Origin: an uncultured Myxococcales bacterium
GTDB taxonomy: Bacteria > Myxococcota_A > UBA9042 > DTJE01
Assembly: GCA_903847405.1 (NCBI GenBank)
Contig: CAINDP010000023.1
Location: forward strand, 1 to 40,240
Reading direction: 5' to 3'
DNA: 40,240 nucleotides
Both the position numbers and the translations under genes were made by a program. The notes below the pieces were generated by a model that saw only the letters and a list, made by a program, of their open reading frames with translations, did no database searches and was not told the origin of the DNA. Of this stretch, positions 1 to 40,240 are shown piece by piece (positions within the stretch are counted from its first letter, which is position 1; each line of letters begins with the position of its first letter).

Positions 1-134
1 ATTCCGTTCGTTCCGCCCGTTCAGTCGCCGGCTGGTTGCCAACTGTTCACCGGTACCGCGTCACCGCCCGGACGGGCGCCGCCAACGTGCGGTCGTGCCG
101 ATGCCGCCTCGCGCCCCGCCCCTGTTGCTTGACG

Positions 135-523
135 CTGCCCGCCCTGGACCTGCTGTTGGGCCGGGACACCCGGAATCCCGACGAGCGGGACGTCGAGGCC
201 CTGACCGAACGCAAGGCGTTCCGTTACATCACCTGGGCCTGGGTGCCCCTGCAGGTCGCGCTGCTGGTGTTCGCCCTGCTGCACGCGCGCCACGGCCTGC
301 CCCTGGAGGAGTGGCTTGGAACTGCAGCGAGCGCCTGACCAACTGGTTTCTGATCAACCTGCAGCGCCACTCGGATCACCACGCCGCGCCGACGCGGCGA
401 TACCAGGCCCTGCGGCACTTCGACGTCAGCCCCCAACTGCCGACCGGCTACCCGGGCATGGTGCTCCTGGCCCCGGCGCCCGGGACCGACCTTCCGGGCT
501 ACGACGGTTCCCAGCGCGGGTGA
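135..523 (+). pseudogene. alkane 1-monooxygenase (AlkB-like) remnant
   Basis: Two fragments of an AlkB-type integral-membrane di-iron alkane hydroxylase are visible in different frames. From about 135 to 315 one frame reads like the early part of AlkB (LPALDLLLGRDTRNP, then a membrane segment after WVPLQ). From 317 another frame reads like the late part, with the third histidine box in LQRHSDHHAAPTRRYQ and the following LRHFDVSPQLPTGYPG. The middle of the protein, with histidine boxes I and II and several membrane helices, is absent, and the two pieces are out of frame. After about 470 the usual AlkB C-terminus dissolves into unrelated sequence before a stop at 521-523. A normal AlkB is roughly 350-400 residues, so this cannot be functional. 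The exact 5' limit is uncertain because no convincing start is visible. Confidence 0.72.
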
Positions 524-608
524 TTCCCGGTTCCACCCGCCTGCTTTCAGTGGCATTCCCCCCCCGATTTCCCGTAGGATGGCCGGGACCCCCGTGGAGA
601 TGCCGCCG

Positions 609-1283
609 ATGCACCGGGAACCTCGCGTCCGCGCCTTCCTGTCGGTCTTCCTGGCTCTGACCTTCCTGGCGGCGCTGGTCCCGTCGGCCCAGGCCCGGTC
701 CCGTCGCGATAACGGCCGGGGCGCCTACGGCTTCGAGCGGGAGGCCCGGCAGTTGGGGAGGATCCTGGGGATCGATCCCTGGACTGCGGCGGAACTGATC
801 CAGTCGGACAAGGAACTGCGGTTTCGGGCGGGCCCGGCGATCGACGCGGAACGGCGGCGGCGCGCTGCCGGCACCGGGCTGACGATTCCCGGCGCCATCC
901 TGACCGTGGTCGGCGCGATCGTCACGTCGGTCGCCAGCAACGCCTACCGCGGATGCACGTGGAACTGCGATACCGTCGCCTACCACAAGGCCCTGGGGGT
1001 GGGGATCGGCTTCCTGGCGACCGGCGTCGGGCTGGCGATCCCCGGGATCGTCCTGCTGGCCACGCCCTCCTCGGAAGCCCGCCACTTCACCGACTGGTAC
1101 AACTCCCGCCAGCCGTCGCCGGCCACGCCGGACGCCCCCGCCGGGGTCGAGCCGGACGACGAGACGCAGCCCCCCCCGGAGCCCGAGCCCGCGACATCCC
1201 TGGTCCCGGTCCGGCGCGAACTTCGGGGCCCGTCCCAGGGCGGGGCCGGAACCATCTTCCGCGTGTTGTCGGTGCCGTTCTAG
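609..1283 (+). CDS. hypothetical secreted/membrane protein
   Basis: I do not recognise a family. The ATG at 609 is chosen because GGAG at 596-599 lies nine bases upstream; in-frame codons further upstream would overlap that site. The 224-residue product starts with a basic stretch and a hydrophobic signal-like segment ending near PSAQARS. It then has a charged region rich in Arg/Glu, two hydrophobic glycine-rich segments (around ILTVVGAIVTSVAS and IGFLATGVGLAIPGIVLLA) that look like a membrane hairpin, and a Pro/Glu-rich C-terminal tail. Two cysteines sit in the loop between the hydrophobic segments (CTWNCD). It stands alone, with the alkB wreck upstream and a 287-base gap before the toxin-antitoxin promoter. 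A TAGGAT -10-like box lies at 575-580 but lacks a good -35. Confidence 0.6.
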   Translation: MHREPRVRAFLSVFLALTFLAALVPSAQARSRRDNGRGAYGFEREARQLGRILGIDPWTAAELIQSDKELRFRAGPAIDAERRRRAAGTGLTIPGAILTVVGAIVTSVASNAYRGCTWNCDTVAYHKALGVGIGFLATGVGLAIPGIVLLATPSSEARHFTDWYNSRQPSPATPDAPAGVEPDDETQPPPEPEPATSLVPVRRELRGPSQGGAGTIFRVLSVPF

Positions 1284-1570
1284 CCGCTTGGGTGTCAGGG
1301 GCGCCCACTGCATAGACGCTGGTTCCGCAGGCAAATGGTAACTCGACGATCCGAACCCGACGACTCGCGACCTGCGTCGCAGGTGCCACCTCGGGGGTTG
1401 CGAATTCCCTCTCGACTACGGCCATCGAACCCTGTCTGGATTGACAGGCCTTTGTTTGCCCGGAACGCGAGAGCGGGCCTGCGCTTGAAGTCACCTTGGG
1501 CTCGCTCGGGCAGTTGAGCGTCCTGCCCTGCGCGACATCTTCCTGGGCTTGAGTCTGGTCGCCCCATGGT
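1284..1570. other. intergenic region without a supportable gene
   Basis: No reading frame here has a plausible start, ribosome site and protein-like composition. The one structured element is a short perfect palindrome at 1370-1384 (7-base arms ACCTGCG/CGCAGGT around one base), which could bind a protein dimer but is too short to interpret. Base composition is slightly less GC-extreme than the flanking genes. Confidence 0.5.
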
Positions 1571-1599
1571 TTGACGGCGATCGGGGTATGGCGTAATGT
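1571..1599 (+). promoter_or_regulatory. sigma-70-type promoter of the mazEF-like operon
   Basis: TTGACG at 1571-1576 and TAATGT at 1594-1599 are separated by exactly 17 bases, close to the housekeeping consensus. Transcription would start near 1606, just ahead of the GGAGG at 1607-1611 and the antitoxin ATG at 1618. It is one of the clearest promoters in the window. Confidence 0.75.
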
Positions 1600-1606
1600 C
1601 ATACCC
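1584..1606. promoter_or_regulatory. inverted-repeat operator over the -10 box
   Basis: GGGTATG (1584-1590) and CATACCC (1600-1606) are perfect inverted arms with a nine-base spacer, and the -10 box lies inside the spacer. Ribbon-helix-helix antitoxins of this kind typically bind such repeats to repress their own operon, so this is the likely autoregulatory site. Binding itself is inferred. Confidence 0.65.
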
Positions 1607-1617
1607 GGAGGTGCTCC

Positions 1618-1860
1618 ATGGGAAGGGCCAAAGTTGCCATCACGCTGGACGCGCAGTCCCTTGAGGAACTGGACCGGTTGGTGGTGGCTCACGTGTTTCC
1701 GAATCGAAGCCAGGCGATCCAGGAGGCGGTTGACGAGAAACTGACTCGACTGTCCCGCTCTCGCCTGGCTCGCGAATGCGCCAAGCTTGATCCTGACTTC
1801 GAGAAGGCGCTTGCCGAGGAAGGTATCAGCAAGGAGTTGGCGGAATGGCCCGAATACTGA
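1618..1860 (+). CDS. MazE/CopG-like ribbon-helix-helix antitoxin
   Basis: This 80-residue protein has the layout of a ribbon-helix-helix antitoxin. Residues 1-45 give the beta strand ([17 protein letters not shown]) and two helices ending in the [13 protein letters not shown] stretch, typical of CopG/MazE-type DNA-binding domains. Residues 50-80 form an acidic tail that would wrap and neutralise the toxin. GGAGG at 1607-1611 precedes the ATG by six bases. The gene overlaps the toxin gene by 16 bases, so the two are translationally coupled. The antitoxin dimer probably represses the promoter through the inverted repeat just upstream. The family call rests on pattern and on the unmistakable partner. 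Confidence 0.85.
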
Positions 1861-2183
1861 GAGGCGAGATCCGATGGGCGGATCTCGATCCGACTCGGGG
1901 GCGTGAGCAGGCCGGGTTGCGCCCGGTGCTCATCCTGAGTGCTGACGTCTTCAACGAGCGTTCCGGAACCGTCATCGCGATGGCGCTCACCAGTCAGCCT
2001 CAACGCGCCGCCTTCCCTCTCACGCTGGAACTGACCGATACGCGTCTTCCCAAGCCTTCCTGGGTCAAGATCAGCCAAATCCGAACCCTTTCCGTGGACC
2101 GTATCGGCAAGAAACTCGGCGCAGTCTCCCCGGAGGAAATCACCAAGGTGATCGACGGTCTGAACGAGATTCTCGGAAACTGA
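1845..2183 (+). CDS. MazF/PemK-family endoribonuclease toxin
   Basis: This 112-residue protein is a MazF/PemK-type mRNA interferase, which cleaves cellular RNA at short sequences when not bound by its antitoxin. Family landmarks are the N-terminal [18 protein letters not shown] strand-loop with the conserved RPVLIL following, the mid-protein VIAMALTSQ, and [21 protein letters not shown] with the S/T-Q-I-R-x-L core of the fold. The length is normal (about 110-120). It starts inside the end of the antitoxin gene in another frame, giving a classic antitoxin-then-toxin order. The cleavage motif cannot be told from sequence. The frame is intact, so the toxin is probably functional. Confidence 0.92.
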
Positions 2184-2210
2184 GGTGGACTACCACTGGG
2201 ACGTGCGGCC

Positions 2211-2259
2211 ATGGCCAAGAAGATGCCGCCCACTCACCCTGGCGAAACGTTGCCCTATG
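2211..2259 (+). pseudogene. possible HigA antitoxin N-terminal stub
   Basis: Starting 27 bases after the mazF-like stop codon, an ATG opens the frame MAKKMPPTHPGETL, which closely resembles the N-terminus of HigA-type helix-turn-helix antitoxins (usually K-x-P-P-x-H-P-G-E). The likeness ends after about 15 codons. The remaining bases before the convergent gene at 2306 cannot hold a helix-turn-helix in any frame. There is no good ribosome site. It is best read as the scar of a second toxin-antitoxin locus, though a chance match over so few residues is possible. Confidence 0.42.
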
Positions 2260-2305
2260 AGACAGCAGCAGACAGGCTCGAAGGAGCGGGACAAGGCCGG
2301 ACGGG

Positions 2306-3499
2306 TCAGTTCGGGGTGTCGATCTTCAGGATCTTGAAGCCGCCCAGGCCGGCGGCCACGAACGCCTTGTTGCCTTCGTAGGTCACGTCGTTGCTGGATT
2401 CCAGCGCGCCCATTTCCATGTGGCCCAGGATGTCCACGGTGGTGGGGGACTGGCTGACTCCCTTGTTCAGGTGTGCGAGGTACATGCCCGCCTCGCCCTG
2501 GGCCAGGAACAGCGTGCGGTTCTGGGCCACGGCACTGTTGCTGACGGTCAGCGGCGGGTCCAGGTCCGGGACCACCGGCGGGTCGATGGTGAAGGCCACG
2601 GCGCCGGTGATCAGGCTCGCCAGTTGCACGCCCCCGTCGTTGACCGCCACCAGGGCGTTGTCGCCATCGACCTGCACGGTGGACTTGGACTCGGGGATCG
2701 TGGCGCCCTCCAGGGGGAAGGTGGCCGTCACGACGCCCCCGTCCACCACCGCCAGCGACGCCGGCGTCCCCGACAGCACCACGAACTTCCCGGCCTTCCA
2801 GTCGTCCACGCTGCGGGCGTCGTGCAGGGGCACGTAGGCCGTGCGCGTCAGGTTCCGATCCAGGATCGAAAGGCCGCCCGTGTCGCCGTGGGTTACCGCG
2901 ACAGTGCCGGCCTCGAGGCACCGGATGGAGTTCGCGGCGTGGCTTTCCAGCGGGACCTCCCGGAAGTCCTTGTTGAACTTGCACAGGGGGTTCACGGTGA
3001 TCAGGCCCACCGTGGCCGACTCCCGCTCCGCGCTGGCCATGGCCAGGAACATCTGGTCCCCGCAGACGTCCAGCGCGTTGACGTCGTGCCCGGGGAAGAG
3101 GGCCTCGGCGACCAGTTCCGGGGTGTCGCCCAGGAACTTGATGACCTGCACGGCGCCCTGCTGCACTTCGCCCCGGACGTTGTAGCTGACGTATGCGTAC
3201 TGGCCCCGGATGACCACCCCGGTCGCCTGCAGGACCTGTCCTTCGATTTCCGGCGGGTACACCTCGGCCAGCAACTGGATCTGTTCGGCCACCGCGGGCG
3301 TGTTCGCAGCCAGTTGAAGCCCGCTGGTGTGTACGCCCAGGGTCCGGGTCGGATCCACGGTCACCGGCACGTTCCGGATCTCGATCCGGGACGTCAGTTT
3401 GGCCGCGTCGTTCTGCACGATCACGTCCTGCACGGACGGGTCGCATGCCACCATCGCCAGGGCCGTCGCCATCGCCATCGCCACGATCGTCCGCTTCAC
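2306..3499 (-). CDS. LVIVD/beta-propeller lipoprotein
   Basis: The 397-residue product begins with a lipoprotein signal (MKRTIVAMAMATALAMVAC, lipid-carrying Cys19). Asp follows at position +2, which in enterobacteria favours inner-membrane retention. The mature part contains repeated strand patterns typical of LVIVD-repeat beta-propellers, such as ATGVVIRGQYAYVSYN near residue 90 and the C-terminal SNDVTYEGNKAFVAAGLGGF. The GTG at 3499 is chosen because AGGAGG lies seven bases upstream and the signal peptide follows at once; a much longer open frame continues upstream but is only the complement of neighbouring coding sequence. GTG overlaps the TGA of the HEAT-repeat gene (3496-3498), so the two are coupled. 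Its role is unknown; the context suggests an envelope scaffold or sensor serving the polysaccharide locus. Confidence 0.85.
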   Translation of the reverse strand: MKRTIVAMAMATALAMVACDPSVQDVIVQNDAAKLTSRIEIRNVPVTVDPTRTLGVHTSGLQLAANTPAVAEQIQLLAEVYPPEIEGQVLQATGVVIRGQYAYVSYNVRGEVQQGAVQVIKFLGDTPELVAEALFPGHDVNALDVCGDQMFLAMASAERESATVGLITVNPLCKFNKDFREVPLESHAANSIRCLEAGTVAVTHGDTGGLSILDRNLTRTAYVPLHDARSVDDWKAGKFVVLSGTPASLAVVDGGVVTATFPLEGATIPESKSTVQVDGDNALVAVNDGGVQLASLITGAVAFTIDPPVVPDLDPPLTVSNSAVAQNRTLFLAQGEAGMYLAHLNKGVSQSPTTVDILGHMEMGALESSNDVTYEGNKAFVAAGLGGFKILKIDTPN

Positions 3500-6400
3500 C
3501 GCCACTCCTCCTGTCCGGCCAGGGCCGGACCGATATGCGCCGTCACCGCGTTCCGCACCGATTCCACCGGGTCCTGGGACAGGCGTCGCAAGGCTGCGCG
3601 GCACTCGGCCGACGCATCCGCCGGGACCAGGGCCGCCGCCCGCGCCCGCACCTCGGGTGCGGGGTCCCGGAACGCGTTCACCAGGGTCGACTCGGGGCAT
3701 CGTCCCAGCACGGCCAGGGCCTCCAGGGCGGCCGCCCGTGCCGGCGCCTCCCGGGCCTCCGCAGCGCGCTGGACCAGGGCCGCCCGCGCCGCGTGGCTGT
3801 CGGGCGTTTCGACCAGGCGCGCCCGCACCGCCCGGGGCTGCGCCTCGACGCGCGCCCGGAAGGTGGCCAGCCGCGATACATCGGCCGCACTGGCGAATCC
3901 CAACAGGGCCTCCACGCGAACTTCGTCGTCCGGGTCCGTGGCCAGTCGATCCAGCAGGTTCATCGCGGCCCCGTCCGACCGGGTCGCCATCGCCCGGGCC
4001 AGGGCCTTGCGCACCCAGGGGGAGGGATCCTGGGAGGCTGCCTGCAGGGCGCCGTCCGCCGCCAGGGCGCCCAGGGCGCCCAGGCTTTCCACCGCGGCCC
4101 GCCGCACGTCCTCGACCGGGTCCGACAGGGATCGTGCCAGAGCCCCTGCCGACTCGGCGGTCGCCACGTGGCCCAGGGCCTGGGCGGCCGCCGCCCGCAG
4201 GACGGGGTTCCGGTCCGACAGCCAGGCCATCAGCAGGCCGGCCGATGCCGGGTCCCGCAGGCGCCCCACCACCTGCAGCCCGCACCGCAGCACCGTTTCG
4301 TCCGGGAAGCCCATCAGGTCGTCCAGGAACGCGGCCACGTTGCCCGCGTTCAGGCGGGCCAGCGTGTCCACCAGGGTTTCGCGCAGGGCGGTGTCGTCGA
4401 TGTGGAAGGCGCGCAGCAGTTCGACGTTGCCCACCGGCGCGCCGGCCTTCGCCAGGCCCCGGGCCGCCTGGACCTGCACCGCGACCACCGGGTCCCGCAG
4501 GGCCCGGGTGAACAGTCGGGCCAGGCCGTCGTCGGGCGGCAGTTCGACCAGGACCTCCAGGGCCCGGGCGCGGACCTCGGCCGCCGGGTCCGTCGTCACC
4601 GCGTCGATCAGCAGATCCCGTGCAGCAGGCGTCTGGAGGCTGCGCAGGGACGCGACGGCCGCGGCCCGGGCCTCGGGGGCGCCGTGGGATCGCAGGATCG
4701 CCGCGCAGTGGGCTGCGACCTCGTCGGCGGTCAGGAACAGGCCCATGCCGTCGCTGTTGCCCGGATCCAGGACCTGCAGGAACTGCTTGCGCACTTCCGG
4801 GGCCTCGCCGTCCAGCAGCGTTTGCAGCCGCGCCTGGCGCCCCGGATCCGACAGGGCGCCGACCGCCAGGGAAAAGGCCCGGGGACCGCCGCACAGGCCC
4901 AGTCCCACCAGCACGAAATCCTGGAAATCCGGCGCGTCGTCCCGGGCGCGGGCCCGGTCCAGGGCCGCCTCGGCGTCCGGGCTTCCGATGCGGCCCAGCG
5001 CGATGGCCACGCGGTTGCGGACGAAGGGGTCCGGGTCCGCCAGCACGCCCTCCAGCAGGCTGACCGCGGCCTCCCGGCCCACGCGCCCCAGGGCGTTCAC
5101 GGCTGCCGCACGCACCCGGGCGTTCCGGTCGTCCAGCAGGGACACCAGGACCTCGCGGGACATCGTGTGATCCAGTTTTCCCAGGGCCCCGGCCGCCGAG
5201 GCGCGCACCTCGAAATGGGGGGAACGGGCCAGGGCGCACAGTTCGGGCAGGACGGCCGGGTCGCCGGTCTTGCCCAGCAGCCAGGCCTGGGCGACCAGCG
5301 CGTCCTTGCCGGCCGCCATCCCCTGCAACCAGCGCGCGACGGCGGTTTCCTGGCCGGCCAGTTCGTCGGTCAGCACCTCGCGCACCGCGCGATCGGGGCT
5401 GTCCAGGTGGGGCAGCAGCGCCTCGACCGCCTGGGGAGTGCCGATGCGACCCAGGGCCACGATCGCGGCCACGCGGATGCGGCCATCGGGATCACCCAGG
5501 TGCTCGCAGACCCGCGGCAGCCAGGCCTCGTCGGCCCGCAGCCCCGCCGCCTTCACCGCCCGCAGGCGGACGTCGGCATGGGGATCGGACAGCGCCCGGT
5601 CCAGCAAGTCCTGGGTCGCGGCGTGCGCCAGGTGCGCCACGGCCTCGACGACGCCCGCCCGGACCTCCACGTTGGGGCTGTCGAACAGCCGGGCCACGGC
5701 CTCCACGACCTCGTCCTCCCGGCCGACCCCGAATTCCTTCAGGGCTTGCACGGCGGCTGCCCGGACCGCTTCCTCGGGGTCCGACAGGGCCGGCAGCACC
5801 CGCGCCGGCCCGTCTGGAGGACGCAGCCGCGCCAGGGCCTCCAGCGCCCGCACGCGCACGGGCCACTCGGAATCCCCCAGCCGGGCGGCCAGGGCCGGCA
5901 CCACCGCGAGGTTGTCCAGGGAACCCAGCAGTTCCGCCATGCGGGACCGGATCCGGAGGTCGTCGTGTTCCAGGTAGGCCATCAGGGACTGCAGCAGCCC
6001 GGCCCGGCCCACGTCCAGCAGCAGGCGCGTGGCCCGGTCCCGGCGGATCCGATCGGGGGAGGCCAGGTCCTCGACCCGCGCCGCCAGCACGCCCACCCGG
6101 TCCAGCGCGACGGCGGCCCGGTTGCGCACCTCGGGGGACGGGTCGTGCAGCAGGGCTTCCAGCCGGGACGTGTCCTGGGGGCGGATCAGTTCGATCGCGC
6201 CGATGACGCGCATGCGGGTCCAGTAGTCGGGGTCCGCCAGCAGCGCGAACAGGCTGTCCAGCGCCGCCGGATCCCCCAGGCGTCCCAGGGCGCGGGCGGC
6301 CTCGGCCCGGACCGGCGCCACCGGGTCGTGCAGCGCCACGTACATCAGTTCGTCGACGCTGGACCGCAGCGCCAGGTTTCCCAGGGCTTCGGCGGCCGAC

Positions 6401-7149
6401 ATGCGGACGGCCTCGGACCGATCCCGCAGGCGTTGCAGCAGCGGCGCCTCGGCCGCAACGGCCCGGATGCGCCCCAGGGTCTGGGCGGCCCAGGCGCGCA
6501 CGTTCGTGTTGGCCTCGTCCCCCAGCGCCGTCACCAGGGCCGGCACCGCCGCGTCGCCGAAGGACACCAGCAGGTCCGCGATGCGCGGGGACGCCCAGTT
6601 GTCGCGGCTGCGCAGTTCGGCCAGCAGCAGCGGGATCCCTTCCTGCGAGCGCATCAGCCCCAGGGCCTGGGCCGCGGCCAGTTTCACGGTCTGGGCGTCC
6701 TCGTCCGGGTCGCGCATCGCCGCCACCAGGGCCGGAATGGCCTCCAGCACCTGCAGGTCGCCCAGGGCGTGGGCCGCCGAGGTGCGCACCGCCCGGCTGG
6801 TGGCCTCCCGCAGGTCCTTCAGGTAGCGATCGATGATGCCCAGGGACCGGTAGACCTGCAGCAGGCGTGCGCGCTCCTCCCCGCTGGCCGGCAGCACGCG
6901 GTTCAGGGCGGCCTCGACCGCCGGCAGGTCCTGGACCTCGCCCAGTTGGAACAGCATGCGGTCCAGGGACTGGAAGCGCTCCTGCTGGTGCTGCTGCAGG
7001 ATGCCGTCGATGTGGCCCACGCGGCGGGACAGGCGTTGCATCAGGACGACCGTCACCAGGCGCCGGACGCCCAGGTAGGCCAGCAGCAGGACCACCATCC
7101 CCGCGAAGGCGACGGCGATGGACAGTGCGATTTCAGCCAGTTGCGACAA
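3496..7149 (-). CDS. giant membrane-anchored HEAT-repeat protein
   Basis: The 1217-residue product has one hydrophobic N-terminal segment (about residues 7-28). A polar helical stretch rich in Gln follows (around residues 45-100). The rest, to the C-terminus, is built from roughly 31-residue helical repeats of the PBS-lyase/HEAT type. Their recurring signature is a Val-Arg-x-x-Ala-Ala-x-Ala-Leu-Gly helix preceded by a Leu-x-Asp-Pro/Ser turn, about three dozen copies. Such superhelices bind other proteins and are not enzymes. Translation starts at TTG 7149, preceded by GGAGGGG (7160-7166) that straddles the stop of the receiver gene. The gap is seven bases, so the genes are co-transcribed. I infer a scaffold on the cytoplasmic membrane that links the receiver protein to the glycosyltransferase. 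Exact repeat number was not computed. Confidence 0.88.
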   Translation of the reverse strand: MSQLAEIALSIAVAFAGMVVLLLAYLGVRRLVTVVLMQRLSRRVGHIDGILQQHQQERFQSLDRMLFQLGEVQDLPAVEAALNRVLPASGEERARLLQVYRSLGIIDRYLKDLREATSRAVRTSAAHALGDLQVLEAIPALVAAMRDPDEDAQTVKLAAAQALGLMRSQEGIPLLLAELRSRDNWASPRIADLLVSFGDAAVPALVTALGDEANTNVRAWAAQTLGRIRAVAAEAPLLQRLRDRSEAVRMSAAEALGNLALRSSVDELMYVALHDPVAPVRAEAARALGRLGDPAALDSLFALLADPDYWTRMRVIGAIELIRPQDTSRLEALLHDPSPEVRNRAAVALDRVGVLAARVEDLASPDRIRRDRATRLLLDVGRAGLLQSLMAYLEHDDLRIRSRMAELLGSLDNLAVVPALAARLGDSEWPVRVRALEALARLRPPDGPARVLPALSDPEEAVRAAAVQALKEFGVGREDEVVEAVARLFDSPNVEVRAGVVEAVAHLAHAATQDLLDRALSDPHADVRLRAVKAAGLRADEAWLPRVCEHLGDPDGRIRVAAIVALGRIGTPQAVEALLPHLDSPDRAVREVLTDELAGQETAVARWLQGMAAGKDALVAQAWLLGKTGDPAVLPELCALARSPHFEVRASAAGALGKLDHTMSREVLVSLLDDRNARVRAAAVNALGRVGREAAVSLLEGVLADPDPFVRNRVAIALGRIGSPDAEAALDRARARDDAPDFQDFVLVGLGLCGGPRAFSLAVGALSDPGRQARLQTLLDGEAPEVRKQFLQVLDPGNSDGMGLFLTADEVAAHCAAILRSHGAPEARAAAVASLRSLQTPAARDLLIDAVTTDPAAEVRARALEVLVELPPDDGLARLFTRALRDPVVAVQVQAARGLAKAGAPVGNVELLRAFHIDDTALRETLVDTLARLNAGNVAAFLDDLMGFPDETVLRCGLQVVGRLRDPASAGLLMAWLSDRNPVLRAAAAQALGHVATAESAGALARSLSDPVEDVRRAAVESLGALGALAADGALQAASQDPSPWVRKALARAMATRSDGAAMNLLDRLATDPDDEVRVEALLGFASAADVSRLATFRARVEAQPRAVRARLVETPDSHAARAALVQRAAEAREAPARAAALEALAVLGRCPESTLVNAFRDPAPEVRARAAALVPADASAECRAALRRLSQDPVESVRNAVTAHIGPALAGQEEWR

Positions 7150-7156
7150 GTCGGGG

Positions 7157-7522
7157 TCACCCCTCCAGCAAGGCGCGCACGGACTCCACGACCCGGGCGG
7201 GATCCACGGGCTTGGCCAGGTACACGTCCGCCCCCACCTCGGAGCCCCAGAAGCGGTCCGCTTCGCTGTCCTTGGCGGTCAGCAGGACCAGGCGCACGGC
7301 GGACAGGTCGGGATCGGACCGGATGCGGCGGCAGACCTGGAACCCGTTCAGTTCGGGCATCATCACGTCGGACACCAGCACGTCGGGGCGATGGCGGCGC
7401 ACGGCCTCCAGGGCCTCGGCGCCGTTGCGTGCCGTGAACACCTCGAAGCCCGCCGCCCGGAAACGTCCGGACAGGATGGCCACGATGTCTGGCTCGTCGT
7501 CTGCGATGACGATCCTTGGCAT
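7157..7522 (-). CDS. single-domain CheY-like response regulator
   Basis: The 121-residue protein is a stand-alone receiver domain. It keeps the acidic pair in IVIADDEPD (residues 8-9 in this numbering), the phospho-acceptor Asp in DVLVSDVMMPELNG (Asp52), the switch Thr (LLTAKD, Thr82) and the essential Lys (LAKP, Lys104). There is no output domain, so phosphorylation must act through protein contact, most plausibly with the co-encoded HEAT protein. The ATG at 7522 is preferred over an in-frame GTG at 7528, because GAGGGG (7528-7533) would overlap that GTG but sits five bases from the ATG. The ribosome site overlaps the stop codon of the kinase gene, showing tight coupling. Confidence 0.93.
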   Translation of the reverse strand: MPRIVIADDEPDIVAILSGRFRAAGFEVFTARNGAEALEAVRRHRPDVLVSDVMMPELNGFQVCRRIRSDPDLSAVRLVLLTAKDSEADRFWGSEVGADVYLAKPVDPARVVESVRALLEG

Positions 7523-7531
7523 CCGCACCCC

Positions 7532-8938
7532 TCAGTCGGCTCCCTTTTCCAGCCTCGCCACCACGCGGTCCAGCGCGCTTCCCGGCGGCGCGGCCACCAG
7601 CCACGGCGTCCCCTCGGGCGGCGCCGCGTCCAGCAGGTCCTCCAGGCACTCGGCCCGGCGCACGATCACGCTGCCGCCGCCCTGGGCGACTTCCATCAGC
7701 ACCTGGCCTGCCAGGACGGGATCGTCCACGACCGTGATCTTCAGGCTCCCCCGGCGGCCCCGGGGGTCCACCGGCAGGTCCAGCCGGAAGGACGCGCCGC
7801 CTCCCTGCGTTTCCTGGACCGCGATGCGGCCGCCATGCTCGCCGGCCACCTCGCGGCATACGACCAGCCCCAGCCCCGAGTGCTTCCGCCCGTCCTCGCC
7901 GGGGTTCGACACGCCCGGCAGGAAGATTCGCTGGCGATCCTCGACGGGCACGCCCGGGCCTGTGTCCTCGACCACCAGGCGCACGCCGGGCCGTCCGTCG
8001 GGGAAGGTCCCCGCGGGCGCGGCCTCGGACAGGACCCGCACGCGTCCCAGGCGGGGCGTGTGGCGCAGCGCATTGTCCAGCAGGGCCAGCAGCACCTGCA
8101 GCAGGCGCAGCCGGTCGCCCCAGATCACCGGGCACCCCGGGTCCTCCTGGGTTTCCAGCGACACGTTGCGTTCCTGGAAGGCGCGTTCCAGCAGGTCGGC
8201 GGCCTCGGTCGCCAGGGCGCCCGGGCGCAGCCGCGTCCGCTGCCGGGTCCGGGCGTCGGCCAGCGCCCCGGGTGCGGGCGGTCGATCCCGGTCCGACTCC
8301 TCGCGGGTCTTCGCCAGCACGCCGGCCAGGACCTCCGAGGCCACGCGCATGCGTTCCAGGCTGCGGCGCTGCGCGTCGTCCAGGGGTCCGTCGATCCCGT
8401 CCAGCAGGTTCGAGGTGTACCCCGCCAGGATCGTGCCCGACGTCCCGACCTCGTGGACCAGTTCCCGCAGGCGCTGGTGGAACCGCCGGCTGCGGGCCTG
8501 TTCGGTTCGCAAGCGGCCCTGCAGGTCCCGGGCCTCGGCGTCGGCCTGCCGGGCCCGCCCCGCGCGTCCCGCCACCGCGGTCAGAACGGCGGCCAGGTCC
8601 GCCTCGCCGATCATCGTGGGCAGCAGCGCATCGGCGCCGGTCGTCAGGCGGGCCACGGTCGCCACGCACCCGGGCCCCGGATCCCCCAGGATGACGATGG
8701 GCACGTCCCGGGCGACCTCCCGGACCAGGGCCATCAGGGCGGTCAGATCCCCGGTCGCGGTTTCGTCGATCACCGCGACGTTCGCGGTCCCTTCCAGCAG
8801 GGCGGCCAGGAACGCGGCCTGATCGCCCTGCCGGCGCCAGGACAGGCGCTGCCGGTCCGGGGCGATCCCCGGGACCGTCCGCGGTTTCCCGGGGCCATCC
8901 AGCAACACCACGGTCAGGGAAGGGGCTTCCGGATTCAT
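7532..8938 (-). CDS. histidine kinase with degenerate receiver-like N-terminus
   Basis: The 468-residue soluble kinase has a receiver-like fold in residues 8-120. It keeps an Asp at the end of strand 3 (Asp58 in VAVIDE) but lacks the acidic pair and the conserved Lys, so it is probably a pseudo-receiver. A short coiled linker leads to a HisKA-like helix with phospho-acceptor His162 (VHEVGTSGTIL). The ATPase domain follows with the N box (LLDNALRHTP, Asn289), G1 box (VEDTGPGVP) and GLGL (355-358). About 65 extra residues after the ATPase resemble another degenerate alpha/beta domain. No membrane segment is present, so the signal is cytoplasmic. The receiver gene follows after nine bases, making it the obvious partner. 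ATG 8938 is taken as the start; the ribosome site is weak. Confidence 0.87.
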   Translation of the reverse strand: MNPEAPSLTVVLLDGPGKPRTVPGIAPDRQRLSWRRQGDQAAFLAALLEGTANVAVIDETATGDLTALMALVREVARDVPIVILGDPGPGCVATVARLTTGADALLPTMIGEADLAAVLTAVAGRAGRARQADAEARDLQGRLRTEQARSRRFHQRLRELVHEVGTSGTILAGYTSNLLDGIDGPLDDAQRRSLERMRVASEVLAGVLAKTREESDRDRPPAPGALADARTRQRTRLRPGALATEAADLLERAFQERNVSLETQEDPGCPVIWGDRLRLLQVLLALLDNALRHTPRLGRVRVLSEAAPAGTFPDGRPGVRLVVEDTGPGVPVEDRQRIFLPGVSNPGEDGRKHSGLGLVVCREVAGEHGGRIAVQETQGGGASFRLDLPVDPRGRRGSLKITVVDDPVLAGQVLMEVAQGGGSVIVRRAECLEDLLDAAPPEGTPWLVAAPPGSALDRVVARLEKGAD

Positions 8939-8965
8939 CGTGCGTCCGTTCGTCCGCGCGCACGG

Positions 8966-8994
8966 ATGATAGGTCGCCCCCAGCCGGGTCGCCA
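8966..8994 (-). promoter_or_regulatory. possible internal promoter for the kinase-receiver-HEAT-lipoprotein genes
   Basis: On the minus strand TATCAT (8971-8966) is a strong -10 match with a poor -35 (TGGCGA, 8994-8989) at 17 bases. It lies in the 110-base gap between the glycosyltransferase and kinase genes and would start RNA about 20 bases before the kinase ATG. It could let the regulatory genes be expressed apart from the glycosyltransferase. Confidence 0.4.
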
Positions 8995-9048
8995 GTTTTC
9001 GGCGTCCGCGGCAGGGTGGAAGCGGCCCTCGGGGAACCGGGGGATCGC

Positions 9049-10611
9049 TCAACCCGCCTTCGGACCCGTCCCGGCTCCCTGGAAGCCCTTGCGGCTGAAC
9101 TTGTCCCAGGACTTGCGACCCTTCAGCCAGTCCCGGAGTCCCTTCAATTGCCACCACAGCAGGTACTGGCGGTAGCCCAGGTTGGACAGGAGGCCCGCGA
9201 AGACCAGCACCAGGATGGTCTTGGGGCCCCGGTAGTCGAACAGGGCCCGATCGGTCAGCCGGTTCGGCAGGCGCACCCGGGCGATGGCCGACAGCACGCT
9301 GCCAGCGGACAGCAGCAGGTTGAAGCCGATCGCGAACAGCAGGAAGGAGGCCATCGCCGACCAGTCCAGCAGCCCCGCGGCGGCCGACAACGGCACCACC
9401 AGGTAGCCCAGCGTTTCGATGACGGGCGCCAGGGCCTCGAACAGCAACTGGTAGGGCAGCGAGAACATGCCGATGCGGCCGTACCGCCGGTTGAACATCA
9501 TCTTCCGGTGGAACCACAGGACCTCCAGCAGGCCCCGGTACCAGCGGCTGCGCTGCTTGCCCAGGCTGACGTATTCCTCGGGGGCCTCGGTCCAGGACGT
9601 GGGTTGGGGCAGGAAGACCACGCGCCCCACGATGTGGTTGTCCATCAGGAAGCGGTGCAGGCGGACCACCACCTCCATGTCCTCGCAGACGGTGTCGACG
9701 CCGGCGCCCACGTACTCCCGGCTGACGCGGCTGCGGATGTGCTTCGTCAGGAAGCCGCCCGCGGCCACCAGGGTTTCGCGCTGGATCAGGGCGAACACCC
9801 CCGACAGCACCAGCAGCGCGTTGAACTGTCCCAGTGCCGTGCGGCTCTGGGTGAAGGATCGCATGTACTCGACCACCTGGAACCGGGCGATCCAGGAGTG
9901 GGGCAGGTTCACCTCCAGCACCTTCCCGTCCAGCACCTTGCAGTCGTTGGACAGCGCGATCTGGCCGCCGACGGCCATCACGTGGTTGGGGTCGTCCAGG
10001 ATGGGCTGGATCGCGGCGCGCAGGGCCTCGTCCACCATCAGCGAGTCCGCGTCCATGGAGGCGACGTAGGTTCCCTGGGAGGCGTTGATTCCGGCGTTGA
10101 TGGCGTCCGCCTTGCCGCCGTTGTCCTTGTCCACCAGCACCATGCGCAGGACCGTCGGCGGGAGGTCCATCGTGGCGCGGTACAGCCCCCGGACCGTCGC
10201 GGTGCCCAGCACGGGGCTGGTGTCGATGTCCGACCGGACGAAGCCGAAGGCCTCCTTCAGCACCTCGACCGTCCGGTCCTTCGACCCGTCGTTGACGATG
10301 ACGATCTCGTAGTGCGGGTAGTTCAGGCGCAGCAACGATCGGACGCTCTGGACGATCGTCACCTCCTCGTTGTACGCCGGCACCAGCAGCGAGATGTGGG
10401 GCGCGAAGGCCTCGACGCGGTCGTTCTTGCGCACCGCCGCCTGGGCCATCTGGAGGGTCTGCCGCACGTGCAGCGCGCTGATGATCAGCAGGACCAGGTT
10501 CGTGCCGGCGTAGGCGAGGAAGTACACCACCACCAGGGTGTCCAGGACCAGCAGGATGTCCTTCACGAGGCCCATGGCGGGATTTTCGACGATATCGGCC
10601 GTCGCGGCCAT
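9049..10611 (-). CDS. processive family-2 glycosyltransferase, membrane-embedded
   Basis: The 520-residue enzyme resembles cellulose, hyaluronan and poly-GlcNAc synthases, which polymerise a sugar nucleotide on the cytoplasmic face and thread the chain through the membrane. A membrane segment lies at about 20-45. The GT-A catalytic domain follows: LLVPAYNEE, nucleotide-binding Asp108 in VNDGS, the DxD pair in SMDAD (187/189), the catalytic ED (CED, 310-311) and the acceptor-binding QRSRW at 353-357. The D,D,D,QxxRW set is that of processive enzymes. Several C-terminal membrane segments (about 385-500) and a basic tail end the protein. Product sugar cannot be told from sequence. It is divergent from the YaiO-like gene and upstream of the kinase genes. 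In E. coli yaiO also lies near a family-2 transferase (yaiP), which supports a functional link. An alternative ATG is at 10575. Confidence 0.92.
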   Translation of the reverse strand: MAATADIVENPAMGLVKDILLVLDTLVVVYFLAYAGTNLVLLIISALHVRQTLQMAQAAVRKNDRVEAFAPHISLLVPAYNEEVTIVQSVRSLLRLNYPHYEIVIVNDGSKDRTVEVLKEAFGFVRSDIDTSPVLGTATVRGLYRATMDLPPTVLRMVLVDKDNGGKADAINAGINASQGTYVASMDADSLMVDEALRAAIQPILDDPNHVMAVGGQIALSNDCKVLDGKVLEVNLPHSWIARFQVVEYMRSFTQSRTALGQFNALLVLSGVFALIQRETLVAAGGFLTKHIRSRVSREYVGAGVDTVCEDMEVVVRLHRFLMDNHIVGRVVFLPQPTSWTEAPEEYVSLGKQRSRWYRGLLEVLWFHRKMMFNRRYGRIGMFSLPYQLLFEALAPVIETLGYLVVPLSAAAGLLDWSAMASFLLFAIGFNLLLSAGSVLSAIARVRLPNRLTDRALFDYRGPKTILVLVFAGLLSNLGYRQYLLWWQLKGLRDWLKGRKSWDKFSRKGFQGAGTGPKAG

Positions 10612-10694
10612 TTTTCGGCCGATGGCCGGGAGGTGGGCGTCAGCCGGGGATTCGCGGTATTCGTTCGGGGATCGGGAGTGGGGGAGGAGCAGTC
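10612..10694. promoter_or_regulatory. divergent intergenic region, glycosyltransferase / YaiO-like gene
   Basis: These 83 bases must carry the start signals for both divergent genes. GGAGGAG at 10683-10689 serves the GTG at 10695. No convincing -35/-10 pair is visible on either strand; a GTATTC stretch near 10658 is the only AT-rich piece. Confidence 0.45.
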
Positions 10695-12029
10695 GTGGTT
10701 CCGGGGCGGACGGCAGCGGTGGCGCTGGTGGCGGGGATCCTGGTCGCCGGGATCGCCCTGGCCCCGGGGCCGGCCGCTGCCGGCGAGTGCCCCGACGCCT
10801 GGCTGCACCTGCGCACGGGCGACCCGGTGGGGGCCGAGCAGAAGGCCCGGGCGTGCCTGGATGCGGACCCGCTGTCCACCGACGCGGCCCTGGTGCTGTC
10901 CCGGGCGCTGGCTCGGCAGAACCGCTATGTCGAGGCCCTGACCTGGGCCGACCTGGTGCAGCGCCGTCACCCGGAGGACCCGGAACTGGTGATCTGGGTC
11001 GGACGCCTGCTGGCCTGGAAGGGCGACCTGGACGCCGCCTGGGCGAAGGTGAAGGATCTGCCCCCGGATCGGGACGACCCCGACGAACTGCGCTTCCTGG
11101 CCGACCTGGCCTTCTGGCGGAAGGACCACGCCCAGGCCGCCGCCCGCTACGACCGCGTGGTCCTGCGGGACGGAACCGACCGCAGGGCCCGCCTGAACCG
11201 CGGCCTGTCCCGTCGCGATGCCGGGGACGCGGCGGGGGCCTTGAAGGACTTCGCGCTCCTGTGCAAGGGCGGCGACCGGGAGTGCTGCCTGCTGGCCGAT
11301 CAGGTGCGCGTGGCCCGCTCGCGGGTCCGGGGCTGGGTGCGTTTCGACCACTGGGTCCTCCTGGACCGTCCCGACGCCTGGAGCCTGGGGACCGGGATCG
11401 ACGGCCGCCTGCCGAAATCCTGGAAGGCCGGGGTGTCCTTCGAGATCCGCCCCCGGCTCTACACCGAACGCACCTTCGGGGACCTTTTCACCGAATTCTG
11501 GGCCTCCGGGGATCCGGCCCGCTGGGCCACCGTGCGCGTGGCGGGCGGCTTTTCGGTGGAACGGCGCTACTCGCCGGTCTGGTCCCTGCTGGTCGAGCCC
11601 GTCTTCCGTCCCTGGCAGGGCGTCGAACTGGGGTTGCTGGCGTGGCGCCTGCAGTTCGATCCGTTGCCGGCGACCGTGATCGGTCCCTCGGCGCTGATGG
11701 AATGGGGGCGCTGGACCCTGCTGCTGCGCTATTACCTGGGTGTCCGGGACGACGGGGACGTGTCCCATTCCGGCTTTGCCAAGGTGGGCCTGCGGATCGG
11801 CTGGCCCTGGCAGGTGCACCTGGCGGTCGGGGCCGGCAACCGGGCGGACTACCTGGAGTTGCGGGGCAACCCGACGGCCCAGTTCCACTGGACCCTGGGC
11901 GCCGGCCTGGCCTGGCAACTGGACTGGCGCTGGCGGCTGGTGCTGGACCTCATGTACCGCGACGAGCACGAGGGCGCCGCGCGGTTCCGGCAACTGCGCA
12001 GCAGCCTGGGGGCCGAGGTTCGATTCTAG
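10695..12029 (+). CDS. YaiO-type TPR plus outer-membrane beta-barrel protein
   Basis: The 444-residue product has a cleavable signal (ending near GPAAAGE) and, from about 30 to 200, tetratricopeptide-like helical pairs (for example AQKARACLDADPLSTDAAL-type and AAARYDRVVLRDGTDRRAR-type units). From about 205 to the last residue, alternating aromatic/polar strands form a beta barrel. The chain ends in Phe, the usual C-terminal signal for outer-membrane insertion. This TPR-then-barrel order is that of YaiO-family proteins and recalls PgaA/BcsC exporters. GTG 10695 is supported by GGAGGAG five bases upstream. Probable role: guiding or exporting the polysaccharide made by the divergent glycosyltransferase. 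The substrate is unknown. It converges with the next gene, leaving only six bases. Confidence 0.82.
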   Translation: MVPGRTAAVALVAGILVAGIALAPGPAAAGECPDAWLHLRTGDPVGAEQKARACLDADPLSTDAALVLSRALARQNRYVEALTWADLVQRRHPEDPELVIWVGRLLAWKGDLDAAWAKVKDLPPDRDDPDELRFLADLAFWRKDHAQAAARYDRVVLRDGTDRRARLNRGLSRRDAGDAAGALKDFALLCKGGDRECCLLADQVRVARSRVRGWVRFDHWVLLDRPDAWSLGTGIDGRLPKSWKAGVSFEIRPRLYTERTFGDLFTEFWASGDPARWATVRVAGGFSVERRYSPVWSLLVEPVFRPWQGVELGLLAWRLQFDPLPATVIGPSALMEWGRWTLLLRYYLGVRDDGDVSHSGFAKVGLRIGWPWQVHLAVGAGNRADYLELRGNPTAQFHWTLGAGLAWQLDWRWRLVLDLMYRDEHEGAARFRQLRSSLGAEVRF

Positions 12030-12035
12030 AAGGCC

Positions 12036-13160
12036 TCAGGGCACCCACCCCGCGATCGTCGCTGCCGTCGTATCGAAGGCCAGGCACACCGACATCGCGT
12101 CGCCGCGCTTGTCCTTGGTCTTGGCCGACCAGGTACCGTCGTCTTCGGCGTGCAGGTCGAAGGGGGGCTCCTGGCCGGAAATCTTCAGGAAGGCGCAGAC
12201 GTCCGGCTTCGGTTCGGCGGCGGCGGTGCATCCCGACTGCAGGTCCCCGATGATCTGCTCCAGGGTCTGCATCGTCAGCACCCCCGAAAACACCCCGTCG
12301 TGGAGGATCGGGCTGCCGCTGTCGGAGGATTCGACGGTGGCCGTCACCTCGGCGTCCACCAGCGTCAACAGCACGGGCAGCCCGCTGATGTGCACGGGCA
12401 TCGATATCGTCCCGGGTCCGGCGTGGAATCGGGTTCCTTCGGTGGTGACCGGTCCCAGCAGGAACCACGGAATGCAGTCGCCGCCGATCGACGCCGGATC
12501 GGCCCGGACCGCGCCGGGAGCGCCGCATTCCGGGCAGGGGCGGCCGTAATACCCGGCGAGGGCAGGCTGGGCGATCGAGCCACCGGAAGCGAAATCCCGC
12601 ACCTGCAGCAGGCCGCTCCAGGTTCCGGCGCTGACGGCGTCGGCCATCGGGCCGTTGATCTGCGCCGACATGCCCTTCATCGCGCTGTCCCCCTTGCCGT
12701 CCCCCGTGAAGTCGTGGCAGGTCGCGGCCACCTTGGCCGCCTCGGCCGGCGTCGACAGGGCGGCCAGCACGGCGGCCGGCCCGCTGACGTCGGGCAGGAC
12801 GTCGCAGGCCAGGTCGATGCAGCGGTCGGTGATGCACTCGGCCCCTTCGGCGCACGTGCCGCAGGTCCCGCCGCAGCCGTCGTCGCCGCAGGCCTTCCCT
12901 TGGCACCGAGGCTGGCAGGCGTCGGCATCGACGGTTTCCACCCGGTCCTCGGGAGGAAGGTCAACCGGCGCCGGGTCCATCGCCAGGTCCCCGGGGGCGA
13001 TCCCGTCGTCCTGGGGCGTATCGGGGGGCGCCAGATCGGTCACCGCGTCCGGGACGTCCTGAACGTCCGGGACATCCGTCGCCAGGGGCCCGTCCGAGGC
13101 GGTCGAACAGGCCGCGAACATCGCGACTGCAGCCAGCGTGACCATCCCGCGGATTCCCAT
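12036..13160 (-). CDS. Asp/Pro-tethered Cys-rich lipoprotein
   Basis: The 374-residue product has a lipoprotein signal (MVTLAAVAMFAAC, lipid Cys18 with Ser at +2). An Asp/Pro/Val-rich disordered tether spans about residues 25-78. A compact cysteine module sits at about 82-119 (CQPRCQGKACGDDGCGGTC and following Cys residues), of a kind frequent in myxobacterial surface proteins. The remaining 250 residues form a globular domain of unknown family containing a Ca2+-loop-like DFTGDGKGD. Start 13160 is chosen over an upstream in-frame codon because the signal peptide begins there; a G-rich stretch lies just upstream, but the ribosome site is poor. It probably sits on the cell surface; function unknown. 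Confidence 0.75.
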   Translation of the reverse strand: MGIRGMVTLAAVAMFAACSTASDGPLATDVPDVQDVPDAVTDLAPPDTPQDDGIAPGDLAMDPAPVDLPPEDRVETVDADACQPRCQGKACGDDGCGGTCGTCAEGAECITDRCIDLACDVLPDVSGPAAVLAALSTPAEAAKVAATCHDFTGDGKGDSAMKGMSAQINGPMADAVSAGTWSGLLQVRDFASGGSIAQPALAGYYGRPCPECGAPGAVRADPASIGGDCIPWFLLGPVTTEGTRFHAGPGTISMPVHISGLPVLLTLVDAEVTATVESSDSGSPILHDGVFSGVLTMQTLEQIIGDLQSGCTAAAEPKPDVCAFLKISGQEPPFDLHAEDDGTWSAKTKDKRGDAMSVCLAFDTTAATIAGWVP

Positions 13161-13304
13161 TCCCCCCCCAACGACGTCGATGACGAACGGATTGTCGCGA
13201 ATCCGGAATCCTGAATCCACCGAGGAATCGTCGCGTTCGTGCGATTACCCCCCCGGAGGCCGTCCGGATGCCCTGCGTGCTAGACTCCGCGGCCGGAGGT
13301 GGCC

Positions 13305-14702
13305 ATGAACGTGCAGGCACGGGTTCCGGGGGTCCTGGCGACGCTGGCGATCGCGTTCGCACTGGGGTGCGGGGGCGGCGCGACGCAGGATGCCGGGGAC
13401 ACGGACACGCCGGTTCCCGCGGATGTTCTGGCGGACCTGCATGGAAGCGACGTGCAGTCGGACCTCGCCCGCGACCCTGGGCCGGTGGATCCGGGACCCG
13501 ACGCGCCCGCCGACTTCCTCGGCGACGATGTGCCCCCCGCAGACCTCCCCGCGGACCTCCTGTCCGGGGACGATGGCCCCGGGGACCCCGGCGTGAACCC
13601 CTGCCCGCGCCTGCCGGCCGCCGCGGACCGGGACCGCTTCGTCGTCACGTCCTTCCCGTACCAGGACGCGCAGGGCAAGGCGTCCGACTGGGCGCTGATC
13701 CGGCTGTCCGCCAAAGGCGTCCTGTCCGACCTCGGCCCCCGGTTCCAGATGGGGCCCGCCTTCGACGGCGACGTCGCCTTCACGCCCGACGGGCAGGTGG
13801 GGATCGCCGTGCAGGACGACGGCACCCTGGGCGTCTTCCGGATCGATCCCGTGGCGGGGTCCGCGGTCGTGGTGCACGCGGGCTTTGCGGGCGGATTTTC
13901 GGCGTCCCGGGTCCTGATGGGGCCCGAAGGCGACCACGCCCTGGTGCTGGACACCGAGTGGCGCGACGCGTCCGGCGCGACCGATCGGGGCGGCGGCGTC
14001 TACCGGGTGGACATCGGGTGCGACGGGACCCTGACGGATCGTGGCATGGTGATGCCCGCGAAGCTGCCCGCGGCCCTGCTGCGGATTCCCACCCGGCCCG
14101 ACCGGGTGGTGCTGGCGGCCCGCGACGTGCTGGGCGTGCTGACGGGCGGGGACCTGCACCTGCTTTCCTGGGGCAACCCTCCGGTGGTGCGGCACAGCGT
14201 CCAGACGCTGGGTGACGACTCCAATGTCGACGGGTTCGCCATCACGCCCGACGGGCGCTACGTCCTGCAGGGGGACACGGGAATGTTCGCGACCCACGGG
14301 GTGGCCGTGGCGGAGGTGGTCGGCGAGACGCTGGTCCCGCGCCAGTTCCTGACGCCCATCGGGAACCCGGCCGCGATCGTCGTTGCGCCGGCCGGGGGGA
14401 CCGTGCTGGTGGCCGGGGCCTACGAGCCCGATGATTTGTGGATCCTGGACCGCACGGACGCAACCCCGGAAACGCCCTTCACGATCCGGGGCCCGGTGGA
14501 CTATGTCGGAGGCGGCAGCCAGTTGCCCACGGCGATGGTGATGCTGGACCGCGGCCCCCTGGCCGGCCGGGTGCTGGTGACCGAGGTCGAGGGCATCCGG
14601 CAGGTCGATCTGAAACCGGACGGCACCGTCCAGGACCTGGGCATCTTCACGCTGGGCGGCGGCACGACCGGCATGCCCGCGGCCCTGGGCGTCCAGCCCT
14701 GA
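13305..14702 (+). CDS. beta-propeller-like lipoprotein with Asp-rich tether
   Basis: The 465-residue product carries a lipoprotein signal (LATLAIAFALGC, Cys22 followed by Gly) and a 75-residue Asp/Pro/Ala-rich tether with no predicted fold. About 360 residues follow with regular strand repeats such as DVAFTPDGQVGIAVQDDGTL and GFAITPDGRYVLQGD, like seven-bladed YVTN/WD-type propellers. ATG 13305 is taken because GGAGG (13295-13299) lies five bases upstream; a GTG at 13299 would overlap that site. It is divergent from the Cys-rich lipoprotein gene, with 144 bases between. A TAGACT -10-like box is at 13281-13286, without a clear -35. Function is unknown; propellers on this tether usually present a ligand-binding face outside the cell. 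Confidence 0.8.
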   Translation: MNVQARVPGVLATLAIAFALGCGGGATQDAGDTDTPVPADVLADLHGSDVQSDLARDPGPVDPGPDAPADFLGDDVPPADLPADLLSGDDGPGDPGVNPCPRLPAAADRDRFVVTSFPYQDAQGKASDWALIRLSAKGVLSDLGPRFQMGPAFDGDVAFTPDGQVGIAVQDDGTLGVFRIDPVAGSAVVVHAGFAGGFSASRVLMGPEGDHALVLDTEWRDASGATDRGGGVYRVDIGCDGTLTDRGMVMPAKLPAALLRIPTRPDRVVLAARDVLGVLTGGDLHLLSWGNPPVVRHSVQTLGDDSNVDGFAITPDGRYVLQGDTGMFATHGVAVAEVVGETLVPRQFLTPIGNPAAIVVAPAGGTVLVAGAYEPDDLWILDRTDATPETPFTIRGPVDYVGGGSQLPTAMVMLDRGPLAGRVLVTEVEGIRQVDLKPDGTVQDLGIFTLGGGTTGMPAALGVQP

Positions 14703-14721
14703 GCCCGTTCCCTGAATCCCG

Positions 14722-15966
14722 TCATCCTTCCGCAGGCCGCCGCCGTCGCAACAGCAGGATTCCCGCACTGGCCACGACGCCCAGGCCCGCCACGGGCAGG
14801 AACCGCGTATCGCCGCTCAGCGCGTCCACCGCGATGCCGATCAGCGGGGCCAGGATCGCCGCGAACAGCGACTGGCCCTGGGACTCGATGGACAGGATCG
14901 TCGCCTGGATGTCCGCCGGGGCATGGTCGTCGATGCGCGTGATCATCAGGGGTCGCCAGGTGTCCTGCAGGACGGCCAGCACGACGAAGCCCGCCGCCGC
15001 CAGTTCCGGCATCCCCAGGGCCAGCCCGCCTGCCATCGCCGCGAAAACCCCCAGGTTTCCCGCCCACAGCCATCCGGCCGCCCGGTCCTGGGACCCGGCC
15101 CGCACCGCCACGGCGTCCGCCCCCCGGGACGCCCGGCTGCCCAGCACGTGCAGCACGACGTAGACCGCGCCGACCAGCACCGCCGTCCGGCGCCGGTCCC
15201 CCAGCGTCACCAGCAGCGGCAGGGCCAGGGCCAGCGATTCCAGCAGCGGTTGCAGGTAGCCCTTCACGACCTTGAAGGTGCCCTCGAAGACCGTGGATTC
15301 GGCCAGCAGGCGCCGCAGGGGCCGGATGCGCAGCGCGTCGCGGAACCCCCGCCACAGCGCGGACCCGATTTCCCGCAGCGGCGCGCCCTTCGTGCTGGCG
15401 CCTTCCAGGTACGCGGGATACCCCAGGAAGTTCACGATCCCCAGGGCGTAGGGCACTGCGCACAGCAGGAAGACGTCGGTGTAGCGATCGGTCAGCAGCA
15501 CCAGGCCCGACGCGATGATCACCGACACCGCGGACCCGCGCTTGCTCCAGGACCGGGTATAGCCGTAGACGCGGGTCTTGTCCTCGGGGCGCCCCTCCCG
15601 GGCCAGCCAGTCGAAGATCATGGCCTTGTGCGTCCCCGACCGGAACGACTCGCCCACCGCGAACACGCCCATGCCCGCGGCCAGCGCCCAGAACGAATCG
15701 ACCAGTCCCAGCACCACGAAGGACACGACGTAGGCCGCGAACGAAAAGATCATCGAGCGCCGGCGCCCCAGCACGTCGGCCACGGCACCCATGGGGACGC
15801 CCAGCAGGTTGATCATCAACTCCCGCAGGCCGACCAGGGCGCCGATCTGCGTGAACGTCATGCCCTTTTCGATCAGGGCCAGGTACAGGAAGGGCTCGAA
15901 GTAGCGCTGGTTCTTCAGGAACCCGTACAGCGAGAAACGCGCCAGCATCGACAACCGCCCGGGCAT
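14722..15966 (-). CDS. MFS-family transporter
   Basis: The 414-residue integral membrane protein has the organisation of the major facilitator superfamily. About ten to twelve hydrophobic segments are visible, with the family's motif A between helices 2 and 3 (GAVADVLGRRRSM) and a larger basic cytoplasmic loop in the middle (around residue 210). Substrate cannot be predicted; relatives include drug exporters and orphan permeases. ATG 15966 is chosen because GGGAGG lies five bases upstream. A TACAAT -10 box on this strand sits at 15996-15991. It is divergent from the metallophosphoesterase lipoprotein gene and converges with the beta-propeller lipoprotein. Confidence 0.85.
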   Translation of the reverse strand: MPGRLSMLARFSLYGFLKNQRYFEPFLYLALIEKGMTFTQIGALVGLRELMINLLGVPMGAVADVLGRRRSMIFSFAAYVVSFVVLGLVDSFWALAAGMGVFAVGESFRSGTHKAMIFDWLAREGRPEDKTRVYGYTRSWSKRGSAVSVIIASGLVLLTDRYTDVFLLCAVPYALGIVNFLGYPAYLEGASTKGAPLREIGSALWRGFRDALRIRPLRRLLAESTVFEGTFKVVKGYLQPLLESLALALPLLVTLGDRRRTAVLVGAVYVVLHVLGSRASRGADAVAVRAGSQDRAAGWLWAGNLGVFAAMAGGLALGMPELAAAGFVVLAVLQDTWRPLMITRIDDHAPADIQATILSIESQGQSLFAAILAPLIGIAVDALSGDTRFLPVAGLGVVASAGILLLRRRRPAEG

Positions 15967-16062
15967 CGGCACCTCCCTGTCCACGGGGCGATTGTACGTC
16001 CGCGCCACTCGCCGCGGCACGGCCAACCTGTTATCGTCGGCATCCCCTGGGTGAGGTGCGGC

Positions 16063-17844
16063 ATGCGCGTTCGGGTACGGATCGTGATGGCGATGGTGCT
16101 GGTCCTGGCGATGGCCTGCGGGACCAGCGAGGATGCGGGGCAGGATCCGGGCGGCGCGGACGCCGTGTCCGACATTACAGAACTCCCGAACGTCCCCGAC
16201 GTGGTCGCCGACGCGCTTCCCGACGCGGTCCCGGACGTGCCGGCCCTGACCGGACCGGTCCGCTTCCTGCACATCTCGGACCTGCACGTCTACGGCGATG
16301 CCGTGACGCCGCTGACGGGGCCGCTGCAGAAGGCCGTGGACCTTCTGAACGCCCTGCCCGGGGAGGTCGATTTCGTCGCCGCCACCGGGGACTACGTGGA
16401 CTACCTGGACGACGGCCTCCAGCCCGGCGACCCGTCCACGTTCAGCGCCACCATCGACACGCTGAAGGGCCTGCGCTGGCCGGTCCGGACGATGGCCGGG
16501 AACCACGAGTACTACCGGAACTCCCTGCTGGAGCCCACCAAGGAAAAGGCCGCGCGGGACGCGTACCTCAGCGCGGCGATGGGCCACGAGCTGGACCAGG
16601 TCTTCGACATCCGGGGCGTGCGCTTCGTGGTGCTGAACACGATGCAGGGCGACACCTGGGCCTCCAGCAACGGCCTGACCGCGGAAACCAGCGACGCGCA
16701 ACTGGCCTGGCTGCGCCAGCAACTGGCGGGCGGCCTGCCCACCGTCCTGCTGATTCACCACCCGCCGACCGGGGAATCCCAGACCCCCACGGGCGACTCC
16801 CTGTGCCAGGCCATCCAGGACAGCCCCGGCGTCGTGAAGGCGGTCTTCGCGGGCCACCTGCACGGCTTCTGGAAGGGCGATGCGTGCGGCGGCGTGCCCT
16901 ACTGGCTGGTGGCCAACACCGACGCGTCCAAGCCGTTCTATTTCCTGGTGGAAGTCGATGGCGTCACGGGCGCCGTCACGATCGTGAACGAAGCCGAGGT
17001 CCCGTTCGGCACCGTTCCGACCTTCACCTGCGACCCGGCGACGGCGGGCCTGGCGGTTCCGGACGCGGTGGTCGGGACGCACCAGGTCATCCACGTGGGG
17101 CACATGGTCAGCAACCTTCCGGGCCTGGAAGGGATCGAGGGCGACGGTCTGGACAAGGTGCCGCTGGTGCTGCGCCTGGACGCCTGGGACGCCGTCACGA
17201 ACGAAATCCAGGCGCGCCTGTCCCAGGGCCTGCCCGAGGCGGGGTTCATCGGCGTGCTGGACGGGGCGCCCTGCGTGCCGATGGTCTTCGACGTGGCCGG
17301 CCCCTGCGCCTCCAGCCGCAACGTCGCCTTTGAAATGGACCTGTTGCCGCTGCTGCGCGCGATGCTGGACGTCACGCCCGATCCGTCGTGGCGCGCGCGG
17401 CTGGAAATCACCGGCTTCCGCCTGGAGGCCTCCCTGACGGCGACGGACGGGACGCCGCGGTTCGACAAGGGCCTGCTGCACATTTCGGCCTCGGGGCTGA
17501 AGGCCCTGGACGACCTGCGGGGCATCCTGGTGTCGGAGTATTGCGGCGGGCGGATCGTCGACTGCGTCCCGGGGGCGACGGACATGCCCGCGTGCCCGAC
17601 GCCGGCGGACTCGGCCTTCTTCGACCAGGTGCCCGAGGCCTGCGACGTTTCCGTGGGGACCTACTCGCTGCGCCTGGTGCTGGGCCTGCTGGCGGCCTAC
17701 CCGCTGGACAACGTGGCGCTGATCGGGGAGTTCACGACCGAGCCCCGAAACGCCGTCGCGGTGCCCGAGGCCGGCGCCCTGTCCGACGCGATGTTCAGCA
17801 CCGCCCCCGGGGGGAACTGCGAAGCCCCTGTGGTCAACGACTGA
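16063..17844 (+). CDS. metallophosphoesterase lipoprotein
   Basis: The 593-residue product has a lipoprotein signal (lipobox LAMAC, Cys19), a short Asp/Pro/Val tether (25-60) and a calcineurin-type phosphoesterase domain with all metal ligands visible. These are D73 and H75 (ISDLH), D110 (TGD), N147-H148 (GNHE), H232 or H233 (IHHPP) and H265/H267 (GHLH). It would hydrolyse phosphoesters outside the cytoplasm with two metal ions; substrate unknown. Residues about 330-593 form an extra region with several cysteines and no family I recognise. ATG 16063 follows GAGG by six bases. The last 11 bases overlap the 3' end of the convergent acyltransferase gene. Confidence 0.88.
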   Translation: MRVRVRIVMAMVLVLAMACGTSEDAGQDPGGADAVSDITELPNVPDVVADALPDAVPDVPALTGPVRFLHISDLHVYGDAVTPLTGPLQKAVDLLNALPGEVDFVAATGDYVDYLDDGLQPGDPSTFSATIDTLKGLRWPVRTMAGNHEYYRNSLLEPTKEKAARDAYLSAAMGHELDQVFDIRGVRFVVLNTMQGDTWASSNGLTAETSDAQLAWLRQQLAGGLPTVLLIHHPPTGESQTPTGDSLCQAIQDSPGVVKAVFAGHLHGFWKGDACGGVPYWLVANTDASKPFYFLVEVDGVTGAVTIVNEAEVPFGTVPTFTCDPATAGLAVPDAVVGTHQVIHVGHMVSNLPGLEGIEGDGLDKVPLVLRLDAWDAVTNEIQARLSQGLPEAGFIGVLDGAPCVPMVFDVAGPCASSRNVAFEMDLLPLLRAMLDVTPDPSWRARLEITGFRLEASLTATDGTPRFDKGLLHISASGLKALDDLRGILVSEYCGGRIVDCVPGATDMPACPTPADSAFFDQVPEACDVSVGTYSLRLVLGLLAAYPLDNVALIGEFTTEPRNAVAVPEAGALSDAMFSTAPGGNCEAPVVND

Positions 17845-18901
17845 ACCGGTCCATCCTGCCGACCAACCCGCCCAGCGCCGCCGCGACTTTCGCCACCGTC
17901 ACGGTTTCTTCGACCCAGCGGTGGAACAGTGCGCCGCCCGCGATGCAACCGGCCCACGTGACGGCCAGGACCCCGATGGCGACGGCGGGGGCGGTGCTCC
18001 CCGACGCGGCATAGGCCGCATTGGCCAGCAGGGCGATCGGGTAGTGCACCAGGAATACCGCGAAGGAAATGCGCCCCAGAAAGTCCACCGGCCGCCACAG
18101 GCGCAGCCGGTCCAGGAACCCGCTGCGATGGCCGAAGCCCAGGACCAGGGCGACGACCAGCGCCAGGGCGATGCGCAGCCGGAAGTCCAGCACCAGCGCG
18201 GCGATGGCGAGGACGGTCATGCCGCCCAGCCAGGCCGGGGAATTCCGGCGGTCGGCAGACCACCAGGCGGCGGCTCCCAGGCCGTAGGCGCCGAAGAAGT
18301 ACAGCGCCCACGGGTCCCAGAAGGCGTCCCGGTTGAACCCGAAGAGGGAGGCGGTGGCCAGGGCCAGGACCAGGAGCGGGCCGAAGGACCGGCCGCGACC
18401 CAGGCGCAGCAGGAGGGCCATCAGCGCGAACGCCTGGAAATCGATGGCGACGTACCAGATGCCGGCCGACAGCGATTCGAAGTCCAGGATGTCCTGCAGC
18501 AGAAGGGCGTGCGCCAGCAATTGCGGCAGCGTGGGGCTGGCCGGGGTGGTTTCATCGGCCATGAACTGGCGGGCCACGGCCGCGCAGGCGATGGCCAGTC
18601 CCAGGGCGGCCAGGTAGGGGATGGCAAGGCGCAGGTAGCGGCGTCCGATGGGCTTCCACGGCGACGCCGCCCGGTCCCGATCCCGGGGGAACAGGCTGCG
18701 CGCCGCCAGGAAGCCCCCCAGGACCAGGAACACCTGCACGGCCATGCGCCCGTACACGTAAAGCCAGGACATCAGATCGGGCACCACGTCCCAGGCGGCG
18801 TCGGGCAGGGGACCGTAGGCGGAAAGATGGTGCAGGACGATCACCTGGGCGGCGACGGCCTTCATTGCGACGACAAGGGGCAGGTTTGCGACGGCTCCCA
18901 T
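17834..18901 (-). CDS. acyltransferase family 3 membrane protein
   Basis: The 355-residue multi-spanning protein belongs to the acyltransferase-3 family (OatA/WecH/NodX type), which moves acetyl or other acyl groups onto surface sugars. The family's N-terminal His pair is present (VIVLHH, His24-His25), followed by a VFLVLGGF segment matching the usual F-F-V-L-S-G-F and a basic RRYLRLAIPYL motif; about ten hydrophobic segments follow. It lies 30 bases downstream of the hybrid kinase gene on the same strand and may be co-transcribed with it. It has no clear ribosome site; a TAGCAT box (18916-18911) sits so close to the ATG that a nearly leaderless transcript is possible. Plausible role: decorating an envelope polysaccharide. 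Confidence 0.85.
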   Translation of the reverse strand: MGAVANLPLVVAMKAVAAQVIVLHHLSAYGPLPDAAWDVVPDLMSWLYVYGRMAVQVFLVLGGFLAARSLFPRDRDRAASPWKPIGRRYLRLAIPYLAALGLAIACAAVARQFMADETTPASPTLPQLLAHALLLQDILDFESLSAGIWYVAIDFQAFALMALLLRLGRGRSFGPLLVLALATASLFGFNRDAFWDPWALYFFGAYGLGAAAWWSADRRNSPAWLGGMTVLAIAALVLDFRLRIALALVVALVLGFGHRSGFLDRLRLWRPVDFLGRISFAVFLVHYPIALLANAAYAASGSTAPAVAIGVLAVTWAGCIAGGALFHRWVEETVTVAKVAAALGGLVGRMDRFSR

Positions 18902-18931
18902 GGCCGCAGATGCTAGACGAGTCTGCGACTG

Positions 18932-20995
18932 TCAGGAAGACCTGGAATCCAGGACCAGCCGCACCTTCGTTGCCAGGATGCGCAGCGAGAAGGGTTTCTG
19001 CAGGAACGAGATGCCGTCGTCCAGGACGCCGTGGTGGCCGATCACGTTGCTGGTGTAACCCGACATGAACAGGACCTTCAGGCCGGCGAACTCGCGGTGC
19101 AGCACCTCAAACAGTTCCATGCCGTTCATCCCGGGCATGACCACGTCCGTCAACAACAGGTCGACGTGCCCCGCGTGGGCACGTGCCAGGTCGATGGAGT
19201 TCCGGGGCTCTGCCGTCGCCAGCACGCGGTAGCCCAGGTTTTCCAGGCTGGCGCGGGTCAACTCGCGGACCGCCTCGTTGTCCTCGACCACCAGGATCGT
19301 TTCGGTGCCCCGGGGAAAGGCTTCCAGTTCGGGCGTTTCCAGGGCGGCCGCGGCGTCCCCGCCCGCCATCCGGGGCAGGTAGACGTGGAACACGCTCCCG
19401 TGGCCCTTTTCGGAGTAGGCCGCCACCGACCCACCGTGCTGCTTGACGATGCCGTAGACCGTCGACAGTCCCAGCCCGGTGCCCTTCCCGGGTTCCTTCG
19501 TCGTGAAGAAGGGTTCGAACAGGTGCGCCATGGTGTCGGCATCCATCCCGACGCCGGTGTCGCTGACCGAAAGCCGCACGTAGGGACCCGGCAGGACCTC
19601 GGGATGCTGGCGGGTATAGTGGGCGTCCAGATCGACGTTCGCCACCTGGATTCCCAGGTCGCCGCCCACCGGCATCGCGTCCTGGGCATTGACCGCCAGG
19701 TTCAGCAGCACCTGCTCGATCTGGCCGGCGTCGGCCCGGACGACCCCGACGTCCGGTGCGAGGTCCAGCCGGATGGCGATGTCCTCCCGCAGCGTCCGCC
19801 GCAGGATCGCCTCGAACCGCTGGATGACGGTGCCCAGGTCCAGGATCCGCAGTTCGATGATCTGCTTGCGCCCGAAGGCCAGCAGGCGCTGGGTCAGGTC
19901 GCGCCCGCGCTCGGCGGCCTGTCGGATGTACTGCAGCGCGCCGTGCTGGGGCGACGATTCGGGAATGTCGGCGGCCAGCAGTTCGGTGAACCCGAGGATC
20001 GGCGTCAGCAGGTTGTTGAAGTCGTGCGCCACGCCCCCGGCCAGCAGCCCGATGGACTCCATCTTGCGGACCTGAAGGATGGTTTCCTCCAGCCGCCGCC
20101 GCTCGCTGATGTCCACCAGGAAGCCTTCGAACTGCTGCGGACGGCCGGCCTCGTCCCGGGCCAGGCGCGCGCTGATGGCGACCCACGTCAGCCGACCGTC
20201 CCGGCACCGCAGGGGCACCTCGCGGCCCTGGACCTCCCCGTGCCGCAGCAGGGTCGCCACGATGTCGTCGCGATCCTCCGGTCGCGCGTACAGTTTCACC
20301 ACGGAATCCGAAACGTCCTCGCGCAATTGCTCGATCGAGTCGTATCCCAGGATGTGGACCATGGCCGGGTTGCCGTCGAGGATCCGCCCCTCCAACGAAC
20401 TCAGGAACAGGCCCTCGACGGCGTTTTCAAAGATTCTCCGGTACTTCTGCTCGCTGCGGCGCAGGTCCGCGTTGGCATCCTCGACCCGTCTGCGGGCCAG
20501 CCCCATCTCGCCGATCAACTGCACCTGGCGGGAAAGGAACGCCATGATGTGCCGGACATTTTCCTGGGTGAAGATCGGGACCTTGCGCAGCGCCTCCCGG
20601 TAGGCGGCCGGATCGAAGCCGAACTCCCGCGCCTGGCCTTCGAAAAAGGCCGGGTCCGGGGGTTCGAAGAAGAACTGCCCCATGAAGAAGTTGGCGACGT
20701 GGGTGCCGCCGATGGCGATCGGCACGGCGACGTCCACCAGGCCGTTGCCGCACCGGTACACGTTGAACGCCTCGCCCTTTCGCAGGTTGCCTGCCAGGAC
20801 GGTGTCGCTGTGCAGGCAGCGCGCCGTGGTCACGGGGTGGACCCGGTGGAAGCGGGTGCAGATGTCCTGCCACCCGGTGGCGATCAGGATGGTGCCGTCC
20901 AGGTCCAGGATGGCGGTCGGCACACCCGTCAGGGCGGTAAAACTTTCAAACGATTTGCGGAGTTCCGCCACGTCGACGAGTTCGGCGAACGTCAT
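18932..20995 (-). CDS. PocR-PAS hybrid sensor histidine kinase with receiver
   Basis: The 687-residue cytoplasmic protein has, in order: a PocR-type ligand-binding domain (about 5-165, with Cys46, Cys60 and Cys82 in the family's usual places); a PAS domain (about 183-297); a HisKA helix with His324 in GVAHDFNN; an ATPase domain (Asn436 in LLNLAVNAQDA, DTGVGM at 479, GTGLGLS near 505); and a C-terminal receiver (acidic residues in VVEDNE, phospho-Asp617, Lys667). PocR domains are thought to sense small organic molecules. The attached receiver makes it a hybrid kinase, or a self-contained module feeding an unlinked partner. GAGG precedes the ATG by seven bases, and a strong promoter lies upstream. 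The acyltransferase gene follows. Confidence 0.92.
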   Translation of the reverse strand: MTFAELVDVAELRKSFESFTALTGVPTAILDLDGTILIATGWQDICTRFHRVHPVTTARCLHSDTVLAGNLRKGEAFNVYRCGNGLVDVAVPIAIGGTHVANFFMGQFFFEPPDPAFFEGQAREFGFDPAAYREALRKVPIFTQENVRHIMAFLSRQVQLIGEMGLARRRVEDANADLRRSEQKYRRIFENAVEGLFLSSLEGRILDGNPAMVHILGYDSIEQLREDVSDSVVKLYARPEDRDDIVATLLRHGEVQGREVPLRCRDGRLTWVAISARLARDEAGRPQQFEGFLVDISERRRLEETILQVRKMESIGLLAGGVAHDFNNLLTPILGFTELLAADIPESSPQHGALQYIRQAAERGRDLTQRLLAFGRKQIIELRILDLGTVIQRFEAILRRTLREDIAIRLDLAPDVGVVRADAGQIEQVLLNLAVNAQDAMPVGGDLGIQVANVDLDAHYTRQHPEVLPGPYVRLSVSDTGVGMDADTMAHLFEPFFTTKEPGKGTGLGLSTVYGIVKQHGGSVAAYSEKGHGSVFHVYLPRMAGGDAAAALETPELEAFPRGTETILVVEDNEAVRELTRASLENLGYRVLATAEPRNSIDLARAHAGHVDLLLTDVVMPGMNGMELFEVLHREFAGLKVLFMSGYTSNVIGHHGVLDDGISFLQKPFSLRILATKVRLVLDSRSS

Positions 20996-21002
20996 CTGAC
21001 AG

Positions 21003-21027
21003 CCTCGGATGATCCCAGTATCCGAGG
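21003..21027. promoter_or_regulatory. perfect inverted repeat over the -10 box of the hybrid kinase gene
   Basis: CCTCGGAT (21003-21010) and ATCCGAGG (21020-21027) are perfect 8-base inverted arms with a nine-base spacer. The minus-strand -10 box (GATACT, 21022-21017) lies partly in one arm. The position suggests an operator for a dimeric regulator. Confidence 0.6.
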
Positions 21028-21045
21028 GTCCGAGGGACCGGTCAA
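21017..21045 (-). promoter_or_regulatory. sigma-70-type promoter of the hybrid kinase gene
   Basis: Reading the minus strand, TTGACC (21045-21040) and GATACT (21022-21017) are 17 bases apart. RNA would start near 21010, about 15 bases before the ATG at 20995. Confidence 0.72.
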
Positions 21046-21106
21046 GACGGGTCGTGGAAGGGTGAATCGGGCGGGCAGGAGTGGCGGGCGGATCGCGGAC
21101 GTGGCG

Positions 21107-23236
21107 TCAGTCGGGGAGCACGCAGCGGGCGCGTTCGTCGCCCAGGCGGTCGCGGACGGCGCACCCCAGGCCCAGTTCCGCGCAGTCGACCCGGCGGCCC
21201 ACCTGGTTTTCGCACCAGGTCAGCACGCTGCCCTCGCAGGAGGCCTTCGCGGTGCAGGGGTCCTCGTCCGCGACGCCCGTGACGCAGGCGCCGTCCAGGC
21301 ATTTCAGCCCCTGGCGGGCGCAGTCGGTGACCCGGTCGCCGCCCTGGGTCCGATCGAAGCACTGGAAGGCGACGTCGTTCTTGCAGGTCCGGGTCGTCCC
21401 GACGGGGCAGGGCGACGGGTACACGATGCAGGTCTCCTGGCACATCATGCCGTGGGCCTCGCAGTCGTCCACCATGCCGGTCGCCTTGTCGAGCGCCCGG
21501 GCCTTTTCGTCGCATCCCTTTCCAGCGCCCCCGGCGGCGAAGCCCTCCGTGTCGGCGGCGCAGGAGGCCCAGTACTCGCCCATGATCTTTTCCAGCCGGC
21601 AGGGGAAGCCGTTCAGATCCCGGCAGTTCACCAGGGTCGGCACGGTGCCGAACGTGAGGTTGGGCCCCAGGCACTTCACGGCCCAGTCGCCGTCGCAGGC
21701 CTCCACCGGGCAGGTCGAGGGCCCGGCGAACAGGGCTCCGTCGGCGGCCTTCAGGCCGGCGCAGTCCCGCGGATCGGCGGCCAGGAAGCGCACCAGTTCG
21801 GGATCGGCCGCGCCCGGCGGGAATCGTCGCGTACCGAAACGGGCCAGGCAGTCGGTGGCCGCGGCCGACTCCGGGAAGCAGGCCTCCTCGGCCAGGCACT
21901 GTTTCCCCAGCGGCGATGCGGGGATGGGGTTGAGGATCGTGTCGGACGGCAGGCCCGCCGCCGGGTCGATCAGGGCGGCGAACCCGATCGCCAGCGTCTG
22001 CCGGCCGTCGTGCCGCAGGTCGTAGACCAGCAACTGCCGGGTGGGCGAAATTTCGGACAGGAACACCAGTTCGGACGGACAGTTGGCCGGATCGGCGCAG
22101 GGGCTGGGAATCGGGAGGGCCAGGCCCTTCCCGTTGGGCGTGATCCGCACCAGGGAGCGCACCGTCTGGTCGCCGACCTTGCGGTCCAGCGGGATGAACC
22201 GGCCGTAGCGCTCGTGCAGCCCGTCGCCGGCCGACGTGTTCACCTGGCCCGTTCCCAGGTCCGCCTTCGGCCAGTCGATCCCGTGGACGACGGCGTGGTC
22301 CCCCTTCGGTGCGATCAGCGCCATGCCCCGCTCCGTGGGCAGAAGGAACCCGCCCGGATAGTCGGCGTCGGGCCAGCAGGCACCCAGCACCGGCGCGTCC
22401 TGGCTGTTCGACTGCACCGTGAACCAGCAGTAACGGGAGTCGGGCGTGTGGCAGATCCCGAACACCCCCCAGTCCACGATCGCGATCTGCCCGGGCGTGC
22501 AGCCGACGGACGGGTTGTAGGCGACGTTGCCCCCGGTGGTCTGGTAGTAGGCGATGTCCGTCATGGACCAGTACAGGGTGCCGTACCCGTCGGGGACGCC
22601 GTCCCGCACCACCGTCTCGCTCCCGGCGCAGATCAGCATGCCCTGGGAGCCCGCCCGGCAGTAGTCGACGTTCATTTCCACACCCACGTCGGTCTGGCCG
22701 GTGTCCAGGTCCAGGTGCGCGGGCAGCATGAATTCGTACCGGCGCACCTGTTCGCTGCCCGTCATCACGGGCACTTCGCGGAAGCTGGGCAGCAGGGCGT
22801 AGGCCTTTCCCTCGGCCAGCATGACGCCGAACCCTCCCTTGGACGACAGGACCCGGTTTTCGGGCGGCAGCAGCGGCCGCTGGACGAAGGTCCGGCCCCC
22901 GTCGCGGCTGATCAGCAGGACCAGGTCCATCCCCGAGGATCCGGTCACGAGGTGGTAGTCGGCGCCCGCCTCCATCAGCGGCGGCACCCCGCCGGTCAGG
23001 TCCGTGCTGGTGTACTGCTTGGCCGCGATGACGATGGTGTCGCCCGCCACCGCCACGTCCGATACGATCAGCCGCGTGGTCATGCTGGCCGTGGGCCGTC
23101 CCGTGGCCGCGATCGGCGTGGAATCCGCCCGCAACGTGAACGATTCCGAGGAGTCCGCGCCGGGGCAGCCCAGCACGGCCAGGGCCAGCGCGAATCCGAC
23201 CACGACGGCCGCGTTTCGGGAGGGGATCCGGTTCAT
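21107..23236 (-). CDS. large Cys-rich surface lipoprotein
   Basis: The 709-residue product has a lipoprotein signal (VVVGFALALAVLGC, Cys24 with Pro at +2). The first 400 residues look beta-rich, with an Asp-box-like ISRDGGRTF near residue 105 as in sialidase or BNR propellers. The C-terminal 200 residues are rich in cysteine. The end carries two or three related modules of the form C-x-G/N-x(4-6)-C-x(5-12)-D-C-A-x-x-G-L-x-C (for example VTDCARQGLKC and VDCAELGLGC). Such modules are common in secreted proteins of myxobacterial relatives and are probably disulphide-bonded. ATG 23236 is supported by GGAG eight bases upstream and the immediate signal peptide. Function unknown; probably exposed on the surface. 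Confidence 0.78.
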   Translation of the reverse strand: MNRIPSRNAAVVVGFALALAVLGCPGADSSESFTLRADSTPIAATGRPTASMTTRLIVSDVAVAGDTIVIAAKQYTSTDLTGGVPPLMEAGADYHLVTGSSGMDLVLLISRDGGRTFVQRPLLPPENRVLSSKGGFGVMLAEGKAYALLPSFREVPVMTGSEQVRRYEFMLPAHLDLDTGQTDVGVEMNVDYCRAGSQGMLICAGSETVVRDGVPDGYGTLYWSMTDIAYYQTTGGNVAYNPSVGCTPGQIAIVDWGVFGICHTPDSRYCWFTVQSNSQDAPVLGACWPDADYPGGFLLPTERGMALIAPKGDHAVVHGIDWPKADLGTGQVNTSAGDGLHERYGRFIPLDRKVGDQTVRSLVRITPNGKGLALPIPSPCADPANCPSELVFLSEISPTRQLLVYDLRHDGRQTLAIGFAALIDPAAGLPSDTILNPIPASPLGKQCLAEEACFPESAAATDCLARFGTRRFPPGAADPELVRFLAADPRDCAGLKAADGALFAGPSTCPVEACDGDWAVKCLGPNLTFGTVPTLVNCRDLNGFPCRLEKIMGEYWASCAADTEGFAAGGAGKGCDEKARALDKATGMVDDCEAHGMMCQETCIVYPSPCPVGTTRTCKNDVAFQCFDRTQGGDRVTDCARQGLKCLDGACVTGVADEDPCTAKASCEGSVLTWCENQVGRRVDCAELGLGCAVRDRLGDERARCVLPD

Positions 23237-23268
23237 CGGGGTGCTCCGCGGGGGCCAAGGACGGCGGA

Positions 23269-23276
23269 AGTATAGT
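23269..23276. promoter_or_regulatory. overlapping divergent -10 boxes
   Basis: TATAGT (23271-23276) on the plus strand and TATACT (23274-23269) on the minus strand overlap in the gap between the Cys-rich lipoprotein gene and the 23386 gene. Neither has a good -35 at 16-18 bases. Overlap would make the two transcripts compete. Confidence 0.4.
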
Positions 23277-23385
23277 CCGGAGGGGCGGTTCGAACGAACA
23301 CGACCGGACGCGTTCATTGCAAATCGACACCGGCCTTGCCATGCTGGCGTCGCAACGGTCCAAACGACTGACGAGGAGTTTCAAA

Positions 23386-23925
23386 TTGAAGGTCGAAGGT
23401 CTGCACATCGGGATGAAGGTCGAGCACCCGCACTACGGGCGGGGCGTCGTGAAGTCGATCACGGAGGCCACCGCGGTCGTCCAGTTCCCGGACGGGGCGC
23501 GCACGCTGTCCCCCGAGGGCAGCGGGCTGGAGCCCGTGCTGGACGTGCCGGACCCGTCCCTGGCCGGGGTGTCGCTGTCGGACCTGGTCGCCAAGGCGGT
23601 CCGCCGGACCCTGGACGAACTGGGCGTGGAAATGCCCGACGCGGTCGTCGAGGAACTGGCGGCGCGCTGGGACGGCGGCATGATGACGCTGGTCCCCGTC
23701 GACAAGGCGCAGCAGTCCAAGGAAATCCCCCTGGAGGTCTTCTTCCACAAGATCGTGATGATGCGCAACAACCTGCGGGTCCTGGAACAGAAGGTCAACG
23801 CCCACGACAAGCTGAGCGACGCGGACAAGGTCGAACTGCAGCAGTACGTCACCCGCTGCTACGGGTCGATGACGACGTTCAACCTGCTGTTCCGGGAACG
23901 CGAGGGCGGGTTCGGCGGCACGTGA
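23386..23925 (+). CDS. conserved protein with Tudor-like N-terminus
   Basis: The TTG at 23386 is chosen because GAGGAG lies seven to eight bases upstream and the conserved-looking start (KVEGLHIGMKVEHPHYGRG) begins there. Longer forms from 23317 or 23341 lack a ribosome site. The 179-residue protein opens with about 50 residues resembling the small beta-barrel at the end of UvrD/PcrA helicases and in CarD-like proteins: a G-x-x-V-x-H-P-x-Y/F-G-x-G-x-V pattern, then strands ending in GARTLSPE. Those barrels contact RNA polymerase or nucleic acid. The C-terminal half is helical and strikingly polar (VFFHKIVMMRNNLRVLEQK and KVELQQYVTRCYGS), suggesting a strongly conserved protein contact. I do not know its function; cytoplasmic, no signal. 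Confidence 0.72.
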   Translation: MKVEGLHIGMKVEHPHYGRGVVKSITEATAVVQFPDGARTLSPEGSGLEPVLDVPDPSLAGVSLSDLVAKAVRRTLDELGVEMPDAVVEELAARWDGGMMTLVPVDKAQQSKEIPLEVFFHKIVMMRNNLRVLEQKVNAHDKLSDADKVELQQYVTRCYGSMTTFNLLFREREGGFGGT

Positions 23926-23967
23926 CGGCGGGATTCGCGAACCGGTCGCAAGGTGCGACCAGTTCCC

Positions 23968-26892
23968 CTACTCCCCGTCCAGGATCCCCTGCAGGTAGGC
24001 GCGCGGGTCCTGGGCCAGCGGCGACACGACGCATGACGGGCCCTGGCCCGACAGCGTCCCCGGGGGACCCTCGATCGTCCAGGCCCCCGCCTGGGTCGCC
24101 GTCACGTGCGTGAATCCCCAGGCCGTCGGGTCCGTCGGCACCAGGTCCAGCGCCCACGGCCCGCCCTCGGCCAGCCCGGGGTAGGTCGCCGTCGCGTCGG
24201 GGTGCAGCAGCACGAACTGGTTGACCGGCGGGAACGTGAAGCCCGAATCGCCCGCCTCCATCGGGAAGCTGAACGCGACCGGGTACGGCGCCGTGGAAAA
24301 GTCGAAGGGGAACGTCCGCGCCGGATCGGTGTACAGCTCGGTCGCGACGATCCCGAACCAGTCGTCCCGGCAGGTCCGGCGTTCCACCCGCGACACCATG
24401 CCCAGGACGTCGCGCGGCACCCGCAGCGCCACCACGCCGGCCGGCCCCCGCAGCGCCGTTTCCAGCGTGCGCGCCTGCTTGATCACCAGGCGCTCCGGGT
24501 CCTGCACGCCGTCGGCCCGGGTGGGCCATCCGGCCGCCATCCGCTTGAACTCCACGTCCAGCGTGATCGTGGACATCGCGAACCCGGGGCCCTTCACGGC
24601 CTCGCGGGCCGCGTTGCGCACGTCCATCCACCGCTGTGCCAGCGGCGCCAGGCGCTCCAGCAGCCCCGTCAGTTCCCCGTCCGTCAGCAGCCACGTCCCC
24701 GCAGCCACCTCGCTGGACGACTGCGTGCGCTGCACCGCGACGGCGCCCGTCCCGGTCCGGCGCACCACGTCGATTTCCGGCGACGCCGTGGAACCGGCGG
24801 GCGGGTTGGTGACGCTCAGGAAGCCCTTCTGGGCGTTCACGGTCATCGTGTGCAGGTCGCCGTCGGCCCGGCGCACGATTTCCAGCATCAGCACGCCGTT
24901 CGCCAGTTCCTTGTCGTCGGTGAACACCGGGTGGACCGCGATGCCCATGCGGCCGTCCAGGTGGGCGATGCCGGCGTTCTCGCGTTCGTCGAAGGCGCTG
25001 GCCAGCCAGTAGGTCGCCCACACCTGCTTGACGGTTTCCTCGATCGTCTTGGCGCGATCCTTCGGGTCCGCCTGTTCCTCGGGGTACAGGTAGGCGGTGT
25101 GCGATTCGTACAGGCCCGCGCCGCCGAAGCCCTCCACGTCCTCGGCCGTGGACGACGACCGGAACCGCAGGCCCTGGGCGTGCGACAGGAACGCGAACCG
25201 CTGGCGCAGGGCGTCCGTGATGCGCGCCAGGGTCCCGGCATCCATCGGCGCGTCCCGGACCATCCGGCGCACGCCGCCGGCCGCCACGGCGTCGCCCAGG
25301 GCCGTGCCCACCGGGCGGACCACGTCGAAGGCCGCCAGCACGCTGGCAGCGGCCGCGCACCCGGCGAACCGCGTCAGGAACGCGTCGCGTCCCTCCAGCA
25401 CCAGGGCGCGGACGCGGGCGTCCTGCCGGAACTTTTCGTCCGCCAGGATCGTGTCCAGCGGCGGCGCCAGCGACGCCAGGTGCTGCGCGTAGCCCTTCAC
25501 GGTCAGCGCGAACGGCCGGTCGGGCAGCTCGATGCCCAGGGCGTCTCGCAGCCCCAGGAAGCCCGCCGACTTGCCGCCCAGCAGCGGCACCAGCCCCGGC
25601 ATCTGTTCCAGCCCCACGGACGTCAGGTCGAACGTCTCGGGCGCGTCGGCCAGGTCCGCCGGGACCAGCGGATCCACGTGGATCCGGCCCAGCAGGTCCG
25701 TGTACTGCTCCCATTCGCGGTTGCAGGGATTCGAGGGGGTCGACGTCACGCGGTCGCAGTTCGTCGCTTCCCGCAGTTCCACGCCGTCCTCGGTCACGCG
25801 GACGATGATCGGGGTCCGGTAGTAGGCCCACGTGGCGATGTCCTCGCGCGTGGCGAGGCCCGCGACATAGGCGTTCGGGGTGCCGCGCGACTTCGCCAGG
25901 ATCCCGATGTGCGCCAGCGGGGTCTGGGGCACGGCCGTCAGGATGGCGGCCACGGGCGGCAGGTCGTCGGGGATTTCCTCCAGGACCAGCACGTCGGTCG
26001 GCCGAGGCAGGGCGCAATTGACGCCCCCCTTCGGAACCACCAGCACGCGCCCGGCGGCGATCCCGGGGTTGTAGCCCCGGACGTCCCCGGCGACGACCAG
26101 GTCCTTCGTGGCAACGACGCGGTCGCCATAGGGGCTGCCCGTCGCCTTCAGTTCCGCCGCCAGGTCTTCCTGGCCTGCGCCCTTCACCAGCCACGCCAGT
26201 CGGGGTCCGACCTCGGGCGGCAGGACCGACGCCAGGATCTCGAAGTATCGGATCAGGGTCGGGATGGTGGGCACGTCCAGGAACTCCAGTTCCAGCAGCC
26301 ACAGTTCGCCGGACGCCGGGCGCTTCAGGTTCGGGTTGAAGTGCTGGATGGTCCCGGTCGCGAAGAAGCGGTCCGACCCGAAGCAGAGGTCGTAGAAGTG
26401 CCCGGAGTACAGCCGGTGGCCTTCGTTGACCCAGCCGAGGTCCAGCGGCAGGTCCACCCGGTTCTTTGCCCAGACCACGATGTCCGCGATCGTGGCGAAC
26501 GACAGGCCCGCTTCCGGCGGGTAGTCGTAGCCCGCGATCGACTGTCCGTTCAGCAGCCTGAACCAGGACCACTCGTCGTGCATCGCGTAGAAGCCCGGTT
26601 CCTCGAAGTGGACGTCGGGCGCCGTTTCCCCGAAGCCGCGGATGACGAACTTCACCGCCGCGGGGTCCTGGGCGGCGCCCGCGTAGGCCAGGAAGTCGGC
26701 CACGGTCGCGAACCGCGGCACGGTGTGGTCGTCGAAGGCGGTCGATCCGTCGGGCGCGTCCGTGCGATCGTCCGCGGCATCGGCGGTGATGTCACCGGGC
26801 AGGTCGTACCCGGGCGCCGCGCTGTCGGGACAGGCGGTCGCCGCCAGGAGGATCGCCGCCAGGGCCGCCCGGGTGAATCCACGCATCGTCAA
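23968..26892 (-). CDS. PEP/pyruvate-dikinase-like lipoprotein with permuted domains
   Basis: The 974-residue product starts with a lipoprotein signal (AALAAILLAATAC, Cys21, Pro at +2). A large domain of unknown family fills about 60-260. Residues about 280-375 resemble the swivelling phosphohistidine domain of PEP-utilising enzymes, with candidate His328 in TPLAHIGILAKSRGTP. From about 435 to 815 comes a PPDK-N/ATP-grasp domain: GGKSAGFLGL (Lys441), LRFRSSSTAEDVEGFGGAGL (576-595), an Asp-x-Glu near 779-781 and VIKQAR (803-808), the usual end of that domain. In PPDK and PEP synthase the order is the reverse; plant glucan water dikinases have this order. TTG 26892 is used because GAGG is seven bases upstream; ATG 26886 is an alternative. 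Export would place an ATP-using fold outside the cytoplasm, so a non-catalytic or binding role is possible. Confidence 0.8.
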   Translation of the reverse strand: MTMRGFTRAALAAILLAATACPDSAAPGYDLPGDITADAADDRTDAPDGSTAFDDHTVPRFATVADFLAYAGAAQDPAAVKFVIRGFGETAPDVHFEEPGFYAMHDEWSWFRLLNGQSIAGYDYPPEAGLSFATIADIVVWAKNRVDLPLDLGWVNEGHRLYSGHFYDLCFGSDRFFATGTIQHFNPNLKRPASGELWLLELEFLDVPTIPTLIRYFEILASVLPPEVGPRLAWLVKGAGQEDLAAELKATGSPYGDRVVATKDLVVAGDVRGYNPGIAAGRVLVVPKGGVNCALPRPTDVLVLEEIPDDLPPVAAILTAVPQTPLAHIGILAKSRGTPNAYVAGLATREDIATWAYYRTPIIVRVTEDGVELREATNCDRVTSTPSNPCNREWEQYTDLLGRIHVDPLVPADLADAPETFDLTSVGLEQMPGLVPLLGGKSAGFLGLRDALGIELPDRPFALTVKGYAQHLASLAPPLDTILADEKFRQDARVRALVLEGRDAFLTRFAGCAAAASVLAAFDVVRPVGTALGDAVAAGGVRRMVRDAPMDAGTLARITDALRQRFAFLSHAQGLRFRSSSTAEDVEGFGGAGLYESHTAYLYPEEQADPKDRAKTIEETVKQVWATYWLASAFDERENAGIAHLDGRMGIAVHPVFTDDKELANGVLMLEIVRRADGDLHTMTVNAQKGFLSVTNPPAGSTASPEIDVVRRTGTGAVAVQRTQSSSEVAAGTWLLTDGELTGLLERLAPLAQRWMDVRNAAREAVKGPGFAMSTITLDVEFKRMAAGWPTRADGVQDPERLVIKQARTLETALRGPAGVVALRVPRDVLGMVSRVERRTCRDDWFGIVATELYTDPARTFPFDFSTAPYPVAFSFPMEAGDSGFTFPPVNQFVLLHPDATATYPGLAEGGPWALDLVPTDPTAWGFTHVTATQAGAWTIEGPPGTLSGQGPSCVVSPLAQDPRAYLQGILDGE

Positions 26893-27031
26893 GGTCGCAC
26901 CTCGCGCCCACCGGGGGCCTTCACACCTTCATGAACCAGGCCATTCTAGCGGGTTGTCGTTGCAGATTCCTCCGCTCCTTGACCTTCGGTCCTTCCCACC
27001 CCACCGTGTCCCCGGACCTCAGGGAGTTGCC

Positions 27032-28315
27032 ATGCCCCCCCTTCCCCACGTCGTGATCCTGGGTGGCGGCTTCGGGGGCCTGACTGCGGCCAAGGCCCTG
27101 CGCCGCGCGCCGGTCCGGGTGACGCTGATCGACCGGCGGAACCACCACCTGTTCCAGCCCCTGCTGTACCAGGCGGCGACGTCGGCCCTGGCCATACCGG
27201 ACATCGCCGCCCCGATCCGGCACATCCTCCGGGCCCAGTTGAACACCACCGTCCTGATGGCCGAGGCGACCGCGGTGGACGTCGCGGGCCGCCGCGTCCT
27301 GCTGGCCGACGGCGAGGTCCCCTACGACCGCCTGATCATCGCCACGGGGGTGACCCACAACTACTTCGGCCATGACGAATGGGCGGTCCACGCCCCCGGG
27401 ATGAAGACCGTCGAGGACGCCCTGGAGGTGCGCAGGCGGACCCTGCTGGCCTTCGAGGCCGCCGAGCGGGAGGCCGATCCGGAACGCCGTCGCCCGTGGC
27501 TGACCTTCGTCATCATCGGGGGCGGGCCCACGGGCGTCGAGCTGGCCGGGGCCCTGGCCGAAATCGCCACCCGGACGCTGGCCCGGGACTTCCGCAATTT
27601 CGACCCCCGGACCGCCCGCGTCGTGTTGTTCGAAGGGGGGCCGCGGATCCTGCCGACGTTCCCCGAGTCGCTTTCCGACGAGGCCCGCCGTCGCCTGGAG
27701 CGCCTGGGCGTCGAGGTCCGGACCGGCTGCACCGTGACCTGCGTGGATGGAACGGGCGTCGATGCGGACGGGCAGCGCCTGGAAGCCCGCACCGTGTTGT
27801 GGGCCGCGGGCGTGGCCGCGTCGTCCCTGGGTCGCACGCTGGGGGTGCCCCTGGACCGCGCCGGCCGTGTCCAGGTTCAGCCGACCCTGGCCCTCCCGGG
27901 TCACCCGGAGGTCTTCGTCGTGGGCGACCTGGCGGCCGTGCAGTCCGACGGCGAGGCGGTCCCCGGCGTCGCCCCCGCGGCCATCCAGGGCGGGCGCCAC
28001 GTGGCGCGAAACATCCTCCGGGACCTTCGGGGCGAACCCCTCCTGCCGTTCCGCTACCGCGACAAGGGGGCGCTGGCCGAGATCGGGACCCACGCGGCGG
28101 TCGCATCCTTCGCCGGCGGCCGCCTGCGCTTTTCCGGGATGTTCGCCTGGGTCCTCTGGCTGCTGGTCCACCTCCTGTTCCTGATCGGCTTCCGCAACCG
28201 CCTGGTGGTCCTGTTCCAGTGGGCCTGGGCCTACCTGACCTTCCAGCGCACCGCCCGCGTGATCCTCGCCTACGATCCGGGACGGCGCGACGTGCCGACA
28301 TCCCGGCCCTCTTGA
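27032..28315 (+). CDS. ndh: type II NADH:quinone oxidoreductase
   Basis: The 427-residue flavoprotein passes electrons from NADH to quinone without pumping protons, at the inner face of the membrane. The FAD-binding GxGxxG is at residues 11-16 (ILGGGFGGL) and the NADH-binding GGGPTGVELAG at 163-173. The second FAD contact is VVGDLA (296-301), and the quinone-site region is APAAIQGGRHVARNI (Gln319). The C-terminal 60 residues include a hydrophobic, aromatic membrane-anchoring stretch (about 370-405) typical of NDH-2. ATG 27032 follows GGAG by five bases. It is divergent from the dikinase-like gene. The gene symbol rests on family recognition, not on a specific orthologue. Confidence 0.92.
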   Translation: MPPLPHVVILGGGFGGLTAAKALRRAPVRVTLIDRRNHHLFQPLLYQAATSALAIPDIAAPIRHILRAQLNTTVLMAEATAVDVAGRRVLLADGEVPYDRLIIATGVTHNYFGHDEWAVHAPGMKTVEDALEVRRRTLLAFEAAEREADPERRRPWLTFVIIGGGPTGVELAGALAEIATRTLARDFRNFDPRTARVVLFEGGPRILPTFPESLSDEARRRLERLGVEVRTGCTVTCVDGTGVDADGQRLEARTVLWAAGVAASSLGRTLGVPLDRAGRVQVQPTLALPGHPEVFVVGDLAAVQSDGEAVPGVAPAAIQGGRHVARNILRDLRGEPLLPFRYRDKGALAEIGTHAAVASFAGGRLRFSGMFAWVLWLLVHLLFLIGFRNRLVVLFQWAWAYLTFQRTARVILAYDPGRRDVPTSRPS

Positions 28316-28341
28316 CCCTGCCCCGGAACCGATCCGATACT
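28312..28341 (+). promoter_or_regulatory. promoter of the 28404 gene
   Basis: TTGACC (28312-28317), overlapping the ndh stop codon, and GATACT (28336-28341) are 18 bases apart. RNA would begin near 28348, about 55 bases before the ATG at 28404. Confidence 0.6.
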
Positions 28342-28403
28342 CGCTTCCGCAAGGGATCATGGGACGATCACGGCGCCACGACCGCGCTGAAAAGGGGGGG
28401 ATC

Positions 28404-29183
28404 ATGCTTCGCCGCACGGGAATGCTGTTCGCGATCCTGGGATGCCTGGCCGCGGCGCCGGGGGCCTTCGCCCAGTGCCTGGACGGCGACGCCGGCCCCG
28501 TCGAGTTCAAGGGCGCCATCAAGATGGTGAAGTACCAGCCGGACAACGGCGGGAAGCCCGAGGACTGCCGGCTGATGGTCCTGGACCAGCAGACCTGCAT
28601 CCGCAGCCAGATCCTGGGAGGCAAGCGGTTGATCCGCGAGGTTCAACTGCTGCCCGGGACCGCCTCCGCGAAGCTGCCCGCGACCGGCCGGTTCGTCGCG
28701 TTCGGCACCCTGGCCGCATCGCCCTGCCGCGACCTCGCCCTGGAGGTTTCCGCGGTCTCGGCGTTCGCCGCGGAGTCCCCTTCCGCATCGAAGGCCGGCA
28801 ACCCGCCGCCGCCTCCGCCTCCGCCCGGCGCCCGCAAGTCGGTGCGGCTGGGGTACGGCGGGCCGGACAAGGTGATCACCAAGATGGACACCTGGAACTC
28901 GCCGGTCCGGAAGGCGCTGCTGGGCCTGGGCATGACCCCGACCCGCGTCGAGTTCTACCGCGAGGGCACGTACCCGGTGTTCTTCGTGAAGGAGGACAAG
29001 GCGTTCGTCCCGCTGCTGCGCCTGCAGCAGACCGATCCCGAGGCCGCCGACGTCAAGGCCAAGGCGCTGCTGACCGCCAACGCCGGTGCCCCCTATGAAC
29101 TGGTCACCGACGGCGACCGGTTCCGCTATGACGGCGACCGCGCGTCGTTCGGGCGGGGCTTCGAGGTGGTGTTCGAGGAGTAG
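28404..29183 (+). CDS. secreted two-part protein with poly-proline linker
   Basis: I do not recognise the family. The 259-residue product has a clear signal peptide (MLRRTGMLFAILGCLAAAPGAFAQ, cut after GAFA). A first domain of about 100 residues contains four cysteines. A Ser/Ala-rich stretch ends in eight consecutive prolines (about 134-141), and a second domain of about 115 residues (from VRLGYGGPDKVI) has no cysteine. The proline run is probably a stiff spacer between two folded units. ATG 28404 is chosen from the signal peptide and a G-run five bases upstream; an in-frame upstream extension would have no signal. It is expressed from its own promoter after ndh. Location: periplasm or outside. 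Confidence 0.65.
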   Translation: MLRRTGMLFAILGCLAAAPGAFAQCLDGDAGPVEFKGAIKMVKYQPDNGGKPEDCRLMVLDQQTCIRSQILGGKRLIREVQLLPGTASAKLPATGRFVAFGTLAASPCRDLALEVSAVSAFAAESPSASKAGNPPPPPPPPGARKSVRLGYGGPDKVITKMDTWNSPVRKALLGLGMTPTRVEFYREGTYPVFFVKEDKAFVPLLRLQQTDPEAADVKAKALLTANAGAPYELVTDGDRFRYDGDRASFGRGFEVVFEE

Positions 29184-29189
29184 GCGCCG

Positions 29190-29218
29190 TTGACGCCTCC
29201 CCCCCGCGCCGCTAGTCT
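29190..29218 (+). promoter_or_regulatory. promoter of the NfeD-SPFH gene pair
   Basis: TTGACG (29190-29195) and TAGTCT (29213-29218) are separated by exactly 17 bases. RNA would start near 29225, ahead of GGAGGG (29238-29243) and the GTG at 29248. Confidence 0.68.
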
Positions 29219-29247
29219 TGGCTCGCTGGGCGACCTCGGAGGGTTCG

Positions 29248-29706
29248 GTGGACGGGGACTGGATGAATGCGTGGTGGGTCTGGGTCGCGGCCGGCCTGGT
29301 GCTGCTGGTCCTGGAAATCGTGACCCCCGGCCTGGTCCTGATGTTCTTCGGCGCGGCGGCGGTGCTGATCGGGATGGTGCTGGCGACCGGCGTCGAAATG
29401 CCGCCCTGGGCCACGCTGCTGGCCTTTTCGGTCCTTTCGATCGCGTTGCTGCTGGGCTTCCGTGGGCCCCTGATGCGTCGCATGGGCAACCGGCCGGGCG
29501 ATCCGCCCCGGATCGATCGGCTGGAGGACGAGGTGGCGACGGCCCTGGAGGACATCGCCCCGGGCGCCGTCGGGCGCGCCGAACTGCGCGGCACGACCTG
29601 GAGCGCCCGGAACGTGGACGAATTCGTGATCCCGAACGGTTGCCGATGCCGCGTCGTCCGGTTGGACGGCCTGACCCTCTACGTGACCCGCGAGACGGCC
29701 GCCTGA
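29248..29706 (+). CDS. NfeD-like membrane protein
   Basis: The 152-residue protein has two or three tightly packed N-terminal membrane segments (about 7-70) and a soluble C-terminal domain (about 90-150). That domain has the OB-fold pattern of short NfeD proteins (GAVGRAELRGTTWSARN, then IPNGCRCRVVRLDGLTLYV). NfeD proteins partner with SPFH/stomatin proteins, and the stomatin gene indeed follows after 24 bases. The pair is thought to organise membrane microdomains and protein quality control. The GTG at 29248 is preferred over ATG 29263 because GGAGG is five bases upstream. Confidence 0.9.
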   Translation: MDGDWMNAWWVWVAAGLVLLVLEIVTPGLVLMFFGAAAVLIGMVLATGVEMPPWATLLAFSVLSIALLLGFRGPLMRRMGNRPGDPPRIDRLEDEVATALEDIAPGAVGRAELRGTTWSARNVDEFVIPNGCRCRVVRLDGLTLYVTRETAA

Positions 29707-29730
29707 CGGAAGTCCGCAACGGAGGACCCC

Positions 29731-30666
29731 ATGGAAGCCCCCCTGATCGTGTTCGGCGTCCTGGCGCTGCTGGTCATCGTGATCCTGTTCAAGACCGCGG
29801 TCGTGGTGCCCCAGCAGAACGCGTTCGTGGTGGAGCGCCTGGGCAAGTACCACGCCACGATGGAGGCGGGCTTCCACGTCCTGCTGCCCTTCGTGGACGT
29901 CATCCGGTACCGGCACCTGCTGAAGGAGCGGGCCATCGACATCCCCGAGCAGGTCTGCATCACGCGGGACAACGTCCAGGTCGGCGTGGACGGCGTGCTG
30001 TACCTGAAGGTGATGAACGCCGACAAGGCGTCCTACGGCGTGTCCGACTACGTGTACGCCATGATGCAGTTGGCCCAGACGACGCTGCGCTCCGAGGTGG
30101 GCAAGATCGACCTGGACAAGACGTTCGAGGAACGGACGCACATCAACAGCCAGGTGGTCCAGGAACTGGACAAGGCGTCGGAGTCCTGGGGCGTCAAGGT
30201 GCTGCGCTACGAGATCAAGAACATCACGCCGCCGCACGACGTGCTGGCCGCCATGGAAAAGCAGATGCGGGCCGAGCGGGAGAAGCGCGCGGTCATCCTG
30301 ACCTCCGAAGGCGCCCGCGACGCGGCAATCAACAATGCCGACGGCGCCAAGCAGCAGGTCATCAAGGCGTCGGAGGCGTCCCGCCAGCAGAAGATCAACG
30401 ATGCCGAGGGCCAGGCGGCGGCAATCCTGGCCGTGGCGACCGCGACCGCGGAAGGCATCAAGAAGGTCGGCGAAACGATCCGCGGGCCCGGCGGCATGGA
30501 GGCCGTGCAACTGCGCGTTGCCGAGCAGTACCTGATGAAGTTCGGCGAACTGGCCCAGGCCAGCAGCACGACGCTGGTGATCCCGGCCAACGTCGCGGAC
30601 GTCGCGTCGATGGTCACGATGGCGATGAACTTCGTCCAGAAGGCGAAGGGCCCGACCGCCACCTGA
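29731..30666 (+). CDS. SPFH/band-7 (stomatin-like, QmcA-type) protein
   Basis: The 311-residue protein has a single N-terminal membrane segment (about 5-25) and an SPFH domain with the family's VVPQQNAFVVERLGKYH opening and DNVQVGVDGVLYLKV core (about 28-190). A long charged helical region follows (about 195-260, ERE/KR-rich, coiled-coil), then a short C-terminal tail. Such proteins form large ring or cage oligomers on the membrane and often regulate the FtsH protease. GGAGG lies four to five bases before the ATG. It is co-transcribed with the NfeD gene. The Ca2+-ATPase gene begins about 58 bases downstream on the same strand. Confidence 0.93.
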   Translation: MEAPLIVFGVLALLVIVILFKTAVVVPQQNAFVVERLGKYHATMEAGFHVLLPFVDVIRYRHLLKERAIDIPEQVCITRDNVQVGVDGVLYLKVMNADKASYGVSDYVYAMMQLAQTTLRSEVGKIDLDKTFEERTHINSQVVQELDKASESWGVKVLRYEIKNITPPHDVLAAMEKQMRAEREKRAVILTSEGARDAAINNADGAKQQVIKASEASRQQKINDAEGQAAAILAVATATAEGIKKVGETIRGPGGMEAVQLRVAEQYLMKFGELAQASSTTLVIPANVADVASMVTMAMNFVQKAKGPTAT

Positions 30667-30712
30667 TTCGTCGGCATCCACGAACGGGTTCCTTTCTGCG
30701 GCCGGTCCGGTG

Positions 30713-30718
30713 GATAAT
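30713..30718 (+). promoter_or_regulatory. -10-like box close to the Ca2+-ATPase start codon
   Basis: GATAAT ends seven bases before the ATG at 30725, exactly where a -10 box would sit for a transcript beginning on the start codon. No good -35 is seen, and the gene may instead be read from the NfeD promoter. Confidence 0.35.
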
Positions 30719-30724
30719 CGCCGG

Positions 30725-33535
30725 ATGAATTCTCCCGACCCGATCGGCGATCCCTCGGTACTCGATGTCGCGGTGGTCGCCGAGGGCCTCGGCACCCACC
30801 TGGAAACCGGCCTCGGTGCGGACGACGTCGCCGCCCGACTGGCCCGGGACGGCAGGAACGAGCTGGTCGGCGCATCCCCGGTGCCCGCCTGGCGCAAGAT
30901 GCTGGTCCAGTTCCAGGATCCGCTGATCTACCTGCTGCTGGCCGCAGTGGCCGTTTCCGTCATCGCCTGGTGGGTCGAGGGCGCCCACGGGTGGCCCATC
31001 GATTCGGTCGTGATCCTGGCCATCGTGGTCGCCAACGCCGTGCTGGGCTACGTCCAGGAGGCACGGGCCGATGCTGCGGTCGCGGCCCTGGCGCGCATGA
31101 CGGCCGCGACTTCGGCGGTGCTGCGGGGTGGCGTCGTCGAGCGCGTCCCCTCGTCCGAACTGGTGCGCGGGGACGTGCTGGTGCTGGGCGAGGGGGACCA
31201 GGTCGGCGCCGACGCGCGGCTGTTCCGGGCCGTGAACCTGGGCGTGGCCGAGGCGTCGCTGACCGGCGAAAGCGAACCGGTGCAGAAGAACGTCGCCACG
31301 CTGGCCGCGCGGGCATCCCTGGGCGACCGCCTGGACATGGTGTTCCAGGGCACGGCCGTGACGCAGGGGGTCGGCAGCGCCGTCGTGACGGCGACGGGCA
31401 TGGACTCGGAAATGGGCCGGATCGCCCGGATGCTGGCGGACACCCGGGAGGACCCCACTCCGCTGCAGAAGGAGATTGCACGGCTGGGCAAGCGGCTGGG
31501 GATCGCCGTCGTCGCCATCGCCGCGATCGTCGTCGCCACGATCTTCGTGGTCTTCGGGGTCCGGACGGCCGGCGATGCCGTCACCGTGCTGATGCTGGGC
31601 GTGTCCCTGGCGGTGGCCGCGGTGCCGGAGGGGCTGCCGGCGATCCTGTCGGTGGTCCTGGCCATCGGCGTCCAGCGGATGGCGGCGCGCAAGGCGATCG
31701 TGAAGAAGCTGTCCTCGGTGGAAACACTGGGCTCGGCCTCGGTCATCTGCTCGGACAAGACCGGGACGCTGACCAAGAGCGAGATGACCATCCAGCGCAT
31801 CGTCACCGCGTCAGGGCAGGTGGATCTGACCGGCATCGGCTACCGGCCCGAGGGGCTGGCGCAGTCCGACGGGCACGACGTCACGGACCCCGCGCTGTTG
31901 ATCGAGGCGCAACTGGTGCTGGGGGGCGGCAGCCTGACCGGCAATGCCTCGCTGCGTCAGCGCGACGGTACCTGGGAGATCCAGGGCGACCCCACCGAGG
32001 CCGCCTTCCTGGTGGCCGCGCACAAGCTGGAGGGCACGCGGGAGGGGATGGCGCCGTTCGAACGGCGGGGGGAAATCCCCTTCACCTCCGAACGGAAACT
32101 GATGTCGACCCTCCAGCACGATGCGGCGACCGGTCGCGTGGCGCTGGTGTCCAAGGGAGCGCCGGACGTGCTGATCCGCCGATGTACCGGGTTGCGCGTC
32201 GGCGAGGAGGTGGTCCCGCTGAACGAGGCCCGGCGCGCGACGGCCCTGGCCGCCGTCGAGACGCTGTCCGCGGCGGCGTTCCGGACCCTCGCGGTGGCCT
32301 ACCGGAGGCTGGATGACCATCCGGCCGGGGCCGGTGCGGACGACGGGTCGGTGGATGCGTCGCTGGAGGCCGAACTGGTCTACGTGGGCGTCGTCGGCAT
32401 CATCGATCCCCCGCGACCCGAGGCCGCGGTTGCCGTGGCCGAGGCCCGCCGCGCCGGGGTGCGGGTCATCATGATCACCGGGGACCACCCGCTGACGGCC
32501 GCACGCATCGCGACGGACCTGGGAATCGTCGAGCCGGGCGCCCGGGCCCTGACCGGGATGCAACTGGACGCGCTGGACGCGGCGGGTCTGCTGGAGGCCG
32601 TCCGCACCACGTCGGTCTACGCCCGCGTGGCCCCCGAGCACAAGCTGCGGATCGTCGATGCCCTGCAGGCCGACGGGAACGTGGTGGCGATGACCGGCGA
32701 CGGCGTGAACGACGCCCCGGCGCTGAAGTCCGCCGACATCGGCGTGGCGATGGGCATCACCGGGACCGAGGTGACCAAGGAAGCGGCCAAGATGATCCTC
32801 GCCGACGACAACTTCGCGACGATCGTCGCGGCCGTTCGCGAGGGGCGTAGCATCTTCGACAACATCAAGAAGTTCCTGCGGTACCTGCTCAGTTCGAACA
32901 TGGGCGAGGTCTTCACGGTCTTCTTCGGCGTGGTGTTGTCCGGGGTGATCGGGCTGGCCTCCGGGGACGGCACCATGGTGCTGCCGCTGCTGGCGACCCA
33001 GATCCTGTGGATCAACCTGGTGACGGACTCGGGCCCGGCGCTGGCCATGGGCGTGGACCCGGAAACCGACGACGTGATGGCCCGCCCGCCGCGCCGGCCG
33101 ACCGAGCGGGTCATCGACGGGCGCATGTGGTCCGGCGTGCTGATCCTGGGCCTGGTGATGGCGGTGGCGACGCTGCTGACGATCGACATCTGCCTGCCCG
33201 GCGGCCTGATCGAGGGCTCGTCGTCGCTGGACGTCGCCCGCACCGCCGGTTTCACGGTGCTGGTCCTTGCCCAGTTGTTCAACGCCTTCAACTCCCGCTC
33301 GGAAACCACCACCGCGTTCCGCCACCTGCTGGTCAACCGGTGGCTGCTGGGGTCCGTGGGGCTGGGCGTGCTGCTGCAGGTCGCCGTGGTGCACGTGCCG
33401 TTCCTGAACACCGCCTTTGGCACCGCGCCGCTGACCGGCGGGCAGTGGCTGTTGTGCCTGCTGATGGCCTCCGCCGTCCTGTGGGCGGACGAGGCGCGCA
33501 AGATGTTGTGGCGCATGACCCGGGGGGGCCGATGA
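30725..33535 (+). CDS. P2A-type (SERCA-like) calcium-transporting ATPase
   Basis: The 936-residue pump has all P-type ATPase marks: TGES (180-183), PEGLP in helix 4 (301-305), phosphorylated Asp344 in DKTGTLT, nucleotide-site KGAP (477-480), TGD (585-587) and TGDGVNDAP (657-665). Residues matching the calcium ligands of animal SERCA are present: Glu302 in helix 4, Asn725 and Glu728 in NMGEVF (helix 5), and Asn764, Thr767 and Asp768 in NLVTD (helix 6). It therefore probably exports Ca2+ (or Mn2+). ATG 30725 starts at the usual family N-terminus, although no strong ribosome site precedes it; GGTGGA lies 11 bases upstream, and an in-frame GTG exists at 30710. Its TGA overlaps the ATG of the cupin gene. 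Confidence 0.93.
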   Translation: MNSPDPIGDPSVLDVAVVAEGLGTHLETGLGADDVAARLARDGRNELVGASPVPAWRKMLVQFQDPLIYLLLAAVAVSVIAWWVEGAHGWPIDSVVILAIVVANAVLGYVQEARADAAVAALARMTAATSAVLRGGVVERVPSSELVRGDVLVLGEGDQVGADARLFRAVNLGVAEASLTGESEPVQKNVATLAARASLGDRLDMVFQGTAVTQGVGSAVVTATGMDSEMGRIARMLADTREDPTPLQKEIARLGKRLGIAVVAIAAIVVATIFVVFGVRTAGDAVTVLMLGVSLAVAAVPEGLPAILSVVLAIGVQRMAARKAIVKKLSSVETLGSASVICSDKTGTLTKSEMTIQRIVTASGQVDLTGIGYRPEGLAQSDGHDVTDPALLIEAQLVLGGGSLTGNASLRQRDGTWEIQGDPTEAAFLVAAHKLEGTREGMAPFERRGEIPFTSERKLMSTLQHDAATGRVALVSKGAPDVLIRRCTGLRVGEEVVPLNEARRATALAAVETLSAAAFRTLAVAYRRLDDHPAGAGADDGSVDASLEAELVYVGVVGIIDPPRPEAAVAVAEARRAGVRVIMITGDHPLTAARIATDLGIVEPGARALTGMQLDALDAAGLLEAVRTTSVYARVAPEHKLRIVDALQADGNVVAMTGDGVNDAPALKSADIGVAMGITGTEVTKEAAKMILADDNFATIVAAVREGRSIFDNIKKFLRYLLSSNMGEVFTVFFGVVLSGVIGLASGDGTMVLPLLATQILWINLVTDSGPALAMGVDPETDDVMARPPRRPTERVIDGRMWSGVLILGLVMAVATLLTIDICLPGGLIEGSSSLDVARTAGFTVLVLAQLFNAFNSRSETTTAFRHLLVNRWLLGSVGLGVLLQVAVVHVPFLNTAFGTAPLTGGQWLLCLLMASAVLWADEARKMLWRMTRGGR

Positions 33536-33978
33536 AGGTCTGGTGGAGCCTGGTTTGCGGCGTTCTGGCGCTGGCGCTTGCCGGCGCGGCAACGGCCGAC
33601 GAGTACCGGAATGTCGAGGTCAAGAAGCTGGTCACCTCGTCGACCGCCAGCAACGGGCAGCCGCTGGCCTATCTGCAGACGGACAAGCCCGAGGTGTCCG
33701 CCCTGATCGTCACCATTCCCCCCGGGGGCGAAACGGGCTGGCACCAGCATCCGGTTCCGGTCTATGCCTATGTGCTGGAAGGCGAACTGACCGTCCAGAT
33801 GAAGGACGGCGCCAAATACAGCTTCAAGCAGGGCGAGGCCGTCCTGGAAGTGATGAACACCCTGCACAATGGCTTCAATGCCGGCGGGAAGAAGGTCGCG
33901 CTGGTGGTCTTCTATACCGGGGCCGTCGGGGTCCCGAACGTCGTCAAGGAGCCGCCATCCGTGCCTGCATCGCATTGA
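33532..33978 (+). CDS. secreted single-domain cupin
   Basis: The 148-residue protein has a signal peptide (about 1-22, cut near TADE) and a small cupin barrel. Metal-ligand candidates are the histidines in GGETGWHQHP (motif 1, with the Glu of VLEGEL following) and the His in NTLHNG (motif 2). ATG 33532 overlaps the stop of the ATPase in an ATGA arrangement, so translation is coupled. An exported cupin tied to a cation pump could bind or buffer a metal outside the membrane, but this is inference; similar periplasmic cupins are mostly uncharacterised. Confidence 0.85.
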   Translation: MKVWWSLVCGVLALALAGAATADEYRNVEVKKLVTSSTASNGQPLAYLQTDKPEVSALIVTIPPGGETGWHQHPVPVYAYVLEGELTVQMKDGAKYSFKQGEAVLEVMNTLHNGFNAGGKKVALVVFYTGAVGVPNVVKEPPSVPASH

Positions 33979-33997
33979 GTGGACCTACCCGGAGGGC

Positions 33998-35671
33998 CTA
34001 GCCGTAGCGCCGGTACACGGGCTGGTATTGTGCCGCCGTCATGTGCGCGACCAGATCGTCCGGCCTCGGTTCGGTCGCCAGGCCCCGCCTGTACGCCACC
34101 TCCGCCGTGGCTGCGGCGATGCGCGCCGACACCTCCCGGATCCGGGTCAGCGGCGGGAACAGGCATCCGTGGGCCCGATCCGCCTCGGTGGTCATGTCGG
34201 CCAGCGTCCGGGCCGACTCGAAGAACATCTCGTCCGTCACCCGCGTGGCGCCGCACACCGTCACGCCCAGCCCGACGCCCGGGAAGACGTAGGCGTTGTT
34301 CGCCTGTCCCGGCACGAAGGTCTTTCCCGCGTAGGTGCAGGCAGGGAACGGCGAGCCGCTGGCGAAGATCGCCCTCCCCTCGGACCAGGAGTACGCCTCC
34401 TCCGCCGAGCACTCGGCCTTCGAGGTCGGGTTCGACAGCGCGAAGATCACCGGTCTCTCGTTGATCCGCGCCATCTCCTCGACGATCTCCCGCGTGAACT
34501 GCTTCGGCGTCCCCGACACCCCGATCAGCGCCGTCGGCCGGAGGGCCCGGACCGCCGACAGCAGGTCGTTCACCGGCGCGTGGGGGTGCGCGTAGGCCTT
34601 CTTGTGGGCCGACAGGTCGGTCCGCGAACTCTCGACCAGCGCCTTCGAGTCCATGAACCAGCACCGGGCCATCGCGTCGGCCTTCGACATCCCCTCCGCC
34701 ATCATCGCGCTGACGAACAGGTCCCCGATCCCGATGGCCGCCTCCCCCGACCCATGGAACAGGATCGTCTGATCGACCAGCTTCTGCCCGGTGATCTTCA
34801 GCGCCGAGTAGATCCCGGCCAGCGCCACGCCGGCGGTGCCCTGGATGTCGTCGTTGAACGTGCAGATCCGTTCCCGGTACCTTTCCAGCAGCCGGAAGGC
34901 GTTGTGGTTGGCGAAGTCCTCGAACTGGACCAGCGCCTTCGGGAAGCGCTCTGTCACCGCCTGGATGAACTCGTCCACGAACTCGTCGTACTCGGCCCCG
35001 GTGATGCGGCGTTCCCGGTTCCCGAGGTAGTTCGGGTCGTTCAGGAACTCCTCGCGGTTCGTGCCGACGTCCAGCGTGACCGGCAGCGTGTGCTCGGGAG
35101 GCACTCCCGCGCACGCGGTGTACAGGGCCAGTTTCCCGACCGGGATCCCCATCCCGTTCGCGCCCTGGTCCCCCAGGCCCAGGATCCGCTCGCCGTCCGT
35201 CACGACGATGACCCGGATGTCCTGCGCGGGCCACCGCTCCAGGATTTCCCGGACCTTCCCCCGCTGCCGCCTGGAAACGAACATCCCCCGCGGCCGGCGA
35301 TAGATGCTGCTGTACTCCTGGCACGCCCTGCCGACCACCGGCGTGTAGATGATCGGCATGATCTCCTCGATGTGGTCCAGCAGCACCCGGTAGAACAGCG
35401 TCTCGTTCCGATCCTGGAGGTCCCGCATCAGGGTGAACTTGTCCAGGAGGTCTTCCTTCCGGCGGTAGGACTCGACCAGGATGGCCACCTGCTGGTCCAT
35501 CGTCATCACCCGGGGCGGCAGCAGCCCGTGGAGCCCGAAGGCGTCCCGTTCCTCCTCGGTGAAGGCGGTCCCCTTGTTCAGCAGCGGATCGCGCAGCAGG
35601 TCGATCCCCCGGCGGGCGGGGTGGAACGGGGTTTCCGGGCTCTGGTTCCGGGGGTCGCTGCGGGTGGTCAC
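33998..35671 (-). CDS. NAD-dependent malic enzyme
   Basis: The 557-residue enzyme oxidatively decarboxylates malate to pyruvate. It is of the long MaeA-like type (E. coli MaeA 565 residues). Visible landmarks are IIYTPVVG, the VTDGERILGLGDQGANGMGI stretch, the metal- and substrate-binding FEDFANHNAF and FNDDIQGTA, the nucleotide-binding FHGSGEAAIGIG, and FALSNPTSKAECSAEEAY. The GTG at 35671 is preferred over the in-frame ATG at 35683: the GGAGG that begins within that ATG codon region lies five bases before the GTG, whereas the ATG has no ribosome site. It converges with the cupin gene, leaving 19 bases. It stands alone as a metabolic gene. Confidence 0.93.
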   Translation of the reverse strand: MTTRSDPRNQSPETPFHPARRGIDLLRDPLLNKGTAFTEEERDAFGLHGLLPPRVMTMDQQVAILVESYRRKEDLLDKFTLMRDLQDRNETLFYRVLLDHIEEIMPIIYTPVVGRACQEYSSIYRRPRGMFVSRRQRGKVREILERWPAQDIRVIVVTDGERILGLGDQGANGMGIPVGKLALYTACAGVPPEHTLPVTLDVGTNREEFLNDPNYLGNRERRITGAEYDEFVDEFIQAVTERFPKALVQFEDFANHNAFRLLERYRERICTFNDDIQGTAGVALAGIYSALKITGQKLVDQTILFHGSGEAAIGIGDLFVSAMMAEGMSKADAMARCWFMDSKALVESSRTDLSAHKKAYAHPHAPVNDLLSAVRALRPTALIGVSGTPKQFTREIVEEMARINERPVIFALSNPTSKAECSAEEAYSWSEGRAIFASGSPFPACTYAGKTFVPGQANNAYVFPGVGLGVTVCGATRVTDEMFFESARTLADMTTEADRAHGCLFPPLTRIREVSARIAAATAEVAYRRGLATEPRPDDLVAHMTAAQYQPVYRRYG

Positions 35672-35807
35672 CAGGTCCTCCATTCGTGGGCTGCGACGTC
35701 GGGTTCGACCCGCAACCTTGGCACACGAACGGGATTGTCGCGACGATGCGGGGCGGACGGCCGCCATGCATCAGGGATGGAACGTGCGGAACCCCCCCGG
35801 ACCCCGA

Positions 35808-36515
35808 TCAGCCCCCCACCCGTCGCGTCATGTCCACCAGCCAGCGATGCAGCGGCGCCATGTTGCGGAAGTGCTGCACGGCCAGGTCCAGGAAGCCGGG
35901 CGATTCCAGGGTGCCCTTCATCGGCAATTCGATGTCCGCGTACAGGCCGTTGTATCGCAGCCAGTCGGCCAGTTCCGGGGGCGCGCCGTAGCCGGGGGGC
36001 AGCCGCTTGTAGTGCTCCCCCATGATCTTGTAGGGTCCGGCCGCCTGGACTTCCGCGACGGCCCGGGCCAGCGCCGGGCCGTGACGGGGGTTCGCCAGGG
36101 ACTCCCGCCAGGCGTGCAGCAGTGGCTTCGGGAACAGGTACAGGCCGGCCGCGATCATCACGTTCGGCGGCTCCACGTGCAGGTAGAACCCCGAACATTC
36201 CATGCGTTCCAGTTCCCCTTCCCACAGCCACAGGCCCAGGTGGGTCTTGAACGGCGTCTTGTCGTGGCTGAAGCGGGTGTCTCGGTTCTGCCGGAACAGC
36301 GAACCGTTGACCCGCGGATCGGCGGTCACGTGCGGCGCGAATTCCCGCAGGCGGGGGCCCACGGCGGTGATGAAGGCACGGGCCGGCGCGACCACGTCCT
36401 CCTGGTACCGCGCCTTGTTGGCCGCGAACCATTCCCGGTCGTTGTGCCGTGCCAGGTCCGCCAGGAACCGTGCCGTTCCGGGCGGGAAACCGGGGAAGCC
36501 GGATTCGGTCGTCAT
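35808..36515 (-). CDS. DUF2461 family protein
   Basis: The 235-residue cytoplasmic protein matches the DUF2461 pattern: FLADLARHNDREWFAANKARY near the start, RFSHDKTPFKTHLGLWLWEGE in the middle, and a GFYLHVEPPNVMIAAGLY segment. The family's function is unknown. ATG 36515 is supported by AGGAGA four to five bases upstream; the frame extends upstream without another ribosome site. It is followed 136 bases later by the malic enzyme gene on the same strand. The upstream region contains a wrecked VOC gene in the same direction. Confidence 0.88.
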   Translation of the reverse strand: MTTESGFPGFPPGTARFLADLARHNDREWFAANKARYQEDVVAPARAFITAVGPRLREFAPHVTADPRVNGSLFRQNRDTRFSHDKTPFKTHLGLWLWEGELERMECSGFYLHVEPPNVMIAAGLYLFPKPLLHAWRESLANPRHGPALARAVAEVQAAGPYKIMGEHYKRLPPGYGAPPELADWLRYNGLYADIELPMKGTLESPGFLDLAVQHFRNMAPLHRWLVDMTRRVGG

Positions 36516-36550
36516 GGATTCTCCTGCGCGCGCCGTTCCGTCCGCGAACG

Positions 36551-36671
36551 TCAACCGGGGGGCGGCGGCCGCCACGCGAACTCGATCACGTTGTTGTCCG
36601 GATCACAGTAGGTGACTCGCCCTGCCGAAATCCTCCACCTCGAAGCAGATGTGCACGCCGGACAGTTTCAT
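36551..36671 (-). pseudogene. glyoxalase/VOC-family remnant
   Basis: On the minus strand an excellent ribosome site (AAGGAGG) precedes ATG 36671, which opens MKLSGVHICFEVEDF, the typical first strand of a VOC (glyoxalase/bleomycin-resistance) protein. This frame stops after 22 codons. From 36616 a second frame reads VTYCDPDNNVIEFAWRPPPPG and stops at 36551-36553, matching the typical last strand of the same family, with the metal-ligand Glu of IEF. About 70-80 residues between these ends are missing, and the two pieces are out of frame. The gene is dead but recent enough to keep its start signals. Confidence 0.75.
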
Positions 36672-36811
36672 CGCTCGGCCCTCCTTGTGGCTCGATGGAT
36701 CCAGTCTCCCCGAGGCGGTCGGCAGCGTCAACGTCGGGGCGGTCGGGGCCCACGGGCGCAAGAGCCGATGGACAGGTTCCGGTTGGAAGGCACGAGGCCA
36801 ATCCGACTTTC

Positions 36812-36860
36812 CTGCACGGAAATGCAGAACAGTCTTGACTTATCTGCAAACCACCGCAGA
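36812..36860. promoter_or_regulatory. two inverted repeats flanking the -35 box of the DUF4143 ATPase gene
   Basis: CTGCA/TGCAG (36812-36816 and 36823-36827) and TCTGC/GCAGA (36843-36847 and 36856-36860) are two related inverted repeats. One lies upstream of the -35 box, and the other covers the spacer and the start of the -10 box. They could be twin operator sites. Confidence 0.4.
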
Positions 36861-36862
36861 AT
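36835..36862 (+). promoter_or_regulatory. promoter of the DUF4143 ATPase gene, probably leaderless
   Basis: TTGACT (36835-36840) and CAGAAT (36857-36862) are 16 bases apart. The ATG at 36869 is only seven bases past the -10 box and has no ribosome site, so the transcript would begin at or next to the start codon. Confidence 0.55.
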
Positions 36863-36868
36863 CGACGC

Positions 36869-37990
36869 ATGGAACGCCGACAACGCACCGCGATCGCCCG
36901 GGACATCGACAAGAAGATCGTGTTTCTGGTGGGGCCTCGACAGGTCGGGAAGACCTGGCTGGCCCGGGATCTTGGACGCGATTTCCAGCGCCCCGCCTAC
37001 CTGAACTGGGACAGCCTCACGGATCGCCGCGTGATCCGACGGGAAGGATGGCTCCCCTCCACCGACCTCCTGATCCTGGACGAACTGCACAAGATGAAGG
37101 GGTGGAAGGGCTTCCTGAAGGGAGTGTTCGACACGCGCCCGGCGGGGACCCGCATCCTGGTCACGGGCAGTGCCCGCCTGGACTTCCTTCGGCAGGGCGG
37201 ACCGTCCCTGGCAGGCCGCTTCTTCACCCACCGTCTGATGCCATTCTCGCCGGCCGAACTGGCAGGCTCGCCCCTGGCCGACGACCTGGACCGGCTGCTG
37301 GAGCGCGGCGGCTTTCCGGAGCCGCTGCTGGCCGACCGGCAGGAGGATGCGGACCGCTGGCGCCAGCAGTACGTCGATGGCCTGCTCCGGGAGGACGTCC
37401 TGGATTTCGAGCGGATCCACGACCTGCGGGCGCTGCAGACGATCTTGGACCTGCTGCGGGAGCGCGTCGGGTCGCCGGTGTCCTACCAGTCGCTGTCCGA
37501 GGACGTCGGCATCGCGCCCAACACGGTTCGCAAGTACGTCGGCATCCTGGAGGCACTGTTCGTGGTGTTCCGGGTGACTCCCTGGTCCGATTCGATCGCG
37601 CGCTCCCTGGTCAAGAACCCCAAGCTGTACTTCTATGACGGCGGCCTCGTGAGGGGGGACGACGGCGCCCGCTTCGAGAACCTCGTGGCGGTCTGCCTGT
37701 ACAAGCACGTGCTGGCCGAAGCGGACCGTACCGGGCGGGACCATCGCCTGCACTTGATCCGGACCAAGGATGGGCGCGAGGTGGACTTCTGTGTCGTGGC
37801 GGACGGCCGCCCGACCACCCTGGTCGAGGCGAAGTGGTCCGAAACCGACGTGGACCCGTCCTTGGCCCGGTATTCCCGGGCGCTGGCGGTCCCCGGCGTC
37901 CAGCTCGTGAAGGACCTGCGCCGCGAGGAGCGGTTGGGTTCCGTCGAGGTCCGGGCGGCCACCGCCTGGCTGAAGGGATTGTCGGTCTGA
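36869..37990 (+). CDS. AAA-type ATPase with DUF4143 domain
   Basis: The 373-residue protein has an AAA_14 nucleotide-binding domain: Walker A GPRQVGKT (22-29), Walker B LLILDE (67-72) and a GSARLD sensor-like motif. A winged-helix-like region follows (about 200-245, VSYQSLSEDVGIAPNTVRKY). The C-terminal DUF4143 part ends with GREVDF and LVEAKW, the E-x-x-D/E-A-K pattern seen in nuclease-fold domains. The family is widespread in bacteria and archaea, often in mobile or defence-like neighbourhoods, and its function is unsettled. No neighbour on the same strand suggests a partner. The lower GC of its upstream region and its isolated position hint at transfer, but only weakly. Confidence 0.9.
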   Translation: MERRQRTAIARDIDKKIVFLVGPRQVGKTWLARDLGRDFQRPAYLNWDSLTDRRVIRREGWLPSTDLLILDELHKMKGWKGFLKGVFDTRPAGTRILVTGSARLDFLRQGGPSLAGRFFTHRLMPFSPAELAGSPLADDLDRLLERGGFPEPLLADRQEDADRWRQQYVDGLLREDVLDFERIHDLRALQTILDLLRERVGSPVSYQSLSEDVGIAPNTVRKYVGILEALFVVFRVTPWSDSIARSLVKNPKLYFYDGGLVRGDDGARFENLVAVCLYKHVLAEADRTGRDHRLHLIRTKDGREVDFCVVADGRPTTLVEAKWSETDVDPSLARYSRALAVPGVQLVKDLRREERLGSVEVRAATAWLKGLSV

Positions 37991-38072
37991 GGCGGTAGGC
38001 CGCAGAAGTGGTTAGGGTGATTCCGTGGGTCCTCGACCCGGCACGAACCCGTTTTGAACCGCGGATGGAATT

Positions 38073-38516
38073 CTAGCGAGGCACAACCGTGCCGTTCAAC
38101 GCCCGCCGCAGCCCGCTTGCCGCGCGCTCGCCGATGCGACGAAAGGCCAGGCGCAGGAACGGCTCGAACAGCCCCAGAAGCCCGTTGAGGGTCAGTGTCG
38201 CGTCGTAGGTGACGATGGAGCCGCTCCCGGCCGGCTCGACCCGGACCTCGTCCACCGATGTCAGGAACGCGGTGCGCGCGACCAGCAGGATGCGACGGGG
38301 CGCGTCGTGCTCCTGGACCTCGTAGCGCATCACCGTCGTGCCGCCGGCCTGGACCGTCAGGTCATAGGCCGTGCCGACGCCGGTCCCATCGCCGGCGACC
38401 CGGACCACCCGCTTCACGCCCGGATCCCATTCGGCGAAGCGGGTGACGTCGCTCATGTAGGCGAACGCCTCGGCGGGCTTCAGCGGAGTCGCGACGGAAG
38501 TGACAAAGCGAGCCAT
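38073..38516 (-). CDS. SRPBCC (polyketide-cyclase/START-like) family protein
   Basis: The 147-residue protein has the SRPBCC fold pattern: an N-terminal strand then PAEAFAYMSDVTRFAEWDPGV (helix-grip opening with the conserved W-D-P), middle strands, and a long C-terminal helix (LFEPFLRLAFRRIGERAASGL). Members bind hydrophobic ligands in a cavity; the ligand here is unknown. It lies 28 bases downstream of the 38545-38898 gene on the same strand and is probably co-transcribed. GGAAGAGG lies just before its ATG. Confidence 0.87.
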   Translation of the reverse strand: MARFVTSVATPLKPAEAFAYMSDVTRFAEWDPGVKRVVRVAGDGTGVGTAYDLTVQAGGTTVMRYEVQEHDAPRRILLVARTAFLTSVDEVRVEPAGSGSIVTYDATLTLNGLLGLFEPFLRLAFRRIGERAASGLRRALNGTVVPR

Positions 38517-38544
38517 GACAACCTCTTCCGTCCGACGGCCGGAC

Positions 38545-38898
38545 TCACCGCAGGAACTCGTCCAGGTTCGTCTTCCCGAACCGGCTTCCCGGAATCGACT
38601 CGTGCAGTTGCCTCGCGATCAGCGCGATGACCTGCTTGACGCCGGCGGTCTTCTCCGGGTCCGTCGCCGGAAGCAGCCGCACGGTGATCTGCCGGTCCTT
38701 CTGGTTCAACTGGACGAAGAAGGACTGCGAGCGCCCCTCCTCGACCACGATGCAGTCGACCAGTGCCGTGTGGCGGGGCCGGTTCAGGTAGACATCCACG
38801 ACCTTGAGGATCTGGTTCCCGTTCCGCAGCGCTTCGAACCGGAGGGCCTGGCAGGCGGCGCCCAGATCCAGGGCCTCGTCGATCACGACATGGGGCAT
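38545..38898 (-). CDS. hypothetical protein paired with the SRPBCC gene
   Basis: I do not recognise this 117-residue protein. It has no signal peptide or membrane segment. It reads as an alpha/beta domain: strands around QILKVVDVYLN and ALVDCIVVEEG, then SFFVQLNQKDRQITVRLLP, and a C-terminal helix (VKQVIALIARQLHE). ATG 38898 follows GGAA by about five bases. A good promoter lies 30-60 bases upstream. The tight spacing to the SRPBCC gene implies a joint role, possibly around a lipid or polyketide-like ligand, but nothing in the sequence proves this. Confidence 0.7.
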   Translation of the reverse strand: MPHVVIDEALDLGAACQALRFEALRNGNQILKVVDVYLNRPRHTALVDCIVVEEGRSQSFFVQLNQKDRQITVRLLPATDPEKTAGVKQVIALIARQLHESIPGSRFGKTNLDEFLR

Positions 38899-38928
38899 GG
38901 AGGTTCCGCCCGTTATTCCCTGGAACTC

Positions 38929-38957
38929 ACGCTAGGGCCTGCGTCCGGGCGCGACAA
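38929..38957 (-). promoter_or_regulatory. promoter of the 38898-38073 gene pair
   Basis: On the minus strand TTGTCG (38957-38952) and TAGCGT (38934-38929) are exactly 17 bases apart. RNA would start about 23 bases before the ATG at 38898. Confidence 0.55.
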
Positions 38958-39195
38958 GGTGAAGTCCACCAAGTCCGCGGTGGGCCAGGAAGTATCGGCG
39001 GCGCCCCGGGGGGGCCCGCCGGGAATGTGCGGGGACAGTGGGGGGTGAAGTACGTCGCCTTCCTTGCGCTGTCTTGCTGGTGGCTTGCACGCGGTTCGCT
39101 TGAGGTGACGCTGGCGACGACGCATCCTGTCCCCATGGGGGGTGCTGAGGGTCTGGCCACCGGCGGCAAGCGGGTGATGCAGGCCGGGAGAGACC

Positions 39196-39795
39196 ATGGC
39201 CATCGATCAGCCTGGATACCACGTGGGGAAGAGCTACCCGGATTTTGAGCTCCGCGACTATCCGCCGTTCCTCGTCGCCGAGACCGAGGTCGAGGGCAGC
39301 CGGGCAGAGGCGGGCAACCAGGGCTTCCGCCGCCTGGCCGGCTACATCTTCGGCGGGAACAAGGGCGCGAGGAGGATTCCCATGACCGCACCGGTCGGGG
39401 AGGTGGCGGCCACCCGGATTGCCATGACCGCGCCGGTGGGCCAGACGGCCTCGGTCGTGCCGGGCTGCTTCCTGATCCAGTTCACGATGCCGGCGGAATT
39501 CGCGCTGGATACCCTCCCTGAACCGCTGGACGATCGCATCCGCTTCCGGCAGGTTCCGGCCCGGCGGGTCGCTGCGATCCGGTACTCCGGAACCTGGTCG
39601 GAAGGCCGCTACCGGACGCATCTGGAACGGCTCCGAGCCGCGCTGGCCCGCGAGGGCCTGGAAGCGGTCGGCGAACCGGTCTGGGCCCGCTACGATCCGC
39701 CCTTCAAGCCGTGGTTCCTGCGCCGGAACGAGGTCCTCGTCGAGGTCCGCCCGGACGGGGTTCCGGAATCGGCGGTCGTCCCACCCCCAGGCTGA
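39196..39795 (+). CDS. SOUL-family haem-binding protein
   Basis: The 199-residue protein matches the SOUL/HBP family, which binds haem or other tetrapyrroles. It opens with YPDFELRDYPPFLVAETEVEG (the usual E-x-R-x-Y motif), continues with GFRRLAGYIFGGNKG, the twin RIPMTAPVGE and RIAMTAPVGQ motifs, FTMPAEF, and the C-terminal ARYDPPFKPWFLRRNEV. Length is normal for the family. No signal peptide is visible, so it is cytoplasmic. GGGAGAG precedes the ATG. It stands alone. A TTGAGG/CATCCT pair at 39100-39128 with a 17-base spacer could be its promoter, but the match is weak. Confidence 0.92.
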   Translation: MAIDQPGYHVGKSYPDFELRDYPPFLVAETEVEGSRAEAGNQGFRRLAGYIFGGNKGARRIPMTAPVGEVAATRIAMTAPVGQTASVVPGCFLIQFTMPAEFALDTLPEPLDDRIRFRQVPARRVAAIRYSGTWSEGRYRTHLERLRAALAREGLEAVGEPVWARYDPPFKPWFLRRNEVLVEVRPDGVPESAVVPPPG

Positions 39796-39966
39796 ACCCG
39801 GGTTGGGCGACGAATGGAGTCCTGGCTAGGCAAAGGCGTTGGGGCGGTCGAGAGTGGATGGCCCAGCGCCTCCTACGGCCGGGCATCAGCCCCTTCATGG
39901 CAAGGTCCGGCGGGGCGCTTGACGCAGCCTCCTACAATGGCGACGATCCGGCACGGAGGGACGGCG

Positions 39967-40240
39967 GTGATCGATCCTCGGAAAGTCGTTTTCAGGGTGC
40001 ACGCAATCCGTCGAATGTTCGAACGCGGGTTCGCAGTTCGTGACGTGCTGCACGTCCTTGAAACCGGTGTCGTGGTCGCGGACTACCCGGACGACAAGCC
40101 GTACCCCATCCGGCTCCTTCTTGGATCGCGTGAGGGAAGGCCCATTCATGTGGTTGCCGCCGATGACGTGGCCTCCGGGGAGATGATCGTCGTGACCGTC
40201 TACGAACCCGATCTGGACCACTGGGAACCTGGCTTCGAAA
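39967..40240 (+). CDS. DUF4258 family protein (toxin-like), cut by the window end
   Basis: An open frame from GTG 39967, with GGAGGG (39955-39960) six bases upstream, runs off the window; 91 residues are visible. It reads FRVHAIRRMFERGFAVRDVLHVLETG, then YPIRLLLGSREGRPIHVVAADD and IVVTVYEPDLDHWE, the DUF4258 pattern. DUF4258 proteins resemble RelE/HicA-like RNA-acting toxins and are commonly followed by a YgiT-type zinc-finger antitoxin gene, which would lie beyond the window. Possible promoters are TTGACG/GACGAT (39919-39947, 17-base spacer) or a lone TACAAT (39933-39938). The end coordinate is the window edge, not a stop codon. Confidence 0.85.
   Translation, partial: MIDPRKVVFRVHAIRRMFERGFAVRDVLHVLETGVVVADYPDDKPYPIRLLLGSREGRPIHVVAADDVASGEMIVVTVYEPDLDHWEPGFE

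Follow-up and report, generated by a model that had tools for sequence, protein, structure and literature searches.

How might a polymer synthase be controlled when its gene lies beside genes for a histidine kinase and for a receiver that carries no output domain? The question is raised by a locus in a 40,240-nucleotide stretch of DNA from an uncultured Myxococcales bacterium, hereafter called the window, which is contig C23 of a genome assembly of 5.65 Mb in 273 contigs. A preliminary description of this DNA listed six genes and proposed that they form a phospho-relay-controlled polysaccharide machine. ORF calls together with Pfam and NCBIfam scans agree with the six-gene content, and place five genes on the minus strand and the gene of a TPR/YaiO-like barrel protein divergently on the plus strand:

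10695..12029, plus strand: TPR and beta-barrel (YaiO-like) protein (TPR_16, 1.6e-10; TIGR04390, 31.1 bits, cut-off 32)
9049..10611, minus strand: processive GT2, polymer synthase, 520 aa (Pfam PF00535 Glycos_transf_2, 3.8e-25; PF13641, 3.9e-18)
7532..8938, minus strand: soluble histidine kinase, 468 aa (HATPase_c, 3.4e-22; HExxT phospho-acceptor motif)
7157..7528, minus strand: stand-alone receiver, 123 aa (Response_reg, 1.4e-26, the sole domain match; phospho-site Asp, Thr and Lys present)
3496..7149, minus strand: HEAT-repeat protein, 1217 aa (HEAT_2, 5e-120, in 16 stretches; one N-terminal hydrophobic helix)
2306..3499, minus strand: lipoprotein, last gene of the operon (without a Pfam or NCBIfam match)

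The GT2 gene is separated by 83 bp from the divergent TPR/YaiO-like gene and by 110 bp from the kinase gene. The last four genes had been described as tightly spaced, and the computed distances bear this out, with gaps of 3 or 9 bp between kinase and receiver and 7 bp between receiver and HEAT gene (which has a TTG start), and a 4-bp overlap between the HEAT and lipoprotein genes. The kinase contains no 19-residue stretch above the transmembrane threshold of 1.6, in line with its earlier description as soluble. The reported absence of PilZ, GGDEF and EAL domains likewise holds for the six locus proteins in the Pfam scan.

Whether this arrangement is peculiar to the window was addressed by comparing loci that carry the same GT2 subfamily, defined as matches to P0002 at E ≤ 1e-40. 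Members were found in 34 of 188 genomes of the window's phylum, 46 of 199 Acidobacteriota (the phylum of G194, Thermoanaerobaculia), 12 of 398 Pseudomonadota and 3 of 201 Chloroflexota, the last two names standing for what we take to be the phyla of G395 (uncultured Micavibrio) and G394 (Anaerolineae), respectively. The 115 loci compared span several bacterial phyla and haloarchaea. They comprise 34 from the window's phylum (of 36 places; G180, on a 3.6 kb contig, and G088, with a partial gene, were left out), 45 from Acidobacteriota (of 47 places, with G194 counted as L037 and G232 excluded), 12 of 12 places from Pseudomonadota, 3 of 3 from Chloroflexota, 7 of 10 GTDB contigs (L038–L040 were left out as distant GT2s) and 14 plasmids. 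The plasmids were hand-picked among the best-scoring rows of 34 records and are not a random sample; plasmid locus L153 (GT2 of 153 bits, no HEAT annotated) was left out. Near-copies occur in the set, among them three Mesorhizobium plasmids and some Acidobacteriota rows.

A HEAT gene lies on the same strand within 2.5 kb of the GT2 gene in 110 of 115 loci, a TPR/barrel gene within 3.3 kb in 96, a receiver on the same strand within 3 kb in 71, and a kinase within 5 kb in 19. Receivers were found near the GT2 gene in 8 of 34 loci of the window's phylum, 38 of 45 in Acidobacteriota, 11 of 12 in Pseudomonadota, 3 of 3 in Chloroflexota, 2 of 7 GTDB contigs and 9 of 14 plasmids. Their position is constant, the receiver gene being 5′ of the HEAT gene in every receiver-bearing locus (71/71). 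The window itself has its HEAT gene within 2.5 kb and its receiver within 3 kb of the GT2 gene, again with the receiver 5′ of the HEAT gene. Upstream of the GT2 gene, 48 receivers fall at 1–2 kb (109.8 locus-equivalents) as against 6 at 6–9.5 kb (96.9 locus-equivalents), and none falls at 3–6 kb downstream (194 locus-equivalents). The plasmid records, as annotated by NCBI, give several versions of the arrangement, including response regulator, YaiO, HEAT and GT2 in Mesorhizobium, response regulator, TPR, HEAT and GT2 within a flagellar gene cluster in Erythrobacter, response regulator, HEAT, GT2 and kinase in Haloarcula, and YaiO, HEAT and GT2 beside nucleotide-sugar enzymes in Legionella adelaidensis.

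As a control, PgaC, which is a different processive GT2, was sampled at 18 loci from 299 Pseudomonadota genomes, with the same distance thresholds. HEAT and receiver genes were absent from all of them (0/18 each), which indicates that the association with HEAT and receiver is specific to the GT2 subfamily. The barrel profile matched a TPR/barrel gene in 17 of 18 PgaC loci; the profile is therefore not YaiO-specific, and what was counted as YaiO is to be read as TPR/barrel. On the GT2 tree, the presence of a receiver requires 13 label changes over 104 rows, which means repeated gain or loss, so that the 71 loci do not represent 71 independent events. The co-occurrence search recommended in the preliminary description was thus successful, and these data support the view that GT2, HEAT, TPR/barrel and receiver genes constitute a conserved module and not a local accident.

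The loci of single-membrane cells are informative about how the parts may be distributed across the envelope. In the eight such loci (three from haloarchaea, three from Chloroflexota and two from Bacillota), the TPR/barrel gene is absent from all, a HEAT gene is present in all and a receiver in six, whereas 96 of 107 loci outside these groups carry the TPR/barrel gene. From this pattern, HEAT, receiver and GT2 look like an inner core and the barrel looks like an outer-membrane exit. TPR/barrel proteins are the exporter type of synthase systems. The model of the window protein has confident TPR helices at residues 33–209, followed by about 12 low-confidence strands; its YaiO score (TIGR04390) lies just below the formal limit, and its relative in L060 passes the Pfam YaiO model (35.3 bits, cut-off 23.9).

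The HEAT protein is predicted to have an inner-membrane anchor and cytoplasmic repeats. A strong hydrophobic stretch was found in 104 of 110 HEAT proteins, and in the window protein this helix lies near residue 7 (KD mean 2.5). The flank on the C-terminal side is the more positive one in 92 of the 104, the opposite holds in 2 and the flanks are tied in 10; this charge pattern places the repeats on the cytoplasmic side, where receivers work.

The GT2 enzyme has the features of a processive synthase. The D, DxD, ED and QRxRW residues are invariant in 79 aligned members of the subfamily, the window protein included, and the latter combines the D, DxD, ED, QxxRW set with N-terminal and C-terminal membrane helices, recognized as hydrophobic segments. 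Judged from these sequence features, its product would be an extracellular polymer. A different reading, in which the enzyme adds single sugars to a lipid or a protein acceptor and the barrel and HEAT proteins serve envelope modification, could draw on the low family scores of the window GT2, whose best NCBIfam matches lie far under all curated cut-offs (101.1 bits against the PgaC/IcaA model TIGR03937, which requires 422.3; 91.7 bits against the second-best model, the XrtG-associated glycosyltransferase TIGR03111, with a cut-off of 364), and on the absence of a deacetylase or hydrolase among the window proteins scanned. The invariant processive-synthase residues, the membrane helices, the exporter type of the TPR/barrel protein and a polysaccharide deacetylase encoded upstream of the GT2 gene in the close relative L041 speak against it, and we regard it as very improbable, the least likely of the alternatives considered here. 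For the module as a whole, neighbouring enzymes in relatives hint that the polymer, which the GT2 enzyme would synthesize, may be made of amino sugars or uronic acids: besides the deacetylase of L041, a sugar-phosphate nucleotidyltransferase and GlmS are encoded downstream of the GT2 gene in Halosolutus, and a nucleotide-sugar dehydrogenase upstream in the Legionella locus.

The receivers encoded next to these synthases were scanned with Pfam as stop-to-stop frames (71/71). Response_reg was detected in all of them and a DNA-binding domain in none (0/71), which extends to relatives the earlier statement that the window receiver has no output domain; GGDEF was found in 2 of 71 and Hpt in 4 of 71. 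The phospho-site is largely retained, with the Asp in 65 of 71, Thr/Ser in 67 and Lys in 63. A PilZ domain was absent from all 79 subfamily GT2s scanned (79 of the 115). On a 111-column tree the 71 core receivers cluster apart from 51 further receivers encoded in these loci, with 8 label changes against a shuffled mean of 39; the starred branches force only 1 change in this tree of low resolution, so the core receivers may have had a single origin. Receiver and GT2 distances are also correlated (rho 0.33 for far pairs, as against at most 0.19 in 300 permutations). That receiver, HEAT protein and synthase are co-inherited and travel together in bacteria and archaea suggests that phosphorylation directly switches polymer production.

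We therefore consider it reasonably probable that the module is a synthase-dependent machine for a polysaccharide or amino-sugar polymer, whose activity is set post-translationally by a two-component receiver through the HEAT protein. In such a machine, the GT2 enzyme would polymerize a sugar chain and extrude it across the inner membrane, and the TPR/barrel protein would pass the chain through the outer membrane. Beside the GT2 enzyme would sit the HEAT protein, fixed to the inner membrane and exposing its repeats to the cytoplasm. The kinase would phosphorylate the bare receiver, and the phospho-receiver would dock on the HEAT protein and alter the activity or assembly of the synthase. Here we infer the contact between receiver and HEAT protein, the phosphotransfer, the direction (on or off) of control and polymer synthesis; the last step, in which the phospho-receiver would act on the synthase through the HEAT protein, is of the same kind. 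The phospho-relay-controlled polysaccharide machine of the preliminary description is thus upheld in part: a conserved module without DNA-binding output or PilZ domain exists, but a strict form of the proposal conflicts with the 44 of 115 loci that have no receiver nearby (among them 17 of the 17 loci whose GT2 bears a C-terminal extension), the 6 of 71 core receivers without the phospho-Asp, the 2 of 71 with GGDEF and the presence of a nearby kinase in only 19 of 115 loci.

Control by a bare receiver has a precedent in polysaccharide synthesis. EpsW of Myxococcus xanthus, a regulator with a single domain, activates the phosphoglycosyl transferase EpsZ post-translationally, as stated in passages of PMC12802240 that also describe post-translational control of synthase-dependent pathways as frequently exerted via c-di-GMP. 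Like EpsW in that account, the window receiver stands alone, has an intact phospho-site and is encoded with a polysaccharide enzyme. The receiver might accordingly act directly on the GT2 enzyme as EpsW does on EpsZ, with the HEAT protein as a constitutive scaffold outside signalling. The contact between EpsW and EpsZ is reported in those passages as direct (PMC12802240), and the HEAT gene accompanies the GT2 gene even where a receiver is lacking (110 versus 71 of 115 loci), from which the synthase appears to be the basic partner of the HEAT protein. The receiver gene is nevertheless 5′ of the HEAT gene in 71 of 71 loci, and receiver-GT2 fusions were not seen, nor were receiver-HEAT or HEAT-GT2 fusions, all multi-label frames being kinase-receiver hybrids. 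We consider direct action on the GT2 enzyme unlikely, though it is the strongest of the competing explanations.

The receiver could alternatively be a Spo0F-like phosphorelay intermediate or a phosphate sink that controls transcription, either of this operon or of other genes, and is merely co-transcribed with the synthase. Several loci (Mesorhizobium, Devosia, L131, L132, L134 and L135) encode hybrid kinases and Hpt proteins along with runs of two or three receivers, and the Hpt domains on 4 of the 71 core receivers would also suit such a role. Most receiver-bearing loci, in contrast, have no kinase labelled nearby, yet their receiver adjoins the HEAT or barrel gene, which makes this explanation improbable, clearly more so than direct action on the GT2 enzyme.

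Control of the synthase by the phospho-receiver through the HEAT protein also differs from the EpsW-EpsZ pair, in which, according to the passages cited, the target is the phosphoglycosyl transferase that initiates a Wzx/Wzy pathway (PMC12802240) and not a GT2 synthase. No large monotopic phosphoglycosyl transferase, the type of target used by EpsW, is present among the six locus proteins. That a bare receiver can control a polysaccharide enzyme is thus known, and the enzyme, the HEAT partner, the TPR/barrel exporter and the spread to other phyla and archaea are what distinguish the present module from the pair as it appears in that source.

A part that senses c-di-GMP, such as PilZ, is frequent though not universal in synthase complexes, and Pga and cellulose systems are known to be under c-di-GMP control. 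The module resembles PgaABCD in combining a processive GT2 with a TPR/beta-barrel outer-membrane protein, and departs from it in the low PgaC score of the window GT2 (101 of 422 bits) and in the HEAT and receiver genes, which the 18 PgaC loci lack. An analogy with E. coli yaiO-yaiP-yaiS, where a GT2 gene is also found near a YaiO barrel gene, had been drawn for the window and proved weak: yaiP is 31% identical to the window GT2 over 118 aa, and HEAT and receiver genes are not annotated in the E. coli locus. A literature search of open-licence PMC papers returned no paper on the receiver-HEAT-GT2-YaiO set (PMC12419801 and PMC10434189 proved unrelated), consistent with the earlier view that the machine is not a described system; the gene set is widespread and seemingly has not been described before. 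If the proposal is true, receiver, HEAT protein and GT2 would represent a second, phosphorylation-based control of synthase-dependent polysaccharides over many phyla. The HEAT protein and the orphan receiver, both of them recurrent, and the YaiO-like barrels would also gain a role that can be tested, and the plasmid records include cultured hosts (Mesorhizobium ciceri, Erythrobacter aureus and Haloarcula halophila) in which the module is open to test.

Within its own lineage the window belongs to a small clade with G139 and G003 (SH-aLRT 99 in a quick GT2 tree), in which the gene order GT2, kinase, receiver and HEAT is found in 3 of 3 loci, unlike in other loci. The HEAT partner common in other loci is about 360 aa long with one N-terminal helix; that of the window is enlarged about threefold, and its length of 1217 aa is close to the 1214 aa of G139 (the HEAT gene of G003 is cut by the contig end). 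All three kinases of the clade have an H-[ED]-[VI]-x-[TS] motif and a 'DG(I/L)DGP' stretch. Gene calls give only about 230 aa for the kinase of G139 and about 270 aa for that of G003, and inspection by eye alone revealed no sensor domain in these short enzymes. A receiver domain was considered for the N-terminal ~135 aa of the window kinase, which are at most weakly receiver-like (hhalign against a receiver profile, probability 1.5%, E 0.034). Tentatively, and with confidence that stops somewhat short of an even balance, these enzymes might belong to an ancient synthase class of bacteria and archaea that is switched by a phospho-receiver via a HEAT adaptor instead of c-di-GMP, the window clade being a self-contained version that has a sensor-poor kinase of its own and a HEAT protein enlarged roughly threefold.

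The lipoprotein had been included in the gene set as a propeller protein, and neither part of that description is borne out. No homologue was found in the five other genomes tested (G030, G010, G039, G139 and G003), for which reason it was rejected as a module member, and its fold is not established, given no Pfam or NCBIfam match, no useful PDB sequence match and a mean pLDDT of 33 for the single-sequence model. A periplasmic partner family that is common in relatives (A1, 'c3') was also considered and set aside; it is absent from the window's genome and has no credible solved relative. A hybrid kinase encoded in the window has its best match in the same-genus genome (45%, 7.5e-128), compared with 35% in G139, which fits the binning of the contig without proving it.

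The subfamily GT2 and its locus are missing from the one same-genus genome and from all eight same-family genomes sampled, indicating a patchy presence. This absence counts against the model, as do L031–L033, the sister loci of the window clade, where GT2 and barrel genes are present and a HEAT gene is absent within 2.5 kb. In L034, a long HEAT gene lies upstream of the GT2 gene and runs off the contig.

Among loci of other genomes, contigs or plasmids that hold a GT2 of the same subfamily, four (L079, L149, L151 and L152) carry an Hpt-domain gene convergent to the GT2 gene, with several receivers and a kinase upstream, and this gene content suggests a multi-step phosphorelay. The GT2 is C-terminally extended by ~360 aa in 17 loci, none of which has a receiver nearby (same strand, within 3 kb of GT2), and the extension is a separate gene adjoining GT2 in L064, L066 and L067. 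No Pfam match to the extension was found in those members scanned.

L045:9094-11586, GT2 with the ~360-aa C-terminal extension (relatives likewise)
L067:6535-7689, extension as a free-standing gene adjoining GT2

Of the 41 loci compared, 24 have a gene of the 'c3' family adjoining GT2. Members of this family are ~420 aa in length, secreted or lipoproteins, and share an invariant E-H plus other motifs (alignment A1). Neither a Pfam match (three members scanned) nor a relative in the PDB was found, and the family is perhaps a polymer-processing enzyme.

L060:7886-9199, 'c3' family member, one of 24 genes (23 others)

A second TPR/barrel match lies on the same strand, 5.3-6.3 kb upstream of GT2, in nine Acidobacteriota loci (L090, L100, L102, L103, L107, L108, L111, L116 and L120). 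On a plasmid of Erythrobacter aureus (L085), the module of receiver, TPR, HEAT and GT2 genes is enclosed by a flagellar gene cluster and adjoins a PAS-domain kinase, with a PilZ gene near.

In the window, the 3′ end of the operon adjoins a likely toxin-antitoxin pair, and two lipoprotein-like genes beyond the barrel gene gave no match in a Pfam scan.

1618-2183 (+), ribbon-helix-helix gene, then PemK/MazF-like gene (PF02452, 1.8e-30)
12036-13220 (-), lipoprotein-like gene with D/P/V-rich stretches
13299-14702 (+), lipoprotein-like gene with D/P/V-rich stretches
18932-20995 (-), PocR-PAS-kinase-receiver hybrid, 687 aa

Hybrid kinases of this last type are many in the window's own genus and family.

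Follow-up and report, generated by a model that had tools for sequence, protein, structure and literature searches.

Dikinases of the PEP synthase (PEPS) type are textbook cytosolic enzymes, and in the plant alpha-glucan, water dikinase (GWD1) and phosphoglucan, water dikinase (PWD/GWD3) a phosphohistidine (His) domain is placed before the nucleotide domain. The catalytic part of the plant enzymes is C-terminal, and they are plastid proteins with CBM45 or CBM20 modules (PMC6243121). Rifampin phosphotransferase (RPH), a dikinase with a domain for a small-molecule acceptor (PMC4844700), is cytosolic and has the order ATP-grasp domain, acceptor domain, His domain, with a GG loop before the histidine. 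The phenol-type dikinase systems HpeHI, CreHI and PpsAB, likewise cytosolic, consist of two proteins; one unit holds the acceptor domain together with the swivelling His domain and the other holds the ATP-grasp domain. A His loop of the type T/SXXGGXXXH has been stated for PEPS, pyruvate phosphate dikinase (PPDK), PtsI, RPH and HpeH (PMC12167813). In RPH and the two-component dikinases, the swivel chemistry serves diverse acceptors (PMC4844700, PMC12167813). No paper on exported dikinases was found in the literature searched.

The gene considered here lies in a window (the whole stretch of DNA that was analysed) of 40,240 nucleotides from an uncultured Myxococcales bacterium. A preliminary description, made from the sequence, had taken its product for an exported lipoprotein with the domain order of a glucan dikinase. 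The gene and its export signal are placed as follows:

23968..26892, minus strand: whole gene of the exported dikinase-like lipoprotein, 974 amino acids (open reading frame, codon-position GC, homologues)
26830..26892, minus strand: lipoprotein signal, residues 1-21, with the loose lipobox ATAC21

The GC content at the three codon positions (0.71/0.50/0.94) is of the coding type and full-length relatives exist at 35-49% identity; hence, this is a real gene. Its start codon is TTG, with an ATG two codons later. The long open reading frame on the opposite strand (24106-26934, plus strand) is its mirror in high-GC DNA. An NDH-2-like NADH dehydrogenase is encoded at 26723-28312 (plus strand); as called, its start falls within the 5' end of the dikinase gene, so that translation probably begins at a more downstream position. 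The window also encodes a probable lipoprotein of 736 amino acids (21110-23317, minus strand; lipobox VLGC), which has a tail rich in Cys and is matched by no Pfam family, and a hybrid sensor kinase with the Pfam domains PocR-PAS-HisKA-HATPase-receiver (18935-20995, minus strand).

The translation begins LTMRGFTRAALAAILLAATAC, a lipoprotein-type signal with Cys21 in the loose lipobox A-T-A-C. A cytoplasmic enzyme with a misread start, in which the lipobox had arisen by chance, would be in keeping with the alternative starts that exist and with a homologue from Streptomyces that has no signal, but it is made extremely unlikely by what is seen in the family. With a home-made pattern, a lipobox or signal-like segment was recognized in 42 of the 49 members with a usable N-terminus, and these signals differ in sequence and keep a constant place before the fold; most of the members without one come from loci truncated at the 5' end or have doubtful starts. 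An explicit lipobox was present in 30 of the 49, as against 5 of the 31 genes of the window, the dikinase-like gene being counted among the 5. Judging by its signal, the protein is thus an exported lipoprotein, as had been claimed, with lipidation predicted.

Behind the signal, the protein is made up of an N-domain, a phosphohistidine domain, a PPDK_N ATP-grasp domain and a C-domain, in this order. The AlphaFold2 model of the whole protein, built with the family alignment, reached a pLDDT of 87.6 and a pTM of 0.81. On comparing this model with the PDB by Foldseek, RPH and PPDK were at the top (E 1e-14 to 1e-4), RPH being the best match. The isolated ATP-binding domain of RPH (5hv6) gave a TMt of 0.61 to the model, and the whole-chain TM-scores to known dikinases were at most 0.24 by query length, a low value that would be expected for a rearranged multi-domain chain and is not proof. 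Lower-ranking matches to MHC-like proteins and a steroid lyase had tiny TM-scores at an rmsd near 20 and were dismissed. A PDB search by the single sequence of the protein gave a chance match only. The C-terminal half contains the following features:

24457..25605, minus strand: PPDK_N ATP-grasp domain, about residues 430-812 (PF01326; Foldseek to 5hv6)
25570..25572, minus strand: codon of K441, equivalent of Lys22 in RPH/PPDK (role from PMC4844700)
25159..25161, minus strand: codon of R578 in RFRSSSTAED, probable equivalent of Arg117 of RPH
24550..24552, minus strand: codon of E781 in LDxEF, probable Mg ligand
24469..24477, minus strand: Q806-A807-R808, closing motif of the ATP site
23971..24456, minus strand: C-terminal beta-rich domain, residues 813-974, with the Cys pair C841/C954, present in the full-length clade (alignment, model, Cys counts)

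PPDK_N (PF01326) is the sole Pfam match of the protein (residues 436-688, E 3.8e-9, 36.7 bits against a cut-off of 27) and was present in 34 of the 35 family members scanned. This ATP-grasp family and the predicted His chemistry are shared with PEPS and PPDK, which differ in that their domain order is reversed, they possess a PEP/pyruvate barrel and they are not exported. By Pfam, no PEP-binding barrel was found in the window protein, and the NCBIfam models of PEPS match its ATP-grasp stretch only, far below the cut-off. The C-domain (about residues 812-974), which was absent from the preliminary description, has Cys841 and Cys954 mostly conserved among family members.

The active site was followed through 52 aligned family proteins, whose identity to the window protein goes down to 22-50%. 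It was found that H328, K441, R578, E584 and D585 are invariant in all 52, and D779, E781, Q806 and R808 wherever they can be aligned (51/51); R576 is kept in 51 of 52, as is S597, which is replaced by T in the remaining protein. The ATP-site residues of RPH are Lys22, Arg117, Thr136 and Glu297 (PMC4844700). The first three of these fall on K441, R578 and S597, by profile alignment for the middle part and by motif correspondence for the rest, and the counterpart of Glu297 is most likely E781; the residue set of the PPDK/PEPS superfamily is therefore present. Lys441, Arg578 within RSSSTAED, Asp779/Glu781 and the closing KQAR (K805-Q806-A807-R808) are located where they had been reported, and the invariance of these residues and of His328 answers the question of their conservation that the preliminary description had raised. 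Neither of the outcomes that it named as contrary was seen, as the His, Lys and Arg positions are kept and the fold at residues 280-375 is related to the phosphohistidine domain.

In the light of the alignment, this conservation is far beyond chance and is not that of a decayed fold. The active site stays invariant even where identity to the window protein falls to 22-29%, and this speaks for catalysis and against a relic. A repurposed fold, i.e. a non-catalytic lipoprotein that binds a nucleotide or a sugar, had been put forward as an alternative; it would suit an exported place poor in ATP and the absence of partner genes, but pure binding needs no phosphohistidine, and the invariant active site makes this explanation very unlikely.

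The His domain was analysed with the help of a related protein (L078) from another genome of the class:

25753..26109, minus strand: phosphohistidine (swivel) domain, residues 262-380, with a GWD-type loop without GG (profile alignment, Pfam match in a member)
25909..25911, minus strand: codon of H328, the predicted phospho-carrying histidine
L078:1496-3535, plus strand: family member with a His domain within 2 bits of the GWD1_pHisD cut-off (Pfam)

The His domain of the window protein itself has no Pfam match to GWD1_pHisD or PEP-utilizers. A search with the family profile matched PEP synthases, and a second weak stretch aligned the region of H328 with that of the catalytic His of PEP synthase. 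The His loop reads TAVPQTPLAH, as against TxxGGxxxH in PEPS, PPDK and RPH. Of the two hallmarks of RPH, the TxxGGxxxH loop and the RIF-binding domain, neither was found. L078, which is exported and has the same N-domain, matches GWD1_pHisD (PF22973) end to end (positions 2-113 of 115, E 1.2e-5), with 25.3 bits, below the cut-off of 27, compared to 18.2 bits for PEP-utilizers (PF00391). In the host genome, the GWD1_pHisD scan gave only two matches, both weak and both His domains of paralogues, and across the class 13 of 31 weak matches belonged to the dikinase-like family. The cut-off of 27 bits was passed by no family member, the best reaching 25-26 bits.

The loop without GG and the match of this member support a His domain of the GWD type, with plant GWD as a closer counterpart than PEPS or PPDK; formal GWD membership is not reached, and the label 'glucan dikinase' is not established. 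The phosphohistidine-type domain that had been described around His328 was confirmed by these alignments and matches, and so was its position, since H328 precedes K441 in all aligned members, the order of GWD and PWD. Gene order in two-component dikinases can mimic this arrangement and runs either way, the His-domain gene preceding the ATP-grasp gene in Natribaculum and following it in Rhodococcus; hence, the domain order taken by itself says little in favour of a glucan enzyme. The plant enzymes share with the window protein this order and a C-terminal catalytic region, but they are plastid proteins with CBM45 or CBM20, whereas the window protein is an exported lipoprotein with another N-domain and sub-cut-off scores. 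This N-domain has the following features:

26086..26739, minus strand: N-domain, residues 52-269, probable acceptor-binding domain
26650..26652, minus strand: codon of K81, invariant in 49/49
26578..26580, minus strand: codon of H105 in the HDEW motif, invariant in 49/49; HDEW is near-invariant in the full-length clade

Modelled alone by AlphaFold2, the N-domain gave a pLDDT of 95.9 and a pTM of 0.92. It matched no Pfam family and nothing in the PDB, either by sequence or by fold (best E 0.57), and as judged against PDB structures alone its fold would provisionally be new. It differs from the acceptor domains of RPH, to which it is unrelated, and of the two-component systems. A survey of 20 genomes found it confined to proteins of the dikinase-like family and a few short frames or fragments, and, one fragment excepted, always joined to the dikinase module. 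Such a dedicated domain with invariant K81 and H105 suggests a specific acceptor, and the N-domain is the probable acceptor site of the protein.

Beyond the Myxococcota, where sampling is sparse, full-length matches to other members of the family were found on plasmids only in two plasmids of Streptomyces:

L098:4598-9425 and L101:4604-9284: ATP-grasp ligase (PF13535/PF18130), signal-less dikinase relative and MFS transporter, the same trio in both plasmids

The Streptomyces relative is full-length and 24% identical to L078 from end to end, including the K and H of the N-domain. Its lack of a signal shows that the dikinase module is not tied to export, and its place between the ligase and the transporter suggests that the acceptor in this branch is a small molecule. 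The trio is conserved between the two strains and resembles a small biosynthetic operon that has yet to be explored. In a tree of the ATP-grasp domain, the references for PEPS, PPDK, RPH and HpeI are separated from the family and Streptomyces lies in between, at supports of about 0.87-0.996.

The proposal that the domain at residues 60-260 stands in for the starch-binding domains of the plant enzymes did not hold, as the N-domain is without Pfam or PDB match, is restricted to the family in the 20 genomes and occurs in this cytosolic protein from Streptomyces, whose gene neighbours encode a ligase and an exporter. The domain order, the higher score of L078 for GWD1_pHisD and the weak matches throughout the class are what a true bacterial glucan dikinase would explain, an enzyme that phosphorylates an alpha-glucan or another polysaccharide outside the cytoplasm as GWD and PWD do with starch. 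It is, however, decidedly unlikely, in view of the sub-cut-off scores, the unmatched N-domain, the gene context in Streptomyces and a Pfam scan, possibly without a CBM45 model, in which no starch-binding module (CBM45 or CBM20) was found in the N-domain or elsewhere.

The protein is not unique but one of a large exported paralogous family that is expanded in the host genome. The host assembly (5.65 Mb, of Myxococcota type) is fragmented into 273 contigs, and seven or more genes with this architecture are present, on contigs 23, 123, 106, 65, 214 and 231, with one split over the ends of contigs 74 and 216; contig 28 carries a fragment of the N-domain, and ordinary PPDK-type enzymes are also encoded in the genome. 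Relatives were found in 35 of 52 genomes of the class and in 97 of 284 genomes of the phylum Myxococcota. The long form, which has both the C-domain and the HDEW motif, occurs in about 30 of these 97, and the forms in the remaining genomes are mostly of 700-850 amino acids and without the C-domain. Among named contigs, relatives came from one Myxococcota MAG and one Deltaproteobacteria MAG. No family members were found in viral contigs and no match to the window protein in plasmids. In databases, such proteins carry the generic name 'PEP/pyruvate-binding domain-containing protein'.

Several loci showed further features. In one genome, two family genes stand in tandem, one of them full-length and the other a shorter paralogue (L055:5887-8778 and 8736-11048, minus strand). 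A lamin-tail (LTD) domain was seen at the N-terminus of the members in L043 (1152-4607, by Pfam) and L087 (by eye), and a protein with 11 Dicty_CTDC repeats is encoded upstream of a family member (L059:35-3346, plus strand), with related frames in L064 and L067.

Among 19 loci, no gene neighbourhood was conserved beyond small groups of close relatives. A permease of the Transp_cyt_pur type lies just downstream of the family gene in two related loci from two genomes. It could point to an ATP-consuming scavenger, in which water or phosphate would be the acceptor, or the reaction would run in reverse, for the salvage of nucleotides or phosphate at the surface, e.g. from lysed prey. The lipoprotein location and the extracellular and periplasmic ATP known in other bacteria would suit such a role; nevertheless it is unlikely, as the permease is linked in two genomes only, a dikinase is an elaborate route to ATP hydrolysis and the dedicated N-domain with its invariant K81 and H105 suggests a specific acceptor.

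The preferred reading, to which a probability of roughly 0.6 is given, is that of a phosphotransferase of the dikinase type that acts outside the cytoplasm, in the periplasm or at the surface, where it would be held by its lipid anchor, with its acceptor bound by the N-domain. The gene, its export signal, the domain order, the predicted fold and the invariant active site are the observations behind this reading; catalysis, its direction, the N-domain as acceptor site and extracytoplasmic ATP as donor are suggested by analogy with the described dikinases. Against it weigh the modest score of the protein itself for PPDK_N, its lack of a match to either His-domain family, the low whole-chain TM-scores, the lack of a conserved gene neighbourhood that would indicate an acceptor and the fragmentation of the host assembly. 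ATP would bind to the ATP-grasp domain via K441, R578, E781, Q806 and R808 and its phosphate would pass to H328 on the swivelling domain, which would swing, by analogy with RPH and HpeHI, towards the N-domain; there, the bound acceptor may receive the phosphate with the help of K81 and H105. The overall reaction would be ATP + acceptor + H2O -> AMP + Pi + phospho-acceptor, with periplasmic or surface ATP as the putative donor. According to a review (PMC7432876), outer-membrane vesicles contain ATP and E. coli has a periplasmic pool of it, and by such reports from other bacteria ATP outside the cytoplasm is conceivable in principle; that a lysing predator would meet the ATP of its prey is speculation. 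The leading guess for the acceptor is a glycan of the envelope or the extracellular space or a scavenged small molecule.

CotH kinases are often exported or associated with spore coats. Three copies of this Fam20C-like type (PF08757) are encoded in the host genome (G000, contigs 74, 137 and 163); they differ in fold and chemistry, and the likeness to the dikinase-like protein is a functional analogy only.

For the Myxococcota, a broader proposal can be made tentatively, at somewhat less than an even chance: multi-copy exported dikinases with a GWD-type swivel and an acceptor-domain fold absent from the PDB may draw on extracytoplasmic ATP and transfer phosphate to an acceptor of the envelope, the extracellular space or prey, in which case they would be a first branch of the phosphohistidine dikinases to be exported. 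If this is true, the existence of such a family, widespread, exported and with its active site intact, would imply that ATP-driven chemistry takes place outside the cells of Myxococcota, and the source of the ATP would become the question. The family would also offer a bacterial relative for the phosphohistidine module of GWD, which is structurally unsolved.
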